This document shows, in pieces, positions 1-64,000 of a stretch of 64,000 bases of DNA. Numbering within the stretch: the first letter of the stretch is position 1; each line of letters opens with the position of its first letter. The stretch covers positions 1 through 64,000 of the forward strand of contig JADGNQ010000005.1 of the NCBI GenBank assembly GCA_017883385.1, in the 5' to 3' direction. The DNA comes from Candidatus Sulfotelmatobacter sp. (GTDB lineage Bacteria > Acidobacteriota > Terriglobia > Terriglobales > Acidobacteriaceae). A program made the position numbers and the translations under genes. Below the pieces are notes generated by a model. That model did not search any database and was not told the DNA's origin. It saw only the letters and a list, made by a program, of their open reading frames with translations.

Positions 1-2
1 CG

Positions 3-1544
3 CAGGACCAGATTCGGATGCGTCATCTGGCCCTCGAAAACGCGATGTCGTTGGTCGCCGAGCGTGTGACTGAGATTGCCAAGGCGGACGGCGCTGCGAT
101 CGCCTTTCTCGACGGGAAGAACGTCCGCTATCGCGGCGCGGCCGGTCTCATGACCCTGCCGGTCGGCACCGAAATTCCCATGGAAAAAGCGCTCTGTGCC
201 GCTTGCTTGCGGACGGGGCAGGTGATCCGCTGCGCCGACGTGAATCCCGAGTTCCTTGTCGATGCCGAAGAGTGCCACCGGCGCGGCATCCAGGCCATGA
301 TCGCGGTCCCCGTATATCACGATGGTGGAATTGCCGCAGGTCTGGAACTGTACTACGCAAAAATGCAGACATTCACCGAGCAGGATGTTCACACCTGTCA
401 ACTGATGGCTGGCCTGATTACAGAAGCGCTCGCGCGGGAAGACGAACTCTCTTTGAAGAAGTCGCTTGCGAACGAACGGGCCGTGATGTTGGAAGCTCTG
501 GAAAAACTGAGGCCGAATCTCGCCGCCATTGTCGACACGCCGGCGGGAAGAGGCTCTGCGCAGAGGAGTGCGAACCCGGCGACTGAGTCGTCCGGTCCAA
601 CCTTCATCTGCCGCAAGTGCGGACACAAGCTCGTGGGCGAAGAACAGTTTTGCGGGAAGTGCGGATCGCCGCGCAGCCGCGACTATGAACCGCCCAGCAT
701 GCAGAGCAAAGTGGCTTCCTTATGGCATATGCAGGAGGCGCTAAAAAAGAGCGCACCCGCGGCGCCGCCGAATGGCGACGTGACTCACCAGGAACCGCCG
801 GCGATTTCGGTGTCGGCCGGTCCCGAGAAGCCGCTGGCTGATTCAATCGAAGAGGAAATGCCCGAGTTTTTTGCAGCACCCGAGTTGCGGGTTGGGAGAA
901 TGCCCCAACCTCCGGAATTCGCGGAGGAGTTGGCGCGTGAACCAATCGAAGCCGCTGCCAAACCGGAGATCACGATTCCCTTAGGAGCCGTCCCGGAGGA
1001 CAAAGAGGGCGAGGACGAGGACGAGGTCAAAGACGAGCCACCTGTGGAAACAGCCCTCGCCAAGCCAGTCCACGCCGCGAACTGGAGTTCGGCCATGACG
1101 GCCCGCGAATTCCTGGAGCAACTGGCTGGCGTCCAACGGCCCGGGGCTCTGGCCCGTTTCTGGAAGACGCGGCGAGGAGATATCTACCTGGCAATCGCGG
1201 TAATTCTGGTCGTCGCCGTGATTCGCTGGGGCATCTGGTCCAGTCACTCGGTCAGCGCCACAGGAAGCCCGACCGCAGCCGCTGCGGGCCATCGCAAGCC
1301 CGCCCCTGACGCCGATCTTTCGATGTTCGACCGGATGCTCATCAGCCTGGGCTTGGCGGAAGCGCCCCCGGCACCGGAATACAAAGGCAATCCCGACACC
1401 AAGGTTTGGGTCGATCTCCACACCGCGCTGTACTACTGCCCCGGAGCTGATCTCTACGGCAAGACCCCTAAGGGCAAGTTCGAGAGCCAGCGCGACGCGC
1501 AGCTGGACCAGTATGAGCCCGCCTACCGCAAGACCTGTGACTGA
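3..1544 (+). CDS. GAF-domain, zinc-ribbon, single-TM protein (5' partial)
   Basis: The reading frame is already open at base 3 with no stop before the first ATG (base 18), so the true start probably lies left of the window. From that ATG 508 residues are visible. Residues about 1-145 look like a GAF sensor fold. A zinc ribbon follows with Cys198/Cys201 and Cys212/Cys215 (CRKCGHK and CGKCGSP). Then comes a long Pro/Glu-rich acidic linker, one membrane helix at about 389-407, and a short extracytoplasmic C-terminus. GAF domains bind small ligands or mediate dimerisation; the ligand here is unknown. The next gene also joins a zinc ribbon to one TM helix, so the pair may act together. No enzyme motif is visible. 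The domain reading is fairly safe; the function is unknown. Confidence 0.75.
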   Translation, partial: QDQIRMRHLALENAMSLVAERVTEIAKADGAAIAFLDGKNVRYRGAAGLMTLPVGTEIPMEKALCAACLRTGQVIRCADVNPEFLVDAEECHRRGIQAMIAVPVYHDGGIAAGLELYYAKMQTFTEQDVHTCQLMAGLITEALAREDELSLKKSLANERAVMLEALEKLRPNLAAIVDTPAGRGSAQRSANPATESSGPTFICRKCGHKLVGEEQFCGKCGSPRSRDYEPPSMQSKVASLWHMQEALKKSAPAAPPNGDVTHQEPPAISVSAGPEKPLADSIEEEMPEFFAAPELRVGRMPQPPEFAEELAREPIEAAAKPEITIPLGAVPEDKEGEDEDEVKDEPPVETALAKPVHAANWSSAMTAREFLEQLAGVQRPGALARFWKTRRGDIYLAIAVILVVAVIRWGIWSSHSVSATGSPTAAAAGHRKPAPDADLSMFDRMLISLGLAEAPPAPEYKGNPDTKVWVDLHTALYYCPGADLYGKTPKGKFESQRDAQLDQYEPAYRKTCD

Positions 1545-1623
1545 CAAGGGCAGAAATGTTTGACAACGGCCGCCGCCGGAGCGCAATCATACATATAAAT
1601 CTTCTCCAAACGGGGACCCCCAT

Positions 1624-2682
1624 TTGTCGCGTGAAGCCGACAATCCCGACCGGCCTAGTACCCTGCCTCCGGCTGAGTTAAACCCGCTGATGAACCCCCT
1701 CCTGGGCCAGAACATGGGCCGGTGGGCGGAGGTCTACTTCACCAGCCCGCCGGAGAATCGTGAACAGGCAGTGCTTGAGCTCTTGCACGAACTGGAAGCC
1801 GGAGATTGCCCGCACGCGGATGCCACCAATCCTCCAACTTCGATGGCGGACCAAGTTCGCGTACCGGTGGCGTTTCTCGCTTCCCGGAATGCCTTGGCCC
1901 GGCGAGGAAACGTCGACTGTCAATCCTGTGGCCGGACAAATCCCGCGTCCCACCGATTCTGCGGCATGTGCGGCGCTCGCCTGGGAGAAGAAGAGATTGC
2001 GCTAGATCTGCTGATTGACGGTCTTCCTCCAGCCGAACCCACAGTGTCCGTGGAGAGTCGTGAATCTTATCCCTCGCCTGAGCCGTCTGTTGGTCAGCCG
2101 ACACTGACCGGCCGCGAATTGCCGCCAGTTGAGCCCGATCGCGAATTCCCTTCGTGGGCCGCCAGTTCGGTCCGTGGCGCTCGGGCTCGGATTCTTCTGC
2201 CTGCTGGCACCGCGCTGGCGGTTCTAGTCTTTGCTCTCGCCTACGTCGCATGGCGCAGCACGCAAGCGACATCGGGGAGCTCACCAGCAGCGACGCAAGC
2301 TCCTGCGGTGATGAGGGCACAGCCTGTGGCGCCGGAGCCGGCCCGAAGCACCGCACCATTGGCAACGGGTCTTGCGAAGGCGAAGCCGAAGCAGCAGGCT
2401 CCGCCGGTGAACGGCTCGGCAGAACTCGCAATGGCACAGAGCTATTTGAACAGCACTGACGGCAAGGAACGCAACGGCGAGGAAGCAGCGAAGTGGCTTT
2501 GGAAAGCTGTTGCCAAACGGAATGCGGACGCGACCCTGCGCCTGTCGGACTTATATTTGAAGGGTGACGGAGTCCCGAAGAACTGCGATCAGGCGCGAGT
2601 CTTGCTCGACGCTGCCGCGCGCAACGGAGTCAAAGCCGCCGGAGAGCGATTGAGCCGTCTGCAATCCTTTGGCTGCGAGTGA
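1624..2682 (+). CDS. Zinc-ribbon, single-TM protein with C-terminal Sel1-like repeats
   Basis: A 352-residue protein read from a TTG start (no in-frame ATG gives a better N-terminus). It has a zinc ribbon with Cys99/Cys102 and Cys113/Cys116 (CQSCGR and CGMCGAR), a Pro-rich linker, a membrane helix at about 185-208, another low-complexity linker and two Sel1-type helical repeats at about 267-350 (AKWLWKAVAKRNADATL, then LYLKGDGVPKNCDQA). Sel1 repeats are protein-interaction scaffolds. It lies 79 bp after the GAF/zinc-ribbon gene on the same strand and shares its ribbon-linker-TM plan, so the two are probably co-transcribed. The partner and role are unknown; the domain calls rest on visible motifs. 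Confidence 0.75.
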   Translation: MSREADNPDRPSTLPPAELNPLMNPLLGQNMGRWAEVYFTSPPENREQAVLELLHELEAGDCPHADATNPPTSMADQVRVPVAFLASRNALARRGNVDCQSCGRTNPASHRFCGMCGARLGEEEIALDLLIDGLPPAEPTVSVESRESYPSPEPSVGQPTLTGRELPPVEPDREFPSWAASSVRGARARILLPAGTALAVLVFALAYVAWRSTQATSGSSPAATQAPAVMRAQPVAPEPARSTAPLATGLAKAKPKQQAPPVNGSAELAMAQSYLNSTDGKERNGEEAAKWLWKAVAKRNADATLRLSDLYLKGDGVPKNCDQARVLLDAAARNGVKAAGERLSRLQSFGCE

Positions 2683-2693
2683 TCCGAAGTGTC

Positions 2694-2930
2694 TTACTGC
2701 GTCACCATTGACGACGGCGTGCGCCGCGACTCATACCAGAGCGCGAGTTCGACACGATTCCATAGTCCCAGCTTGTCGTAGATCACCCGAAGGTAGTTCT
2801 TTACGACATGCTCGGTCGTGCCGATGGCATCCGCGACTTCGCGGTTCTTCAAGCCTTCGGCAACGAGTTGGATGACTCTCTGTTCACGTTCACTGGGGGT
2901 ACGGTTCCCATAGCGCCCATCTGTAGACAT
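2694..2930 (-). CDS. LuxR-type HTH-only transcriptional regulator
   Basis: A 78-residue protein that is almost entirely a LuxR/GerE helix-turn-helix domain (TPSEREQRVIQLVAEGL, then NREVADAIGTTEHVVKNYL). It has no receiver or ligand-binding domain, so it resembles the stand-alone HTH proteins that bind DNA directly or through partners. The start is supported by a GGAGG ribosome binding site 6 nt upstream of the ATG. Its 5' end overlaps the 3' end of the upstream LuxR-type gene by about 80 bp in another frame, which suggests translational coupling. The target genes are not evident. Confidence 0.8.
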   Translation of the reverse strand: MSTDGRYGNRTPSEREQRVIQLVAEGLKNREVADAIGTTEHVVKNYLRVIYDKLGLWNRVELALWYESRRTPSSMVTQ

Positions 2931-3139
2931 GCTTGCCTCCGGTACAACAGGGTCGCGAGTTTCACTCGCTTGATACCATCGGTAATTCCGAAACGGAGAA
3001 ATAACCGGTTGAAATGAGCCTTCACGGTTCGCCGCGCCATCTTGAGCTGGCTAGCAATCTCGGCGTTGTCGCAGCCCTGCAGGAGTAGCTCAACAATTTG
3101 CTGTTCCCGCGGGCCGAGCCGAACGGTCTGCTCCCTCAT
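2849..3139 (-). CDS. LuxR-type HTH-only transcriptional regulator
   Basis: About 96 residues from the ATG at 3139, preceded by a GGGGATC-like ribosome binding site. A longer frame reaches back to 3199 but has no better start signal. The core is a LuxR/GerE HTH (LGPREQQIVELLLQGCDN, then AEIASQLKMARRTVKAHFN). The tail after the HTH overlaps the next LuxR-type gene by about 80 bp in a different frame. Like its neighbour it lacks any sensor or receiver domain. Two such proteins encoded in overlap may form a heterodimer or act as a regulatory pair; that is inference. Confidence 0.78.
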   Translation of the reverse strand: MREQTVRLGPREQQIVELLLQGCDNAEIASQLKMARRTVKAHFNRLFLRFGITDGIKRVKLATLLYRRQACLQMGAMGTVPPVNVNRESSNSLPKA

Positions 3140-3753
3140 TATCAGATCCCCTTCCTTCTTGCATCGCCTCTCCGCCTGGCGCGCGGCTGTACGTTCCAAT
3201 ACTCATAGCACCCACAATGCCACAGTGAGACAGTGATTGGCTGTGACGCGCGACCCGCATTTCCACAAGCACTTACAGCCGGTCAGTTCCACTCCGGGAA
3301 TCGGAAGAGGACTCCCGAAAACGGGGAGTGCGGCGGTTTGCACTCTTCAACCTCTGCCCGTGCGCAAAAACACACGTATAAACGGGGCAAATCGCAACAT
3401 AGACAGTTCGGCATTCCGTTCGGGCTGGAGGTTTCAGCGAGACGGTGGCCCGCGCAAGTCCCACACCTTGGACACGGACAATTTGGTGAGCCTGGTGACC
3501 ACCGACCACGTACTCCGGCAAGCTCAGGTGAACACCTTAGACGAAACTTCCCACCATACCTTTGCCGATTGGCACAAATTACACGATTTACCGGAGTGTT
3601 TCCCCGTACCATCAGCCGTTCGCACGTTGGAATCCAACCCGGACGACCCCGTCCACCCCAAATTAGGTTTCCTTGGGGCGGCGAGCGTAAGTGTCTTTTT
3701 GCTTTAGACTTGACGCGAACCTGAAGGGGTACGTACTTAGCGTGACCCGCTCA
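3140..3753. other. Intergenic region, about 0.6 kb, no supported gene
   Basis: Divergent region between the LuxR-type regulators (minus) and the phosphopantetheinyl transferase (plus). Two long overlapping plus-strand frames cross it (about 3233-3724 and 3237-3707), but their translations look like random Arg/Pro/Ser-rich sequence with no recognisable domain. A short hairpin with ACTCCC and GGGAGT arms lies at about 3311-3329. Promoters for both flanking genes must lie here, but no strong consensus was found. Confidence 0.5.
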
Positions 3754-4485
3754 ATGAACATCTCCGACCCGGAATTTCGGCTCGCGCCGGGAATAATGCT
3801 CCCTGAGCACGAGGTCCATCTCTGGCGCGTCGATCTCGCCGCAGTGGCGACAAGTGAACAGAGATGGCAGCAAATCCTAGCCGAGGACGAACGGGCGCGG
3901 GCGGCACGTTTTTTTTCTTCCAGAGACCGCCAGTACTACACTGCCACTCGAGCCTTGCTCCGCACGATCCTTGGCGGCTATGTCGCTTCCGAGCCGGCGG
4001 AACTGGCCTTCCGCTACTCAGAGAGGGGCAAGCCATCCCTGATTCCGGGCCACTCCGGACCTCTAGTGGAGTTCAACGTTTCTCACTCGGGTACGAGAGC
4101 CCTGCTGGCATTCGCGCGCGGACGGGCCCTCGGCGTCGATGTAGAACAGATTCGCGAGGACTTCGATCACGAGGCTCTCGCCCAACGATTCTTTTCAGCC
4201 CACGAACAGAGCGAACTCGCTGCCCTCGCATCGTCGGACAGCTATCACGGATTCTTCCGCTGCTGGACTCGAAAGGAAGCCTACATCAAGGCCACCGGGA
4301 CAGGCCTCTCACATCCTCTCCACCAGTTTGACGTCTCCTTGAAGCCAGAGGATGAGAATGCCCTGCTTGCAACCCGTCCCGATGGCGCCGAGGCCGCGCT
4401 ATGGTCGCTGCAGGAGGTACCGGCCGGCGATGGCTACGTCGCCGCCCTGTGCGTTCGGGGCCACGGGTGGCGGTTGAAATCCTAA
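3754..4485 (+). CDS. 4'-phosphopantetheinyl transferase, Sfp/Gsp type
   Basis: About 243 residues from the ATG at 3754; a GTG at 3742 is an alternative and the longer frame from 3691 looks spurious. The family moves the phosphopantetheine arm of CoA onto a serine of carrier proteins. Hallmarks seen: FNVSHS (about 107-112), the Mg-binding GVDVE (about 127-131) and WTRKEAYIK (about 171-179). The length matches the Sfp class (about 230-250) rather than the short AcpS class. It stands alone on its strand. The natural client in this window is the small acyl carrier protein at 24964-25215, although housekeeping or polyketide carriers elsewhere are equally possible. Confidence 0.93.
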   Translation: MNISDPEFRLAPGIMLPEHEVHLWRVDLAAVATSEQRWQQILAEDERARAARFFSSRDRQYYTATRALLRTILGGYVASEPAELAFRYSERGKPSLIPGHSGPLVEFNVSHSGTRALLAFARGRALGVDVEQIREDFDHEALAQRFFSAHEQSELAALASSDSYHGFFRCWTRKEAYIKATGTGLSHPLHQFDVSLKPEDENALLATRPDGAEAALWSLQEVPAGDGYVAALCVRGHGWRLKS

Positions 4486-4543
4486 GAAAACGCAACGCCA
4501 CTCAGGCTGCAAAAAAAATGCCGCCGTCCTCGCCCGAGTTTGG

Positions 4544-4572
4544 TTGACACTGCTCTGGCGGCCTGAGAGAAT
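4544..4572 (+). promoter_or_regulatory. Candidate sigma-70 promoter for the beta-propeller gene
   Basis: A perfect -35 TTGACA (4544-4549), a 17-nt spacer and GAGAAT as the -10 (4567-4572). It would give a 5' leader of roughly 140 nt before the ATG at 4723. The leader contains a short inverted repeat around TCGCTC and GAGCGA. Only sequence matching supports this. Confidence 0.4.
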
Positions 4573-4722
4573 GTCGCAAGTTTTTTGGACTAGTGAAAGC
4601 CTTGTTGGGTTTAGGCTTGATCGGTCCGGCCGCTGGTCGGCGCCCCCCTGTGAATTGATTTCGCTCCTAACCGAGCGAAGTGAGCGGCCATCCCCACTTC
4701 CCTACTCCGTCAACGGAGGTCT

Positions 4723-5571
4723 ATGATGCGCAATCCCATTCGTCCGGCTGGTTTGGCTCTTGCACTGATCCTGTGCGTCGTTCCTCGGTCATGGTCGCAA
4801 AATCTGTATGCCACAAGCGAAGCGGCCCAACAACTTGTGGAGGTGGATATGTCCACCGGCGGCGTGACCGTTCTGTTCAATACCCTCTCCACGCCCGACA
4901 GCCTCATCGTCGATTCTTCGGGACGGATACTCTATACCACGCAGAAAATTGGAACGGTTTCCATTTTCGATCCCAGCACCGGTTCGAACTCTATGATCGT
5001 GGGCGGTCTGTCCTACCCGCGCGACCTGATCTTCGATCCTGGGAAAGCATCGATCCTGGTCTCGAACTTCGGCAAAGGAGAGATTGATCGCGTGAATCTC
5101 GTCACCGGTACGCTGACGCCGCTGGTTACGAAGCTGGGAACGGTCGACGGCCTGGCCTATGGTCCGAAGGGCCAACTGTTCGCAGTGATCAATCACCACA
5201 CTCAGATCGCTCAAATCAATCCCACGACCGGAGCGATCGTGAAGACGCTCACCGTGGTCACCAATCACACTGTGTCCTACTTCGGATTAGACGGGCTCAC
5301 CTATGACCCCTACACGGGCCATCTGTGGGCGACCGATGTAGGAACGGGAGCCAATTGCCTGGTTGAAATCGGAACCGGACTGACCACGTTCAAACTGCAT
5401 CAAGTGGGCAATTTACCCACTCCCGATGGAATCGTCTCAGATGGCCACGGCAATCTCTACATCGGGGTGAATCTCGCGAAAGTGTTCGCCTACAACATCC
5501 CGACCGATACCATCACCGCCAAAGTGAAAGTGAAGAATGTCGACGACGTTGCGCTGGTCCCAGGCAGCTAG
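4723..5571 (+). CDS. Secreted NHL/YVTN-type beta-propeller protein
   Basis: A 282-residue protein with a Sec signal peptide (positive start, hydrophobic LALALILCVV, likely cleavage after SWSQ at about residue 26). The mature part is a run of beta-propeller blades of the SMP-30/NHL/YVTN kind, with repeated patterns such as TPDSLIVDSSGRILYTT, YPRDLIFDPGKASILVS and TPDGIVSDGHGNLYIG. A strong GGAGG lies 4-7 nt before two adjacent ATGs (4723 and 4726). No catalytic residues can be assigned. Such propellers in Acidobacteriota are usually secreted binding proteins. It converges on the acyltransferase gene downstream with a 29-bp gap. Confidence 0.8.
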   Translation: MMRNPIRPAGLALALILCVVPRSWSQNLYATSEAAQQLVEVDMSTGGVTVLFNTLSTPDSLIVDSSGRILYTTQKIGTVSIFDPSTGSNSMIVGGLSYPRDLIFDPGKASILVSNFGKGEIDRVNLVTGTLTPLVTKLGTVDGLAYGPKGQLFAVINHHTQIAQINPTTGAIVKTLTVVTNHTVSYFGLDGLTYDPYTGHLWATDVGTGANCLVEIGTGLTTFKLHQVGNLPTPDGIVSDGHGNLYIGVNLAKVFAYNIPTDTITAKVKVKNVDDVALVPGS

Positions 5572-5600
5572 ATCCTTGCAACAACGGGGGCTGGCAGCAG

Positions 5601-6758
5601 TCACGGCTGGCGCCCGATCGAGGAGGGGCGGTTCATTGCCGCTTTGAGCGCAGCCAGCCTCCGATGCAGCGGAAAACGCACCGTGTACAGCAGGCGCGGC
5701 CACAGGCCACGGTTGAAGATGCACTGATAGTTCCGTCGCCTGACGTCCTCGGTCCACTCCATTTTCCAGTCTTCGCGGATTCCCAGCACGTATTCGGAAA
5801 TTCCGCGTTCCGCGCAATCCCGCAAGATCGCCTTGACGATGAGATGGCCAGGAGCATACTCGCTATAGTTCTCGTCGTAAGTGCTCTTGGCTGCCCAGTA
5901 ACGTCCGCGATAAGTAAAACCGATGTGCGCCGCGATGGGCTTGCCGTCGAGCTCCAACGTATATAGGCACAGGTGACCAAATTTCTCCGCCTCGCGCACC
6001 ACCTCGTCGAAGAACTGACGGCTGCGAGGATCAGAGACGATCGCACTCTTTTCCCGGCCCTTCCATCCACTGGCTTCCATGTCATAGAAGAGTTGCAAGT
6101 CCTCGGCACCATTTCTTTCCGTGCGCCGCAAGCGGACAGTCCCAAGCGCGGCGAGCTTTTTTTCGCGTTGACGGACTTTCGAGCGTAGTTTCGGATGGCG
6201 GGGATACTTCTCAAGCTCCTCGATTCCGGCAGGACCTTGAGGAATCGAAAAGAACGCAATCAAGGGCAGGCCCCACCGCCCCGCGACGTGACCGTCTTTC
6301 TGTCCCAGCAAGAAAAGTTGCTCAATCACCGCGCCCTCGAACACTGACGGCAATTCCAGTACGTCCCAGTCCGGTTTCTTCTGGATCACCTTCCAGATCG
6401 CTTCGATCGCTTCATCTCGTGCTGATGCGGAGAGCGAGCAGAGAATGTCGACGCCTACGCCCGCGGTGGTGAGCGGCGCGCGGAGTTTGCACGCGGGGAG
6501 CCCCGCGAATTTTCCCTTTTCTTGGACCAAGGGCAGAATCGCGACCAGACTCCGCCCTTGCCGCACGGTGATCACCACCACCTTCACCAGCGGCGAGTAC
6601 GCACGCAAGGCCGCCAGAATCCACTCCGGACGCCAGTAGGGAGAATCGTTTTCGACGCGATCAAGGAATTCACGCCACTCGTCTCCAAGTCTCTCGAAGA
6701 CCTCCAGTCCGCCGGTCAGTGTCTCCGCAATCAAGGTCTCCACAACCAACTCGCTCAT
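5601..6758 (-). CDS. FemAB/CelD-like GNAT acyltransferase
   Basis: About 385 residues from the ATG at 6758, which has a GGGG/GAGGA purine stretch upstream; a longer frame starts at 6812. The C-terminal half carries the acetyltransferase fold of the CelD/BcsL (Acetyltransf_6) and FemAB type: YDMEASGWKGREKSA, then ELDGKPIAAHIGFTYRGRYW, then YDENYSEYAPGHLIVKAIL. These proteins are common in EPS loci, where they are thought to acylate sugars or bridge peptides; the donor is unproven. It is cytoplasmic, with no TM or signal sequence. It has paralogues at 10771-12033 and 27399-28442. The family call is sound; the substrate is unknown. Confidence 0.8.
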   Translation of the reverse strand: MSELVVETLIAETLTGGLEVFERLGDEWREFLDRVENDSPYWRPEWILAALRAYSPLVKVVVITVRQGRSLVAILPLVQEKGKFAGLPACKLRAPLTTAGVGVDILCSLSASARDEAIEAIWKVIQKKPDWDVLELPSVFEGAVIEQLFLLGQKDGHVAGRWGLPLIAFFSIPQGPAGIEELEKYPRHPKLRSKVRQREKKLAALGTVRLRRTERNGAEDLQLFYDMEASGWKGREKSAIVSDPRSRQFFDEVVREAEKFGHLCLYTLELDGKPIAAHIGFTYRGRYWAAKSTYDENYSEYAPGHLIVKAILRDCAERGISEYVLGIREDWKMEWTEDVRRRNYQCIFNRGLWPRLLYTVRFPLHRRLAALKAAMNRPSSIGRQP

Positions 6759-7018
6759 TCCTCGACCCCAGAATGCTGGCGTTCTTTGAAGATGCTGGCC
6801 GGAGACTATCATTTCCGACGTACAGGCACCACTTCAGCGAGTCGGGCACGGATTAGGTTCGTCATTGTATCCATCGGCCTGTGACGTACGGGCATGTAAC
6901 TGCACCTTCGTGTTCTGTAGGGCCACCGTCTTCGGAAATCTGTCGGACTTCGCATCCCTGCCTTAGAGTCCAGTTCAAGGACTCAAGCCCTTGGTCCCCC
7001 AATTTTTGTCCCGAGGGA

Positions 7019-9046
7019 ATGCCCACGATGCGAGTTGAACCGTTTCTCTTTTTTCGAGGGAACGTAAGCCGTAACCGCACTCTCCAGTTCGCACTTATTT
7101 GTGTCTGCCTCCTACTCGCCGTTGCTTGTGGTTCGCTCTCGCAGAATCCTGGTGCGCCTCACACAACCGCATCCTCGACTGTAGGCGTACAGATTTCGCC
7201 TTTGACTCCCTCGATGGCGCCGGGGGAAACGCAGCAGTTTTCCGCCACGCTGACCAACACCAGCAATTCTGCTGTTACCTGGTCGGCGAGTGCGGGAAGC
7301 ATCAGCGCCGCGGGGATGTTTACCGCTCCAGTCGCCACTGCCGCAAAAACGATCACCGTCACTGCGACCAGCGCAGCGCAGCCTGCGGCCCGAGCCAGTA
7401 CAACCATCTCGCTCGCCAGCGTTGAACTTCTGAAGATCGTGAGTTCGAGTATTTCGCCTGCTGGGCCCGGTGCTCCCTACAACGCGCAGTTGACGGCAAG
7501 CGGAGGCGCGCCCCCTTACCGCTGGAATATTCTCTCCGGTTCCCTTCCCTCTGGCCTGGAGCTTGCGTCCAGTTCCGGATCAATTGACGGAACGACCACA
7601 CAGAGGGGAACCTTCAGCTTGACCGTCAGCGTGGCGGATTCCGCTACACACACGGCTCAACAGATTCTCACGTTACACGTTGCGGACGCGAGCGGCAGTT
7701 GCGGTCCTCCTCGCTATGACTGTTCAAGGTCCGACTTCAAGACAGTCCAGGTGCCGGTTTTGGTTCCCAACGTTGGCAACCTCGTGGGAGCCAATCGCGT
7801 GGTCAAGGACCCTGACTTTGGCAATCCCATTGTGCGGATTACCGATTGGAACACGGACCCAGGCCTGCCCGTAACCTCTCGCGGCTTCGTATCCGCTTCC
7901 AGCGGTAGCGCAGATGAGAATCTCTGGAACGTCGACTCGACGCTATTTCTCCTCCAGAGCTTGGGCAGTGCAGCGTATCCGTTCACCTTTGATCCGGCGA
8001 CCATGCAGGCCGCGCGGATGTATGCATCGTCCAATCAACCGTCTCGCGGACTTAAACTGCCGGACGCTGGAAGCTGGAGTCGGGTCGACGCAAACGTGCT
8101 TTACACCGCCAGCGGTTCTGCCATCTACAAATACGACTTTACCGACCGGAAGAATCCTCCAACACCGCAATTGGTCTTTGATTTCAAAGACAGCCCTCAT
8201 TGTCTTCCTGCCGGCGTCTCGGCCGCATGGAGGAGCAGGGGCGGCGTGAGTGACGGGGATTCTGTTTTTGGCATGGCCTATTCGAGCGGAATCCAAGGTA
8301 CCGGCATCTACGCTGCCGCATACCACGCGGGAATGGGTTGCAGCGTTCTCAATACTCAGACTGGGCAGGTCCGTGGCGACTGGGGCTCCGTAGGAACGAT
8401 CAACATTCCCGACCGTTGGACCATCCACAACGTAAAGCTCTCCAAGGACGGAAACTGGTTGATCGTTGCCCCGCAGAATTGCACCTCGTCCAGTTGCTCC
8501 AAGGGACCCTACTTCTGGCAGATCGGAACTACGAATGTGACCTCGTGCGGGGACGGCAAATACTGCAGCGGTCACTGGACCGAAGGCTATAGCCACTGGG
8601 TGAACAACAACAGCACCATGAACCAGGTGATGCGTCCTCTTCCCGACGTCGGAACGGTGCAAGAGCTTACGGGGATACTTCCCGCCGGCCTGCAAACGCC
8701 TCTGGACGAGCACCTATCATGGAATAATGCGGATCCCGGCGATAGCCTTCCGTTCTTCCTGACCACCTGGAGCCCGATCCGCCCCTTTCCGGCGGCGTTC
8801 TACAACGAGATTGTCGGGGTCGCCCCCGACGGCAGCGGAAAAATCTGGCGGTTTGCCCATAGCTTTATCACTTCCAAGTCACAGAATTTCAGCACCACAT
8901 ACGGAATCGGCAGCGTATCTCAGGACGGCAGGTTCTTTGTCTTCTCCTCCGACTGGATGGGCACTCTGGGGTCGCAGTCCGGACATCACACCTGCACCAT
9001 CGGGGTAGATTGCCGGGGCGATGTCTTCGTTGTCGAACTAAACTGA
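7019..9046 (+). CDS. Secreted lipoprotein: Ig-like domains plus WD40-like domain
   Basis: About 675 residues from the ATG at 7019 (another ATG at 7028). The longer frame from 6881 adds an unlikely N-terminus ahead of the signal sequence. A hydrophobic stretch ends at a lipobox-like LAVAC (Cys37). Next come a BIG2-like Ig domain (VQISPLTPSMAPGETQQFS), a putative-Ig (He_PIG) domain with SGGAPPYRWNILSGSLPSG, and a large C-terminal WD40-like beta-propeller domain ending in VFVVELN. That C-terminal domain is clearly paralogous to the whole of the gene at 21402-22778 (DPDFGNPIVRITD versus DPSFGSRIARITD). It is probably a surface carbohydrate-binding or structural protein; no enzyme motif is visible. 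Confidence 0.8.
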   Translation: MPTMRVEPFLFFRGNVSRNRTLQFALICVCLLLAVACGSLSQNPGAPHTTASSTVGVQISPLTPSMAPGETQQFSATLTNTSNSAVTWSASAGSISAAGMFTAPVATAAKTITVTATSAAQPAARASTTISLASVELLKIVSSSISPAGPGAPYNAQLTASGGAPPYRWNILSGSLPSGLELASSSGSIDGTTTQRGTFSLTVSVADSATHTAQQILTLHVADASGSCGPPRYDCSRSDFKTVQVPVLVPNVGNLVGANRVVKDPDFGNPIVRITDWNTDPGLPVTSRGFVSASSGSADENLWNVDSTLFLLQSLGSAAYPFTFDPATMQAARMYASSNQPSRGLKLPDAGSWSRVDANVLYTASGSAIYKYDFTDRKNPPTPQLVFDFKDSPHCLPAGVSAAWRSRGGVSDGDSVFGMAYSSGIQGTGIYAAAYHAGMGCSVLNTQTGQVRGDWGSVGTINIPDRWTIHNVKLSKDGNWLIVAPQNCTSSSCSKGPYFWQIGTTNVTSCGDGKYCSGHWTEGYSHWVNNNSTMNQVMRPLPDVGTVQELTGILPAGLQTPLDEHLSWNNADPGDSLPFFLTTWSPIRPFPAAFYNEIVGVAPDGSGKIWRFAHSFITSKSQNFSTTYGIGSVSQDGRFFVFSSDWMGTLGSQSGHHTCTIGVDCRGDVFVVELN

Positions 9047-9048
9047 GA

Positions 9049-10029
9049 TTACTGTCGAAGGCCCAGGCGAGATCCGGCCCGCCGCTGGTAATGGGCGAAT
9101 CCGTCCAGAAACTTCCCGATCTCGACCGAGCTCGACTTGCGCGCCATCCCGATGCGAGGAAGCTGGTACCGATCGCTTCCGAAGTTCACCATGCCGAATT
9201 GCGCGGTCACGGAACAAGTGAAGCCAGCGTCCTCCACCTGCCGGACCTGGCTCGGGCGGAAGTCGCCAGGCATGCCATTTGGAAAGCAGAACGATTTCAC
9301 ACTTCGCCCCATGCCTTCTTCAATCTCAGCCCGTGAACGGCGCAACTCTTCCCAGGATTCCTCATCCGTGACGCTCGATAAAATCGGATGAGTCGCGGTG
9401 TGCGAACCAATCTCCATCAAGCCGGAGTCTGCCATCTCCCGCAGTTCGCTCCATGAACACGGCGCATACTTTGGCGGGGGAGATTGCGGGACGGATACGC
9501 CAGCACTCCCGGCCATGGCTTCGAGACGTGCATTGCGCTCGTCTGGCCGCGATCGATTCAACGATCGAAAAGCATCGTCAAGTCTTCCGGGAACCAACTC
9601 ATCTGGAGGCTTCGGTTGCTCACTTAACCACAGGACTTTGTCCGTCCATATCCAGCCTTCGCCACGTATGAACGAACTCACCACGAAGAAAGTTGCCGGC
9701 AGTTCAAACTCCTTCAGCAGTGGGAACAGAAACTCGTAGCAGTTACGCCGCCCGTCATCGATAGTAAGAGCCACCAGGTTCTTATCCAACGGTTGGCCGG
9801 AAGCCAGTTGCTCGGCAATCTGCAGCAACGGCACCACCCTGAAATGACGGCGTAAATACTCGAACTGCATGCGGATTCCGTTTACGTTCAACGCGTTCGG
9901 ATCCGTTCCGCCCGGTCCCGAGAAGTTGTGATACATGAGGATGCGCGCCATCCTGGCCGACCAGGCGCGGGTCAGCGAGAACACGCCGCAGTTCTGCATC
10001 ACTCGGAGCGCCAGTCTATTGAAGCTCAA
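9049..10029 (-). CDS. Polysaccharide deacetylase (NodB family)
   Basis: 326 residues from a TTG start with GAGGGG upstream; ATGs at internal residues 11 and 27 are alternatives. NodB/CE4 enzymes remove N- or O-acetyl groups from polysaccharides using a metal. Motifs present: TIDDG with the catalytic/metal Asp pair (about 89-93), SHTATHP with the metal-binding histidines (about 209-215) and a CFPNG motif near 248. There is no clear signal peptide, so it may act on lipid-linked repeat units inside the cell or be exported another way. It is convergent with the lipoprotein gene (2-bp gap) and divergent from the sulfotransferase at 10259. Confidence 0.9.
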   Translation of the reverse strand: MSFNRLALRVMQNCGVFSLTRAWSARMARILMYHNFSGPGGTDPNALNVNGIRMQFEYLRRHFRVVPLLQIAEQLASGQPLDKNLVALTIDDGRRNCYEFLFPLLKEFELPATFFVVSSFIRGEGWIWTDKVLWLSEQPKPPDELVPGRLDDAFRSLNRSRPDERNARLEAMAGSAGVSVPQSPPPKYAPCSWSELREMADSGLMEIGSHTATHPILSSVTDEESWEELRRSRAEIEEGMGRSVKSFCFPNGMPGDFRPSQVRQVEDAGFTCSVTAQFGMVNFGSDRYQLPRIGMARKSSSVEIGKFLDGFAHYQRRAGSRLGLRQ

Positions 10030-10258
10030 ACGCGCCCCTCACCGATTCGCATGCCGGTTCGCACCATGGCGGAGTGGAAAGACCAAGGCCGCGGCTCAAT
10101 GCCAACGCGGGAGAGATTCCCAGGGCAGGTGCAGCACATGACCGCGATGATAGCATCGCCGTCGGAAACCCAATCAGGAGTGGCTGCCGGAGTAATAGGG
10201 TCCCATCGCATGAAACCACGTTCTTGGGGTACCCTAGCTCTGCGAGTCAGAACCGCGA

Positions 10259-11077
10259 ATGTCCAGCCTGAAGAAGAGCCTGGCAGCCTACGCCAGAGTC
10301 GTAACCAAACGACAACCCGCTGCACGCGGGCTGACCGTCTATCCGGACGACACCTTCCTGGTTTCGTATCCCCGCTCGGGAAATACCTGGACCCGATTTC
10401 TGGTCTGCAACCTGATCAATCCCGATGATCCCGTAACCTTTGCGCAGATTGAATCGCGGATCCCTGAGATCTATGACGTCACCGACCGCGCCCTGCGTGC
10501 ATTTCCCCGGCCCCGTATCATCAAGAGTCACGAAAGTTTTGATCCCCGCTATAAGAAGATCATCTACATCGTGCGCGATCCTCGCGACGTTCTGCTTTCC
10601 TATTACGAGTTTCAACTGAAGCGCCGGGTCATCACAGAAGAGTGCGGCCTGGAGGCATTCGTCCCGCGTTTCATGGAGTCTGAGTTTGAACCCAAGACCG
10701 GATCGTGGCGAGATCACGTACTCAGTTGGACCGCCACACGCGGAGGCCAGCAGAATTTTCTGCTTCTGCGCTACGAAGACATGCTAGCCGACACTCCGCA
10801 GGAAGGCACTAAGATCGCTTCGTTCCTCGGGCTCGACTCGAGTTCGGAACGCATCACGCGCGCCGTGGCCCTCAGTTCAGCGGACCGCATGCGCACTCTT
10901 GAAAAGGAACAAGCCGGCGAGTGGAAGGAAACCAGCAAGACCCGGCAGGACAAACCGTTCGTTCGCAACGCCACTTCGGGCGGATGGAAGTCGGCCCTGC
11001 CCGAGCACTGTGTCGCACAACTCGAGACGGCTTGGGGAGACGCCGCCGCGTCGTCGGTGCCGCCGAGAAAATCGTAG
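10259..11077 (+). CDS. PAPS-dependent sulfotransferase, C-terminus altered
   Basis: 272 residues of the Sulfotransfer_1 family, which transfers sulfate from PAPS to hydroxyl or amino groups. The 5'-phosphosulfate loop SYPRSGNTW (36-44), a catalytic-type histidine in KSHESF (His91) and the 3'-phosphate motif IVRDPRD (104-110) are intact. It is clearly paralogous to the gene at 26459-27316. Similarity stops at AWG (residue about 260, base 11038). The last 12 residues are unrelated and are read from the antisense of the neighbouring acyltransferase, so its native C-terminal dozen or so residues were replaced by a rearrangement. It may still be active. PAPS would come from the operon at 14902-18295. 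Confidence 0.9.
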   Translation: MSSLKKSLAAYARVVTKRQPAARGLTVYPDDTFLVSYPRSGNTWTRFLVCNLINPDDPVTFAQIESRIPEIYDVTDRALRAFPRPRIIKSHESFDPRYKKIIYIVRDPRDVLLSYYEFQLKRRVITEECGLEAFVPRFMESEFEPKTGSWRDHVLSWTATRGGQQNFLLLRYEDMLADTPQEGTKIASFLGLDSSSERITRAVALSSADRMRTLEKEQAGEWKETSKTRQDKPFVRNATSGGWKSALPEHCVAQLETAWGDAAASSVPPRKS

Positions 11078-12033
11078 CGGCGAACTCCTTCGGCGATGAT
11101 CTGCTGAAGCACGTGGCTGCGCAGCACGTAGCCGACGCTGTCCGGAGCAAATTCCGGATTGAACCCTTCCTGCAGTGAGAACACCGTCGTCTGGTAGCGC
11201 AATCCAAACTGCGCTGCGACGGGTTTCTCATTCAGTTCCAGAATCCAGAACTCCAGCCGGCGACGCGCCAGCAAGAGCCGGGCCAGTTCCCCATAAAACT
11301 GGCGGCGGGCGGGCGAATGGAGAGTCCCAGGCAACCCTCGCTGCTGCCAGTGTTTGCCATGTAACTCGAAAAGCGCCTGCAGGAAAACCTCGATCTCTGC
11401 TTCCTCCGAACATCGACGGATTCGCACCTCGAACTTCTTTTCCAGCCGCCGTGTTCTCAGCCCAATCTTGCCCCGTTCCTTACTGGAAATTTTCTTCAGG
11501 TAAGCTTCCCAACTCTCTGCGAGTTCTACAACGGTCTGAGGCCGCGTGGAGGTGACGCGCCTCCACTTTCGCTTCGCCAAATCAGCTGACAGCCTCGTTG
11601 CCGAAGACGAGTTGACGGGAAGAGTATTCAACTCGCAAACGTCCCATAGCCCGGAGTTCTGTTGCATCCAGTCGAGCAGGCTGCGGCTGAATGCCTCTTC
11701 GAACCCAGGCCGCACCGGCAGATCAAGGTTGTCGGAGTCGTGGCTGCCGTCGCCCATCATCCGCAGGACACGCAACGAGAAGGGGAACGCCTGGCGTACC
11801 GTCACAGCCAATGGCGCCAAACCCACGAGGGCGGAAGATGTATCGCGAACCGCCAGGACCAGCAGCCGGTCCGCGCCGCCGAATGCGCGCCACCAGGGCA
11901 CCAGCCACTCATAGGTGGAAAATATCGTGGAAGGTGGGTATTCCCCCAGCAGCGTCTCCCACTCTGGCCGCAGCTGTTCCAGACTCTCCAGACTTTCGTG
12001 AGCGACGATCGTGAGGTTCTGGTCGGAAGCCAT
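10771..12033 (-). CDS. CelD/FemAB-like GNAT acyltransferase with 3' end replaced
   Basis: The open frame is 420 codons, but only the part from 12033 down to about 11055 looks native. It has the N-terminal CelD-like region (STYEWLVPWWRAFGG) and the GNAT core (ELNEKPVAAQFGLRY, then PDSVGYVLRSHVLQQII, then YDFLGG). Immediately after YDFLGGT the translation becomes the antisense of the convergent sulfotransferase gene, for about 95 residues. The usual last 40-50 residues of the family are therefore missing. It is likely a damaged gene or one with an altered tail. The intact paralogue for comparison is at 5601-6758. It may be non-functional. Confidence 0.75.
   Translation of the reverse strand: MASDQNLTIVAHESLESLEQLRPEWETLLGEYPPSTIFSTYEWLVPWWRAFGGADRLLVLAVRDTSSALVGLAPLAVTVRQAFPFSLRVLRMMGDGSHDSDNLDLPVRPGFEEAFSRSLLDWMQQNSGLWDVCELNTLPVNSSSATRLSADLAKRKWRRVTSTRPQTVVELAESWEAYLKKISSKERGKIGLRTRRLEKKFEVRIRRCSEEAEIEVFLQALFELHGKHWQQRGLPGTLHSPARRQFYGELARLLLARRRLEFWILELNEKPVAAQFGLRYQTTVFSLQEGFNPEFAPDSVGYVLRSHVLQQIIAEGVRRYDFLGGTDDAAASPQAVSSCATQCSGRADFHPPEVALRTNGLSCRVLLVSFHSPACSFSRVRMRSAELRATARVMRSELESSPRNEAILVPSCGVSASMSS
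11036..11060. other. Rearrangement junction joining two convergent gene ends
   Basis: Left of this point the plus strand encodes sulfotransferase up to AWG. Right of it the minus strand encodes acyltransferase from YDFLGGT upward. Each frame continues into the other gene's antisense strand because both native stops are gone. The junction lies in a GC-rich run (GCCGCCGCGTCGTCGG). Confidence 0.65.
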
Positions 12034-12090
12034 CTCCTGGATCTTTCCTGCTGGGCGGAAGCGCGCGGCGGGCGCTCACGAAAAATCCTA

Positions 12091-12714
12091 TCATCCTCCC
12101 AACATCGTCCAAGCCAGCTTCAACGATTCCGCGAGCCAGATCTTGGCCGATTGCCGGTGGCGCCACCAAGGCGTTTGAAACTCCGGGTCCGCGATGCCCT
12201 CGATCGAGACGTTCACACCTGGGTCATGCTGCCTGATCGTTCCTCGCCACAAAACCCGGGCACGGCGCGTGTGGTAGTTGGAAGTTACGACCATGATCGA
12301 CCGCCAGTGATGCTCCTCAACACAGGCCAGCGCGGCCTGCGCCTCTTGCCTGGTCGAATTCACCTCAGCGCTGGTTTCGCAAAAATCAACGCGAGACGCG
12401 AAATCGGCGCCGTAAGTCCGTTCGATATACGCGCGGGCGATCGGCGGGATCGCCTGGCCCCAGTACGATTCTTTCGGAACAATGAGCAGAACCCTGTCCG
12501 CGATTCCCCGTTGCAGAAAACTCATGGCGCCGGCCATGCGAGCCTTCTCAGCGACAATCGAGCCTTGGAGCACGACCGCGGAATCTACGTGGCTGGGCAT
12601 CGGGTCCGTGGCAATCAGCAAGTCAGCACCCCAGATGAGCAAGACCATCGTGGCCACAACCAACGTGGCGAGTAGCCACCTCACGATGCGGAGCAATCGC
12701 CAGGGCGAGGACAT
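12091..12714 (-). CDS. DUF218 (YdcF/ElyC-like) membrane-anchored protein
   Basis: About 207 residues from the ATG at 12714; the 245-codon frame from 12828 has an implausible Arg/Pro-rich front. One N-terminal TM helix (LLATLVVATMVLLIWGADLL) is followed by a DUF218 domain: SAVVLQGS, the central TSAEVNSTRQEAQ region and MVVTSNYHTRRAR. DUF218 proteins such as ElyC and SanA affect envelope polysaccharides and undecaprenyl-linked intermediates, though the chemistry is not settled. It sits 57 bp after the damaged acyltransferase and is probably co-transcribed ahead of it. Confidence 0.85.
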   Translation of the reverse strand: MSSPWRLLRIVRWLLATLVVATMVLLIWGADLLIATDPMPSHVDSAVVLQGSIVAEKARMAGAMSFLQRGIADRVLLIVPKESYWGQAIPPIARAYIERTYGADFASRVDFCETSAEVNSTRQEAQAALACVEEHHWRSIMVVTSNYHTRRARVLWRGTIRQHDPGVNVSIEGIADPEFQTPWWRHRQSAKIWLAESLKLAWTMLGG

Positions 12715-12810
12715 GGGGTAGGCTTTCAAGACCGATCTTGGCGAGCGGCCTACAGGGTGGGGATGCGGCCAGAGCGCTGCGATCTTATCACGCGCCCGGG
12801 TTGGCGGTGC

Positions 12811-12843
12811 GGCATGCCTTGAAGGCATGCCCTGATACGAACC
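12811..12843 (-). repeat. Dispersed palindromic repeat, family A
   Basis: Contains GGCATGCCTTGAAGGCATG followed by CCCTGATACGA. It is the reverse complement of the pattern seen at 22884, 41320, 47203 and 61295 (GATTCGTATCAGGGC plus a short palindrome). It lies in the 262-bp gap between the DUF218 gene and the flippase. No other feature was seen in that gap. Confidence 0.7.
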
Positions 12844-12976
12844 GTCCCCTGAAACAGCAGTCTACGGGAACGACGACCCGCGACTTGCCGGACCCTACTG
12901 ATAGTCTGGACACTGTCCGCGAGTTTGTGCCAACCTGACGCCATCGTGATCGGATCCAATATCGGACCCCATTGAA

Positions 12977-14503
12977 ATGAGCCAGACCATTCGCGCCCTC
13001 AAGAACGTGACGTCGAGTTGGGCCGGCCTGGCGATGAACATTGCCGTCGGCTTCTTTCTCTCGCCCTTTATCCTCCATCACTTGGGGGACGACGCCTTCG
13101 GCTTGTGGGTGCTGATCTTTTCCCTGACGGGCTACTACGGAATCTTCGACTTCGGCATTCGATCCTCCCTCATTCGCTACGTCTCCAAGTTCCAGGCCAC
13201 TGGCGACAAGGATCAACTGGCGCGGCTCATCAACACCAGCTTCTTCAGCTACAGTTGCCTCGGTGCGATCCTGCTGGTGCCGACCGTGCTAGGGACGCTC
13301 TACGTCGATCGCCTCTTCCACATCCCGCCCGCATTTCTCCGCGATGCCCGCATGCTGTTTCTCATCGTGGGATCGTCCCTGGCCCTGGGCTTTCCTCTGG
13401 GAATCTCAGGGGGCATCCTGGAAGGATTGCAGCGGTTCTATCTTCTGAACTGGACCAACATGGCTTCGTTGGCCGTGCGCGCCACACTGATTGTGCTTGC
13501 TCTACATAACGGCTATGGCCTGCTTACCATCGCCCTGATCACCGTATCTCTGCCCTTGATTACCTCGGCGGTTCGCGCAGGAATGGCGCAGCACATCCTC
13601 GCGATTCCGTATGGATGGAAGTACGTCGACCGGGCATCGCTCCGCCAGGTCGCCAACTACGGATCGGTCACCTTCATGATCATCGTGGCCGCGCGGCTGC
13701 GGTTCAAGACGGATGCAGTCATCATCGGAAGCTTTCTCTCCGCCGCTGCCATCACGCATTTTTCCATCGGGGCGCGCCTGGTCGATTATGCAGGCGAAGT
13801 GGTCAGTAGTCTGGCGCAGATCTTCACGCCGATGGCCAGCCAGTTTCATGCCACCGGCGATTACCAAGGGCTGCGCAAGATGTTTATTGCGGGGAATCGT
13901 GCCTGCGCGTTTGTGATGTTTCCCATTTGTGTCACCCTGATCGTCATGGGCAAGTCGGTGATCGAGGCTTGGATGGGACCACGATATGTCTCCAGTTACA
14001 TCATTGTGCTCATTCTCCTGATACCGTCCACGCTCTACAATGCGCAAACCACCTCCAACCGGATCCTGTTCGGCATGAGCCAGCACCGGTCCCTGGCGAT
14101 CATCGTACTGATCGAAGGCGTGGCCAATGTCATCCTCAGCGTTGCCTTGGTGCGCCCGTGGGGAATCGTGGGTGACGCGATCGGCACCGCGATTCCCCTG
14201 GCGTGCACCGCGATATTCTTCCTACCTCGTCACATGTGCCGCCGCCTCGATGTTCCCCTCTGGAAATTCATCCCCGAAGCCTACTTCTATCCCGCGCTGT
14301 TTTGTATCCCGATGGTTCTTGCGCTTGCCTTCGTACAGAGGTCCTTCTATGCCCACCGTTACCCCCAACTTGTACTGAATCTGTTTGTGGGCTGGGCGGT
14401 TTACGGCATCGGGGTTGTGTGGTTTCTCGCCACCCACGAACCGGCCGGGGTGCAACTAAAGAGAAGGGTGATCCGCTACTTCGCGCAGGCCGGGGAACGC
14501 TAG
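12977..14503 (+). CDS. Oligosaccharide flippase (Wzx-like, MATE/MOP superfamily)
   Basis: A 508-residue polytopic membrane protein with about 12-14 predicted helices. The N-terminus is typical of polysaccharide biosynthesis proteins (ALKNVTSSWAGLAMNIAVG, then GDDAFGLWVLIFSLTGYYGI). The family flips undecaprenyl-linked repeat units to the periplasmic face. The glycine-rich ILEGLQRFYLLNW segment and the loop ending in HATGDYQGLRKMF fit Wzx/RfbX proteins. It is the only flippase candidate in the window and would pair with the Wzy-like polymerase (39888-41225) and the Wzz and Wza proteins in the minus-strand operon. No strong ribosome binding site precedes the ATG. Confidence 0.88.
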   Translation: MSQTIRALKNVTSSWAGLAMNIAVGFFLSPFILHHLGDDAFGLWVLIFSLTGYYGIFDFGIRSSLIRYVSKFQATGDKDQLARLINTSFFSYSCLGAILLVPTVLGTLYVDRLFHIPPAFLRDARMLFLIVGSSLALGFPLGISGGILEGLQRFYLLNWTNMASLAVRATLIVLALHNGYGLLTIALITVSLPLITSAVRAGMAQHILAIPYGWKYVDRASLRQVANYGSVTFMIIVAARLRFKTDAVIIGSFLSAAAITHFSIGARLVDYAGEVVSSLAQIFTPMASQFHATGDYQGLRKMFIAGNRACAFVMFPICVTLIVMGKSVIEAWMGPRYVSSYIIVLILLIPSTLYNAQTTSNRILFGMSQHRSLAIIVLIEGVANVILSVALVRPWGIVGDAIGTAIPLACTAIFFLPRHMCRRLDVPLWKFIPEAYFYPALFCIPMVLALAFVQRSFYAHRYPQLVLNLFVGWAVYGIGVVWFLATHEPAGVQLKRRVIRYFAQAGER

Positions 14504-14901
14504 GAGAAGCGTTGCATCGCGAATTCGGGCGCGCAATAAATTGCATACTGCGCGTCCGCGGAAGAAATGGTTCCTCAGTCTGCGCAATGACTTGCACATG
14601 AACCGATGGCGAAACTGTGTTCGCCGGGAGAATTCAAAGTTTCGCCTTTATCCTTATCAGTTTACAGTACAATAGCTTTACGCCTTTCCGGCATGACGCT
14701 TGCGGTGGTAAGGGGTTCGTTCCATCTCTTTTGGTGTAAAGTAGGGTTAATCAGGGTCATTGGACGCCGCAGAAGAACTGCCGGTCTGGTCACCATGTCC
14801 CCCCAATAGCATTGTCCGGAAATCATCATTCGATGCCTTCTGCGAGATGCTGAATTACATGCAGTTCATTCAAAACTAACGAACCTGGGAGGTTCACGCG
14901 C
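14504..14901. other. Intergenic region before the sulfur-activation operon
   Basis: About 400 bp without a credible gene. A TACAAT hexamer near 14668 could be a -10 element but has no good -35. A GGGAGG ribosome binding site precedes the TTG start of the next gene. No riboswitch or tRNA fold was recognised. Confidence 0.4.
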
Positions 14902-16647
14902 TTGTCTGCTTCCACTAGTCATTTGATTGCTCCGCACGGCGGCGAACTTGTAAATCTGCTTGCAGCACCGGAAAAAGCCGCAGAATTGAAAGCCCACTCC
15001 CGCGAGTGGCCATCCTGGGACCTTACTGCCCGTCAAATTTGCGATCTCGAGCTCCTCATGAGCGGTGGCTTCTCTCCGCTGCGCGGCTTTATGAACAAGG
15101 CCGACTACGAGGGCGTCTGTCACAACATGCGTCTGGCCAGCGGAGTTCTTTGGCCCATACCGATTACGCTCGATGTGACCGAAGAATTTGCCAAGAAGCT
15201 CACGCCCGGCAGCAGCAAAGTCGCATTGCGCGACGGCGAGGGCGTGATGCTGGCCGTGTTACATGTCGAAGAGGTTTGGCAAGCCGACCGCGCCACCGAA
15301 GCCAAGGCCGTGTTTAACAGCACCAGCAAGCTCCATCCTGGCGCCGACTACGCCATCAATAAGGCGAACCCGTGGTACGTCGGCGGGCGTGTCGAAGGTC
15401 TGCAAGGCCCGTCGCATTACGATTTCCGTACTCTGCGCTTCACCCCGGCTGAACTGCGAGCCGAGTTCGTCCGCCTGGGATGGCGTCGCGTCGTTGCCTT
15501 CCAGACCCGCAACCCCATGCACCGCGCCCACGTGGAGCTGACTTTCCGCGCGGCCAAGCAGGTCGAAGCCAACCTATTGCTTCATCCCGTGGTCGGCATG
15601 ACCAAGCCCGGTGACGTGGACTACTACACGCGCGTTCGTTGCTACCAGTTGCTGAGTTCGAAATATCCACAAGGAACCCAGAAGCTCTCTCTGCTCCCTC
15701 TTGCCATGCGTATGGGTGGACCGCGCGAGGCAATCTGGCACGCTCTCATCCGCAAGAACCACGGCTGCACGCACTTCATCGTAGGCCGCGATCATGCTGG
15801 TCCGGGCAAGGACTCCGACGGGAAGCCTTTCTACGGCCCCTATGAGGCCCAGGAAACCTTCAAGAAGCACGAAGCCGACATCGGCGTCACCATGGTTCCC
15901 TTCAACATGATGGTCTACCTTGAGGCCGAGGACCGCTACGTTCCCGACGACGAAGTGAAAAAGGAAGACAAGGTCCTGAACATCTCCGGCACGGAGTTGC
16001 GGGAGCGGCTCAACGAAGGCCGCGAAATTCCCGCCTGGTTCACCTATCCGGAAGTTGTCCAGGAACTGCGGCGCAGTTTTCCGCCACGTGCCAAGCAAGG
16101 TGTAACCATCTTCTTCACCGGACTCTCTGGTTCGGGCAAGTCCACCATCGCCAACGTTCTGATGACGAAGTTCCTGGAAGTCGGCGGGCGCGCTGTGACC
16201 TTGCTCGACGGCGATCTCGTGCGTAAGCATCTTTCGTCGGAGCTGGGATTCTCGAAAGAGCACCGCGATATCAACATCCGCCGCATTGGCTACGTCGCTT
16301 CGGAAATCGCGAAGAACGGCGGCATTGCGATTTGTGCGCCCATCGCGCCGTATGACGCAACCCGCAAACACGTGCGCCAGATGGTCGAGCCCTACGGAGG
16401 CTTCATCCTGGTGCACATCGCAACTTCGGTAGAAGTCTGCGAGCAGCGCGACCGCAAAGGCCTGTACGCCAAAGCCCGCGCTGGCATCCTCAAGGAGTTC
16501 ACCGGGATCTCCGATCCCTACGAGGCCCCGACCGATGCCGAAGTCACGGTCAACACCGCTGAGTTGTCACCGGAAGAAGCAGCCCAGGAAATCATTCTGC
16601 ACCTGGAGCGCGAAGGTTTCATCGGCGTGAACGGCGCGGGAGCGTAG
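14902..16647 (+). CDS. sat/cysC: Bifunctional sulfate adenylyltransferase / adenylylsulfate kinase
   Basis: 581 residues from a TTG start with GGGAGG upstream. The N-terminal about 390 residues are a Sat-type ATP sulfurylase, including the nucleotide-binding RNPMHRAH at about 203 and the later GRDHAGPG. The C-terminal about 170 residues are an APS kinase with P-loop GLSGSGKST at about 407-415. The fusion makes APS from sulfate and ATP and then PAPS, the donor for sulfotransferases. It heads an apparent operon with a TauE-type transporter and a CysQ-type phosphatase, and no sulfite- or PAPS-reductase is present. That points to sulfation rather than cysteine synthesis as the local purpose. Three sulfotransferases lie within 12 kb. 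Confidence 0.96.
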   Translation: MSASTSHLIAPHGGELVNLLAAPEKAAELKAHSREWPSWDLTARQICDLELLMSGGFSPLRGFMNKADYEGVCHNMRLASGVLWPIPITLDVTEEFAKKLTPGSSKVALRDGEGVMLAVLHVEEVWQADRATEAKAVFNSTSKLHPGADYAINKANPWYVGGRVEGLQGPSHYDFRTLRFTPAELRAEFVRLGWRRVVAFQTRNPMHRAHVELTFRAAKQVEANLLLHPVVGMTKPGDVDYYTRVRCYQLLSSKYPQGTQKLSLLPLAMRMGGPREAIWHALIRKNHGCTHFIVGRDHAGPGKDSDGKPFYGPYEAQETFKKHEADIGVTMVPFNMMVYLEAEDRYVPDDEVKKEDKVLNISGTELRERLNEGREIPAWFTYPEVVQELRRSFPPRAKQGVTIFFTGLSGSGKSTIANVLMTKFLEVGGRAVTLLDGDLVRKHLSSELGFSKEHRDINIRRIGYVASEIAKNGGIAICAPIAPYDATRKHVRQMVEPYGGFILVHIATSVEVCEQRDRKGLYAKARAGILKEFTGISDPYEAPTDAEVTVNTAELSPEEAAQEIILHLEREGFIGVNGAGA

Positions 16648-16665
16648 GACGAAAACGAACCGGCT

Positions 16666-17436
16666 ATGCCACTGATAGCAACCAAAATTCTGGTTGGCTT
16701 TGTCGTGGGCATTCTCATCGGCATGAGCGGCGTGGGGGGCGGTGTTTTACTGCTTCCCGTGCTGATCTTCGGCCTGCGGGTGCCGCCGATTGTGGCTGTC
16801 GGTTCCGACGCACTCTTCAACTTCTTTACCAAGATCCCAGCAGGTCTGCTGCACCTCAAGAAGGGCACGGTCCGCCGCAAGGTGGTCGTCGCACTTGCGA
16901 TGGGCAGTATTCCCGGCTCCATCGGCGGAGTCAAGCTGCTCATGTACATCCGTCACCTGTATGGGGACGGGGTCAACAACTTCATCAAGACCGCCGTCGG
17001 CGTGCTGCTCATCGTGATCCCAACACTGTTGCTGTTTCAGAAGCGCATCGAAGAGAAGGTCGCCAACCGCACTCCGACGATGAAGAGCTTCGCCGGCATG
17101 GCCGTCATCGGCCTGGTCGCCGGCTTCCTCGTGGGAATGACCTCGGTCGGTTCGGGCAGCATCATTATGATGTTGCTGCTGCTGTTCTACAGCTTTCCAC
17201 CCAAAATAAACGTTGGGACCGATATTGTGCACGCAGTGATCCTCACCGGAGTCACGGGGCTTCTTCATTTCCGGGCGGGAAACGTTGATCCTGCGCTGGT
17301 CGGGTCGCTGCTGATTGGTTCCATCCCCGGCGGACTGCTCGGTTCGCATTTGAGCACCCGCGTACCCATGCTCTGGCTGCGTCGCATTCTCTGCGCCTTG
17401 CTGCTGCTCACCGGAGCCCGCATGCTTTGGGCTTGA
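16666..17436 (+). CDS. TauE/SafE-family sulfite/anion transporter
   Basis: 256 residues and about 8 hydrophobic helices in two similar halves, each opening with a glycine-rich motif (FVVGILIGMSGVGGGVLLLP and GLVAGFLVGMTSVGSGSII). This is the classic TauE/SafE (former DUF81) layout. Members export or import sulfite, sulfoacetate, organosulfonates or, in some cases, sulfate. It starts 18 bp after sat/cysC, so co-transcription is likely. Here it may bring in sulfate or remove an excess sulfur oxyanion; direction and substrate cannot be read from sequence. Confidence 0.9.
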   Translation: MPLIATKILVGFVVGILIGMSGVGGGVLLLPVLIFGLRVPPIVAVGSDALFNFFTKIPAGLLHLKKGTVRRKVVVALAMGSIPGSIGGVKLLMYIRHLYGDGVNNFIKTAVGVLLIVIPTLLLFQKRIEEKVANRTPTMKSFAGMAVIGLVAGFLVGMTSVGSGSIIMMLLLLFYSFPPKINVGTDIVHAVILTGVTGLLHFRAGNVDPALVGSLLIGSIPGGLLGSHLSTRVPMLWLRRILCALLLLTGARMLWA

Positions 17437-17461
17437 TTTCGACAACACAATTCCGCGGAAT

Positions 17462-18295
17462 ATGATTCAGGAGAATATGAGCTCTTCTTACGCCGACATT
17501 CTGCAGCGCATCCAGGCCGCATTGGACGCAGCCCGCGAGGTCTTCTCCCGCTTCACACCGGGTGCCGTTGCAACCGAATACAAGGCCGGACACGATCCCG
17601 TAACCGAGGCCGATCACGCGGTTGACGCCGTACTCCGCCAGAACCTGCTGCGCGATGGTGAAGGATGGCTTTCGGAAGAAACCGTGGACAGTCCTTCCCG
17701 ACTCGACAAGCAGCGGGTTTGGATCGTGGACCCTCTCGATGGCACGCGTGAGTTCGTTCAGGGATTGCCCGAGTTCTGCGTTTCCATTGGATTCATCGAG
17801 AATGGCAAGCCCGTAGCTGGTGGAATCTACAACCCTGCCACACAAGAGACTTTTTTAGGATCGGTCGATAGCGGCGTGCTCTACAACGGCAAGCCCGCAG
17901 TGGCCAGCCAGCGAGCCAGTCTGGCCGGAGCGTTAGTACTGGCGAGCCGCAGCGAGGTCAAACGCGGCGAGTGGAAGCAGTTCGAGAATGGCTCCTTCAA
18001 AGTTCAGGCGATGGGTTCGGTCGCGTATAAGCTCGCGCTCGTTGCTGCCGGCCTTGCCGATGTCACATTCACTCTGACCCCAAAGAACGAATGGGACGTG
18101 GCTGCCGGTGCAGCTCTGGTCCTGAGCGCCGGAGGTTATGTCGCCACGTTGGATCACGCGTCGTTAACCTGCAACAACAGAGATCCTCTGATCTCCGGTT
18201 TGCTGGCGTGTGGTCCACATCTGCGGGACGACCTTCTGGCGGCCGTCCAAGACCACATCGAGCCCGCGATTCTGAAGTCCTCCCGACATTCCTGA
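17462..18295 (+). CDS. cysQ: 3'(2'),5'-bisphosphate nucleotidase, CysQ-like (IMPase superfamily)
   Basis: 277 residues with the inositol-monophosphatase-family motifs: DPVTEAD (metal site), the Glu pair in LSEETVDS, WIVDPLDGTREFV at about 88-100, and NEWDVAAGAALV near the C-terminus. CysQ hydrolyses PAP, the by-product of sulfotransferases, which otherwise inhibits them. Its place 25 bp after the TauE gene and just behind PAPS synthesis supports that role over inositol phosphatase. The ATG at 17462 is used; an ATG five codons later (17477) is also possible, with a GGAG between the two. Confidence 0.9.
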   Translation: MIQENMSSSYADILQRIQAALDAAREVFSRFTPGAVATEYKAGHDPVTEADHAVDAVLRQNLLRDGEGWLSEETVDSPSRLDKQRVWIVDPLDGTREFVQGLPEFCVSIGFIENGKPVAGGIYNPATQETFLGSVDSGVLYNGKPAVASQRASLAGALVLASRSEVKRGEWKQFENGSFKVQAMGSVAYKLALVAAGLADVTFTLTPKNEWDVAAGAALVLSAGGYVATLDHASLTCNNRDPLISGLLACGPHLRDDLLAAVQDHIEPAILKSSRHS

Positions 18296-18310
18296 TAAGG
18301 TTGTCAAAGC

Positions 18311-19321
18311 ATGCCGCCGATGAACACCTTCTATGTGGTCGGAGGCCGGTTGAGAAGCACCCTGTTTCGCAAGCTGGAGGAATGGCAGGCATGCGAACAG
18401 GCGTTGCTGGTCGAGCTCGACCCCGCTAGCAATCAATCCACGGCCAAAATCGAATACGTCTCTCCGCCTGAAGTCTGCCCCAAGGATTCCCCGGCAGTTC
18501 AGTTCAAGTCCGCCGCTCTGAAAGACAACAAGCTCTACGCCTGTACCTCGACTGAAGTGCTGGTCTACGAGCTCCCGGATTTCCGGCTCGTGCACTACAT
18601 CTCCCTGCCCTGCTTCAACGATCTGCATCACGCGTACCCGTCAGAGCGCGGAACGATTCTCGTGGTGGTGACTGGCCTCGACATGGTGGTCGAGGTGACC
18701 ACCGCCGGGGACCTCGTTCGGGAATGGAGCGTAATCGGAGAGGACCCCTGGGCCAGATTCTCGCGTCAAACAGACTATCGCCTGGTCCCTACGACCAAGC
18801 CGCATAGATCGCACCCGAATCACGTCTTTGAGCTCGACGGCGAAATCTTCGTCACACGCTTCCAGCAGCGTGATGCCATCTGCCTTACCAAGACCGGTCC
18901 ACGCATTGATATCGCGGTGCAGAGTCCTCACGACGGCTATGTCGTGGGAGACAGAATCTACTTCACTACGGTGGATGGTCACATAGTGATCGCCAACAGG
19001 AAAACACTGCAAGTGGAAGAAACGATCGACCTGAACACGATTGATCCGAAAGCCGGGAGCGGACAAACAAGCCAGATTTTGGGCTGGTGTCGCGGATTGC
19101 TCCCGCTCGACGAACGATGGTTGTGGGTCGGATTCACCCGGGTTCGTCCCACCAAGTTCATCGAAAATGTAGCGTGGATCCGCAACGGAACCTCGCGGCA
19201 CAAGCCTTCGCACATCGCGCTCTACGATCTGAAGCTCCGCAAATGTGAACAAGAGATTGAACTGGAACCACACGGAATTGGGGTCGTCTTCAGTCTGCTG
19301 CCAGTGCCGGGGACGAGATGA
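18311..19321 (+). CDS. Hypothetical beta-propeller-like protein
   Basis: 336 residues without a signal peptide or TM segment. The sequence is beta-rich with propeller-like strands (NKLYACTSTEVLVYELPDF, then DGYVVGDRIYFTTVDGHIV, then ADRISH-free loops) and several conserved-looking His/Asp residues (RSHPNHVFELDG). I do not recognise a named family with certainty. It sits 15 bp after cysQ and overlaps the following deacetylase by ATGA, so it belongs to the same transcript. A role in recognising or modifying the sulfated glycan is possible but unproven. Confidence 0.7.
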   Translation: MPPMNTFYVVGGRLRSTLFRKLEEWQACEQALLVELDPASNQSTAKIEYVSPPEVCPKDSPAVQFKSAALKDNKLYACTSTEVLVYELPDFRLVHYISLPCFNDLHHAYPSERGTILVVVTGLDMVVEVTTAGDLVREWSVIGEDPWARFSRQTDYRLVPTTKPHRSHPNHVFELDGEIFVTRFQQRDAICLTKTGPRIDIAVQSPHDGYVVGDRIYFTTVDGHIVIANRKTLQVEETIDLNTIDPKAGSGQTSQILGWCRGLLPLDERWLWVGFTRVRPTKFIENVAWIRNGTSRHKPSHIALYDLKLRKCEQEIELEPHGIGVVFSLLPVPGTR

Positions 19322-20103
19322 CTCCTGAGCCATCCATCGTTTTCTTGATGTATCACGAACTGGAGATTCCCGGGAAGCCTCTCTGCCTGCCGGAGCCCGG
19401 CTACGCGCGCTACGCCGTTTCTGAAGTTGAGTTTCGGCAGCAAATGCAGTACCTGGAGGAACATGGCTACAATGGTTCCAGCGTTGGCCAGGCTCTCAAA
19501 TTCTCAGGAGCCCCATGCGTCGCCATCACCTTTGACGACGCCAGCGAAACCGATCTGCTCGCGGCAGCGCCCATCCTTCAGCAAGCTGGCTTCAACGCGA
19601 CGTTCTACATCACTTCTGGATGGCTGGGACAACCCGGCCACCTCTCCGGCGCACAGCTGAGCGAACTCAGCCGTCAGGGCTTCGAAGTCGGTTGTCACTC
19701 CATGACTCATGCCTACCTCACTGACCTGGATGACCTGAGCCTGCGCCATGAAATCGTCGATTCGAAAGTCCGACTCGAGGAGATCATAGGTAAACCTGTC
19801 GATCATCTTTCGTGTCCCGGAGGCCGTTACAACGATCGCATCGCCAGGGCAGCGCACGCAGCCGGCTACCGCACGGTCGCAACCAGCCGTATCCACGCGA
19901 ATTCTGGCCGCACAGACGGTCTTGCTCTGGGACGTGTAGCCATCCTCCGCGGTCTGCCGATCTCTACGTTCGCAAATATCTGTACCGGCAAGGAATTGCC
20001 GCGACTGCGCGCGCGAAGCGCTATCCGCGACGCCGCGAAGCGGCTCTTGGGCAGCTCGCTTTACGATCGCTTGCGGAACGCTCTGCTTGGGAGTAAGGAC
20101 TGA
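19318..20103 (+). CDS. Polysaccharide deacetylase (NodB family)
   Basis: 261 residues starting inside an ATGA overlap with the upstream gene, so translation is probably coupled. NodB motifs: TFDDASETD (Asp73-Asp74), CHSMTH with metal-ligand histidines (about 126-131) and SCPGGRY (about 165-171). No export signal is visible. It would remove acetyl groups from sugars, perhaps freeing amines or hydroxyls for sulfation by the next gene product. N-deacetylation followed by N-sulfation is how heparan sulfate is made in animals; applying that logic here is speculation. It is distinct from the deacetylase at 9049-10029. Confidence 0.92.
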   Translation: MTPEPSIVFLMYHELEIPGKPLCLPEPGYARYAVSEVEFRQQMQYLEEHGYNGSSVGQALKFSGAPCVAITFDDASETDLLAAAPILQQAGFNATFYITSGWLGQPGHLSGAQLSELSRQGFEVGCHSMTHAYLTDLDDLSLRHEIVDSKVRLEEIIGKPVDHLSCPGGRYNDRIARAAHAAGYRTVATSRIHANSGRTDGLALGRVAILRGLPISTFANICTGKELPRLRARSAIRDAAKRLLGSSLYDRLRNALLGSKD

Positions 20104-20153
20104 AGAGCTGCAATCTCCGGCATGTACAATCTGCACGAGCATGAGTGCACAGC

Positions 20154-21212
20154 ATGACCGAGATTGACGGGAGCAAGTCCGCAGCAATGACCGACCACAA
20201 TTCGGGCGCCGGGCGCAGCCGCCGGCCTGTGTTCGTCATGGGCTGTCACCGTTCCGGCACCAACCTTCTCTACGACACGCTCCTGTCCGCTGGCGGCTTT
20301 GCCGTTTATCGCGGATACCTTCCCATCTACAAAATCCTCATCCCCCACTTCGGCCATCCCAGCAATCCTGCGAACCGCAAGAAGATTGTCGATACTTTTC
20401 TCCGCAGCAAGGGCTTCACGCGTACCGGTCTGCTGGCTTCCGATCTTTCTTCCAAGCTGATGGAGACCTGCCAAAGCGGCGGTGACTTCCTGCGCATCGT
20501 CATGGGCGAGATCACCGAGCGCCAGGGCGCCCGCCGCTGGGCCGTTTACGATCCGGACAGTGTTGTCCATGTCCCCCGAATCAAGGCTGACATTCCGGAC
20601 GCACTGTTCGTGCACATCATCCGCGACGGACGAGACGTCGCGCTGTCGCTCATGAAAATGGGCGGATTCCGCCCGTTCCCCTGGAACCGGCAATCTCGCG
20701 GCTTGCTTGAGACCGCGTTGTATTGGGAGTGGATGGTGCGCACCGGTAAGCGTTATGGTGCCCAGATTCCCTCCGATTACTTTGAGGTCCATTATGAGGA
20801 CCTAGTGGCACAACCCCGTTCCACGTTGACGAAACTTGGTGGATTTCTACAGCACGACCTGGACTACGACCGGATTCAGAGCGCCCGTCTGGGAAGGCTG
20901 AGCGAGTCCAACTCTTCGTTCCTCGACGAGGACCCCGCAGCGGGCGAGCACGCCGTCAACCGCTGGAAGGAGAGATTATCGAGCCAGGATGTTTCCGACC
21001 TGGAAGCTATGGTCGGCCCGTGCCTGCAAGACTGCGGCTACCCGTTGACGACCTCAGCCTCTCAGCGCCGCGTGAGCTTACGCTTGAAATGTCTCGCCAC
21101 CGCGTACCCGCGATTCCTCGACGCAAAACTCTGGCTCAAGCTCAACACTCCCGTAGGACGCTTTTCCAATCTCTCCGCACTCGAACTCTCAGAGCCGCCC
21201 GAAACAAGTTGA
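20154..21212 (+). CDS. Sulfotransferase (Sulfotransfer_3-like)
   Basis: About 352 residues from the ATG at 20154; a GTG three codons earlier and an ATG at 20187 are alternatives. The PAPS phosphosulfate loop is present as MGCHRSGTNLLYDTL and the 3'-phosphate motif as HIIRDGRDVALS. A further conserved segment, YFEVHYEDLVAQPRSTL, is typical of the family. It is only distantly related to the two Sulfotransfer_1 proteins at 10259 and 26459, so it may sulfate a different position. It is the last gene of the plus-strand run that begins with sat/cysC (50-bp gap to the deacetylase). A palindromic repeat follows its stop. Confidence 0.92.
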   Translation: MTEIDGSKSAAMTDHNSGAGRSRRPVFVMGCHRSGTNLLYDTLLSAGGFAVYRGYLPIYKILIPHFGHPSNPANRKKIVDTFLRSKGFTRTGLLASDLSSKLMETCQSGGDFLRIVMGEITERQGARRWAVYDPDSVVHVPRIKADIPDALFVHIIRDGRDVALSLMKMGGFRPFPWNRQSRGLLETALYWEWMVRTGKRYGAQIPSDYFEVHYEDLVAQPRSTLTKLGGFLQHDLDYDRIQSARLGRLSESNSSFLDEDPAAGEHAVNRWKERLSSQDVSDLEAMVGPCLQDCGYPLTTSASQRRVSLRLKCLATAYPRFLDAKLWLKLNTPVGRFSNLSALELSEPPETS

Positions 21213-21230
21213 GAAGTCTGGAACAAGAAT

Positions 21231-21277
21231 GTGGAGACAGCCGCCCTCGGCTGTCCTTCGAGCGAAGCTCGACGGCG
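21231..21277 (+). repeat. Dispersed palindromic repeat, family C
   Basis: GACAGCCG and CGGCTGTC form an 8-bp stem, followed by a second short stem (TTCGAGC and GCTCGA). A near copy lies at 56613-56660, also just after a gene. It may act as a transcription end or mRNA-stabilising element. Confidence 0.65.
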
Positions 21278-21401
21278 CCTGTTCAGCCAGGACCAAATCG
21301 AAACATACCGGCAATCCGCCCGTGTTGGCATCCTTCCGAGAAGTAATTAGAATGACCCTACGCTCCGCTCGAGGATCCGCTTCCGTTCTCAAGTAAACGT
21401 G

Positions 21402-22778
21402 ATGAAACACTCTCTGCGGCTACTCACGGTATTGTGCTGGAGCGTAATCGCGCTCGCGGCGCAGAGCCAGCCCGGCCCACGCCGTGATGACGCATCAAGC
21501 CCCGCCGAGTACTCCGCCCGCACCGACCGAAAGATCGTCCCTTACCCGGAAACGCCGCCCGCAATCGGTCCCGCGGGCGCCGTCATCACCGACCCGAGCT
21601 TCGGATCGCGTATCGCGCGCATTACCGATGCCCGATCCGATCCCAAGGGAGCCGGACGATCCCTGTCTTCGCCGTCTTCCGCAGAGCAGAACCCGTGGAA
21701 CAAGAACTCCACTATGTTCTACGTTGACACTGCCGGTGGCTCCTTCCTGCTCTACGACTTCGATCCGGTGACGATGAAAAGCCGCCTGGCCAGCGCGCCG
21801 AATCTTCCCTGGACTGGCGAGCCGCAGTTCAGTTACGGACAGCCGAACATTCTCTACGGAGTGGTTCGCCGGGACACAGTCTTTCAGCAATACGACGTGT
21901 CAACCGGAAAGGTCACCGACGTAAACAACCCGTCCAAGTGCGTAAAACTCCAAGCATCTGACTCAGGAGGTTCTCCAACGGTTAGCGCCGACGACAACCG
22001 GTTCATGACCACGCTCGGGCCCGTGCAGGACAGGAACTACATGGTCTACGTCTACGACCGGTCCCTGGGGTGCCGTTGGTACAACACACAGACCGGCGAA
22101 ATCGGCGGACAATGGGGCCCCAAGGGAACCATTTCCGCTCCCGATCGTTTCCTGATCCACAACGCTCGCATGGCCAAGTCCGGAAAATATGTCTACGCGA
22201 CGAGAGGTGGCGGTGAAGGCGTCGGAAAGGGATGGGTCGTCTGGGAGATCGACACCATGAACGTCGGCGGCTGTCCCCAAGGCTGCAAAGGGCACCACGT
22301 ACTCGGCTATTCTCACATCCTTGGCGCGTCCGGCATGAGCCATCCCCTTGAGCTTTGGATGCGGCCGTTGAACCATCTGGAGAACACCGCTTCGATCATC
22401 ACAGGACTTGAACCCGCGAAGGACTTCTGGTACGACTCCCATTATTCCTGGAGCAATGTGGATCCGAACGACTCGGCTCCGGTGTGCTTTTCGACCTACC
22501 GGCCCACCAATCCCAATACCCCGGGAACTCCCCTGCTGGTAACCGGTCCGTGGGAAAATGAAATTGATTGTGCCGAAACCGACGGGAAGGCGTCGAAGGT
22601 GTGGCGTTTCGCGCACACATACAGCACCGCGCGCAACGGGTTTTGGTCCAGCCCGCGCGGAAACGTTTCTCAAGATGGACGCTTTTTCATGTTCACTTCC
22701 GATTGGCAGGATGAGCTTGGAAAACAACCGAACGGCAATTCGTATCGATCGGACGTTTTTGTCGTGGAACTGCACTGA
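21402..22778 (+). CDS. Secreted WD40-like beta-propeller protein
   Basis: About 458 residues. The paired ATGs at 21399/21402 precede a Sec signal (RLLTVLCWSVIALAAQSQ). The mature protein is a WD40-like propeller paralogous to the C-terminal domain of the lipoprotein at 7019-9046. Shared features are DP.FG..I.RITD near the front, a WN..S section, RFLIHNARMAKSGKYV versus RWTIHNVKLSKDGNWL, and the VFVVEL end. It lacks the Ig domains and lipobox of its paralogue. The role is unknown; it is presumably extracellular and linked to the polysaccharide. Confidence 0.8.
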   Translation: MKHSLRLLTVLCWSVIALAAQSQPGPRRDDASSPAEYSARTDRKIVPYPETPPAIGPAGAVITDPSFGSRIARITDARSDPKGAGRSLSSPSSAEQNPWNKNSTMFYVDTAGGSFLLYDFDPVTMKSRLASAPNLPWTGEPQFSYGQPNILYGVVRRDTVFQQYDVSTGKVTDVNNPSKCVKLQASDSGGSPTVSADDNRFMTTLGPVQDRNYMVYVYDRSLGCRWYNTQTGEIGGQWGPKGTISAPDRFLIHNARMAKSGKYVYATRGGGEGVGKGWVVWEIDTMNVGGCPQGCKGHHVLGYSHILGASGMSHPLELWMRPLNHLENTASIITGLEPAKDFWYDSHYSWSNVDPNDSAPVCFSTYRPTNPNTPGTPLLVTGPWENEIDCAETDGKASKVWRFAHTYSTARNGFWSSPRGNVSQDGRFFMFTSDWQDELGKQPNGNSYRSDVFVVELH

Positions 22779-22883
22779 AGGAATTGATCCCGCCACAGCT
22801 TTTGAGAGGGCGCGGCCTTAGTCGCCGAAGCGATGATCGGTGAGAGAAGAGAGTTCTTGGTAGTGGTGCAGTTTGAGAAGAAC

Positions 22884-23041
22884 GATTCGTATCAGGGCTT
22901 CGCTTCAGTGATGCCGCAAAGAGTCATACGGCGTTAAGGGCTTTAGCCGCTGGGGGCTGCCTCGCCGCGGCCGCAGCGGCTAAAGCCGACTCCGTGCTGC
23001 ATGCTCGCGTGGCATGCCTGAAGGCATGCCCTGATACGAAT
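22884..23041. repeat. Composite repeat: two family-A units flanking a 14-bp palindrome
   Basis: A family-A unit reads forward at 22884-22916 (GATTCGTATCAGGGC, then TTCAGTGATGCCG) and another reads in reverse at 23011-23041 (GGCATGCCTGAAGGCATGCC, then CTGATACGAAT). Between them GGCTTTAGCCGCTG (22939-22952) and CAGCGGCTAAAGCC (22974-22987) are perfect inverted arms. The whole 22779-23095 gap holds nothing else. Confidence 0.75.
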
Positions 23042-23095
23042 CTACTCTCGGTGTACCGCTGCGGAGTGTTTCAGAATCCTGCTAGAGGCACAAAT

Positions 23096-24967
23096 TTGCA
23101 ACCGAGAGAAGAAATTGACCGACTCATCACCAGTGGAGACGCCACTGGAGCGTCGCGCTGCCTCGCCGAACTCTGGCAGCGGGAACCTGGATCGGCAGTT
23201 GCATCGTTCCTGACGTCCAGATATGAGAAGCTGCGCGGGACAAAGCATTTCACCGCTCATCGTCTCGCTTTACTCCGCTCGTTCACGCTCGAACCGGTTG
23301 TTCCTTTGCTCCGTGCCGCCGCCTTCGTCGCCGGAATCGACCTCACTGTGCATCTCGGCGACTTCAACGCATATCCGCAAGAGATTCTGGACGCAACCAG
23401 TTCGCTCTACTCCTTCGCGCCCGACACCGCCATTCTCGCCGTGCAGACCCGCGATGTCGCGCCCGAACTCTGGGACGGTTATGCGGACCTGAAACCGGAT
23501 GCAGTTACCGCCTCCATCGCGCGCGTCATCGACTCGTTTCAATCGTGGGTCAAAGTCTTTCGCCAGCATTCGCCAGCCAATCTGATCGTGCACACCCTGG
23601 AGTACCCCCCGACTCCGAGCCTGGGCGTGCTCGACGCGCAGTCGGATCCGTCACAGTCGGATGCTATCCGACAAATCAACCATGGATTGCGCGCCGTCTG
23701 CCGCGCACACCACGGCGTGTACCTGCTCGACTATGGCGCCTTAATCGCCCGGCACGGATTCTCGCACTGGCACGACGAAACGAAGTGGCTCACCGCACGC
23801 ATGCCCATCGCCGCCGCCCACCTGATTCATCTGGCCCAGGAGTGGCTCCGATTCCTGGTTCCGCTCACGGGTCGAACCGCGAAGGCCCTCGTCGTCGATC
23901 TCGACAACACTCTCTGGGGAGGCGTGATCGGCGAAGACGGTATGCAAGGAGTCCGCCTCGGTCAGGAGTATCCCGGTGCCGCCTATCAGGCGCTGCAACG
24001 GGCCTTGCTTGACCTTCACCGCAAAGGAATCCTCCTCGCGGTCTGTAGCAAGAACAACCTTGAAGACGCCATGGAAGCGCTCGAAAATCATCCGGGCATG
24101 CTTTTGAGGCCGGAACACTTTGCTGCCATGCGCATCAACTGGGGCGATAAACAGCAGAGCCTTCGCGAGATCGCAGCCGAACTCAATGTCGGCACCGATG
24201 CGCTGGCCTTTCTCGACGACAACCCCATCGAGCGCGCACAAATTCGTTCGGCGCTTCCGGAAGTGACCGTGATCGAACTCTCGGGAGATCCTGCCACCTA
24301 CGCAGATACCGTGCGCGATTCGCCGGTCTTCGAGCGGCTCACTCTATCGGAAGAAGACCGGCTGCGAACGACTTTCTACTCCACCGAGCAGGAACGCTCT
24401 CGCGCCGAACAAAGCTTCACCTCCAAAGAGGATTTCTTTCGTTCCCTCGAACAGGAAGCGGAAGTGGCCCCGGTTACGCCCGCGACTCTGGCCCGCGTCT
24501 CTCAGCTAACGCAGAAGACCAACCAGTTCAACCTCACAACACGCCGCTACCGCGAACCTCAGATCACCGAGATCGCGGACCGCCCCGGCTGGCAGGTGGT
24601 TTCGCTGCGCCTGCGCGACCGTTACGGAGATCACGGACTGGTCGGAGTGGCCATCACTCACGCGGACGGCACTTCGTGCGAAATCGACACATTCCTGCTG
24701 AGCTGTCGCGTGATCGGCCGCACCGTGGAGTCGGCGTTCTTATCGCACCTGGTGGAACATGCACGGGCGGCAGGCTTGACGGCGCTGCGGGGGTGGTTTC
24801 TGCCCACCAGGAAGAACGCGCCCGCGAAGAACTTCTTCGCCCACCACGGATTCACCCAGGAGTCCAGCAACGGTGATGGATCTCTCTGGGTTCTCGATCT
24901 GCAAAAGGCCCGCATTGCCTGTCCCGAGTGGGTCAAGCTTCGCATTCTTCCCGGAGACAAACCTTGA
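23096..24967 (+). CDS. FkbH-like HAD-IIIC protein with C-terminal GNAT-like domain
   Basis: About 623 residues from a TTG at 23096, chosen because AGAGG sits 7 nt upstream. A longer frame from 22994 would translate a dispersed repeat and is rejected. The N-terminal domain has an SGNH-like HLGDFNAYPQEILD segment. The HAD domain starts with VVDLDNTLWGGVIGEDG (about 266-282), and LAFLDDNPIERAQI lies further on. The C-terminal part has a GNAT-like fold with LRDRYGDHGLVG. FkbH proteins make glyceryl-S-ACP from 1,3-bisphosphoglycerate in polyketide pathways. Here the partner carrier protein starts within its stop codon, so a three-carbon acyl-ACP is the likely product (inference). Confidence 0.88.
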   Translation: MQPREEIDRLITSGDATGASRCLAELWQREPGSAVASFLTSRYEKLRGTKHFTAHRLALLRSFTLEPVVPLLRAAAFVAGIDLTVHLGDFNAYPQEILDATSSLYSFAPDTAILAVQTRDVAPELWDGYADLKPDAVTASIARVIDSFQSWVKVFRQHSPANLIVHTLEYPPTPSLGVLDAQSDPSQSDAIRQINHGLRAVCRAHHGVYLLDYGALIARHGFSHWHDETKWLTARMPIAAAHLIHLAQEWLRFLVPLTGRTAKALVVDLDNTLWGGVIGEDGMQGVRLGQEYPGAAYQALQRALLDLHRKGILLAVCSKNNLEDAMEALENHPGMLLRPEHFAAMRINWGDKQQSLREIAAELNVGTDALAFLDDNPIERAQIRSALPEVTVIELSGDPATYADTVRDSPVFERLTLSEEDRLRTTFYSTEQERSRAEQSFTSKEDFFRSLEQEAEVAPVTPATLARVSQLTQKTNQFNLTTRRYREPQITEIADRPGWQVVSLRLRDRYGDHGLVGVAITHADGTSCEIDTFLLSCRVIGRTVESAFLSHLVEHARAAGLTALRGWFLPTRKNAPAKNFFAHHGFTQESSNGDGSLWVLDLQKARIACPEWVKLRILPGDKP

Positions 24968-25215
24968 CCACAACCGTTTTCGAGCGCGTGAGAAGTGTTG
25001 CGTCGGATGTGTTTGGAGTCGCCCCGGAAGGCATTTCCGCCAGTTCTTCTTCCGAGAACGTAGACCGCTGGGATTCCATCCAGCATCTCAGTTTCGTTCT
25101 GGCGCTGGAAGAGACCTTCCAGCTCCAGCTCTCCCCTGAGGAAACGGAGAGGATTCGGAAGGTCGGGGATGCGGTCAAGCTGATCGAGGAGAAGCTTGCG
25201 GCTGCGGGCAGGTAA
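24964..25215 (+). CDS. Acyl carrier protein
   Basis: An 83-residue acidic helical carrier protein. The TTG start overlaps the upstream stop (TTGA) and is preceded by GGAG at 7 nt; a longer frame from 24928 runs inside the upstream gene. The phosphopantetheine attachment serine is Ser38 in DRWDSIQHL, followed by the usual LALEETFQLQL helix. Tight coupling to the FkbH-like gene and the acyltransferase downstream indicates a dedicated carrier rather than the fatty-acid ACP. Activation would need a phosphopantetheinyl transferase such as the one at 3754-4485. Confidence 0.9.
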   Translation: MTTTVFERVRSVASDVFGVAPEGISASSSSENVDRWDSIQHLSFVLALEETFQLQLSPEETERIRKVGDAVKLIEEKLAAAGR

Positions 25216-25254
25216 ACTCTATCGACAACGCGGATTGCGACTCCGCTCACTCGC

Positions 25255-26364
25255 ATGCCCATCGTCATTCAGCCCTACCGGGAGGAACATCAGGAGGCCG
25301 TCAGAGCATTCAACCAACGGCTGCAGGCGACGACGGCCGACCCCAACCTGGTTTTCTACGCACGTTCCAGCCCCTCGTGGCTCCCAAAGATCGACGGCAG
25401 CCCGCTCTACAACCAGTATTTTGTCGCATTGGAAGACGGTGCCGTGCGCGGTGCCTACGCCCTGAAGTGCGAACGATTCCTCCTCACCGGACATGGCGAG
25501 TACACTGTCGCCTGCTACCATCACCCGCTCTCCGAAGGCATCATCAATCGCACCTACTCTGCGGTTGGGAGCCTGCTGCTGCGCGACGCCCTCTCGCGCG
25601 AACCTATGTTGTATGCACTTGGCATGGGCGGCCTTGATCGGCCCTTGGCCAAAATGCTCAAGGTAATGGGATGGAGTCTTCAGCTCGTACCGTTTTATTT
25701 CCGGGTTGTCCATCCCTACCGATTCTTCCGGCAGATGAATGCTCTCCGGCAGGCGCGCTGGAGACGTTGGCTCATGGACCTGGGCGCGTTCAGTGGTGCA
25801 GGCTGGCTCTCAGTCACTGCCGCACAGAGCGCGAGACAATTCCTCAACCGGATCAGCCCATTCGAGATGACAGAGGTGGACGACTTCCCGGCCTGGACCG
25901 ATACGCTTTGGCTTGAGACCAAAGATGCCTACTGTCTCACTTCGGTTCGCGATCGAGCGACGATATGCCGGCTCTATCCACCCGGCGATCAGCACTTGAC
26001 GAAACTGTGTGTGAGCCAGCAGGGGAAGCCTATCGGTTGGGCCGTGGTGGGTGAGCGCAGGCGAGATCCAAAATACGGATCCCTGCACGTAGGCTCGATC
26101 GTGGACTGCTGGGCGCGTCCGGACAACGCTGCGCAAGTAATGCTCGCCGCAACGCAGACTCTGGAACACAAAGGGATGGACTTGATCGTCTCCAATCAGA
26201 GCCACCAGCAGTGGTGCCGCGCGCTCGAAGGATGTGGCTTCTTCCGATCAGAATCAAACTTCGTGTTCGCTACGTCGAAGAAACTCTCCGCACTCTTGCA
26301 GGGTAAGCTTTCCGACTTTCACCTGAACCGCGCGAACGGAGACGGCCTTCCGCGCAACTTCTGA
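25255..26364 (+). CDS. GNAT-like acyltransferase, hypothetical
   Basis: 369 residues, cytoplasmic. The N-terminus resembles a GNAT domain (IVIQPYREEHQEAVRAFNQR, with NQYFVALEDGAVRGAYALK as the beta4-like strand). A second half (GKPIGWAVVGERRRDPKYG, then RPDNAAQVMLAATQTLEHKG) again looks GNAT-like, so it may be a double-GNAT protein. It begins 39 bp after the carrier protein gene, which suggests it takes the acyl group from the carrier to the final acceptor. That assignment is inferred from context only; no substrate residues can be named. A family-B repeat follows the stop. Confidence 0.7.
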   Translation: MPIVIQPYREEHQEAVRAFNQRLQATTADPNLVFYARSSPSWLPKIDGSPLYNQYFVALEDGAVRGAYALKCERFLLTGHGEYTVACYHHPLSEGIINRTYSAVGSLLLRDALSREPMLYALGMGGLDRPLAKMLKVMGWSLQLVPFYFRVVHPYRFFRQMNALRQARWRRWLMDLGAFSGAGWLSVTAAQSARQFLNRISPFEMTEVDDFPAWTDTLWLETKDAYCLTSVRDRATICRLYPPGDQHLTKLCVSQQGKPIGWAVVGERRRDPKYGSLHVGSIVDCWARPDNAAQVMLAATQTLEHKGMDLIVSNQSHQQWCRALEGCGFFRSESNFVFATSKKLSALLQGKLSDFHLNRANGDGLPRNF

Positions 26365-26377
26365 GCCAGAGCAAGCC

Positions 26378-26419
26378 GGGTGCGCATTTCTTGCGTCCTT
26401 TGCGAGAAGTGGGGATTTT
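26378..26419. repeat. Dispersed hairpin repeat, family B
   Basis: CATTTCTTGC and GCGAGAAGTG form a stem around GTCCTTT, followed by GGGGATTTT. It lies between the convergent acyltransferase and sulfotransferase genes and could serve as a terminator for plus-strand transcription. Other copies are at 46180 and 48880. Confidence 0.7.
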
Positions 26420-26458
26420 CGGTCCGCACGCTTTCTGATCAAACAGTCTGGACGCCCT

Positions 26459-27316
26459 CTAGCGACGCTCCGACGCCGCTGGCGCGTGGGCAGCCACTGC
26501 AGAGAGTTCGTATCCAAGGGTCTTCATAGTGTGCCCCCAGGCACCTTCAATCCTCTGCACCGACTCCAAAGGCAATATAGTTCTCCAGTCTCCGGAAGCA
26601 GCCTTACGCACGAACTGCTTATCCTGGCGGGTATCCTTGGTTTGCACCCACTTGTCACCCTGGTCCTTCTCCAGGCGGCGCATCCGATCGGCCGAACTCA
26701 GTTCCACCGCGCGAGCCAATCGCTCCGGACCCGCCTCAATTCCCAGAAGACGCGCAACTTTCCCCATTTCTACTTCCGGATTTGCCAGCATGTCTTCGTA
26801 ACGCAGCAGCAGAAATTCCTCCCTGCCCTGCCGCGTGCTCAGCCAACTTGTAACATGGTCCCCCCAACAACCCAGGCGGGCCCAAAACACGGGTTCCATC
26901 CAACGCTGCACAAAGGTTTCAATTGGGTAGCTCTCGCCCATCGACCGCTGCTTCATTTCCCAGTAGTAATTGGACACCGCAACATCTCTCGGGTCGCGCA
27001 CGACATATATGATCCGCTTATACCGCGGATCAAAGCACTCGTGGCTCTTCAGGATGCGCGGCCGAGGCAGGCCGCGCAGTGTTCGGTCCGAATGTTTGTA
27101 CATATCGGGAACCAGCCGCTCCAAATTCAGGAACGTCACCGGCTCGTTCTGATACACGAGGCTTCCAACGAGGAACCTCGTCCAGGTGTTGCCGGAGCGG
27201 GGATAGGAAGTGAGAAAAACGTCGTCGGGAAAAATCGTGATGTCGCGCTCGATTCGCAATTTGCGAAACAGCACGTCGCTCACGCGAGAGAGATGTTTGA
27301 TTCCCCTTCTTAGCAT
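26459..27316 (-). CDS. PAPS-dependent sulfotransferase
   Basis: 285 residues of the Sulfotransfer_1 family, closely related to the gene at 10259 and with an intact C-terminus. Motifs: TSYPRSGNTWTRF (phosphosulfate loop, about 36-48), KSHECF with the catalytic-type His, and VVRDPRDVAVSNYYW (3'-phosphate site). No signal peptide or TM is visible, so it is probably cytoplasmic and acts on sugars or lipid-linked intermediates. It lies on the minus strand upstream of nothing obvious and 82 bp from the neighbouring acyltransferase start of the next minus-strand run. Substrate unknown. Confidence 0.93.
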   Translation of the reverse strand: MLRRGIKHLSRVSDVLFRKLRIERDITIFPDDVFLTSYPRSGNTWTRFLVGSLVYQNEPVTFLNLERLVPDMYKHSDRTLRGLPRPRILKSHECFDPRYKRIIYVVRDPRDVAVSNYYWEMKQRSMGESYPIETFVQRWMEPVFWARLGCWGDHVTSWLSTRQGREEFLLLRYEDMLANPEVEMGKVARLLGIEAGPERLARAVELSSADRMRRLEKDQGDKWVQTKDTRQDKQFVRKAASGDWRTILPLESVQRIEGAWGHTMKTLGYELSAVAAHAPAASERR

Positions 27317-27398
27317 CCCAGCATCCAGGTTCTGATTCTAGCAAGGGCAACCACGGCAACTCTCCCTGCGCTTACAGATGATTCGAAACCCGGCCAGA

Positions 27399-28442
27399 CT
27401 ATGCCTGGCCAATATCTTGCTCTTCGGCTTCCGGCGGCCCTTTGCGCCGGCCCTGCAGCCATCCCTGAAACCTCTGTTTCCGTTCAAACATCTTGCGGGC
27501 CTCGCCGCGCAGGCTCGAGATCACGGCAAAGCGCGACTTTGTAAACCAGGGCACGCGATGCGCGACGCATCCGTACTTTTCTTTGTACTTTCCCTCGCCG
27601 CCCCAGTCGTAAACTTCCACACCGCGCGCCTTCCAATAACGCATGGCATACCAGTGAATGGCCTCATTCGGACGCAGGTTCTGGCTGGAACGCAGACTGG
27701 CATTCCCCCAGAATTCGGCAATCTTGTTGAACCCGGGAAAAATCCCCGTGGCAATGCACTTCCCTTCCAGATCCCGAGCCCGCAGCAGCAGTACGCGTCC
27801 GGTAGGTTCGAGATTCTTCACCAGCGCACGAACCCGCTCCACGGGATAAGTGGGAACCAGGCCCTGCTTGGCAAACACATCCTGAAGTTGCTCGTAGTAC
27901 TCGTCAGCAAACCCCGCGTCGTGCGCCTCTTCGATCGTGACACCGCTCTTCTCGGCCTTCCGAATGCAGCGCCTGCACGCGCTGTCCATGTTGCCGAACA
28001 ACTTGTCTTCGGGCTGCGTGAGATCGGTCCGGTAGGAGGCAAAGGCTTCGCCGGTGAACCCCAGATCTTTCCCGTCATCGAAGCTGAAGTACGGATCGGA
28101 CACCTCCATGTGCAGGCACTTCAGATCGCTCCATGCCGCCTTCTCGATGGCAGCCAGCGCGTCCTTACGCGAGGCTCCCGGGACGAGATTGAATCCCATG
28201 TACGGAGTGGTCCAACCCGGAAACGAACTGCCCAGCATTCGGATGCCGAAGCGCGAGAATACCAGCCCGCTGAAATACCCAGCGACATCGCCGCCGTCCA
28301 CTAGTTCACACAAAATCACCTTGGCCCGTTGCGTCTCATGCACGAACTGCAGCCACTCCCTCGTCTGAAAAACGGTGCGGTCGGGAAAGCGATCCAGCTT
28401 CGCCCAGTCCACGGCACCCGGATCGATGAGCTTCGCTTTCAT
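27399..28442 (-). CDS. FemAB-like acyltransferase/peptidyltransferase
   Basis: About 347 residues from the ATG at 28442; the longer frame from 28502 overlaps the upstream gene and is not needed. It has the FemAB-type double-GNAT layout: FQTREWLQFVHETQ, then YRTDLTQPEDKLFGNMDSACRRCIRKAEKSG (read in parts), then GIFPGFNKIAEFWGNAS and a terminal YDWGGEGKYKEKYG. Proteins of this family attach amino acids to peptidoglycan, or act as XrtA/PEP-CTERM-associated FemAB proteins of unknown function in EPS loci. It follows the nucleotide-sugar dehydrogenase by 28 bp on the same strand, so the two are likely co-transcribed. Confidence 0.8.
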   Translation of the reverse strand: MKAKLIDPGAVDWAKLDRFPDRTVFQTREWLQFVHETQRAKVILCELVDGGDVAGYFSGLVFSRFGIRMLGSSFPGWTTPYMGFNLVPGASRKDALAAIEKAAWSDLKCLHMEVSDPYFSFDDGKDLGFTGEAFASYRTDLTQPEDKLFGNMDSACRRCIRKAEKSGVTIEEAHDAGFADEYYEQLQDVFAKQGLVPTYPVERVRALVKNLEPTGRVLLLRARDLEGKCIATGIFPGFNKIAEFWGNASLRSSQNLRPNEAIHWYAMRYWKARGVEVYDWGGEGKYKEKYGCVAHRVPWFTKSRFAVISSLRGEARKMFERKQRFQGWLQGRRKGPPEAEEQDIGQA

Positions 28443-28470
28443 GCGTTGGAGATTCCCGCAGGATTCATAC

Positions 28471-29799
28471 CTACCAGCACATCCCCTGATACGGCGCGGC
28501 AACGTTGGGACGGTTGGCCGGGTCCAGATTAATCAGGTCGATCACAATCTGCTCGGGCGTCACTAAGCTCGTCAGTTGTGCCTTCTCGATCCTGGTCGCA
28601 ATCACCACGACTTCCCCACCGCGCACGACTTCCTCGAACGACGACGCGAGCAGCGACCCGATATGCGGAATAACTTCCTCAATATACTGCCGGTTCGATC
28701 CAGCAAGCCGTCCCAGCGAGACATCCTGGTCCCACACCCGAACCTGGCACCCTTCCCCGAGCAAGCGCTTGATGACCTGCACCTGGGGGCTCTCCCTGAG
28801 ATCATCGGTACCCGCCTTGAAGCTCAGTCCCAGGAAAGCAATCTTTCTCTTGTTCGTCCGCAACACTGCGTCCACCGCCCGATCGATGTGTACTGCATTG
28901 CTGGGCAAAACCGCCTCCAGCAACGGAAGCTCAAGATCCAATTCCTTCGCCCGATAGGCCAGCGCGCGCAAATCCTTCGGCAGGCAAGATCCTCCAAACG
29001 CAAATCCGGGGGACAAGTATGCCGGAGAGATATTCAGCTTTGTGTCGGACGTATAAATCCTGGTCACCGCAACCGTATCGACGCCCAGGTTCTTGCACAG
29101 CGTGCCCACTTCGTTGGCGAAACTCACTTTCACCGCATGAAACGCGTTGGAAACGTATTTCACCATTTCCGCCACCGCAATGCTGGTCTCGAAAAGCGGT
29201 CCCGAAACGCACTTATACAGCTCGCGGAGAGGGCCAAGATGTTGCGCGTCCTGTGCCCCCAGAATCGTATACGGAGGCTGATGAAAGTCGGCCACTGCGC
29301 TGCCTTCGCGCATGAACTCGGGGTTATAGCAAACCGAAAAATCAACTCCGGCGCGGAGCTCGCTGGCCTGCTCGATCGCGGGGATGACCAGCGATTCCGT
29401 CGTTCCGGGCAAAACCGTGCTGCGCAACACGATCACATGATGAGACTTCTTCTGTTTCAGAGCCGCACCGATTTCACGCACTACGCGCTCTACGTAAACG
29501 AAGTCAAGCTTGCCACTGCGCAGACTCGGGGTTCCGACGCAGACAAACGAAATGTCCGATTCGCCGACAGCAACCGCTGCATTCGAAGTGGCCCGCACCC
29601 GCCCAGCCTGGTGCGCCTCGGCCAGCAACTCGCTCATTCGGGCTTCGACGATTGGACTCCGCCCCGCCCCCAAAGTCTCCACTTTGGCCAGGCTCACATC
29701 GACCCCGATTACTTGATGCCCCTCATGGGCGAAGCAGGCCGCGGTTACCGACCCCACGTACCCCAGTCCAAACACACTGATCGACAGGCCCACGCTCAA
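28471..29799 (-). CDS. Nucleotide-sugar dehydrogenase, AlgD/UDP-glucose dehydrogenase family
   Basis: 442 residues from TTG 29799 (GTG two codons later is an alternative). The N-terminal NAD-binding fold has FGLGYVGSV, and the catalytic cysteine is Cys272 in GGSCLPKD. GFAFGGSCLPKD is closest to GDP-mannose 6-dehydrogenase (AlgD) among family members, but UDP-sugar substrates cannot be excluded. The enzyme oxidises C6 of a nucleotide hexose to the uronic acid, giving an acidic building block. It is divergent from the heparinase II/III-family lyase (85-bp gap), and such lyases cleave uronic-acid polymers, which fits the pair. Confidence 0.9.
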   Translation of the reverse strand: MSVGLSISVFGLGYVGSVTAACFAHEGHQVIGVDVSLAKVETLGAGRSPIVEARMSELLAEAHQAGRVRATSNAAVAVGESDISFVCVGTPSLRSGKLDFVYVERVVREIGAALKQKKSHHVIVLRSTVLPGTTESLVIPAIEQASELRAGVDFSVCYNPEFMREGSAVADFHQPPYTILGAQDAQHLGPLRELYKCVSGPLFETSIAVAEMVKYVSNAFHAVKVSFANEVGTLCKNLGVDTVAVTRIYTSDTKLNISPAYLSPGFAFGGSCLPKDLRALAYRAKELDLELPLLEAVLPSNAVHIDRAVDAVLRTNKRKIAFLGLSFKAGTDDLRESPQVQVIKRLLGEGCQVRVWDQDVSLGRLAGSNRQYIEEVIPHIGSLLASSFEEVVRGGEVVVIATRIEKAQLTSLVTPEQIVIDLINLDPANRPNVAAPYQGMCW

Positions 29800-29884
29800 G
29801 CTCCTTAGTTGCGCTATTCAGTATGACAGTTGCTGATTAACCTCAGATTGCAAAGTATCTGGAATCTAAGGATAAACTTGTTCG

Positions 29885-32266
29885 GTGCAACGTGAAAGAA
29901 TCTGGTCTCGCTTGTCCCAAATGAGTTGGGACGAACTGCGCACTCGTCTGCGGCAGGAAGCAGGCAAACGCCTGGATGGGGCCCTTTATCGCGTGGGTGT
30001 GCAGCCGAATGTGGATGAGAAACCCGGACCAAGCCTTCCGCCGGGCAAGTTCTTCTTCTCCCCCGACGAATTGCCAGAACGGATCAGCCTTCTTCAGCAG
30101 CATTTGCCCCTTGAAGTAGAGGCTCTCATTCGTGAGGCGGACGAGATTTGCCGCCACCGTTTTCGACTGCTGGGGTATGACGAACTCGACTACGGCAAAC
30201 AGATCGATTGGCACCTCGACGCCGTACACGACAAGCACACACCGCTCATTCCCTGGTACAAGATCGACTTTCTTGACTTCGACGTGGCTGGCGACCATAA
30301 AGTCACGTGGGAATTAAACCGCCATCAGCATCTCGTAACCCTGGCCAAGGCCTGGCTGCTCACGCAAGAAGAACGATACGCCCAGGAAGCGATTACGCAG
30401 TGGTACGCGTGGCAGGACGCAAATCCCTATCCGCTGGGCGTGAACTGGGCCAGCAGCCTAGAGGTCGCGTTCCGGTCGCTCTCTTGGCTCTGGTTACAGC
30501 ATCTGCTGGCGGGCTGGGCGGGTCGGCCAGTCAGCTTCACCACCGATTTGCACCGCGCCCTGGCCTTGAACGGACGCCACATCGAGCGCTACCTTTCCAC
30601 CTATTTCTCTCCCAACACGCATCTGCTGGGAGAGGCCGTCGCGCTTTTCTTCCTCGGAACATTGTGTCCTCAGATTTCAAGCGCAGAGAAGTGGAAGCAG
30701 CGAGGCTGGAGAATCGTTCAACAGGAAGCTCAGCGCCAGGTGCTCCCTGACGGGGTCTACTTCGAGCAATCGTTGTACTACCACGTCTACGCACTCGACT
30801 TCTTCCTGCACGCGCGCCAGTTCGCCTCACGTAATGGAGTGGAAATTTCATCCCACTTCGACGAGGTGATCCGGAAGATGCTCGCGGTCGTGCAAGCCCT
30901 CGCGCAAGCCGGTCCCCCCGACGGCTTCGGCGACGACGATGGTGGCCGGCTCTTCAACCCCAGGCGCAACCGAGCCGAGCACATGACCGACCCTCTTTCG
31001 CTTGGAGCGGCCCTGTTTCGCGACGACAGTGCTGGCCCGACCTTGACTCTAACCGAAGAAGCGATCTGGCTATTCGGTCCCGACGCGTTGCGCGAAACAC
31101 GCGATCAAGAAAACAAGAATCTCCTGACGAGTTGCTCCTTCCCAGACGGCGGTCTTTTCATTGCAAGGAGTTCAGACCCCATCTCACAGCAGATGGTGAT
31201 CGACGCGGGCCCCCAAGGCACCGGCCGCAGCGGCCACGGCCACGCCGACGCTTTGAGCCTGAAACTAGCTTTCAACAATCGTCCATGGCTGGTGGATGCC
31301 GGTACTTTCGTCTACATCTCTCCCGGCAGCTCCCCGGGAAACGAGCGGCAAAAGTTTCGCGGCACTCGCGCCCACAATACAATGTCGGTCGACGGACTCG
31401 ATCACGCGAACCCGGAAGGACCATTCGCATGGAGCGAACTTCCCAACACGCGCGCAGAGAATTGGATCTCCGCCGCGACCTTCACATTCTTCTCAGGCTC
31501 CCATTCCGGATATGAGCGGCTCGCAGCGCCAGTACGCCATCGCCGCTTCATCTTTCATCTGCACGACAGTTTCTGGCTAGTGCGCGACGTCGCCGAGGGA
31601 GTCGGCTCCCATCTGCTGGAAACCTCTTGGCATTTCGCGCCTGATCTCGCGGTCACTCCGGTTGAGGGAAACTTTGTGGCCTCAACACCAGTGGGGAATC
31701 AGCCCAGCTCTGACGGCGCCCATCTGACGCTTCTCCCAAGTCCCGATCCGCGGTGGAAATGCGATCTGGTCACGGAGCACGTTTCCCCGGCGTACGGCGC
31801 AAGAGTGCCCGCACCCGTCTTGCGCTGCAGCGCCACCGTCTCCGCGCCCGCCGAACACGCCATGCTGCTGATTCCCTCAATTGATAAAAGCGATGCGACG
31901 GGAAAGTTCCCTCGAGCCGCCGAACAATCGTCGAGCGCAAGGAGCCCCGCCGCTGTCTATACTTACGATTCCTCCCAAACCTCGCACTGCATGGTATTCG
32001 GTCAGACCGAGCCCTCAGCCTGGACCCTCGGCCCGTGGACCAGCGACGCCCGCTTACTCTACTTTTGTGTGAAAGACCAGCGCGTCATTCATCTGGTGTG
32101 TTGTGAGGGAAGCTTCGTGCATCTGCACGGCGATCCCGTCTTCTCGCGCGACGCACCGCTACAATATTTAGAGTGGTTGAATCGAAAGGGCGAGCGCTGG
32201 ACCAAATCATCGGATGAAACCGCCGCCCGTTCCCTTTCTGTGAAAGCAATCGAGGCTCTGGTCTAG
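29885..32266 (+). CDS. Heparinase II/III-family protein (polysaccharide lyase-like)
   Basis: 793 residues from a GTG start. The N-terminal about 370 residues form the alpha-helical toroid typical of the family (GVNWASSLEVAFRSLSWLWL, then YFSPNTHLLGEAVALFF, then FEQSLYYHVYALDFF). The C-terminal beta-sandwich follows, opening with GRSGHGHADALSLKLAF and DAGTFVY. Family members are heparin, heparan or alginate lyases and relatives found in EPS loci. The usual catalytic Asn/His and Tyr positions appear present (NTHLLGE; YYHVYALD; GHGHAD). No clear signal peptide is visible, so export is uncertain. It could trim or recycle the acidic polymer. Confidence 0.88.
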   Translation: MQRERIWSRLSQMSWDELRTRLRQEAGKRLDGALYRVGVQPNVDEKPGPSLPPGKFFFSPDELPERISLLQQHLPLEVEALIREADEICRHRFRLLGYDELDYGKQIDWHLDAVHDKHTPLIPWYKIDFLDFDVAGDHKVTWELNRHQHLVTLAKAWLLTQEERYAQEAITQWYAWQDANPYPLGVNWASSLEVAFRSLSWLWLQHLLAGWAGRPVSFTTDLHRALALNGRHIERYLSTYFSPNTHLLGEAVALFFLGTLCPQISSAEKWKQRGWRIVQQEAQRQVLPDGVYFEQSLYYHVYALDFFLHARQFASRNGVEISSHFDEVIRKMLAVVQALAQAGPPDGFGDDDGGRLFNPRRNRAEHMTDPLSLGAALFRDDSAGPTLTLTEEAIWLFGPDALRETRDQENKNLLTSCSFPDGGLFIARSSDPISQQMVIDAGPQGTGRSGHGHADALSLKLAFNNRPWLVDAGTFVYISPGSSPGNERQKFRGTRAHNTMSVDGLDHANPEGPFAWSELPNTRAENWISAATFTFFSGSHSGYERLAAPVRHRRFIFHLHDSFWLVRDVAEGVGSHLLETSWHFAPDLAVTPVEGNFVASTPVGNQPSSDGAHLTLLPSPDPRWKCDLVTEHVSPAYGARVPAPVLRCSATVSAPAEHAMLLIPSIDKSDATGKFPRAAEQSSSARSPAAVYTYDSSQTSHCMVFGQTEPSAWTLGPWTSDARLLYFCVKDQRVIHLVCCEGSFVHLHGDPVFSRDAPLQYLEWLNRKGERWTKSSDETAARSLSVKAIEALV

Positions 32267-32308
32267 AGCGGCGCATCGCGCCGATTCTGCTAAAGGACGT
32301 GCAAAGAA

Positions 32309-34261
32309 ATGTGCGGCATCACCGGGGTCCTGCAATTCGCCAGCAACGCCGGGGTTGACAGCAAGGTTGAGCCCAGTGTCGTCCGGCGTATGTGCGACGT
32401 AATGGCTCACCGTGGCCCCGATGACGACGGAATCTACACTGCCGGTCCCGTCGGCCTGGGCATGCGGCGCCTCAGCATCGTCGATCTCACCACTGGTCAC
32501 CAACCTCTCAGCAACGAGGACGGCACCATCTGGATCGTCTTCAACGGCGAAATCTACAATCACTCAGAACTGCGCCCTCAACTCGAAGCCCGCGGTCACG
32601 TTTACCGTACCCACAGCGACACGGAAACCATCGTCCACCTGTACGAGGAATATGGGCATGAATGTGTGCAACACCTGCGCGGAATGTTTGCCTTCGCCAT
32701 CTGGGACACGCGCCGCCAGACTCTTTTCCTGGCTCGCGACCGGTTGGGCATCAAACCGCTCTACTACAAGCTTGATGCCGAGCGCTTCGTCTTTGGCTCT
32801 GAAATCAAGGTGACCCTCGCGCACCCAGGAATCGACGCGCGATTCGATCGCGCCGCTCTCCCCGAGTACCTCGCGTTCGGATACCTCTCCGGCGAAGACA
32901 CCTTCTATGCCGGAATCCGCAAGCTCATGCCCGGTCATTGGATGGAAGTCGACTCGCGCGGCCAGGTCAAGATCGACCGCTACTGGGATCTCCATATCAC
33001 GCAACCTGAATCGTCTCGCGACGAGAGTTATTACGTTAAGACCTATCGTGACCTTCTCGGGCAATCCGTAAACAGTCACCTGATGAGCGATGTCCCCCTC
33101 GGCGTCTTCCTCAGCGGCGGCATAGACTCCAGCGCCGTTGCGGCCTTAATGACGAAGATCCGCGGCACTCCCGTGGAGACTTTTTCCGTGGGATATGCCG
33201 AAGACGCCTATAGCGAGTTGCCCTACGCCCGCGTGGTCGCAAAGCATCTCAACTCGGTGCATCACGAAGTCTTGCTCAGCCAGCAGGACTTCTTCGCTAG
33301 CCTGCCCCATCTCATTTGGCACGAGGACGAGCCTATCGTGTGGCCCTCGAGCGTTGCCCTGTACTTCGTGGCCCGTCTAGCGCACGAGCGGGTCAAAGTC
33401 GTCCTCACGGGTGAAGGCGCCGACGAAACCCTCGCCGGCTATACCCGTTACGCCTTCACGCTCAAGAATGCGGCTCTGGACCGCGTCTATCGCGGCGTGA
33501 CTCCGGGCTCGTTTCGCAACTGGATTCGCGGCTCCATCACCGACTCCACCTGGATCAGCGCCACGCTCCGCCGCAAGCTGTCGCACACGTTCCTCGCGCG
33601 CAACGGCAACTCCTGGGCGTCGTTTTATTTCGACAATTTCTTCTCCGCCTTCAGCGAGGCCGAACAGTCAGGATTGCTGTCCCCCGAACTCGCTCACGAA
33701 TTCTCCGCGGGCGCTCCGTATCAACACGTGCTCGACTATTGGGAACATTCCTCCGGCGAAATGCTGCAGCGCCTGCTCTACACCGACATCAAGACCTATC
33801 TCGTCGAACTGCTCATGAAGCAGGACAACATGAGCATGGCCGCCTCCATCGAGAGCCGTGTTCCATTCCTCGACCACAAGCTCGTGGAGTTCGCCACCAA
33901 CATCCCGCAACACCTGCAACTCGGCGGATTCGCCGGCAAGCGCATTCTGAAAAAAGCCGTGGAAGATCTGCTCCCGCATTCCATCCTCTACCGCCCGAAA
34001 CTGGGATTTCCCACGCCGTGGAGCCGCTGGCTGGCGGGGCTGCAACTCGACGTAATCCGCAATCTGCTGCTCGAACCACGCAGCCTCGACCGCGGTCTAT
34101 TCCAGCGTTCAGCCGTAGAACGCTTGTTCGACGAACATCGCGCCGGCTACCGCGACCACTACGACCGCATCTGGCGCCTGCTGAATCTGGAACTGTGGCA
34201 GCGAGTCTGTCTGGAGAACGAAGCGCACGAGCCGGCGCCCACGGTACCAGCTTCGCAATAG
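32309..34261 (+). CDS. asnB: Asparagine synthase-like amidotransferase (glutamine-hydrolysing)
   Basis: 650 residues. It begins MCGITGV, so Cys2 is the N-terminal nucleophile of the glutaminase domain after Met removal. IVFNGEIYN and AHRGPDDDG are also present. The synthetase domain has the PP-loop LSGGIDSSAV. Asparagine-synthase homologues are constant members of EPS/XrtA loci, where they are believed to amidate uronic acids or related groups rather than make free asparagine. It lies 42 bp after the lyase gene. A second, different copy is at 36713-38635. Which one, if either, is the housekeeping enzyme is not determinable here. Confidence 0.93.
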   Translation: MCGITGVLQFASNAGVDSKVEPSVVRRMCDVMAHRGPDDDGIYTAGPVGLGMRRLSIVDLTTGHQPLSNEDGTIWIVFNGEIYNHSELRPQLEARGHVYRTHSDTETIVHLYEEYGHECVQHLRGMFAFAIWDTRRQTLFLARDRLGIKPLYYKLDAERFVFGSEIKVTLAHPGIDARFDRAALPEYLAFGYLSGEDTFYAGIRKLMPGHWMEVDSRGQVKIDRYWDLHITQPESSRDESYYVKTYRDLLGQSVNSHLMSDVPLGVFLSGGIDSSAVAALMTKIRGTPVETFSVGYAEDAYSELPYARVVAKHLNSVHHEVLLSQQDFFASLPHLIWHEDEPIVWPSSVALYFVARLAHERVKVVLTGEGADETLAGYTRYAFTLKNAALDRVYRGVTPGSFRNWIRGSITDSTWISATLRRKLSHTFLARNGNSWASFYFDNFFSAFSEAEQSGLLSPELAHEFSAGAPYQHVLDYWEHSSGEMLQRLLYTDIKTYLVELLMKQDNMSMAASIESRVPFLDHKLVEFATNIPQHLQLGGFAGKRILKKAVEDLLPHSILYRPKLGFPTPWSRWLAGLQLDVIRNLLLEPRSLDRGLFQRSAVERLFDEHRAGYRDHYDRIWRLLNLELWQRVCLENEAHEPAPTVPASQ

Positions 34262-34418
34262 TGTCGGAGGATTTCGGAAGTGCACGACTCAAGAGGCTGC
34301 GGGGAGAACTGCGATTTCGGGCAGGTTGCCTTTCGCGAGAACTAAGACTGGCGAGAGCGGTAGAGCGATATCCACCAAGCTCAAGCCGCGGAGGGACGAC
34401 GGAGGTCCTCCTGCGACC

Positions 34419-36716
34419 TTACCGCTCCGCGGAGGTCATCGCCCGATAGACCTCCATCCACTGCTCCCTCACCACCGGCCACGAATAACGCTCTAGCTCT
34501 CGCTGTGCATTCAAGACCAGCCGTTCCGCCAGTTCAGGATCACGCATTACCCGAATAACATTCTCCGCCAGCGCCCGTGCATCCCCCGGAGGCGACAGCA
34601 GCCCCGTGCGTCCGTGCTCGACGACGTAGCGCATTCCTTCCGGCTCCGTACTTACCACTGGCATGCCCGAAGCGAATGCCTCCAAAATCGAGACCGGCAT
34701 GTTATCGAGGCGCGAGGCATTGATGAAGATGTCGGCCTGATCGTAACAGTGCCCAATTCCCTCGTGGGCAACAACGCCCTTGAACTCGACTCCGCTCAAC
34801 CTGAGCTCACTGATCAGAGCCCGAATCTCGGCTTCCAGCGGCCCTTCCCCGACCAGGTCAAGCCGCGCTTCGGGAAACACCCTCTGCACCTCGGCAAACG
34901 CACGCACCACCACATCCACGCAGTAGTAGGGATGAAACCCGCGAGTACAAATCAGATGCGGACGCAGCGGCCTCCGCACCCGAAACGAGAACTGCGAAAC
35001 GTCCACCATGTTCGGGATGGCCTGCGCCTGCAGCCCAAATTCACGGAACACTCCGACCAGATATCCCGAAGGCACCACCAACCGGTCCGCCTTCTTCAGC
35101 GCCAGCCGCGCCTTGGGAAATCGCTGCAAATGATCGCGCGCCTCCCCACTGTGATAGTGAATCAGCGTTCTCGTTCCCCTCCGCCGGGCCACCCACAAAG
35201 CAGGTGCAGGAGCAACCAGAAACGACCAATACGAAGCCGAGAAAACGTGCGCAATGTCTGCCCGCTTCAGGCCGCGCCACAACTGGAACATATAGATCGG
35301 CTGCCGCACCACCGTGCGTAGGAGTGGAATTCGCTCGACCCACTTGAGCAGGACGGGAAAAACCGGATCAATCGGGATGAACTCCACTTCGACATTCTTG
35401 TCATTCTGCCAGCCCCGCAATAGCAGGTCAGCCTGCACCGACTGCCCACCGACATACCGTGGTGAGGCCGCAACAATTGCCACTCGCTTCCGACCACACT
35501 TGCTCACGCCGGCTCGTGCGACTCCGCCAGCTCTCGCGCGCCACTCTTTCTGCTCAAGTAGCTCCCGGTAAAGCTCCTCGTGGCGCTCTCTCATCTGCTC
35601 AAGCGTGAAGTTGGCCCGGGCAAAGCTCCTCGCGTTGTCGCCAAGACGCATACGCAGCGCCGCATCCCGCAGCAGGCGATCGACTGCCTCCACTAAGGCT
35701 TCTTCATCGTTCGCCTGAACCAGCACGCCACGATCTTCTGCGATCAGCTCGCAGTTTCCCCCGACACGATTCGCAACAGCCGGCACTCCCGCCGCCATGG
35801 ATTCGATGATCACATTCGAGAGACTCTCCGAAGTCGAGGGCAACACCGAAACGTCGATCGATGCCAGAACCGCAGGAACATCTCGCCGGTCCCCGAGAAA
35901 AAGCACACTCTCACCGAGTCCCAGATCTTCCGCCTCGCGTTCAAGTTCCGGACGCAGCGGCCCATCGCCAACGAGCACAAACTGCAAATTGGGGAACCGC
36001 ACCCGAAGCCTCGCCGCCATGCGAAGAAATAGTCGATGATTCTTCGCCCGCGTGTTCATGCGCGCGATCATGCCCACGCGCAACCCACCGGGCACACGCG
36101 GCAGGGCCGGCGCCGTCTCGGCAAAAGCTTCCAGCGGCAGCCCATTTCCGATGACGGTGAGCTGGCTCTCGCGCAAACCAAGCTCCGCCAACCGTGCGGC
36201 CGCGGCGCGGGAGTTGCACACCACCGCATCGCACCAGCGCAACACCGCAGCCTGCGCCCGTTCCTGCTTCCATGTCAGCAGATCCCCAAGTTGCCGCTGG
36301 CTGCCGATCAGAACTGGAACCCCAGCCCATCGCGCGGCAGGAATCAAAGTCAGGTTGGTATAGAAATCGAACGCGTGAGCGATGGCGATGTCGTTTCTCT
36401 TGAGGTGGCGGGCTAGCCGCAGGCGCGCCCGGACCGACCGCAGCCCGTACAAGCTCCCGCCCAATCCGAATTCGGGGATATTGCCCAGACCCGCGAGAAA
36501 CGGGCCTTCCCGCATGATGCAACCCAGATGCACATTGAAGCGCGTGCGATCCAGAGAGCACGCCAGCGCGGAAAACTGGCGCTCACTGCCCCCAGTCTCG
36601 AGGCTGTTGCTCATCAGAAAGACGGCGGGAAGCCGCTGCGCCGTGCCCGATTCCGCATTCACCCCAACGTCTTCCCCGACTGAGGCAGTATCCCTGCGAA
36701 GGGCGGGCGGAATCAT
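34419..36716 (-). CDS. Tandem family-4 glycosyltransferase fusion
   Basis: About 765 residues from the ATG at 36716, which overlaps the upstream stop as ATGA; the longer frame to 36821 is not needed. Two full GT4 (GT-B) enzymes are joined. The first half has NSLETGGSERQFSALA, NGLPLEAF and the donor-site STSESLSNVIIESMAAGVP. The second has SPRYVGGQSVQADLLLRGW, TRGFHPYYCVDVVVRAF and NMPVSILEAFASGMPVVST. Both keep the E-x7-E-type donor motif, so both may be active and add successive sugars. It is the last gene of the EPS operon. The 157-bp gap beyond it is convergent with asnB and holds no gene. Confidence 0.9.
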   Translation of the reverse strand: MIPPALRRDTASVGEDVGVNAESGTAQRLPAVFLMSNSLETGGSERQFSALACSLDRTRFNVHLGCIMREGPFLAGLGNIPEFGLGGSLYGLRSVRARLRLARHLKRNDIAIAHAFDFYTNLTLIPAARWAGVPVLIGSQRQLGDLLTWKQERAQAAVLRWCDAVVCNSRAAAARLAELGLRESQLTVIGNGLPLEAFAETAPALPRVPGGLRVGMIARMNTRAKNHRLFLRMAARLRVRFPNLQFVLVGDGPLRPELEREAEDLGLGESVLFLGDRRDVPAVLASIDVSVLPSTSESLSNVIIESMAAGVPAVANRVGGNCELIAEDRGVLVQANDEEALVEAVDRLLRDAALRMRLGDNARSFARANFTLEQMRERHEELYRELLEQKEWRARAGGVARAGVSKCGRKRVAIVAASPRYVGGQSVQADLLLRGWQNDKNVEVEFIPIDPVFPVLLKWVERIPLLRTVVRQPIYMFQLWRGLKRADIAHVFSASYWSFLVAPAPALWVARRRGTRTLIHYHSGEARDHLQRFPKARLALKKADRLVVPSGYLVGVFREFGLQAQAIPNMVDVSQFSFRVRRPLRPHLICTRGFHPYYCVDVVVRAFAEVQRVFPEARLDLVGEGPLEAEIRALISELRLSGVEFKGVVAHEGIGHCYDQADIFINASRLDNMPVSILEAFASGMPVVSTEPEGMRYVVEHGRTGLLSPPGDARALAENVIRVMRDPELAERLVLNAQRELERYSWPVVREQWMEVYRAMTSAER

Positions 36717-38635
36717 CCAGCCCCTCCGCTCACCGCGGCCACCGGATCGGAGAATCTCTCCGTCGTTCCAACTCTTTCCAGAAAGTTCCGGTGCCACAAC
36801 TCGAACATAAGAAGCCGCCACAGCCGAGCCGAGTGGTCCCTGCGCTGGTCAAAATGTTCGCCCAACATCCGCCGCACGCCCGCAACATTGAAGTATCCGC
36901 GCTGCAGCGTGCGCGGTTCGAGCAGAATCGTCTGCACCAGATCTTTCAGTTCGTGCCGCATCCAGTACCCCAGCGGCAGCGAAAATCCCCGCTTCGGCCG
37001 GTTCAAAACTTCTTTCGGCACGCCCACACGCTCCGCCAGTTTGCGAAGAATAAATTTCTGACTGCCGTTCCGCATCTTCCATCGCGGAGCGAGCGCGGTC
37101 ACCCATTCCAGAAACACATGGTCCAGCATCGGCACCCGCGCTTCGAGCGAGGTGGCCATGCTCATCCGGTCCACCTTGGTCAGAATGTCGCCCGGCAGAT
37201 ATGTCTTGGTGTCGAGATAGAGCACGCGGCTCAGCGGATCGTGCGCCGGCGCCTTCTCGAGATACTCACGGAACACCTTTAGCGGCGCGCCGTTCGCTGC
37301 CACAAAGTCCGCCGAAAGAATTCCCATCTCTCTCTGAAATGACTGGAACGAAACGCCCTCGGTATACCGCTCCTGCCACGGCAGAGAAATGCTGTAAGCC
37401 AAATTCCGTCCCGGCATCGCGTAAGGCACCCACCGATGAACATGCTCACGATACAAACGCTTCGTCCAGTCCGGAATCCTTTCGTACGCTCGGTCGTGCA
37501 GATGAATGCGATAACGATCATAGCCTGCAAACGTCTCATCCCCGCCATCCCCAGTCAGCGCGACCTTCACATGCTTTCGTGCCAGGCACGAGATGAAGTA
37601 AGTCGGCAGCATGGACGAATCCCCGAACGGTTCTTCCAGATGCCCTGTCAGCTGAGTAACTGTTTCGAGGAGATCTGGTTCGACGATCAACTCATGGTGG
37701 TCAGTACCAAACTTTTCCGCCACGAGGCGCGCGTAAGGCGCCTCGTTGAATTCCGCCTGCTGAAATCCAATAGAAAAAGTCTTGACCGGCTGCGAACTCG
37801 CTCGCGCCATCAAAGCCACGATCGTCGAAGAATCCGTTCCGCCGCTGAGCATGGCTCCCAGAGGAACGTCCGCAATCAGTCGGATGCGCACCGCCTCGGC
37901 CAGCCGAGTTTCCAACTCCTCCAGCACCTCTTCTTCGCTGGCCGGATCATAGGTGCCGTATTCCGGCAAATCCCAATACTGGCGCACCTGTACCTTGCCC
38001 TTTTCAAACTCCAGCAGATGTCCCGGAGGCAGCTTCCGGATGGGCTCAAACGCCGTCGCCGGGTCGGGGATGTAGCCGAAATACATGTACTGCAGGAGCG
38101 CCGACTGATCGACCTTAGCCAACTCCGGCCGCACCGCCAGGATCGCTTTCATCTCGGACGCGAACAGAAGCGTGCCATTCTGCACAGCGTAGTGCAGCGG
38201 CTTCTTGCCCAGGCGGTCGCGCACCAGCAGCAAGCGGCCCACGCGCTCATCGTAGAGTGCGAACGCGAACATCCCGCGCAGCTTCTGTACACACTCTGCC
38301 CCGTACTCTTCGTACAGGTGCACGATCACTTCAGTATCGCTGTGCGTGGAAAACCGGTGCCCGCGCCGCTCCAACTCCGGGCGCAGTTCGAGGAAGTTAT
38401 AGATCTCGCCGTTGAAGACGATCCAGACTGTTTTGTCTTCGTTGAACACCGGCTGGTGGCCGCCAGCCAGATCAATGATGCTCAAGCGGCGCATGCCCAG
38501 TCCCACGCCGCCCTTTACAAAAATGCCTTCGTCATCGGGACCGCGGTGCACGATCGCCTCGCACATGCGGTGAATCACGGCCTCGTTGACCGCGCCTTCC
38601 GGGTGAGTCTGCACCATGCCTGCGATGCCGCACAT
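36713..38635 (-). CDS. XrtA/EPS-locus amidotransferase (asparagine synthase-like)
   Basis: 640 residues starting MCGIAGMV with Cys2 as nucleophile. AIVHRGPDDEG and WIVFNGEIYN mark the glutaminase domain and LSGGTDSSTIVALM the ATP-pyrophosphatase loop. It matches the amidotransferase that regularly accompanies exosortase-A EPS clusters. It starts 5 bp after the deacetylase-like gene and overlaps the next gene by ATGA. The likely reaction is amide transfer from glutamine to a carboxyl-bearing sugar or amino-acid substituent, acting in the cytoplasm. It differs from the copy at 32309 (for example SGGTDSS versus SGGIDSS), so they probably have distinct acceptors. Confidence 0.93.
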   Translation of the reverse strand: MCGIAGMVQTHPEGAVNEAVIHRMCEAIVHRGPDDEGIFVKGGVGLGMRRLSIIDLAGGHQPVFNEDKTVWIVFNGEIYNFLELRPELERRGHRFSTHSDTEVIVHLYEEYGAECVQKLRGMFAFALYDERVGRLLLVRDRLGKKPLHYAVQNGTLLFASEMKAILAVRPELAKVDQSALLQYMYFGYIPDPATAFEPIRKLPPGHLLEFEKGKVQVRQYWDLPEYGTYDPASEEEVLEELETRLAEAVRIRLIADVPLGAMLSGGTDSSTIVALMARASSQPVKTFSIGFQQAEFNEAPYARLVAEKFGTDHHELIVEPDLLETVTQLTGHLEEPFGDSSMLPTYFISCLARKHVKVALTGDGGDETFAGYDRYRIHLHDRAYERIPDWTKRLYREHVHRWVPYAMPGRNLAYSISLPWQERYTEGVSFQSFQREMGILSADFVAANGAPLKVFREYLEKAPAHDPLSRVLYLDTKTYLPGDILTKVDRMSMATSLEARVPMLDHVFLEWVTALAPRWKMRNGSQKFILRKLAERVGVPKEVLNRPKRGFSLPLGYWMRHELKDLVQTILLEPRTLQRGYFNVAGVRRMLGEHFDQRRDHSARLWRLLMFELWHRNFLERVGTTERFSDPVAAVSGGAG

Positions 38636-38639
38636 GCCG

Positions 38640-39848
38640 CTATCCTTTCAGAATCGCTTCAGACGCCCGGTTTCGCCGCGGATCCGCCACTCCCGGCCGC
38701 TCGCGCTTGAACCGGTGGTCCCGATAGTCTCCCGGATTCCCTTCCCCACCGTCGCAAGCCGCGAGGATGATGTTCACCATCTCGCGCGCGGAAACGAAAT
38801 GCAGCGTCTCTCCTCGCGCGCCGGCGCCGTCAACCAGTGTGCGCAGAAACTGCCGCATGGGCGCCCCCAGCATCGCGTCATCGTCTCGGGGATCCATTCC
38901 GTGGCAGTGCAACTTGATGAACATCCAGTCCGGCCTACCCGCCACCGAAATTGCCGCCCGTTTCCAATTCTCCAACCGACGAAGACTCGCCGGGTTGCGC
39001 CCTGCCAGCGCCGAGTTGTCGATCCCCCATCGGCGCCCCGGCGGATGAAAGTCCAGCGTCAGCGGCCCCTGTATCATGATTGGAAAAACTTGCGCTGCCC
39101 GTCCGCGCGCCAGGTCTCTCCCCTTGCGGTGCGGGGCGCGCCCTGTCAACGGCAGCCCGCATTCGTAGAGCGAATTAGTCTTCCCAGTCTGCGCCCAGTG
39201 AAACGGCGCCGTTGGCAGCGTCATATCCGCATAGCAACCGGTTTCCGACAGGATCTGCATTTCGCTGTCGACGCCACACCCGCGCCCCCGGTTAGAGTTC
39301 GCCAGCGCAAAATTCCCGTGAACGAATACATATCGCGGCTCAGAAGATCCGCCACCATACGACAGACAGCGATGCTCATCGGCAAGTCGGTCGCGAAACT
39401 CCACCAACTGGCGGCGCGTGTTCTCCGCCGTATCAGGCGTTCCCACGCCGTGATGCAAGTGAACTTCAACTTCTCCCCAACCTGCACGGCACAATTCCGC
39501 TAGCCGGGACAAATGAGACCGGTCGTACTGTTCCGCCGGATAAAAATAAGTGTGAACAAACGGATGTCCCTCCGCATCGCGGTAGTCTGCGAATATCTTC
39601 GGATACTCGCAGCACCAGCGCTCCAGCCGTCGTTCCTGTTCCGCAGAAGGAGCCCGCGCCGCCCCATCCTCGGGGATGATCGATGGCTCAAAGTGATCCG
39701 CCAGCGCAACAATCAGGTGCACCCGGCTCGGAGGACGCCCACGTGTAAGCCGCTGCCAGAAATATTCCGGCACCCAGCGCCCCATATAGGAGAGCTTCTG
39801 CCCCAGACTGATTCCCGACTTTTGCCCGCCCTTGGTCATTCCTTGCAC
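38640..39848 (-). CDS. Polysaccharide deacetylase-like hypothetical protein
   Basis: 402 residues from GTG 39848; ATG 39839 is equally likely. The sequence suggests a beta/alpha-barrel carbohydrate enzyme: HLIVALADHFEP near the start, EVEVHLHHGVGTPDTAEN with two adjacent histidines, YVFVHGNFALANS and WMFIKLHCHGMD. The spacing of Asp/His residues is reminiscent of polysaccharide deacetylases, but the standard NodB TFDD motif is absent, so it is not a confirmed member. It lies 40 bp after the polymerase and 5 bp before the amidotransferase, firmly inside the EPS operon. Confidence 0.75.
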   Translation of the reverse strand: MQGMTKGGQKSGISLGQKLSYMGRWVPEYFWQRLTRGRPPSRVHLIVALADHFEPSIIPEDGAARAPSAEQERRLERWCCEYPKIFADYRDAEGHPFVHTYFYPAEQYDRSHLSRLAELCRAGWGEVEVHLHHGVGTPDTAENTRRQLVEFRDRLADEHRCLSYGGGSSEPRYVFVHGNFALANSNRGRGCGVDSEMQILSETGCYADMTLPTAPFHWAQTGKTNSLYECGLPLTGRAPHRKGRDLARGRAAQVFPIMIQGPLTLDFHPPGRRWGIDNSALAGRNPASLRRLENWKRAAISVAGRPDWMFIKLHCHGMDPRDDDAMLGAPMRQFLRTLVDGAGARGETLHFVSAREMVNIILAACDGGEGNPGDYRDHRFKRERPGVADPRRNRASEAILKG

Positions 39849-39887
39849 TTCATAGCTTGCACTTCAGGCCGCCATTGCGCCGTCAGA

Positions 39888-41225
39888 TTACCGTACCGGC
39901 GTCCAACCGCCGGCCTTTGCGTATCTCCGCTTCCATTGAGAATGGCTCGGCACATCTTCGGAAACACCGGCCTCTTGCACTCTTTCTTTGGCGATCGCCA
40001 ACAGGACCGAAGTATAGGCCACGGCAAAATACGGGAAAAACTGGTACGCCTCCGGCGCAAACAGTGCCCCCACCACGAACCCGATTAAAGAACTGTGCAG
40101 CGCGCCGGCAAACAGGTCGGTCTCCTCGTCCAGTCCGCCCAGTCGACGCAACTGCCTGAGGTTGCCGAACCCGCGCCCGAAAAACAACAAATAGAAAATG
40201 CACGCCCCAATCCCGCCTTCCACCGCGATTTGCAGATAGGAGACGTGAACCTCCCGCCAAGTCCCCGAGTAATTTGGAAAGTTCCCGAGTCCGATTCCGC
40301 GCGGATAGTGCATCACTGCTTCGAGACTGCTCTCCACCAGCAGCCACCGTTGCTCGTACGACCCGTGCGCGCTCACATCGACGGAGTTGTTCAGGTCTTC
40401 GCCCGAGATGGCAAAGAATCGGTCCTTCAGCCGCCCACCAGCCGTCACTCCCACGATCAGCGCCACCAGCGCAGCCGCTGCGATGAGTAGCGGCCTCTTC
40501 CCTTTGATCCCAAAATGCCACAAACCGACTGCCGCGGTGGCAAGCAACGTGATGAATCCTCCACGCGACGCCGTCAGGAACAACGCCGTGCACATGGCCA
40601 GCATCACCGCCACCCAGGCCACCTTCCGCGGAAGATTCTTGGTATACAGCAGAAAGGCAACGCAAAACGGCAGCGACAACACGATGGCAAACGCCAGGTC
40701 GTTGGGGTTCGAATAGATTCCCCCAATCACGCCCTCCAGCCGCGGATGATCCCGCCCCTTCAACAAAGACACGACGGCAATAGCCGCTACCGAGGCCGAC
40801 TGGATGAAGATGATTCGCCTCAACCGTTCGAAATTGCTGATTACCAGAAACGTCAGCATCCACGCCACGAAAATCTTGGCAAACTCAACCGTCTTGACCA
40901 GGGCTCCACCCTTCCACACCGGCGAAAACACTCCCGCAATCACCAGAAGACCAATCAGTCCTAGAAGGTAGAATGCTTCCCGCGGCAAGTCGCGCAGGCT
41001 CCGCTTCGAACGGCCCGCGCTAAACACCAAACCTAGCAGCGCAAAGATTCCAGAGATCTTTGCCAACGGGATGTACTTCAGGCCGGGAATCCAGTCTTCC
41101 GGCCGCGCGCAATAAACCACATAGAACGCGCTGAGCCAGAAGAATGCTGCCCGCATGGGTTCCGCAGGCGAAGCAAACCTTGGCCTCCAGACCGCGCGCG
41201 GAGCAGATTTTTCTAGAACCGCCAT
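39888..41225 (-). CDS. O-antigen ligase/polymerase-like (Wzy) protein
   Basis: About 445 residues from ATG 41225, which has AAAGGGAC upstream; the frame to 41315 runs toward a repeat and is not preferred. It is polytopic with about 11-12 helices and a large periplasmic loop near LKDRFFAISGEDLNNSVDVS. GLGNFPNYSGTWREVHVSYLQ is the typical Wzy_C (PF04932) segment containing the conserved His. It would polymerise lipid-linked repeat units in the periplasm. It sits between the glycosyltransferase and the deacetylase-like gene on the minus strand. No second polymerase was seen in the window. Confidence 0.88.
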   Translation of the reverse strand: MAVLEKSAPRAVWRPRFASPAEPMRAAFFWLSAFYVVYCARPEDWIPGLKYIPLAKISGIFALLGLVFSAGRSKRSLRDLPREAFYLLGLIGLLVIAGVFSPVWKGGALVKTVEFAKIFVAWMLTFLVISNFERLRRIIFIQSASVAAIAVVSLLKGRDHPRLEGVIGGIYSNPNDLAFAIVLSLPFCVAFLLYTKNLPRKVAWVAVMLAMCTALFLTASRGGFITLLATAAVGLWHFGIKGKRPLLIAAAALVALIVGVTAGGRLKDRFFAISGEDLNNSVDVSAHGSYEQRWLLVESSLEAVMHYPRGIGLGNFPNYSGTWREVHVSYLQIAVEGGIGACIFYLLFFGRGFGNLRQLRRLGGLDEETDLFAGALHSSLIGFVVGALFAPEAYQFFPYFAVAYTSVLLAIAKERVQEAGVSEDVPSHSQWKRRYAKAGGWTPVR

Positions 41226-41319
41226 CCCAAGTCCCTTTCTCCAGTTCACCACTACGGTCATCGCACGGCGAAGGCAGGCCGCGTCGAGCCCATGCACAAC
41301 AGTTTGCTGAAACACTCAC

Positions 41320-41367
41320 GATTCGTATCAGAAGGGTTCGTATCAGGGCTTCGCTTCAGCGATGCCG
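41320..41367 (+). repeat. Dispersed palindromic repeat, family A (double unit)
   Basis: GATTCGTATCAGAAGG is followed directly by GTTCGTATCAGGGC and TTCGCTTCAGCGATGCCG, a partial plus a full unit. It lies in the 168-bp gap between the polymerase and glycosyltransferase genes of the operon. Confidence 0.7.
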
Positions 41368-41393
41368 TACGCGCCCCAGAATCAGTGTCGGCT

Positions 41394-42647
41394 TCATTCG
41401 CTGCGGTGCGGCGTGCGCAGAGAAATAAGTCTTTCAGCAAACTGTACAACCTTCCCATCCACCTGTTGCAGTACTTCGCCGAACCTGTCCGCGATCACAG
41501 GCCACGCGTACGTGCCCGCAAGTGCAGCGGCAGCTTGCCCCATACGGCGGCGAGCCTCCACATCTTCCAGCAGTGTTATGACCGACTCCGCAAAAACGTT
41601 CGGCGAGTCGGCGAGAATCACATCCTTCCCGTGATGCACGTCCAGCCCCTCGGCCCCCACCGTGGTCGAAACTACCGCCTTGCCCACGGCCATCGCCTCA
41701 TAGATCTTGAGCCGTGTTCCGCCGCCAACCCTCAACGGCACCACCACCATCGCGGCCTCGCGCAAATGCTCCACCACCGACGACACGCGGCCCGTGACCT
41801 CCACCGACTCGCAAACCATCGCTTCCACTCGCCGGTCCGGATTCCGGCCGACAATGCGAAACCGCGCCTCCGGAACCTTGGCCAGAATTCGCGGCCAGAT
41901 TTCCGCGCAGAAATATTGCACCGCATCGATGTTGGGTTCCCAATCCATCGCGCCCACGAATACAACCAGGGGTTTCTCCTGCCCCGCCTGAACGCCCGGA
42001 CAAAACTGCTCCGTATCCACACCTGTGGGCACGACGGTGATCCGCTCGGCTTCCACCCAGGCACTCATCAGCTTCTTATCGTGCTCGGAAACTGCGATCA
42101 CCTGATCGAACCTCCCCACCGCAGCCTGCTCGTAGCGCAACATCTTCGAAAACTCTCGCCGATACAGCAGCTTCATGGCCCCGCTGGATCCGTTCGTCGC
42201 ATGCCTTCGCCAGATTTCGCTTTCTACATTGTGCTGAAACAAAACCGAGGGCACCTGCAGCGAATCCGGAAAATTGATCGCCGCATCCAGAAAGTCGCAA
42301 ATCACAACATCAGGATTCTTCTGAGAGATGCAGACTTGCAGCCGCTCCCGCACCGCGCGCGAGGCAAACCGGCTCACCGCGTAGGGCGCCGCCCCTGGCA
42401 ACCGCCGCAGATAGTCGAATCCCCGCGCCCACGTCGACTCCTGCCGCTTGCCCGTACACACGCAAACTGCCCCCGGCAACCGCTTCTCCAGCTCGGTCTC
42501 ATACGCCAGGTCCGGGGCTCCATCGTAGTAAGAGAAAAAAAAGACTTCGTCGCGCCTCGCAAGTTGTCGCAGGATATTAAACGAGCGGATATCCCCTCCG
42601 CTGTGCACTGGCAGAATCTTGTTGGCCTTCACCCACAGGATCCGCAT
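41394..42647 (-). CDS. Glycosyltransferase, XrtA/PEP-CTERM-locus type (GT4)
   Basis: 417 residues. It opens RILWVKANKILPVHSGGDIR, a start shared by the EpsH1/XrtA-associated sugar transferases. GT-B donor motifs follow: VVFVGAMDWEPNIDAV and VPLRVGGGTRLKIYEAMAVG. It would add a sugar to the growing lipid-linked unit at the cytoplasmic membrane. Its start overlaps the stop of the GT2 gene (TGATG), which implies coupling. The family name rests on overall sequence recognition; the sugar is unknown. Confidence 0.88.
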   Translation of the reverse strand: MRILWVKANKILPVHSGGDIRSFNILRQLARRDEVFFFSYYDGAPDLAYETELEKRLPGAVCVCTGKRQESTWARGFDYLRRLPGAAPYAVSRFASRAVRERLQVCISQKNPDVVICDFLDAAINFPDSLQVPSVLFQHNVESEIWRRHATNGSSGAMKLLYRREFSKMLRYEQAAVGRFDQVIAVSEHDKKLMSAWVEAERITVVPTGVDTEQFCPGVQAGQEKPLVVFVGAMDWEPNIDAVQYFCAEIWPRILAKVPEARFRIVGRNPDRRVEAMVCESVEVTGRVSSVVEHLREAAMVVVPLRVGGGTRLKIYEAMAVGKAVVSTTVGAEGLDVHHGKDVILADSPNVFAESVITLLEDVEARRRMGQAAAALAGTYAWPVIADRFGEVLQQVDGKVVQFAERLISLRTPHRSE

Positions 42648-43828
42648 CAGGCTCGCATCTCCTTCCCCTTACCCATGGGCTTACTCACGTACGAAGGTTG
42701 TACCCATTCGGCCTTCTGTCCTGTAACGTAGTTTGCAAATGCCACGACGGCGGCCGCATTCAGAACGACCAGCGTCCACGCTGCATCAGCAAAGCGCGAC
42801 AGCGGCCCGAGATTCCAACCGGTCCATCCCAGCAAGCTCAGACCGTAACCGACGACCTGCAACCAGAATGCAATGCGATAGAACGGCCCCGGCACGACCG
42901 CCGACGCCAGAAAGAGCGCCAGCAGCGCAAGCGGAACCGCAAGCCGGATCAGCTTATGACTGATGAAATCAAACCGCAGGGGATTTTCTCGCCGCACCAG
43001 CCACGGCGCCAGTCGCAGTAGCTGGTAGTTACCCGTCAGGGTGCGCACCTTGCGACGAAATTCGCGCCCCGATCCCAGGTCTGGACTGTCCCATGCGCGA
43101 ACTCGAGCGTCAAAGACAACCCGGTACCCTTGCCTGACAACGTGCATCGGAATGAACACATCGTCCAGGATTGTTTCAGCTGGCACTTCAGGCACAAGCT
43201 CGCGGCGCACCGCATAGAGCGCCCCCGTTGCCCCAACCATGGATCCGGTAGCCGCCTCCAGTTCGCGCACGCGCTTCTCCATGCGCCAGTAGAGTCCCAT
43301 GCCCCGGCTTGTTTCTCCGCTTGCAGGATTCCCCAGCATCAATTCTCCGCTGACGGCCCCCACCTGCGGGTCGGCGAAGTTTTCCACCAGCAACCGCAGA
43401 GCTCCCTCTTCGATCGGTTGCCGCGCATCGGTGAAAACAACCACCTCTCCGCCCGCCAGACTCACGCCGTCATTCAACCCGCAAGCCTTCCCCTGGGGAA
43501 GCTGATTGAGGATCACATGCACGCGCGGGTCGTGTGCCTCCTCGTGCAGAATCGCTTCCGTTCCATCGGTGGAACCGTCGGAAACCACCACCAGCTGAAC
43601 CCGGTCGCCGGGATAATCCAGCGCCAACAGGTTGCGCAACTTTTCACGCAATACCGCAGCCTCGTTGCGCACCACCATCACGATCGATACGGCCGGGGTG
43701 ATGACTCCGCGCTGTACCGGCCACGGACGCCAGATCACGCGCAGCCGCAGCCAGCACAGGTATCCGACGTAAGCATAGGCAATGACCACCGTCGCCGTCC
43801 AAAACGCCGCGGTCATTATCGTTATCAC
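42647..43828 (-). CDS. Glycosyltransferase family 2, membrane-anchored
   Basis: 393 residues with one N-terminal TM (ATVVIAYAYVGYLCWLRL) and about three C-terminal TMs. The GT-A core has SIVMVVRNEAAVL, VVSDGSTDGTEAIL, FTDARQPIEEGAL and the ILDDVF motif. QxxRW is absent, replaced by RRKVRTLTGNYQLL. It is processive-like or synthase-like in topology. It probably uses a nucleotide sugar in the cytoplasm. It overlaps the genes on both sides (ATGA upstream, TGATG downstream), showing tight translational coupling in the operon. Confidence 0.9.
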   Translation of the reverse strand: MITIMTAAFWTATVVIAYAYVGYLCWLRLRVIWRPWPVQRGVITPAVSIVMVVRNEAAVLREKLRNLLALDYPGDRVQLVVVSDGSTDGTEAILHEEAHDPRVHVILNQLPQGKACGLNDGVSLAGGEVVVFTDARQPIEEGALRLLVENFADPQVGAVSGELMLGNPASGETSRGMGLYWRMEKRVRELEAATGSMVGATGALYAVRRELVPEVPAETILDDVFIPMHVVRQGYRVVFDARVRAWDSPDLGSGREFRRKVRTLTGNYQLLRLAPWLVRRENPLRFDFISHKLIRLAVPLALLALFLASAVVPGPFYRIAFWLQVVGYGLSLLGWTGWNLGPLSRFADAAWTLVVLNAAAVVAFANYVTGQKAEWVQPSYVSKPMGKGKEMRA

Positions 43829-45228
43829 TGCGCGCCCCGTCCCAGCAGGACAATCTTCACGGTCTCAAACCAGATCAGCAGATCCAGACCAAGGGAAGCG
43901 TTCTTGATGTAGAACAGATCGTATTGCAGCTTTTCCTTCGCATCCTCGAGCGTGTTGCCATATTTGTACTTGATCTGAGCCCAGCCCGTGATTCCCGGCC
44001 GGACCACGTGGCGCACCTCGTAGTACGGAATCTCCTTGCTCAGCCACTCCACAAATTCCGGACGCTCCGGCCGCGGGCCTACAAAATTCATATGGCCCAT
44101 GAGCACGCACCATAACTGTGGAATCTCGTCCAGGCGCGACATTCTCAGAACTTTGCCGACCCGCGTGATCCGCGGGTCATCGTCCAAAGCCCAAGTCGCT
44201 CCGGTATCAGCCTCCGCGTCCCGGCGCATGGTACGAAACTTGTGGCAATAAAACTTCTTCCCCAGCCGGCCCACGCGCTCCTGGTGATAGAGCGCCGGAC
44301 CGGGGGAACCCAGCTTCACCGCAAGCACAATGAAGGGCCACAGCGGCAGCGACAAAACCAGCCCGACCAGTGCTACCGAACAATTCAAGATTCTGCGTAC
44401 CGTCCGGAAGAACCGGCTGAAGCGGAACCCATCGGCGTAAATCAGCCAGCTTGGATACAGCTGCTCCACTTCGATTCTTCCGGATATTTTTTCCAGCCAA
44501 TTGGTCGCCTCTTCAACCTTCACGCCCTCTTGCCGTAGCTTCAGCAATTCGTGCACAGGCAGCGTCCCGCGCCGTTCTGTCATCGCCACGATGACGCGGT
44601 GCACTCCGTTCTCCCGCGCCAACCCCATCACGTGTTCCGCTACCATCTCACGCGTCAGTTCGCCCTCAATATTCCCCGTCCAACCCACCACCTCGATCCC
44701 GAGTTCCGTGCGCAGTCGCAACCCCCGTACTAGCCGCTCTGCTCGGTCTCCCGTGCCCAGCACGTAAACCCGTTCGCGGAAATAGGGGTGTTGCACAATC
44801 CAGGAGTACGCGGCTCGCCACACGAACAACGTAATGGCCAGGACGCCCAGTCCCAACGGGGCCCCAGGAAGAAAGTCACGCCCCGGCCGGAAGTGACGGT
44901 AGACGGAACCAACCGCGGCTAGAGAAAATGCCACCAGACCCAGCACCCGCAACAGACGTAGGGTCAACTCCGATTTGCTGCCCAGGCTTCCGGCATCATA
45001 CAAATCGAGTCCGTGCGAGAAGAACAATACGATCCCGGTGACCGCGATAAGCCAGAAGATCGGTAGAACCTCGCGATCCGGCAGCAATCTGGGCCTGGCA
45101 TATCCCACTTCCGACATCCACGTCGCCGCCCAGATCCCCAGCACGAACGAAAACCATACGATCAGTGCTTCCCCAACCAGCAACACCAGGGTTCGTACCG
45201 GGTAATAGACTTTGAAGAGCCGGATCAC
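43825..45228 (-). CDS. EPS-initiating polyprenyl-phosphate sugar-phosphotransferase
   Basis: 467 residues from a GTG start with GGGGGAAG upstream. The N-terminal half carries several TM helices and a nucleotide-binding-like CoA/NAD fold (REWYVLG-type, here RVYVLGTGDRAERLVRGL). The C-terminal half is the bacterial sugar transferase domain with KRILNCSVAL-like membrane entry, LYHQERVGRLGKKF, KFRTMRRDAE, RMSRLDEIPQLWCVL and GPRPERPEF. The family puts the first sugar phosphate on undecaprenyl phosphate. The match is to the WcaJ/PEP-CTERM-associated (EpsB-like) group. It is 13 bp downstream of the tyrosine kinase gene. Confidence 0.93.
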   Translation of the reverse strand: MIRLFKVYYPVRTLVLLVGEALIVWFSFVLGIWAATWMSEVGYARPRLLPDREVLPIFWLIAVTGIVLFFSHGLDLYDAGSLGSKSELTLRLLRVLGLVAFSLAAVGSVYRHFRPGRDFLPGAPLGLGVLAITLFVWRAAYSWIVQHPYFRERVYVLGTGDRAERLVRGLRLRTELGIEVVGWTGNIEGELTREMVAEHVMGLARENGVHRVIVAMTERRGTLPVHELLKLRQEGVKVEEATNWLEKISGRIEVEQLYPSWLIYADGFRFSRFFRTVRRILNCSVALVGLVLSLPLWPFIVLAVKLGSPGPALYHQERVGRLGKKFYCHKFRTMRRDAEADTGATWALDDDPRITRVGKVLRMSRLDEIPQLWCVLMGHMNFVGPRPERPEFVEWLSKEIPYYEVRHVVRPGITGWAQIKYKYGNTLEDAKEKLQYDLFYIKNASLGLDLLIWFETVKIVLLGRGAQ

Positions 45229-45241
45229 TTCAAACTTCCCC

Positions 45242-46159
45242 CTAGGCCTTGGTCGTAGTCCCCTTCTTCTGGTACGCCTCGTAGTAGTAGCGCGAGTAGG
45301 GCACGGCGCCCTCGTGGGTCCCGTTCAGCACCACACCCACCAGCGCCTGATCGGGAAACTGCTCGCGCGCCTTGCGGGCCATGTCGAACGGAGTTGAGTT
45401 CGAGCGAACCACCATCAACACTCCGTCGCACTCCTTGGCCAGCACGCTCGCATCGGAAACAGGAACGGCTGGGGGCGAATCGATGATGATCCAGTCGAAC
45501 AGGGGTTCCACGCGCTGCAGCAGCAGTTTGAACCGTCCATTCGCCACCAACTCCGCCGGGTCCGCCACTCCGGAACCGCTGGGAATGAAGAACAGATTCT
45601 CCAGAGGTCCGCGCTGCATGATGGAAAACTCTTCATTCTTTCCCTGCAGGTAGTCGGAAAGACCGGGATCGGACGTCGTACCCAGCATCTGGTGCAAACG
45701 CGGTGCGCGCAGATCGGCATCAATCAACAGCGCCCGCCGTCCATGCTGCCGCACCATGACCTGCGCCAGATTGGAAGCCGTGAACGACTTACCTTCCTTC
45801 GGCAGAGCGCTGGTCACAAGAAGCTTCTTGAGCGGCATGCTCTCGCGCACGTGGTACAGGCGCGAACGCAGCGTGCGGAATTCCTCCGTGCCTCGTCCAC
45901 CGTCGTCGTCGTTCAGAAACAGCATGGTCGCGAAATCCGGTTTCCACTCCACCTTTGCGCTGCGGGCCAGCAGCATATCCATGCCCGACGAACCGGAGAA
46001 GGCCGGCATTCCGACGCTGGCCGCCCCGCCAGCGCCCAGAGTTTCCGCGAGCCCCGGCCCGTCTTCCACCGGAGTCGGTCCCGGGCCGGGTTGCGCCGCG
46101 CCTCCCTGGTTCGCGCGATCCTGCTCGGCTTTTTTCAGAGCTTCATGAATTCGGCTCAT
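45242..46159 (-). CDS. EPS-locus tyrosine autokinase (CpsD/CapB-like BY-kinase)
   Basis: 305 residues. The N-terminus MSRIHEALKKAEQDR is typical of the XrtA-locus autokinase. It has Walker A SALPKEGKSF (117-126), Walker A' ALLIDADLRAP (143-153) and Walker B WIIIDSPPA. The C-terminal tyrosine cluster (YSRYYYEAYQ) is the usual autophosphorylation site. BY-kinases work with the Wzz-type partner (47302-48855) to control chain length and export. It overlaps the ATPase gene by ATGA. Confidence 0.93.
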   Translation of the reverse strand: MSRIHEALKKAEQDRANQGGAAQPGPGPTPVEDGPGLAETLGAGGAASVGMPAFSGSSGMDMLLARSAKVEWKPDFATMLFLNDDDGGRGTEEFRTLRSRLYHVRESMPLKKLLVTSALPKEGKSFTASNLAQVMVRQHGRRALLIDADLRAPRLHQMLGTTSDPGLSDYLQGKNEEFSIMQRGPLENLFFIPSGSGVADPAELVANGRFKLLLQRVEPLFDWIIIDSPPAVPVSDASVLAKECDGVLMVVRSNSTPFDMARKAREQFPDQALVGVVLNGTHEGAVPYSRYYYEAYQKKGTTTKA

Positions 46160-47151
46160 AGCTTCCTCTCATCGGAATCGGGTGTCCCATTTCTCGCGTC
46201 CTTTGCGAGAAGTGGAGCTTTTTCTTCCGGCTGTTTCAAACGTTCCGCCAGCGTGGCCAGCGACCGCAGCGTCTCAACCAGGTCGAACTTGTCCAGATTC
46301 GCGTTCTGCGCCGGTGCAGTCAGCGCCGCGGACGAAGGGGTGTCGCCCAAATCGAAATCCCTTGCCACCGCCTCCACCACCGTTGTCCCGATCACTTTCT
46401 GCTGGTCCACGAACGCGCTCACCAGACAGTGCTCGCACAGCAGGTTGATCACGCGCGGAATCCCGGTCGCGTAGCGGTGGATCGCCTCCACTGCCTCGGG
46501 ATCGAAAATCTGCTGCCCGTTTGAACCCGCGATACGCAGCCTCTGCTGCACGTATGCCTTGGTCTCGTCGAGGGTCAGCGCATGCGTCTTCGCCCGCAGC
46601 GTCAGTCGTTGCCGCAACTGGCGCAACTGCGGCTGCTTCAGCTTCTGCTCCAGTTCAGGCTGTCCCACCAGAACGATCTGCAGCAGCTTTTCCGTGAACG
46701 TCTCCAGATTGGTCAGCATGCGGATCTCTTCCAGCACTTCATCCGAGAGGTTCTGCGCCTCATCGACGATGAGCACCGCAGTCTCCCCCGCCCGGTAGCG
46801 ATCCAGCAGCCAGTTGTACAGCCGCAGCAAGATCTGGCTTTTCGCCTTCGAATCGCACGGAATGCCGAAGTCCGCCATCATGTAGTCCAGAAACTGCGGT
46901 ACGTTCAGCCGCGAGTTGAAGACGAACGCCGTCGCCACCTGCTGCAGGCGCAGCCACTCCAGCAATTTGTTGATCAGCGTCGTCTTGCCCGTGCCGACTT
47001 CCCCAGTGAGCAGCACAAATCCCTTGCGGCTCTGGATTCCGTAGGTCAGGCACGCCAGCGCCTCCTCCGTATGCCGCGTCAGGAACAAATAGCGCGGGTC
47101 CGGATTGACGTTGAACGGATTCGCCCGTAGTCCATAGAACTCTTTGTACAT
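46156..47151 (-). CDS. XrtA-locus secretion ATPase (ExeA/GspA-like AAA)
   Basis: 331 residues. The start MYKEFYGLRANPFNVNPD is diagnostic of the ExeA-like ATPases in PEP-CTERM/XrtA EPS loci. Walker A is LLTGEVGTGKTTL and Walker B AVLIVDEAQNL, with sensor-like VGQPELEQKL. AGGAA precedes the ATG at 5-6 nt. The last about 15 residues are encoded by a family-B dispersed repeat (46180-46223), which means the C-terminal tail was added or remodelled by repeat insertion. The gene then overlaps the tyrosine kinase by ATGA. Its precise role in export is not known for the family. Confidence 0.93.
   Translation of the reverse strand: MYKEFYGLRANPFNVNPDPRYLFLTRHTEEALACLTYGIQSRKGFVLLTGEVGTGKTTLINKLLEWLRLQQVATAFVFNSRLNVPQFLDYMMADFGIPCDSKAKSQILLRLYNWLLDRYRAGETAVLIVDEAQNLSDEVLEEIRMLTNLETFTEKLLQIVLVGQPELEQKLKQPQLRQLRQRLTLRAKTHALTLDETKAYVQQRLRIAGSNGQQIFDPEAVEAIHRYATGIPRVINLLCEHCLVSAFVDQQKVIGTTVVEAVARDFDLGDTPSSAALTAPAQNANLDKFDLVETLRSLATLAERLKQPEEKAPLLAKDARNGTPDSDERKL
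46180..46223. repeat. Dispersed hairpin repeat, family B, inside a coding end
   Basis: CCATTTCTCGC and GCGAGAAGTGG pair around GTCCTTT, followed by AGCTTTTT. It overlaps the 3' end of the secretion ATPase frame and encodes PLLAKDARNGTPDSDE-like residues. Confidence 0.75.
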
Positions 47152-47202
47152 AAGTTGTTCCTGGCTGCAACCTCGCCGTTATCCGGCTGCTGAAAGCCTT
47201 GG

Positions 47203-47234
47203 GATCGTATCAGGGCATGCCTTCAGGCATACCG
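47203..47234 (+). repeat. Dispersed palindromic repeat, family A
   Basis: GATCGTATCAGGGC followed by ATGCCTTCAGGCAT, a short palindrome. It lies in the 150-bp gap between the Wzz-like and ATPase genes. No other feature was seen in the gap. Confidence 0.7.
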
Positions 47235-47301
47235 CACGTCCCGACCATCAGTTGCGCCTTCAGGCGCTGCGATTCCGAGAGCCGAGCTCTTCACCACCCT
47301 G

Positions 47302-48855
47302 TCAAACCCCAACCGCTTCCTTATGCTCACCCGAACCTTTGTTTCGCTTCCAGAACTTGAACTTGCCGTTCCCGTTTTCTGCCGCCACCGCGCCCACCCA
47401 TGGAACCGCCACCAGCAGGGGCAACTCCAGAGCAGCCTCAGCGTCTGCCTCGGTGCGAATCGATTTATCCCGCAGTTCAAACCACATCGCCAGGCCCAAC
47501 CCCAGCCCGATCCCGGCGGCCAGACCCCCGCCAGCAAAGAGCCAGCGGTTCGGAGAACTCGGCGAATCCGGCAAGCTTGCCTGGTTCAGCACAAACATCC
47601 GCTCGCCCTGCTCCTGTGTGTTCATCCGGACCGTCAGATCGGCCGTGCTTTTCTTGGCCAGCAAATCCTGATAAGCCTTCAGCCCGTTATCGTAGTCGCG
47701 AGTGAGTGCCTTGTACTGTTCCTCGACTGCCGGACTCAGCGACACGCGGCTCTGGTACTCCCCGATTTCCTGCTGCAGCCTCTTCTGATCGCGCGTTCCC
47801 GCCGTGATCAGGTCCGTGTACTGGTGAATCTGCAGCCGCAACTGTCGAATCTCGGGCGGCTCCATCGCCGAGGCTTTCTCGCTGCTCGTGTCGGTCGCGT
47901 CCCCGGACGCCTTGTTGACCTCGGCCAGTTTCTTTTTCACTTCCGCGATGTCGGCTTTCGTCTTGATCACATCGGGATGATCGCTCGTATAGCGCGCCTG
48001 CAACCCCAGCAACTCCGACTGCAAGTCCGACAACTGCTTTTGCAGGGTCTGCGGGTTAGTTGCGGATTGCGTGGATTTCCATGCCCCCAACTGCTGTGCC
48101 AGGATCGACTCGGTGTACGTCTTGTCCTGCTGCGCGCGGTTCAGCGTCTGCGTGTTCGACTCCAGTTGCGAGTTCAACCCCATCAGGATTTTCAGATTGT
48201 TCTCTTCGTCACCCGGAAGCTGTCCCACATAATGCTTCTTGAAAACCGCCAGCTTGCCATCCAGATCGTCCAGATTATGTTTCGCGTCTTCCAGCCCCTT
48301 GCTCAGCACGTCTCTCGTTCCGCTGGCTACAGCCGCGACGGACTGGCGGTTCTGGTCCACAATCTGCGACGTAAGGTCGGCGCAAATCAACTGCGCCTCG
48401 CGCGGCTTCGAAGTCTCGTACTTGACATAAAAACCCGGCACCGTGCTGCCTTGTCCCGGCTTCCTCCTGGCGCCGGTTTGCGTTGTGTCCACCGGGACTT
48501 GCGACATCGTGGTGTTGGCGCGGATCTCTTCAATTAGGTCGCTGGTATTCTGGCCTGCCTTGGCTAGTTGCAACCGCTCCAACATGGACTGCAAACTAGG
48601 CTGGCTCAGCACCTGCTGCTGCAGTGTCGCCATGCGCGCCGTCAGGTCTTCGGAAACCACCGGCTGCACCATGTTCTCCGGCACTTTCTGCCCTTCCACC
48701 AGGATCAGCGACTGCGACGTATACTTCGCGGGCACGAACCAGGAAATCCCGTATCCCACCAGCGGCGCCAGCAGCGCCGGGATCAGGATCACCTTCGCCC
48801 GCCGGCTCAGCATCGCCAGATAATCGTCCATCGTCAATTCGCGATTCTCAATCAT
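47302..48855 (-). CDS. Polysaccharide chain-length determinant (Wzz/PCP-like), XrtA type
   Basis: 517 residues. Membrane helices lie at about 22-40 (IPALLAPLVGYGISWF) and 439-460 (WLFAGGGLAAGIGLGLGL). They flank a long periplasmic coiled-coil region rich in Gln/Lys/Asp (LQKQLSDLQSELLGLQARY). The C-terminal tail is short and cytoplasmic with no kinase, so the kinase is the separate protein two genes on. The layout matches the chain-length proteins of PEP-CTERM EPS loci. Together with Wza and the kinase it sets chain length and export. A family-B hairpin lies just upstream of the gene. Confidence 0.92.
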   Translation of the reverse strand: MIENRELTMDDYLAMLSRRAKVILIPALLAPLVGYGISWFVPAKYTSQSLILVEGQKVPENMVQPVVSEDLTARMATLQQQVLSQPSLQSMLERLQLAKAGQNTSDLIEEIRANTTMSQVPVDTTQTGARRKPGQGSTVPGFYVKYETSKPREAQLICADLTSQIVDQNRQSVAAVASGTRDVLSKGLEDAKHNLDDLDGKLAVFKKHYVGQLPGDEENNLKILMGLNSQLESNTQTLNRAQQDKTYTESILAQQLGAWKSTQSATNPQTLQKQLSDLQSELLGLQARYTSDHPDVIKTKADIAEVKKKLAEVNKASGDATDTSSEKASAMEPPEIRQLRLQIHQYTDLITAGTRDQKRLQQEIGEYQSRVSLSPAVEEQYKALTRDYDNGLKAYQDLLAKKSTADLTVRMNTQEQGERMFVLNQASLPDSPSSPNRWLFAGGGLAAGIGLGLGLAMWFELRDKSIRTEADAEAALELPLLVAVPWVGAVAAENGNGKFKFWKRNKGSGEHKEAVGV

Positions 48856-48879
48856 CCTCAGTATCCGTTTCTGGGCTCC

Positions 48880-48923
48880 GGGTGCCCCATGTCTCGCGTC
48901 CTTTGCGACATAGGGATTTTCCC
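48880..48923. repeat. Dispersed hairpin repeat, family B
   Basis: CCCATGTC and GACATAGGG form the outer stem and GC/GC the inner, around GTCCTTT; GATTTTCCC follows. Compared with the copies at 26378 and 46180 both arms changed together (ATTTC/GAAGT to ATGTC/GACAT), which keeps the pairing. It fills the 78-bp gap between the barrel and Wzz genes. Confidence 0.75.
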
Positions 48924-48933
48924 GCGCCTGAGA

Positions 48934-50472
48934 TCAGTCAATCCGGATCGGCCGCGGTGTCCAATCCAATCCAATCGTTCCCACATGCCGGTTCGATATC
49001 CGGCTACAAGTTGTACTCCCCACGCAGAACGAGCGATCAAACGACAGCTCGTTGAACTGGTAGCTGATAAAGCCGTGGAAATTGCGCCCAAACGCACGCT
49101 GCAGCGCGCCCCCGACAAAGCCATACTTGTAGGCATTCGCGTCGTTTGCCGGACAAGAAACGTTCGCCGTTGTGCATTCGTTTACTTGCGCCTCGGTCAG
49201 CGGCTGCACGCGGCTGTTGCTCGCATATCCAATATCGACCGTCCCTCTCCACACTCGCGACAGGGGACGGTTTGCGCTCAAGCTAACGATGTCGCTTTGC
49301 GATCCCGCAAACAAACCCGACCCACTGGTTTCGAAACGCTCATACTTCAAATCCATCGACGTTTTGGGAAATTTGTAACGCAGCCGCGCCTGAGCCGCTA
49401 CCCCGATTCTCGTGTTCTTGAAAGTCGTAGAGCTCAGCGTGTCGCCCAGAAAGGTACACAACAACAGCGGAACCGTCGGATCGCTGCACACCGCACCCTG
49501 CGTATCGATGAATGTGATCTGCGGCCCGGCCCCGAGCAGCAAATCCATCCGTCCGGAAATCCGGTGTCCATACATCCCCTGAATCACGTGCGAATGAAAC
49601 GCGGTTCCAAAGACCGAGAAATCAAATCCCTGATATCCATAGACCAGCGCGACCTGCGTATGCGCCGAGAGCAGCCGGTTGTATCCCACCTGGGCCGAGA
49701 CCTGCGAGCTGCCGATGAAAGACCCACCCGTCGACACATCGTTTCCGTAGAAGTGGGTGAAGGCATATCCTCCTGCCGCCGTGACCGACGACTTGGGCGT
49801 AAGGTTTTCGGTAACGTCGACCAGGCTTACGTTCAGGATGCGCGGCGCCAGTCCCAGGCTGCCCAGGCTCGTGCCTCCCCAGAAACTGCCGAAAGCGGAG
49901 TTGCCTAGCGATTCAATTCCTTGCGAACCCAGCGAACCATAAGACCCACCGAAGGTGCCTTCGGGCAGGTAGCTGAAGCTGTCGCGCACCGACAACTGTC
50001 CCCGCTTCCAGGTAATCTTCTGGTCAAAATCCATCTGCTGCAGCGTTTTGAAACCCAGCCCATTCGAGTTGTAGTACGCGACTCCGCCCACGTAGTCGAG
50101 CGCCAGGTCGTAGTGGCTCCACAACCGCTGCAGCGTCAAACTTCCCAGCGCGCGGCTGACCGAGCGCACCGACCCGCCTCCAACTGCGCCCGCCACGTTT
50201 GAGTCTGCCGACTCACTGATTGTCGCTCCCGGCTGCAGGTAACTCAGTGGAGCCGCGTGCGGCTCCAGCGACGGCATATCCAATCCCGAGAGCGGCGGAT
50301 TCTCGCTGGCAGGAGGCGGCACATTCTCCTGGCCATACGCCGGCGTAGGCTCCTGCTGCCCGCTCTGCGGAGCAGCCCCGGTCGCTGGCGCCGTGGAACT
50401 GTCCTGGGCCCACGCTGCACTCAGTGCGCAGGCCAACATCCCTAGGGTCCAAACACTTCGAAGTTTGCTCAT
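48934..50472 (-). CDS. Outer-membrane beta-barrel protein of the XrtA/EPS locus
   Basis: About 512 residues from the ATG at 50472, which has AAGGA 5 nt upstream; a GTG one codon earlier also exists. A Sec signal (TLGMLACALSAAWAQ) is followed by a Pro/Gln/Ala-rich linker and then about 400 residues of alternating amphipathic strands with aromatic ends (YDLALDYVGGVAYYNSNGLG, then VALVYGYQGFDFSVFG, then FHGFISYQFNELSFD). This is typical of an outer-membrane barrel. Similar hypothetical barrels accompany Wza in XrtA loci and may form an export channel. It lies 8 bp after the Wza gene. Confidence 0.85.
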   Translation of the reverse strand: MSKLRSVWTLGMLACALSAAWAQDSSTAPATGAAPQSGQQEPTPAYGQENVPPPASENPPLSGLDMPSLEPHAAPLSYLQPGATISESADSNVAGAVGGGSVRSVSRALGSLTLQRLWSHYDLALDYVGGVAYYNSNGLGFKTLQQMDFDQKITWKRGQLSVRDSFSYLPEGTFGGSYGSLGSQGIESLGNSAFGSFWGGTSLGSLGLAPRILNVSLVDVTENLTPKSSVTAAGGYAFTHFYGNDVSTGGSFIGSSQVSAQVGYNRLLSAHTQVALVYGYQGFDFSVFGTAFHSHVIQGMYGHRISGRMDLLLGAGPQITFIDTQGAVCSDPTVPLLLCTFLGDTLSSTTFKNTRIGVAAQARLRYKFPKTSMDLKYERFETSGSGLFAGSQSDIVSLSANRPLSRVWRGTVDIGYASNSRVQPLTEAQVNECTTANVSCPANDANAYKYGFVGGALQRAFGRNFHGFISYQFNELSFDRSFCVGSTTCSRISNRHVGTIGLDWTPRPIRID

Positions 50473-50480
50473 CACGTTCC

Positions 50481-51104
50481 TTACGGGACCACCACGGTGT
50501 CGCCCGGTTTCAGGGCGATGTTCTGTTCCGGATGATTCCCTTTGATGACTTCCTTGTAATTGAACGGATACTTCTCCTGTTTGCCGTTCTCCATGCGCAG
50601 CAGATAGATCCCCTTGAGGTTGGCGAATTGCGTGAAGCCCGCCTGCGCCAGCGCCTGCAGCATGGTCATGTGCGGCAACAATGCCATCGGTCCGGTATGT
50701 GTGACTTCTCCCGTCACAAAGATCCGCCGGCTGTTCATCGCCGTCACTACCACCGTCACTCGCGGATCGGCAATGTACTTCTTCAGTTTCTCGGTGATCG
50801 AATCCTTCAGCTGCAGCGGGGTCAGCCCGGCCGCCGGAATGTCGTTCAGCAGCGGCATCGAGATCTTCCCATCGGGACGCACCGGCAGCGTTTCCGTAAG
50901 ATCAGGCTCCTTCCACACCGAAATGCGCAGCGTGTCGTCGGCTCCAATCACATAGTCGGACGCACCCTCCGCCGCCTGTGCCACTTCAGAGGGCTTCGCA
51001 TCCGAACTCTTCCCCGCATCGCTGGTCTGCGCCACCAAGCCGCCCGCCAGCAACCCCACCCACACGAGCACCGCAAGCTTCATCCATCTCGTCGTCACTT
51101 TCAT
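50481..51104 (-). CDS. Polysaccharide export protein (Wza-like), XrtA type
   Basis: 207 residues with a Sec signal (LAVLVWVGLLAGGLVAQ). The mature part has the Poly_export domain (YVIGADDTLRISVWKEPDL, VRPDGKISMPLLNDIPAAG) and a SLBB domain (RRIFVTGEVTHTGPMAL, MTMLQALAQAGFTQFANL). No lipobox cysteine is visible, so unlike E. coli Wza it may not be a lipoprotein. At about 200 residues it matches the short Wza of XrtA loci. Its ATG overlaps the stop of the upstream regulator (ATGA). Confidence 0.93.
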   Translation of the reverse strand: MKVTTRWMKLAVLVWVGLLAGGLVAQTSDAGKSSDAKPSEVAQAAEGASDYVIGADDTLRISVWKEPDLTETLPVRPDGKISMPLLNDIPAAGLTPLQLKDSITEKLKKYIADPRVTVVVTAMNSRRIFVTGEVTHTGPMALLPHMTMLQALAQAGFTQFANLKGIYLLRMENGKQEKYPFNYKEVIKGNHPEQNIALKPGDTVVVP

Positions 51105-52096
51105 GCCGTCTCCGCGGAGCCCTGACGCCCCGTTCCTTCACGTCCAATCTGCTTCAACTTGTAGAGCAACGCCTTGTAGCTGATCTGCAATTCCTCCGCG
51201 GCGCGCCGGCGGTTCCAGCGCGTGCGCGTCAATGCGCTCAGTATCAGTTCCTTTTCCGCTTCGCGCGAAGCCGCTCTCGACGCCGCCTTCAGCGAAACGC
51301 CGGCATTCTTGCCGCCCCCATTGGGCTTGCGCAAGAGCGCGCGCAGACCACCCATGGCGACGTGCTCGTCTCCCAGCGCCACCAGCACCCGGGCCGCATT
51401 TTCCAATTCGCGCAAGTTTTCCGGCCACGAATAATCCAGGAACAGGCGCAGCGTCTCCGCGCTCAGATCCGGAACTGGCCGGCGAAAATCACGCGCGTAC
51501 TTGCGCAGGAAGTGCCCCATCAAAAACGGAATGTCTTCTCTCCGCTGGCGCAACGGAGGCAGCCGCAGGCACACTCCGCTGATGCGGTAATACAGATCCT
51601 CGCGCAGTCGTCCCTTCTTAACCTCGACTTCCAGATCGCGCGCACTGCCACAGATGAACCGGGCCCCATCACTACCGGCCACGCCATTCCCCGTCGCTTG
51701 CGGCAATGCCTCCAGCAACCGCTCCTGGCAATCCGCGCTCAAATCAGCCAACTCTTCCAGGTAGATGGTGCCCGCTCCCAGCCGATCCTCTCCGTTCCCC
51801 TGCGAAACCGCTAGGTCTTCGAGCCTGAGGTTGGAACACTGAAACCAGCGAAAGGGTTGCGCGCTTCGCTGCGACATCTCATGGATGCGCTGCGCCGTGG
51901 CATGCTTGCCCGCGCCGGTCTCCGCCAACAGCAATACCGGCACTTCCCTTTGCGCCAACTCCCGGATAACCGCCTCGACCGGGCTCATGCTGGCGCTCAC
52001 ACCCTCCACGAACCTCAGTTCCGGCGGCCCAGTGAACAAGCCGGCGCCGTCGCCATTTTCCGCATTAGGCTGAGACAGAGACAAAGAGTTGCCCAT
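51101..52096 (-). CDS. Sigma-54-activator-like regulator lacking GAFTGA
   Basis: 331 residues: an AAA+ central domain plus a Fis-type HTH, no receiver. Key motifs have changed. Walker A is AETGAGKH (58-65) instead of GESGTGKE, Walker B is GTIYLEEL (109-116) instead of GTLFLDEI, and the L1 loop with GAFTGA is missing. The stretch between the Walker motifs is about 15 residues shorter than in the intact paralogue at 56863. The R-finger region (LREDLYYRISG), PLRQRREDI and WPENLRELENA are kept. The HTH (WNRRRAAEELQISYKALLYKL) is nearly identical to those of the other two activators. It heads the EPS operon and likely competes with or modulates them. Confidence 0.9.
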   Translation of the reverse strand: MGNSLSLSQPNAENGDGAGLFTGPPELRFVEGVSASMSPVEAVIRELAQREVPVLLLAETGAGKHATAQRIHEMSQRSAQPFRWFQCSNLRLEDLAVSQGNGEDRLGAGTIYLEELADLSADCQERLLEALPQATGNGVAGSDGARFICGSARDLEVEVKKGRLREDLYYRISGVCLRLPPLRQRREDIPFLMGHFLRKYARDFRRPVPDLSAETLRLFLDYSWPENLRELENAARVLVALGDEHVAMGGLRALLRKPNGGGKNAGVSLKAASRAASREAEKELILSALTRTRWNRRRAAEELQISYKALLYKLKQIGREGTGRQGSAETA

Positions 52097-52158
52097 TTTT
52101 ACCCTTCCAACCTTGCGGCTGAATACCCGTCAAAGCTGTTTTCGCTCGGTCAGCTGGG

Positions 52159-52174
52159 AGCACGAGGCATGCCA
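52159..52174 (-). promoter_or_regulatory. Candidate sigma-54 promoter of the EPS operon
   Basis: Read on the minus strand the sequence is TGGCATGCCTCGTGCT. The GG and GC pairs have the exact -24/-12 spacing of sigma-54 promoters (TGGCAC-N5-TTGCA). It lies 63 bp upstream of the operon's first start codon, giving a leader of about 50 nt. Confidence 0.5.
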
Positions 52175-52199
52175 CAAGAAAACTTACCAGCGGGCAGAA

Positions 52200-52219
52200 A
52201 AGTAGTGATGATACTACTT
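52200..52219. promoter_or_regulatory. Perfect dyad, possible regulator binding site
   Basis: AAGTAGT and ACTACTT flank GATGAT, a perfect 7-bp inverted repeat about 26 bp upstream of the candidate sigma-54 promoter. A Fis-type dimer could bind such a dyad. Whether it is the enhancer is unknown. Confidence 0.35.
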
Positions 52220-52464
52220 GTTTTCAATAGGTTAGGGCAAGGCGATCGGGTGCTGTGGAAGACTGGGCAAGATCGCTTCTCACTGCGCCGGGGAAATGTA
52301 GGGAATATTTTTCCCAATCGAAGTCAGTTCCGTCCTGCATTCGAATCGGAAATTCAGGCCCTCGAACGGGCGGCGGCTATGCCGCTCTCGCCCAATCTCG
52401 GCGTTTGCACGCCCGCATGGTTTCGCTTATTCTGACCTCTCCTCAAGTAGCGCTGTAATCGAAT

Positions 52465-54051
52465 TTGAACCACTTGGTGCAAACGTCTCCAACTGTACGC
52501 CCGCGCGCCGGACTACCCCGCACACCCCCTGTCTGGCAGATGACCGTCCTCGCCGGTTTGTTGCTCTGGCTCTACGCTCCCATCCTTGGGCACCTGGTCG
52601 GCCAGTGGGCGCATGACCGCGATTTTGGTCACGGATTCTTCGTACCGTTATTCTCCGCCTACGTGCTCTGGCAGGAGCGCGGCCGCCTCGCGCACGTCTC
52701 GCGAAAGCCTTCCTGGTCGGGGCTCCTGATACTGGCGATCGGGCTGTGCGTCCTGATGCTCGGCCAATTAGGCGCCGAGCTCTTCCTCGCGCGCTTCTCG
52801 CTGCTGCTGGCACTCGCAGGCCTGATCGCCCTCTTTGCTGGATGGAGTTTCTTTCGAGCCACTCTGTTCCCGTGGGCCTTCCTGCTGCTGATGATTCCGA
52901 TCCCTGTCATCCTCTTCAATCAGATTACTTTTCCCTTGCAGTTGCTGGCTTCACGAATGTCGGCGGGCGTGCTGGAATTGCTTGCCGTTCCGGTGGGGCT
53001 CGAGGGCAATGTTCTCAAACTGGCCGCCATGACGCTGAACGTGGCCGAGGCTTGCAGCGGCATTCGCTCGCTGATGTCTCTGTTGACGCTCGCCATCATC
53101 TACGGCTACCTCATGGAAAAGCGGCTCTGGGTGCGCTGGTTGCTCGCTCTGGCATCCGTGCCAATCGCGATCGCCGCCAACAGTATCCGCATCATCGGCA
53201 CCGGATTGCTCGTCCAGCACGACTACGCCGAGGAAGCCGAGGGCTACTTCCATGCCTCGTGGGGCGTGATCATCTTCGTACTCTCTCTCTTCATGCTGTA
53301 CGCTCTGCACGCGCTCGTCCGCTTGCTATGGCGCGAGAAAGGCGACGCCGCAGACAGCCGTTCGGAGGTGACGGGGGAACAGGTCGACGAAAATCGGCGA
53401 CCCGTGACCAGTCGCCCCTCCCATTTCATCCTGGCCACGCTCCTGCTCGCCTCCGTCGCCGTCTTGCTGCAGGTCCGCACCCGCAGAGAGATCTTCCCTC
53501 CTCGACGTGCCCTGAATTCGTTTCCCCAGCAACTGGAACCCTGGACCAGCAACGACATTCCCATCGACCAGGACACCCTCGACGTGCTCGGACACGGGGA
53601 ATTTCTCCACCGCAGCTACCAGACGCAAGTGGACCAGCCCGACGTGGATCTCTTCATCGCCTACTTCCCCAGCCAACGCGCCGGCGATACGATCCACTCG
53701 CCGAAACACTGTCTACCGGGGTCGGGCTGGAGCCCCATCGAGTCCCGGCGCATCAGCCTCTCGTTTCCCGGCCACGCCCCATTTCCGGCCACCCGTTACC
53801 TCATCGCCAAAGGAGATTTCCGGCAGGTGGTTCTTTACTGGTACTGGGCGCACGACCGCGGAGTTGCCAGTGAGTACTGGGCCAAGTACTACCTGGTCAA
53901 AGACTCCATCCAGATGAACCGCACCGATGGCGCCCTGGTGCGCATCACCACTCCCCTGTCCCCGGACGAAACCCCCGATGCAGCACAACAACGCCTTCTT
54001 CCCTTCGCCGCTGACGTGATGCCATTACTGGATCGCTACATTCCACGCTGA
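52465..54051 (+). CDS. xrtA: Exosortase A fused to EpsI domain
   Basis: 528 residues. The TTG at 52465 is the furthest start; GTG 52477 or ATG 52540 are alternatives since no strong ribosome binding site is seen. Eight or so TM helices carry the exosortase active site: Cys197 in AEACSGIRSL, Arg242 in ANSIRIIGTG and His263 in YFHASWG. The C-terminal about 190 residues are a periplasmic EpsI (DUF3485) domain (HSPKHCLPGSGWSP). Exosortases process PEP-CTERM sorting signals and are tied to EPS loci. It is divergent from the EPS operon. No clear PEP-CTERM substrate is in this window. Confidence 0.95.
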   Translation: MNHLVQTSPTVRPRAGLPRTPPVWQMTVLAGLLLWLYAPILGHLVGQWAHDRDFGHGFFVPLFSAYVLWQERGRLAHVSRKPSWSGLLILAIGLCVLMLGQLGAELFLARFSLLLALAGLIALFAGWSFFRATLFPWAFLLLMIPIPVILFNQITFPLQLLASRMSAGVLELLAVPVGLEGNVLKLAAMTLNVAEACSGIRSLMSLLTLAIIYGYLMEKRLWVRWLLALASVPIAIAANSIRIIGTGLLVQHDYAEEAEGYFHASWGVIIFVLSLFMLYALHALVRLLWREKGDAADSRSEVTGEQVDENRRPVTSRPSHFILATLLLASVAVLLQVRTRREIFPPRRALNSFPQQLEPWTSNDIPIDQDTLDVLGHGEFLHRSYQTQVDQPDVDLFIAYFPSQRAGDTIHSPKHCLPGSGWSPIESRRISLSFPGHAPFPATRYLIAKGDFRQVVLYWYWAHDRGVASEYWAKYYLVKDSIQMNRTDGALVRITTPLSPDETPDAAQQRLLPFAADVMPLLDRYIPR

Positions 54052-54084
54052 AGTGATTTCTATGCTGGCATCGAAAAAAATCTC

Positions 54085-54163
54085 AACCACGAAGGACACA
54101 AAGTCACACGAAGGAACCGCTCCCCAGTGAATCCCGTCGTGATCCTTCGTGTCCTTCGTGGTT
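54085..54163. repeat. Long inverted repeat, family D
   Basis: Arms AACCACGAAGGACAC (54085-54099) and GTGTCCTTCGTGGTT (54149-54163) are perfectly complementary over 15 bp, with extra ACACGAAGGA at 54106 that also matches the right arm. It lies between xrtA and the TPR gene and may be a terminator or mobile repeat relic. Confidence 0.7.
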
Positions 54164-54277
54164 CATGGTTTCTTTCTAATGACACCAGTACCTGTCGACC
54201 GCGAGTTTCATTGCAGTATCATGAACTGCTCTGTAGATGAATGCTTTTCTGCGTCGCTCGCAGTTGGAGAACCAAAC

Positions 54278-56578
54278 ATGAGTCGCTCCGTAGCCGTCCG
54301 TCTTCTGCTTGCCTGCGCTCTTTCATTGTCTGCCCTGCTGACCGGTTGTTCCCGCGATCCCAATGTGCGTAAGCAGAAATACTTCGAAAGCGGCGAACAC
54401 TATTTCGCTCAGGGCAAATACGGCGAGGCGGCCATCCAGTATTCCAATGCCATTAAGATCGACTCCCGCTTTGCCCAGGCTCACTACCGGCTCAGCCAGG
54501 CCTATCTCGCACTGCGTGACGGCAAAGACGCCTACGATGAACTGAATCGCACCATCGCCCTCGCTCCCGACAACTATCGCGCTCACACCGATCTCGCCAA
54601 CATCCTCATCGCGTCGCGCAATCCCGAGAACCTCAAGGAGGCCAAGACTCACCTCGACGTTCTCCGGGAAAAGCAGCCCAACAGTCCCGAGACCCACGAG
54701 GCCTTGGCCAACTACAACTCGGCACAGAACAATCTCGCCGGCGCCATGCAGGAGATGCAGCAGGCGATTGCCCTCGATCCCAACCGCTCCGAATCCTACT
54801 TGCTGCTCGCGCTCTTTCAACTCGGCTCCAACCTGCCCGAGCAGGCTGAGGCCAGCTTCAAGAAAGCCGTGGAAGTCAATCCCAAGGCCATGAACGCGCA
54901 ACTGGCTCTGGGCGGCTTCTATCAATCGCGCAACCGCCTGCCCGAAGCGGAACAGCAGTTCAAGCACGCGATCGACGTGGATCCGAAGAGTCCCGGGCCC
55001 CGCGTCGCCCTCGTACGCCTGTTGATGGCGGAAGGCAAGTCCGCCGACGTCGCGGCCTTCGCCCGGCAGACCAGGAAAGACCTTCCCGACGACCCCCAGG
55101 CCTATAGCATGCTCGGCGACTTCTATTTCGCCAGCGGGAATTTCGATCAAGCCACGGACGAGTACGCCTCGCTCTACCACGATCATCCCAAAGACCCGCT
55201 GGTCAAGAAGAACTACGTCCAGCTTCTGATTCTGAAGAACCGCCTCGACGAGGCCGGCAAACTCGACGATGAGATCCTGAAGGCCAACCCCAACGATGCG
55301 GACGCCCTCGTCAACAAAGGCCAGGTGCAACTCCGCAAGAACGATATCGCTGGCGCCATTGAATCGCTGCAGAATGCCCTTCGCAATGATCCCAACAACG
55401 CCGCCGCTCATTACCAGTTGGGACTGGCCTTCGACCAGCAACACAACGAGGCCCGGGCCGAGTCGGAGTGGAGCGAGGCGGTCCGTCTTCGTCCGGACAT
55501 GACCGACGCGGAACGTGCCTTGGCAGTCCTCGAAAGGCGCCGCGGAGACTCCGACGCTCTCGCCCAGACCGCTCAGCAGATCATCAACGCCCAGCCTTCT
55601 TCGCCGGATGGCTTCCTTCTCAAAGCCATCGCCGAGATCGGCCGCCACCACTACACCGACGCTCAACAGGACGCCCAGCAGGCCATGCAGAGGGCCCCGC
55701 AGAGTCCAGCACCCTATTTTCAGATGGGCAATCTGCACCTTGCGCAAAAACAATATGCCGAGGCCGAGAAGTTCTACCTGCAGGCGCTCGAGAAAGACCC
55801 ATCCTTCGTGGAGGGCCTCGGCGGCCTGATGGACACCTACTTCGCACAAAAACAGTTCGACAAGGCCGTCGCTGCAGCCAACGCGCAGATTGCCAAGTCG
55901 CCCAATAGCGGCTTCTACGATCTGCTCGGGACGGCGCTGTTCAACGCCAGAAAAGATTTGCCCGGCGCCGAAACTGCTCTGCGCAAGGCTGTCGATCTCG
56001 ACAAGAACAACAACGACGCGCTGGAAAAACTAGGAAAGGTGCAAGTCGCGGAGGGCAATGTAGACCAGGCTCTCGCTCTCTACCAGCAATCGATCAAGGA
56101 CAATCCGGGTAACGTTCGTCTCTACATTCTTTCCGGAGAATTCTACGAAACGAAACATGACTGGGATCATGCCAAAGCCATGTACCAGCAGGCACTCTCG
56201 ATTCAGCCTGATCATCCGCTCGCGTCCAATAACCTCGCGTACCTGATGTTGCAGCAAGGCGGCAACGTCGACGTCGCTCTAGCCATGGCTCAGACCGCAC
56301 GCCGCGGCATGGCCGACTCAGCCAACGCCGCCGACACTCTGGGCTGGGCCTACTACCAGAAAGGCATCTACCAGTCCGCAATCAGTCAGTTTCAGGAGGC
56401 GATGCGCCTGGCAGAGAAACACGGCGAACCGGATGACGCGACCGTCCACTATCACCTCGGCCTCGCATACCAGAAAGCCAACCAGGCCGCGCAAGCGCGC
56501 CAACAATTCGAGAAAGCAGTAAAGCTAAACCCAAACAACCCCGACGCGAAGAAAGCTCTGTCCGACCTGCACGGCTAG
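54278..56578 (+). CDS. PrsT-like TPR-repeat lipoprotein of the XrtA system
   Basis: About 766 residues from ATG 54278, which has GGAGA 8-9 nt upstream; the frame to 54149 runs into the inverted repeat and is rejected. A lipobox LLTGC (Cys24) follows a hydrophobic signal. The rest is about 20 TPR repeats (for example YFAQGKYGEAAIQYSNAIKI, PEAEQQFKHAIDVDPKSP, AEKFYLQALEKDPSF). Size and layout match PrsT, the TPR protein of PEP-CTERM/XrtA EPS loci. It is probably anchored to a membrane and acts as an assembly scaffold. It lies on the plus strand after xrtA. Confidence 0.9.
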   Translation: MSRSVAVRLLLACALSLSALLTGCSRDPNVRKQKYFESGEHYFAQGKYGEAAIQYSNAIKIDSRFAQAHYRLSQAYLALRDGKDAYDELNRTIALAPDNYRAHTDLANILIASRNPENLKEAKTHLDVLREKQPNSPETHEALANYNSAQNNLAGAMQEMQQAIALDPNRSESYLLLALFQLGSNLPEQAEASFKKAVEVNPKAMNAQLALGGFYQSRNRLPEAEQQFKHAIDVDPKSPGPRVALVRLLMAEGKSADVAAFARQTRKDLPDDPQAYSMLGDFYFASGNFDQATDEYASLYHDHPKDPLVKKNYVQLLILKNRLDEAGKLDDEILKANPNDADALVNKGQVQLRKNDIAGAIESLQNALRNDPNNAAAHYQLGLAFDQQHNEARAESEWSEAVRLRPDMTDAERALAVLERRRGDSDALAQTAQQIINAQPSSPDGFLLKAIAEIGRHHYTDAQQDAQQAMQRAPQSPAPYFQMGNLHLAQKQYAEAEKFYLQALEKDPSFVEGLGGLMDTYFAQKQFDKAVAAANAQIAKSPNSGFYDLLGTALFNARKDLPGAETALRKAVDLDKNNNDALEKLGKVQVAEGNVDQALALYQQSIKDNPGNVRLYILSGEFYETKHDWDHAKAMYQQALSIQPDHPLASNNLAYLMLQQGGNVDVALAMAQTARRGMADSANAADTLGWAYYQKGIYQSAISQFQEAMRLAEKHGEPDDATVHYHLGLAYQKANQAAQARQQFEKAVKLNPNNPDAKKALSDLHG

Positions 56579-56612
56579 CAGGAACACAAATCACTTGTGT
56601 GAAACTCACAGA

Positions 56613-56660
56613 TGTGGGGACAGCCGCCTCGGCTGTCCCGCCAGCGCGAAGCACGGCGGA
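56613..56660 (+). repeat. Dispersed palindromic repeat, family C
   Basis: GGGACAGCCG and CGGCTGTCCC form a 10-bp stem with a 3-nt loop. It closely matches the element at 21231 and again sits about 35 bp after a stop codon. The 284-bp convergent gap (56579-56862) holds nothing else recognisable. Confidence 0.7.
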
Positions 56661-56862
56661 ATGCGCGAGTAGCCATGTTGAGGCCCAGAATGTTCGCGTC
56701 GAGGGAATCAGGACCGGTCATACAGGTCTTCCCGCCGCCGGTTAGTTCGATGCGGCCGGAGCCCGTCATAACCATCATCATCGTATTTAGTGGTTAGGTA
56801 AATAAAGCCAAGAAAAATCCCGCCCGAGGGCAGGACTCAATCGAACCGCGTTAGGCGATCCC

Positions 56863-57924
56863 TCAGTCCGCCGCAACATCCTGCTTAGGACTGTCCGCGT
56901 CGCGGCGCTTGATGGCCCGATTCGAAGGCAGGCCCGCATCGCGAATCTTGTACAGCAGGGCGCGGTAGCTGATGCTCAACGCGCGTGCTGCCTGCTTGCG
57001 GTTCCAGTGGCAGTTCTGCAGAACCTTCAGGATGACTTTCCGTTCCAGTTCGCGCACCGCGGCGCGAGTGAGTTTCTTCAAAGAGATCTGTCCATCCACC
57101 GGAATCTCAGCGCTGAAAAAATCGGGTTCGCGCGGCCGCAGGTCGCTGGCGATGACTTCTTCGTTGCCCAGAATCACATAGCGCTTGACCAGATTTTCCA
57201 GTTCGCGGATGTTGCCCGGCCAGTGATATTTCCGCAGCACCGCCATCAATTCACCGGAGAGCGGTTTCGCGCGGCAGTTGTACTTCCGGTTGTGGTATTC
57301 GAGGAAATACGTCACCAGTTCGGGAATGTCGGCGGCGCGCTCGCGCAACGGAGGCAGATGCAGGTTCACCACGTTGATGCGATAAAACAAGTCCGCGCGG
57401 AAGGTACCGTTTTCAATCTCCTGCTCAAGTTTGCGATTGGTGGCGCAGACTACGCGCACTTCGACTTTCTTGTCTTCTTGCGCGCCGATGCGGCAGAACT
57501 GGCCGTCCTGCAAGAGTTGCAGCAACTTCGATTGCAGCCCCAAATCCAGTTCAGAAATCTCGTCGAGAAACAGCGTGCCGCGATGCGCCATCTCCACCCG
57601 GCCCGGCTTCATGCCGTAGGCGCCGGTGAAGGCTCCCTTTTCGTAGCCGAACAATTCGCTTTCCAGCAGTGTGCCCGGAATCGCCGGGCAATTCACCTTG
57701 ACCCATGGTCCGGTGCGCCACGGCGAAGACGCATGAATCATGCGCGCGATAATGTCTTTGCCAGTTCCGCTCTCTCCCTGGATGAGCACCGGAACGTTCG
57801 CGCTCGCCAGTTTGGTCAGGCGGTCGCGGACGGCCTGCATGCCCTCGGTGCGCCCAAAAACAATGGTTTCCGGCGGCATTTCCCCCAAGGGTTGGACGAG
57901 CGAACTGACACTGCTGGTTGTCAT
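56863..57924 (-). CDS. Sigma-54-dependent activator without receiver domain
   Basis: 353 residues. An AAA+ domain with Walker A GESGTGKD (50-57), an intact GAFTGA (97-102) and Walker B GTLFLDEI, followed by a Fis HTH (WNRKQAARALSISYRALLYKI). There is no N-terminal receiver or sensor, so activity may be constitutive or set by a partner. It should open sigma-54 promoters with ATP hydrolysis. A sigma-54-like promoter lies just upstream of its own start, suggesting self or cross control. It stands between the TPR gene (convergent) and the PilZ gene (same strand). Confidence 0.95.
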   Translation of the reverse strand: MTTSSVSSLVQPLGEMPPETIVFGRTEGMQAVRDRLTKLASANVPVLIQGESGTGKDIIARMIHASSPWRTGPWVKVNCPAIPGTLLESELFGYEKGAFTGAYGMKPGRVEMAHRGTLFLDEISELDLGLQSKLLQLLQDGQFCRIGAQEDKKVEVRVVCATNRKLEQEIENGTFRADLFYRINVVNLHLPPLRERAADIPELVTYFLEYHNRKYNCRAKPLSGELMAVLRKYHWPGNIRELENLVKRYVILGNEEVIASDLRPREPDFFSAEIPVDGQISLKKLTRAAVRELERKVILKVLQNCHWNRKQAARALSISYRALLYKIRDAGLPSNRAIKRRDADSPKQDVAAD

Positions 57925-57957
57925 GGCATGATTCTCAAAGGGGGGAAGCCTTCAACC

Positions 57958-57973
57958 TGCACCTGGAGAGCCA
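57958..57973 (-). promoter_or_regulatory. Candidate sigma-54 promoter of the stand-alone activator
   Basis: On the minus strand: TGGCTCTCCAGGTGCA, with GG and GC at the correct spacing and TGCA at the -12. It is 34 bp from the ATG at 57924, leaving a leader of about 20-25 nt. Confidence 0.5.
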
Positions 57974-58121
57974 AAGCCAGCCACGCGCAAATGCGGTCCT
58001 ACCAAATCTAGCTTATCTAATTGAAGGCTATCAACTTACCAAAGAGCCGAATCAGCGTACTCCAGTAATCTGGAGATGGACCCCACGGTAACACCATCCC
58101 CCATGCTATGCGCAAACATTT

Positions 58122-58502
58122 TCACACAGCAGAAGCGACCTTCCGTACCCGGAAGCCGTTGGAGCCGACGGGATGCAGCAGTGGACGCGAGAACTTGAGG
58201 CCGAGCAGGTAGTAACCTTCGGCTGGTGTGGTGCGAAGTGCCTTGGCTCGAAGAGTCCGCGATGCCCTCGGCAACAAAGCCAACGCGGCCACAGGGGCGC
58301 TGGGAATTTCCAACTGGATCTGGGCAACGACGGGCATTGTCCGGCGAATCGCCACCAACATTCCGCCCGCGCTGACGTTTAGAGCGGTGGCAAACTCGAG
58401 AAACTCCTTGCCCTTGCCGTCGCGGCTGCGAACGAAAACGGGGATCGCCAGCGGCAGCCTTGCCCACTTTCGCCGCTCTCCCCCCAGTCTTGCCACGCTC
58501 AT
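58122..58502 (-). CDS. PilZ-domain protein (possible c-di-GMP receptor)
   Basis: 126 residues from the ATG at 58502 with AGAGG 6 nt upstream. The PilZ pattern is visible: ERRKWARLPLAIPVFVRS as the Arg-rich N-terminal box, then ATALNVSAGGMLVAI in place of the D/NxSxxG motif (here NVSAGG). PilZ domains bind cyclic di-GMP and often adjust EPS synthesis. Whether ligand binding is kept depends on both motifs, which are close to consensus. A longer frame (58036-58668) in another register is not supported. Confidence 0.82.
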   Translation of the reverse strand: MSVARLGGERRKWARLPLAIPVFVRSRDGKGKEFLEFATALNVSAGGMLVAIRRTMPVVAQIQLEIPSAPVAALALLPRASRTLRAKALRTTPAEGYYLLGLKFSRPLLHPVGSNGFRVRKVASAV

Positions 58503-58756
58503 GCAGACCTCTTCCTGAAACCCTAAGCCCTAGGGACGGAAGCACCTTAGTGGCCAATTCCGGGGTCAATACCAGACGAAACCGGGCCAATAACCAAGAC
58601 TCCCGCCACCTCCGACGGCAAAACCAGCAGCAGAACAGGAGTTTGCCTGCCCGTTGTTCGCCTTCCATTCGGGACCGGCTGATCGAGCAGGCCTCCGCGG
58701 GACACCTGAGAAGTGCAACCTTTTGCTACACTTGGGTAATTCCGTTGCATTTTCCG

Positions 58757-58786
58757 TTGACAACGAAATGTGAGCTGGCATACGAT
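58757..58786 (+). promoter_or_regulatory. Candidate sigma-70 promoter for the two-component pair
   Basis: TTGACA (58757-58762), an 18-nt spacer and TACGAT (58781-58786). The expected leader is about 65 nt. It lies in the 356-bp gap 58503-58858, which otherwise holds no gene. A TGGCAT...TTGC sequence overlaps it but has sigma-54 spacing one base too long. Confidence 0.45.
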
Positions 58787-58858
58787 TTTGCTAGATAGCA
58801 CTCCTCCAAACGAGTCGGGTGCAGTTTCCTCCTCCCTTGTGTCACCTGTGGTTTTCTC

Positions 58859-59803
58859 ATGGCCACTGCCCATAAGAATACGTGTGTGTCCGGCGCGGGT
58901 GGAGCTTCAGCTCCGGAACCGACGCCTCGTCCTGCTCGAGGTTCGGATGGCGATGTTCCCAGCCCGGAGAACCTGCTGCGGGAGTACAACGAACTGCGCG
59001 CGCGCTTTCAGCGCACGACGAATGCTCTGGGCTCAGCCGCGCACGATCTAAAAACACCGCTGTCGATTCTGAACGGCTACGTCGAAGTTCTACACAGCGA
59101 GAAGCTTGGCCCTCTCAACGACCGCCAGCGCGAAGTCTTGCGCGACATGCAATCCAGCGGAAAGCGCCTGCAGCAATTCATTCAGGATTTCCTGACCTAC
59201 AGCGCGCTCGAAACCGGCGGGCTGCGCATGCAGTTCGAACACGGAAATATTAACGAGTGCCTATCGGAAGTGTGCCGGCTGTGGTCGAACCACTTTCAGG
59301 AAAAAGGTCTGGCGCTTTATTTTCTTGCCAACGACAAGTTGCCGGCCTTTCCCTTCGACTCCCCGAAGCTGGAGCGCGTCATCTCGAACCTGTTGGAAAA
59401 CGCATTCAAGTTCACGCCCCCGGGCGGAACGGTCTGGCTGCATGCGGAACCGCACATGTGGGATCGCCGCGCGGCCGCAGTGCCCTCCACCGCCGAGCGC
59501 CGCCGCCAAAATCTGAGCCACCCAAACTCGGTCAAAGTCAGCGTTTCCGACACCGGGCCGGGGATTCCGGCAGAGTTCCATCTGGAAGTCTTTGACGACT
59601 TTTTCCGCCTTCCCGGCACCGAGAGCCAGGAAGGAATGGGATTGGGCCTCGCCATCGCGCGCCGCTTGGTACAAGGCATGGGGGGCAAGATCTGGGTCGA
59701 GAGTGATCCGGGAGTAGGGTGCAAGTTTTCGTTCCTGGTTCCGTATAAACCGGTTCCCGACAAACCGGTCACAGCCGCCGCCAGCAAAGGGAAAAACCGA
59801 TGA
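58859..59803 (+). CDS. Soluble sensor histidine kinase (PrsK-like position)
   Basis: 314 residues. HisKA with phosphoacceptor His62 in SAAHDLKTP, and HATPase_c with NLLENAFKFT, DTGPGIP and GMGLGLAIARR. The N-terminal about 40 residues are a Pro/Ala-rich stretch without TM or PAS/GAF domain, so the input is unknown. The classical PrsK of XrtA systems is larger and membrane-bound, so this is at best a reduced analogue. Its stop overlaps the start of the response regulator (ATGA), making them a coupled pair. Confidence 0.94.
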   Translation: MATAHKNTCVSGAGGASAPEPTPRPARGSDGDVPSPENLLREYNELRARFQRTTNALGSAAHDLKTPLSILNGYVEVLHSEKLGPLNDRQREVLRDMQSSGKRLQQFIQDFLTYSALETGGLRMQFEHGNINECLSEVCRLWSNHFQEKGLALYFLANDKLPAFPFDSPKLERVISNLLENAFKFTPPGGTVWLHAEPHMWDRRAAAVPSTAERRRQNLSHPNSVKVSVSDTGPGIPAEFHLEVFDDFFRLPGTESQEGMGLGLAIARRLVQGMGGKIWVESDPGVGCKFSFLVPYKPVPDKPVTAAASKGKNR

Positions 59804-61206
59804 AGCAAACCGCCAAAATCCTGCTGGTAGATGACGAACCCGGCATGCTCCGCTACATCAAGACTCTGCTCGAAGTCGACGACTACAAGGTCGAGACTGC
59901 GACCACCGGAGAAGAAGCTCTGCAGCGCGTGGAGAAGGGTCTGCAACCCGACCTGGTTCTGCTCGACGTGCTCATGCCCGGCATCGACGGCTTGCAGACT
60001 CTCGAGCAACTCCGGCAGATGCAGCCCGGCGTCAAAGTCGTCATGCTTTCGTGCGTCAACGACACGCGCAAGGTTGTCCACGCGATGAAACTGGGCGCGC
60101 TGGACTATCTCACGAAGCCCTTTCAGAAGGCGGAACTGGACGCGGTCATCGATCTGAGCCTCGGCCAGGGAAAACAGACTTACAGCGGAGAAGTCGAAGA
60201 ACTCTCCGACGACGTCTTCTTCATCGCGGCCAGCCCGCAGATGCGCAAGATTCGCTCACAGGCTGCGCTCGTGGCGAATGTGGACATCCCCGTGCTCCTT
60301 CTCGGCGAAAGTGGAACCGGCAAGGAAGTTCTCGGGCGATTGATTCACAAGCTCTCGCCGCGCGCCCACCGCACGTTCCTGAAAGTGAATTGCGCCGCCG
60401 TTCCCGCCGACCTGCTCGAAAGCGAACTGTTCGGTTACGAACCGGGCGCCTTCACCGGTGCGACGCATGCCAAGCCGGGCAAGTTCGAGATCTGCAACAA
60501 GGGCACAATTCTGCTCGACGAAATCGGCGAGATGCCGCCTTCCTTGCAGGCGAAACTTCTGCACGTGTTGCAGGATCAACAGTTCTCTCGCTTGGGCAGC
60601 CGTTCCCTGATCAAGGTCGATGTGCGCATTCTCGCCGCAACCAACATCAACATTCCACAAGCGCTCGCGAACAAGAGCCTGCGCGAGGATCTCTACTACC
60701 GGCTGAATGCCTTCACCATGCAGATTCCGCCACTGCGTGAGCGCAAGGAAGAGATTCCCATCCTGCTGAAGCACTCCATGTCGCGGATGGCGGAGCGTTA
60801 TGCTCGTGCCCCACTCCCGCTCTCTCCGGCGCTGCTGAAAGCCTGCCAGGATCATTCCTGGCCGGGCAATCTGCGCGAGCTGAATAACTTCCTCAAACGT
60901 TACTTGATTCTTGGGGATGAAAACCTGGCCGTGTCCGAATTGCTCCCGCGGAACGATGGCAATGCCGGGTTACACGGAGATTCCGCGCCGCGGTCAGCGG
61001 ATTCAGGCGGGTTGAAGTCCCTGGCGCGGACCGCGAAAGATGAAGCCGAAGCGCAGGCTATTACCCAGGCTCTGGAACAAACCAACTGGAACCGCAAGCA
61101 GGCCGCCGTCATTCTCCAGATCAGCTACAAGGCTCTGCTCTACAAGATCCGTCAGTATGGGATTGCTGAAGTGAAGAGCCACCACAAGCTGTCAGCGGGA
61201 GCGTAG
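59800..61206 (+). CDS. NtrC-family response regulator (PrsR-like), sigma-54 activator
   Basis: 468 residues. Receiver domain with phosphoacceptor Asp56 (LVLLDVLMP) and Lys106 (YLTKPF), AAA+ domain with GESGTGKE (169-176), an intact GAFTGA (216-221) and GTILLDEIGEM, and a Fis HTH (WNRKQAAVILQISYKALLYKI). It fits PrsR, the response regulator of XrtA EPS systems. The HTH recognition helix is nearly identical to those of the proteins at 51101 and 56863, so they may share DNA sites. It is translationally coupled to the histidine kinase. Confidence 0.95.
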   Translation: MKQTAKILLVDDEPGMLRYIKTLLEVDDYKVETATTGEEALQRVEKGLQPDLVLLDVLMPGIDGLQTLEQLRQMQPGVKVVMLSCVNDTRKVVHAMKLGALDYLTKPFQKAELDAVIDLSLGQGKQTYSGEVEELSDDVFFIAASPQMRKIRSQAALVANVDIPVLLLGESGTGKEVLGRLIHKLSPRAHRTFLKVNCAAVPADLLESELFGYEPGAFTGATHAKPGKFEICNKGTILLDEIGEMPPSLQAKLLHVLQDQQFSRLGSRSLIKVDVRILAATNINIPQALANKSLREDLYYRLNAFTMQIPPLRERKEEIPILLKHSMSRMAERYARAPLPLSPALLKACQDHSWPGNLRELNNFLKRYLILGDENLAVSELLPRNDGNAGLHGDSAPRSADSGGLKSLARTAKDEAEAQAITQALEQTNWNRKQAAVILQISYKALLYKIRQYGIAEVKSHHKLSAGA

Positions 61207-61253
61207 TTCTCGAGCCTGTCGGCGCGCACCAGCTTTTCGCCTCCCCGACGAGA

Positions 61254-61412
61254 CTTGTATCAGGGACGCAGCTTTCACCCGGCTGCGAAGAACTCGATTC
61301 GTATCAGGGTATGGCTTCAGCCGTGCCGATTCTCGGAACAAATCCCGGCTACGGAAGAAGTCGCATTCCGCGTGGGCAGCGCCTTCAGGAAGGCATAGCC
61401 TGATACGAATCG
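61254..61412. repeat. Cluster of family-A repeats
   Basis: A degenerate unit (TTGTATCAGGGACGCAGC) at 61254, a full unit at 61295-61328 (GATTCGTATCAGGG, TATGGCTTCAGCCGTGCC) and an inverted unit at 61381-61412 (GCCTTCAGGAAGGCAT, AGCCTGATACGAATCG). It fills much of the 347-bp convergent gap 61207-61553. Confidence 0.7.
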
Positions 61413-61493
61413 TGAGTCTTCCGGCGAACTGTAGAACCGTAGGTTGTCTTGTCTGCCGAGTCGGCACGACTCGGTGTCGGAACCAACGAACAT

Positions 61494-61526
61494 CAGCCCG
61501 CGCTTTCGCGCGGGCTGTCTTCTTGT
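61494..61526 (+). terminator. Strong hairpin, possible terminator
   Basis: CAGCCCGCGC and GCGCGGGCTG form a perfect 10-bp stem around TTTC, followed by TCTTCTTGT on the plus strand. A smaller perfect stem, CCGAGTCG/CGACTCGG, lies just before (61456-61474). It sits between convergent genes. The T-run is weak. Confidence 0.45.
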
Positions 61527-61553
61527 GCCGGTTTCCGGATTCGCCGAACGACT

Positions 61554-64000
61554 CTACGGAACCGTCAGAGTGATCGGGAAGTTTTTCGTATCGCTGCCCG
61601 CGGTCGCCGCAATGGTAATGGGGTAGGTGCCAGCGGGCGTTCCGCTGACGGGCGGCTGCGTGGCAGTGTGGCTACACGCGGGCTGCAACAGGAGCAACGC
61701 AAACAGAGCACACAGCAGCAACATTCCCGCGATGCGTCGGCGGCGCCGGTCGCTTCCTACTCCGAGTCCCAGCAGGGCCAATCCCGGAACCGACAACCAG
61801 ATCGCATAGAAGTGCCGCGCGCTGGCAAGGCTGGCAGCAGGCGTAACGACGGGCCGGGCCGTCGTTGTGATGTTCAGCGTAGTCGCCCCAGGCCCGTTCC
61901 CAGACAGCGTGACCGGGTTTGTGGTGAAGCTGAACGCGGCTCCCGTGGGAAGACCCGAGACCGTGAGCTGGATGTTGGTGCCATATATGGGATGAGGAAA
62001 CAGCTGCACCTGATAAGTGGCCGTGTCCCCCGCAATCGGCACTGTAACGCTGCTCGGGCTGGCCGTGATGCTGAAATCCGACATTTGGGCGGACACAAAA
62101 ATCTGGGGAGACGTAATGCCGTTCTGCGCGCTGGCCGAAACCGTGCCACCGTTGAACGTAGCGGCATTCCCACTGCTGGTTGCCGTGGGGGTGAGGACGA
62201 TGGTGACGGTCGCTGTCGAGCCGGACTGCAGCGATTGGATATTGCACGTCACGTTGGCGGTGGCCGAGCCCGGGCTGCACGATCCTGACGTGGTGTTGGC
62301 GGAAACGAAGGTCAACGGCACAATCGTGATCGCGGAGCCTATGTTGTCGGTCACCGTAATGTTGTTGGCCAAATCTGGGCCGTTATTGGTCAATGTGTAG
62401 GTGAACGTCGCCTGATTCCCGGCGCTGATGTAGGTCTGGTTGGTCCCCAACGTGAGGGTCCCCGAAATGGAGAGACTCGCGGCCGTGCCCAGTTGGGTTG
62501 CGAAGGCGTCGTAGCCACCGTTGTTCGTTTGGTCTTGGGCCAAGGCCTTGGAGAGATGCAGGTCGGTGGAATTGGTGTCGCCGGCAAGATAGATGGTTTG
62601 ATTGCTATCGAGAGTGATGCCGGTGCCCTCGTCAATGCCGCTTCCGCCGAAATAGTTCGCCCAAGAGGCCGTCGTGGTCTGCCCGACGACTGCGGCGGTA
62701 TTCAGGCGAGCGACGAACGAGTCCTGCGCACCATTCAGTTGGCTCTGGATGGCGTTGGGATTAGGAAATACCGGGAAGTCTGTCGACTGCGTCCATCCCG
62801 TCACCAAGGCGCCGTTGGCCGAGTCCACGGTGATCGCGAGTCCTGCCTCGTCGCCGCTTCCCCCGAGATATGAGAAGTACGTCAGCGACATGTTGGTAAT
62901 GGTCGTGCTGGTAGCCGGGTTGGTAAACCGCGCCACGAAGGCGTCGTTTGGAGCAGGACTGGCGATTGTCGGACAAGTCGCGCCCGCGACCACGTTTGGA
63001 GAATCCAGGCAGCGCTGGTACGCCGCAAACGTACTCACTGCCGTTACAGCAGGGGAATTCGTGGTACCGGTCAGGTACACATTGGCCGCACCGGAATCGA
63101 GTGCAACGCCAGTGCCCGAATCCGTCTCCGACCCCCCGAGATACGTCGACCACTGCAGTTGCGATCCCTGCGCCGCGTTGGGGTTGAGCTTGGCCACAAA
63201 CGCGTCCGAGTTGGCCGTGCTCGTTGCGTTCGAGCACGTCGGAGGATTGACGATGACGGTTGGCGGCGGCTCATCGAGACAGGGCTGGAACGCATTCAGG
63301 ATGGGGAAGTCGGTGGTTTGACATCCCTGGCATCCCGTGAAGGTGAAGTTCGTGGTACCGCTGAAATAGACGTTCTGGTTTGTGTCAACGGCGATGCCGC
63401 CACCGACCGCGATCGGGTCCGGCGTGGCGAAGTTTCCGCCGCCAAAGTACGTCGAGTACGCGATGCTGCCGGTCCGCGGTGCGTTCGTGTTTACCTTGGT
63501 CACGAAGAACTGCTTGGATGCACGCGGAATGTCTTGATATGACAGCGCCTGCGGCAGAGTGCTCGCGGGGAATTGCACCGACGGACTGGCCGTATCGCTG
63601 GAAGTGGTCGTACCCGTGACGTAGATGTATCCCTTGGAGTCGATGGTCATTCCGCTGGCGATGTCGTCGCCGTTGCCCGACAGATACGAGGAATAAAGCA
63701 GCGAGGCGGCCGTAGGATCGAGTGCGGTGACGAACGCGTGCTGAGTACCGGCGCTTCCGCTTTCAGGGGCAGTTTGATAAGCGGTCAGCGTGGTGGGAAA
63801 GTTGGTCGAGGAAGTTGTGCCCGCCACGAAAGGATCGCCAGCGCCGTCTACCGCGATTCCGACTGGAGTGTCGGTGCCATCGCCCCCGAGGTAGGTCACG
63901 TAGTCAAGGAGGGGGGGATTCGAGCCCACAGGCGGCGTAATCTTGGCAATATAAGCGTTCTGTGTGCCCTTGAGCGTCGTCTGATAGACGCCGGCGGCAG
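61554..64000 (-). CDS. SBBP-repeat surface protein, 5' partial
   Basis: The frame is open to the right edge: codons before the GTG at 63929 read VYQTTLKGTQNAYIAKITPP, so the N-terminus is missing. At least six SBBP beta-propeller repeats are visible (YVTYLGGDGTDTPVGIAV, WSTYLGGSETDSGTGVAL, WANYFGGSGIDEGTGITL). A DUF11-like domain follows (NQATFTYTLTNNGPDLANN) and then an Ig-like section. The end is unusual: a hydrophobic helix with SVPGLALLGLGVG, five arginines, a second helix ending QPACS, and then an outside-type segment ending ITLTVP. It is a large secreted or surface-anchored protein; no enzymatic role is evident. Confidence 0.82.
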   Translation of the reverse strand, partial: AAGVYQTTLKGTQNAYIAKITPPVGSNPPLLDYVTYLGGDGTDTPVGIAVDGAGDPFVAGTTSSTNFPTTLTAYQTAPESGSAGTQHAFVTALDPTAASLLYSSYLSGNGDDIASGMTIDSKGYIYVTGTTTSSDTASPSVQFPASTLPQALSYQDIPRASKQFFVTKVNTNAPRTGSIAYSTYFGGGNFATPDPIAVGGGIAVDTNQNVYFSGTTNFTFTGCQGCQTTDFPILNAFQPCLDEPPPTVIVNPPTCSNATSTANSDAFVAKLNPNAAQGSQLQWSTYLGGSETDSGTGVALDSGAANVYLTGTTNSPAVTAVSTFAAYQRCLDSPNVVAGATCPTIASPAPNDAFVARFTNPATSTTITNMSLTYFSYLGGSGDEAGLAITVDSANGALVTGWTQSTDFPVFPNPNAIQSQLNGAQDSFVARLNTAAVVGQTTTASWANYFGGSGIDEGTGITLDSNQTIYLAGDTNSTDLHLSKALAQDQTNNGGYDAFATQLGTAASLSISGTLTLGTNQTYISAGNQATFTYTLTNNGPDLANNITVTDNIGSAITIVPLTFVSANTTSGSCSPGSATANVTCNIQSLQSGSTATVTIVLTPTATSSGNAATFNGGTVSASAQNGITSPQIFVSAQMSDFSITASPSSVTVPIAGDTATYQVQLFPHPIYGTNIQLTVSGLPTGAAFSFTTNPVTLSGNGPGATTLNITTTARPVVTPAASLASARHFYAIWLSVPGLALLGLGVGSDRRRRRIAGMLLLCALFALLLLQPACSHTATQPPVSGTPAGTYPITIAATAGSDTKNFPITLTVP

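Follow-up and report, generated by a model that had tools for sequence, protein, structure and literature searches.

Relatives of the sigma-54 activators that have no GAFTGA motif have been described at sigma-70 promoters (statements on published systems, here and below, follow the accessible portions of the papers cited). TyrR, DhaR and HupR are sigma-70 dependent, and VpsR and YplP, both without GAFTGA, are argued to be probably not sigma-54 dependent (PMC3162934); Caulobacter NtrC, also without the loop, acts at sigma-70 promoters, and VpsR and Rhodobacter NtrC are cited likewise (PMC10274813). A second kind of departure from the standard activator is found in paralogous partners that meet at one sigma-54 promoter. 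HrpR and HrpS form a mixed hexamer in which both keep all motifs (PMC7057263), VnfA1 and VnfA3 work on the same targets with mixed oligomers likely (PMC9542535), and FleT, which has no DNA-binding domain, is made from the FleQ/RpoN2 promoter and then joins FleQ (PMC11999139). At exosortase loci, PrsR is the sigma-54 regulator of PEP-CTERM systems in Proteobacteria (PMC1569441).

The gene studied here heads a polysaccharide-export operon of the acidobacterium Candidatus Sulfotelmatobacter sp. and lies in a stretch of 64,000 nucleotides, analysed as a whole and called the window below (Table 1). Its product is like the canonical REC-less bEBPs (PspF, HrpS type) in its AAA+ fold, R-fingers, Fis HTH and lack of a receiver domain, and unlike them in having no GAFTGA loop 1, a shortened loop 2 and changes of the Walker A Gly and the Walker B Asp. 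With VpsR, HupR, TyrR, DhaR and the NtrC proteins of Rhodobacter and Caulobacter it has in common the loss of the sigma-54-contacting loop, and VpsR, too, controls polysaccharide. The N-terminal receiver-like domain of VpsR and HupR, in which TyrR differs from them, is not present in the head protein. Whereas the GAFTGA-less proteins described so far belong, as far as the accessible text goes, to sigma-70 promoters, the head gene has a conserved sigma-54-like promoter, a putative enhancer and an intact paralogue, and it is the sigma-54-like promoter together with the adjoining intact paralogue that sets it apart from them.

Its likeness to HrpR/HrpS, VnfA1/VnfA3 and FleQ/FleT would be that of paralogous partners at one sigma-54 promoter, and FleT would be the closest parallel in the scheme proposed below, being made from the promoter that its partner fires and missing one functional part. 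In contrast to the head protein, HrpR and HrpS are complete, and what FleT misses is the DNA-binding domain instead of the sigma-54 loop. PrsR resembles the present case in that an exosortase/EPS locus is under sigma-54 control and has an upstream motif, but it belongs to the response regulators and has a receiver domain, and the accessible part of its description mentions no loop-less head gene (PMC1569441). Going by titles and the openings of abstracts, in a search that left most of the subscription literature outside, we found no paper on a loop-less head gene and none that joins GAFTGA with Acidobacteria, dominant negative action or a heterohexamer.

Table 1. Genes and predicted sites around the head gene (window positions; strand in brackets, a point where no strand applies)
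Feature	Position	Strand	Basis or remark
Polysaccharide biosynthesis tyrosine autokinase	45242..46159	(-)	family match
XrtA/PEP-CTERM system-associated ATPase	46156..47151	(-)	304.4 bits, under the cut-off of 324.5
Wzz/XrtA-type chain length determinant	47302..48855	(-)	family match
Conserved operon protein without Pfam or NCBIfam match	48934..50475	(-)	outer-membrane beta-barrel is a guess
Polysaccharide export protein	50481..51104	(-)	overlaps head gene by 4 bases
Head gene, GAFTGA-less REC-less sigma-54-activator-like protein (AAA+ plus Fis HTH)	51101..52096	(-)	ORF, Pfam, alignment, tree
Candidate sigma-54 type -24/-12 site TGGCATGCCTCGTGCT, 63 bp before head-gene ATG	52159..52174	(-)	score
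TTGAAA element, about 53 bp upstream of -24	52222..52227	(-)	relaxed form in 21/21 genus promoters
Predicted palindromic enhancer (UAS) TAGGGAATATTTTTCCCA	52299..52316	(.)	EM motif score
Divergent exosortase-EpsI fusion, intergenic region common with head gene	52465..54051	(+)	family match
Intact REC-less sigma-54 activator with GAFTGA, proposed partner	56863..57924	(-)	motifs, Pfam, co-occurrence
Candidate sigma-54-like site TGGCTCTCCAGGTGCA before partner gene	57958..57973	(-)	score
Weak UAS-like dyad (score 11.1), about 144 bp above the partner gene's -24 site	58109..58126	(.)	motif score
PilZ-domain protein	58122..58502	(-)	Pfam
Histidine kinase adjoining response regulator 59800	58859..59803	(+)	Pfam
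Intact REC-containing sigma-54 response regulator, PrsR-like (below cut-off)	59800..61206	(+)	family match, motifs

Results

The head protein and its operon

The head protein is 331 amino acids long and has, by Pfam and fold comparison, an AAA+ domain homologous to PF00158 followed by a lid and a Fis HTH. The Sigma54_activat match is split into two stretches, of which the best covers residues 108-175, the AAA lid is matched too, and the Fis HTH (PF02954) scores 42.2 bits against a cut-off of 22, while Response_reg gave no Pfam match in a protein whose N-terminus is short and variable. GAFTGA, that is loop 1, is absent, and the loop 2 (pre-sensor I) hairpin is shortened as well. Walker A reads AETGAGKH and Walker B GTIYLEEL, the first Gly of the one being replaced by Ala and the Asp of the other by Glu so that neither motif is intact, and the R-finger stretch reads GRLREDLYYR. 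An AlphaFold model of the protein (pLDDT 80.5) has the bEBP fold and is of low confidence at residues 98-102 and 136-139, the places expected for the two loops, and also at 1-27, 258-266 and 323-331. Fold searches with this model returned the common bEBP fold only, with NtrC1 (1ny5; Z 23.9, rmsd 2.5 over 222), PspF (4qos; Z 22.0, rmsd 3.2 over 216) and VpsR (7v2b; Z 21.4, rmsd 3.2 over 218) as matches. Judged from these features, the head protein is a descendant of the sigma-54 activators that lacks the motif by which they are defined. Binding of c-di-GMP as in FleQ was considered, but no conserved match to the pocket residues was seen by eye.

The stop codon of the head gene overlaps the start codon of the export gene (ATGA, 51101-51104), and a scripted count places the export gene directly after the head gene in 99 of 106 loci. 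The export frame is also present in three of the other seven (L003, L016 and L105, where it is outscored or overlapping), and in L106, L108, L117 and L125 another gene of the system comes after the head gene. On the far side of the divergent intergenic region lie the exosortase-EpsI fusion and PrsT. The exosortase-EpsI fusion of the window passes the XrtD (VPLPA-CTERM) cut-off with 427.9 against 400 bits, in an acidobacterium. An earlier note, made from the letters of the window alone, had placed the gene at the head of an EPS operon, had read its missing GAFTGA, Walker motifs, R-finger region and Fis HTH as given above, and had named the 56863 and 59800 proteins as intact activators; the ORF and Pfam results agree with it throughout, and both activators carry GAFTGA and GESGTGK[DE]. 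The shortening of loop 2 and the sigma-54-like look of the head gene's promoter go beyond that note.

Loss of the sigma-54-contacting loops is old

Orthologues of the head gene (E < 1e-100) are present in 27 of the 37 genus genomes, the own genome included, and GAFTGA is found in none of the 27 copies. For the wider comparison we aligned 166 EBP sequences of 280-700 amino acids, leaving out shorter and longer ones; 105 rows were scored as lost, three more (L066, L078 and L134) were judged lost by eye, and 53 were intact. The remaining five, of which four are further EBPs of the own genome and one is an activator of G171, have a variant motif and were counted with the intact group. GAFTGA is missing in all 108 rows of the loop-less group. 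The loop-1 segment has 3-17 residues in the 105 lost rows, compared with 25 in 52 of the 53 intact ones and 26 in the remaining one, and the loop-2 segment, 19 residues long in every intact row, has 11-15 in 100 of the 105 and 17-23 in five, the R and I columns of its R-I-G being gapped in 104 of 108 loop-less sequences. When both loops are left out of the alignment, one change on the tree separates the 108 lost rows from the other 58 (SH-aLRT 100). This tree is a quick search on rows collected by similarity to loop-less queries, with the outside diversity thinly sampled, and within that sample the sequences give the loop-less group a single origin. Closest to this group among the intact rows come three activators from another family (G131, G126 and G103), whose length is that of receiver-less proteins and whose genes likewise stand about 500-580 bp above an export gene.

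In a survey of the class, 84 of 399 evenly drawn genomes match a distant relative at 1e-58. Reading these matches left 79 genomes without the motif, four (G103, G126, G131 and G350) with intact activators, and one (G161) with a fragment at a contig edge in which the loop is not covered. The loss of GAFTGA in the head-gene group is old and conserved. A recent loss or a sequencing error, for which the earlier note had proposed a comparison with homologues, is ruled out by the lack of an intact motif across the 27 genus copies and the wider group and by the one change on the tree. Other EBPs have variant loops as well (L147, L155 and L160 in the own genome, and L098:11814-12899), the forms seen being GAFTSA, GSFPGA, GAFTDA and GSFTDA.

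What the loop-less proteins have kept

All 108 loop-less sequences keep the P-loop Lys and the S-Y-K of the recognition helix, and each of the two R-finger Args is kept in 103, while the sensor I Asn is left in four. The first Gly of Walker A is still present in 78 and is Ala in 30, which are those of the genus and its near kin; among these 30 the Walker B Asp is changed in 28 and each R-finger Arg is kept in 29. Because the 78 other sequences still have the Walker A Gly, contact with sigma-54 was probably lost first, and the protein's own nucleotide site probably decayed later in part of the group. The R-fingers of bEBPs act on the ATP of the neighbouring subunit. Since they serve the neighbour's ATP site, we read their retention as a possible sign of assembly with a competent neighbour, although a structural role could account for their conservation instead.

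The head gene is under purifying selection, with median dN/dS of 0.122 overall, 0.116 in the AAA domain, 0.031 in the HTH and 0.483 in the N-terminus (NG86, usable pairs of 12 genus sequences), figures that are rough at the high dS of 1.5 overall. Together with 26 of 27 genus matches without an internal stop, these values rule out a pseudogene; the match in G013 crosses one TAG, and the open frame there has 320 amino acids. That the gene is a decaying relic, retained solely through its linkage to the operon, is very improbable: the Walker motifs do degrade in the genus, and the operon of three genus genomes has no head gene, but selection has been purifying, and the HTH is nearly invariant over 108 sequences from several families.

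A candidate sigma-54 promoter and a palindromic enhancer

A -24/-12 site of score at least 18 is present upstream of 79 of 103 head genes, against 8.0% of approximate dinucleotide shuffles, where the score is our own weighting of the consensus and the region searched runs from 220 bp above to 45 bp inside the called start. Seventeen of the 79 sites lie inside the called frame and count only if those starts are called too early, and the upstream regions of 24 of the 103 have no site of score 18. Neighbouring genes served as a further control, in loci that include duplicates. Such sites are few upstream of the barrel (4/118), tyrosine kinase (4/49), ATPase (8/74) and export genes (17/134), and the histidine kinase (0/14), REC activator (5/35), Wzz (9/52), PrsT (9/41), PST (8/32) and GT42 (5/18) genes have them in the numbers given, while they are frequent also upstream of PilZ (6/12), REC-less activator (14/26) and exosortase genes (31/105). 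RpoN is present in all 12 genomes checked. On these scores the head-gene promoter looks to be of the sigma-54 type, and we treat it as a candidate.

Above the 79 sites, EM found the palindromic enhancer GGGAAAAnnTTTTCCC. Its log-likelihood at width 16 was 369 compared with 45 for one shuffled set, and at six widths it was 303-462 compared with 41-55 for the shuffled set, which was given fewer restarts. The motif was sought only in these 79 regions already having a sigma-54 site, and its scores there are those of a training set: 63 of the 79 reach at least 13 and 16 fall below, against a background of 0.035 per 200 bp. The centre of the enhancer lies at a median of 135 bp above the -24 element (IQR 132.5-137.5), and L020 and L025 have a second site of score at least 13. 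Every one of the 26 genus head genes with enough upstream DNA has the enhancer at a score of 15.1 or more. The copy at 52299-52316 is the top-scoring one in the 64 kb of the window, yet the weakest of the 26 in the genus, and by eye it is one base shorter between the arms than the copies of its relatives.

In a search of seven genomes the exact pattern GRGAAAANNTTTTCYC occurs at one place each in G004, G012 and G019, just upstream of the head gene, and at none in the other four. When one mismatch is allowed, each genome has 3-12 such places, compared with 1-3 for the reversed pattern, with an excess in all seven; since these places outnumber the reversed control, other targets are possible, and two of them (G011:C17 and G014:C12) lie above an activator gene.

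Between enhancer and promoter, a TTGAAA-like element stands 52-58 bp above -24 in all 21 genus promoters examined, compared with 9 of 58 others and 6% of letter shuffles, the pattern having been picked after the sequences were viewed. The copy at 52222-52227 resembles the IHF consensus, and the element, which has its strict form in 9 of the 21 genus promoters, may be an IHF site. The perfect dyad AGTAGTGATGATACTACT, at 52201-52218 between enhancer and -24, was considered as an operator and dropped, since inspection by eye of the 20 other genus promoters showed no conservation of it.

The intact activator as the proposed partner

The recognition helix of the head protein, SYKALLYKLKQ, is closely matched by SYRALLYKIR in the intact REC-less activator 56863, and that of the 59800 response regulator is alike too (ISYKALLYKIR). 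In our tests, which covered 56863 rather than 59800, the evidence points to the 56863 protein as the partner. Upstream DNA was available for 29 of 30 genus activator loci, of which 28 have a dyad above score 10 and 16 one of at least 13, often TGTGAAAATnTTTTCCC. Near the start and about 140 bp below this dyad, a site such as TGG[CT]TCTCCGGATGCA is present in 25 of the 29, with scores of 16.5-18.5, where 16.5 is a lax sigma-54 threshold used for activator upstreams. In the window the dyad of the activator itself is weak (11.1), as it is in the nearest kin; in the seven head-less genomes that have an activator it scores 19.3 (G011), 16.5 (G034), 16.2 (G031), 14.5 (G001), 12.5 (G006) and 10.3 (G016), and is absent in G027. 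With a sigma-54-like site and a weak enhancer of its own at the same spacing, the 56863 activator may control itself.

Intact head genes of a sister family have the enhancer as well (L242 17.1, L243 15.8 and L029 20.6, with L244 at only 10.7). Because both they and the activator genes carry it, we ascribe the motif to the lineage of the intact activator, where it probably belongs; the loop-less protein, with so similar a helix, may also bind it. Among loci with SYKS in the loop-less helix, the activator reads SYRLL in all four that have an activator in view (L108, L118, L123 and L125), and the enhancer half tends to TTTGCCAC, a hint that loop-less helix, activator helix and enhancer half have changed together.

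The two proteins also occur together, as would be looked for in a hetero-oligomeric pair. All 27 head-bearing genus genomes have the activator, a paralogous intact protein with a like HTH (two matches are partial, one of these with stops), and in the class 70 of the 80 head genomes (a total that includes G161) have it, compared with 99 of 319 genomes without a head gene; detection was at E 1e-95 among five scored candidates per genome, with no account taken of shared ancestry. Ten of the 80 show no activator, and four of these (G070, G072, G078 and G157) are 95-99% complete.

With confidence evenly divided for and against, we propose that the head protein is a brake, a pseudo-activator that modulates its own sigma-54 promoter and lowers the firing of the export operon. 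Activator 56863, intact and REC-less, would bind the enhancer at 52299-52316 and fire the sigma-54 promoter at 52159-52174, and the first product of that transcript would be the head protein, without both sigma-54-contacting loops and with its HTH, P-loop lysine and R-fingers. The head protein would then occupy the same enhancer, enter mixed rings with the activator, or both, and further firing of the export operon would be lowered or capped. Binding of the enhancer by either protein, their meeting and the net negative effect we infer. The feedback gains weight because the head gene's own promoter looks sigma-54 dependent. Against it stand the described GAFTGA-less relatives, tied to sigma-70 promoters in the accessible parts of the reports (PMC3162934, PMC10274813), and a second loop-less head family of the genus, which has no conserved sigma-54 promoter. 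The earlier note had suggested a DNA-binding antagonist or an architectural partner of the intact activators; the near-identical helix and the common enhancer motif now add to this DNA sites that the protein would have in common with the intact activator, while partnership and sign stay conditional.

The same common helix, common enhancer motif and kept R-fingers would equally suit a co-activator, a specialised non-contacting subunit of mixed rings on which the intact activator depends or by which its choice of targets is changed, as may be compared with HrpR/HrpS, VnfA1/VnfA3 and FleQ/FleT. In six loci (L093, L102, L110, L113, L119 and L126) the partner gene is directly upstream and co-directional, and FleT, as far as its report is accessible, does join FleQ after being made from the FleQ/RpoN promoter (PMC11999139). 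Intact REC-less heads in other families or genera (L029, L030, L140, L242 and L244) also suggest that the head gene once fed forward. We nevertheless hold this to be rather unlikely, as the orthologue of the intact activator persists in 7 of the 10 head-less genus genomes and so is not strictly dependent on the head protein, and no partner was detected in the 10 of 80 head genomes noted above.

Operons without the head gene and a second export operon

Ten genus genomes lack the head gene, and in six of these an export gene either is missing or is of the kind found in a second operon (44-49% identity). Three others (G011, G027 and G031; loci L225, L226 and L227) have the operon without the head gene. 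In them the enhancer is absent or weak (best 12.1), reaching 13 in none of the three compared with 26 of 26 loci with the head gene, and no sigma-54 site of score at least 18.5 was found within 220 bp; at threshold 18, G027 has one site, CGGCAAGGAACGCGCT, which is 114 bp up and lacks the T in front of the -12 GC. This comparison leaves out G016 (L228), whose export gene is 61% identical in a different gene order, with a score-19 site 70 bp above. Since the head-less operons have a weak or absent enhancer and no site of 18.5, the head gene and sigma-54 control go together. This joint loss proves little, because head gene and promoter may have gone at once, and a single deletion of both could explain it.

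The second polysaccharide-export operon of the genus is found in the own genome at G000:C344:7516-9711 (L229), with relatives at L226, L230-L233, L235-L238 and L240. Its head gene encodes a receiver-type EBP. All 11 copies that could be read, among them the more distant L236, have a scrambled GAFTGA loop, and a twelfth is a fragment. In the tree L149 groups with the receiver activators, and because of this placement we take the loop loss in the second operon to be independent. The enhancer scores of these heads reach 10.0 at best, and the 11 loci together have one sigma-54 site of score at least 18 within 220 bp; from these scores the second export operon seems to have left sigma-54.

These heads are the strongest argument for an unlikely alternative, in which the head protein is a regulator of sigma-70 type that works like VpsR, HupR, TyrR or Caulobacter NtrC at other promoters and the sigma-54 operon is incidental. 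The excess of the one-mismatch pattern over its reversed control in seven of seven genomes would agree with such promoters, as would the sigma-70 promoters reported, in the text accessible to us, for the described GAFTGA-less EBPs (PMC3162934, PMC10274813), among which VpsR is likewise a polysaccharide regulator. The head gene's own promoter, however, keeps its sigma-54-like site and enhancer in most loci, and where the exact enhancer pattern occurs, once in each of three genomes, it is at the head-gene promoter.

Discussion

If the brake that we propose acts as outlined, the head gene could stand for a natural class of loop-less bEBP subunits inside sigma-54 control, a generalization to which we give slightly less than even confidence. 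Each member would be expressed from a promoter fired by its intact paralogue, would have the enhancer in common with that paralogue and would enter mixed rings with it, and an ancestral head gene that activated itself would have become self-limiting, at polysaccharide-export operons in many Terriglobia.

It is an open question how many of the subunits in a bEBP ring have to contact sigma-54 and whether mixed rings are put to use by cells. Evolution may have run the experiment here, with a paralogue that has lost its contact loops and kept its R-fingers and HTH, at the same place in several families. Such genes should not be annotated as sigma-54 activators. If the proposal is true, the question of ring subunits would become testable with natural parts, and a feedback device would be added to sigma-54 circuits.
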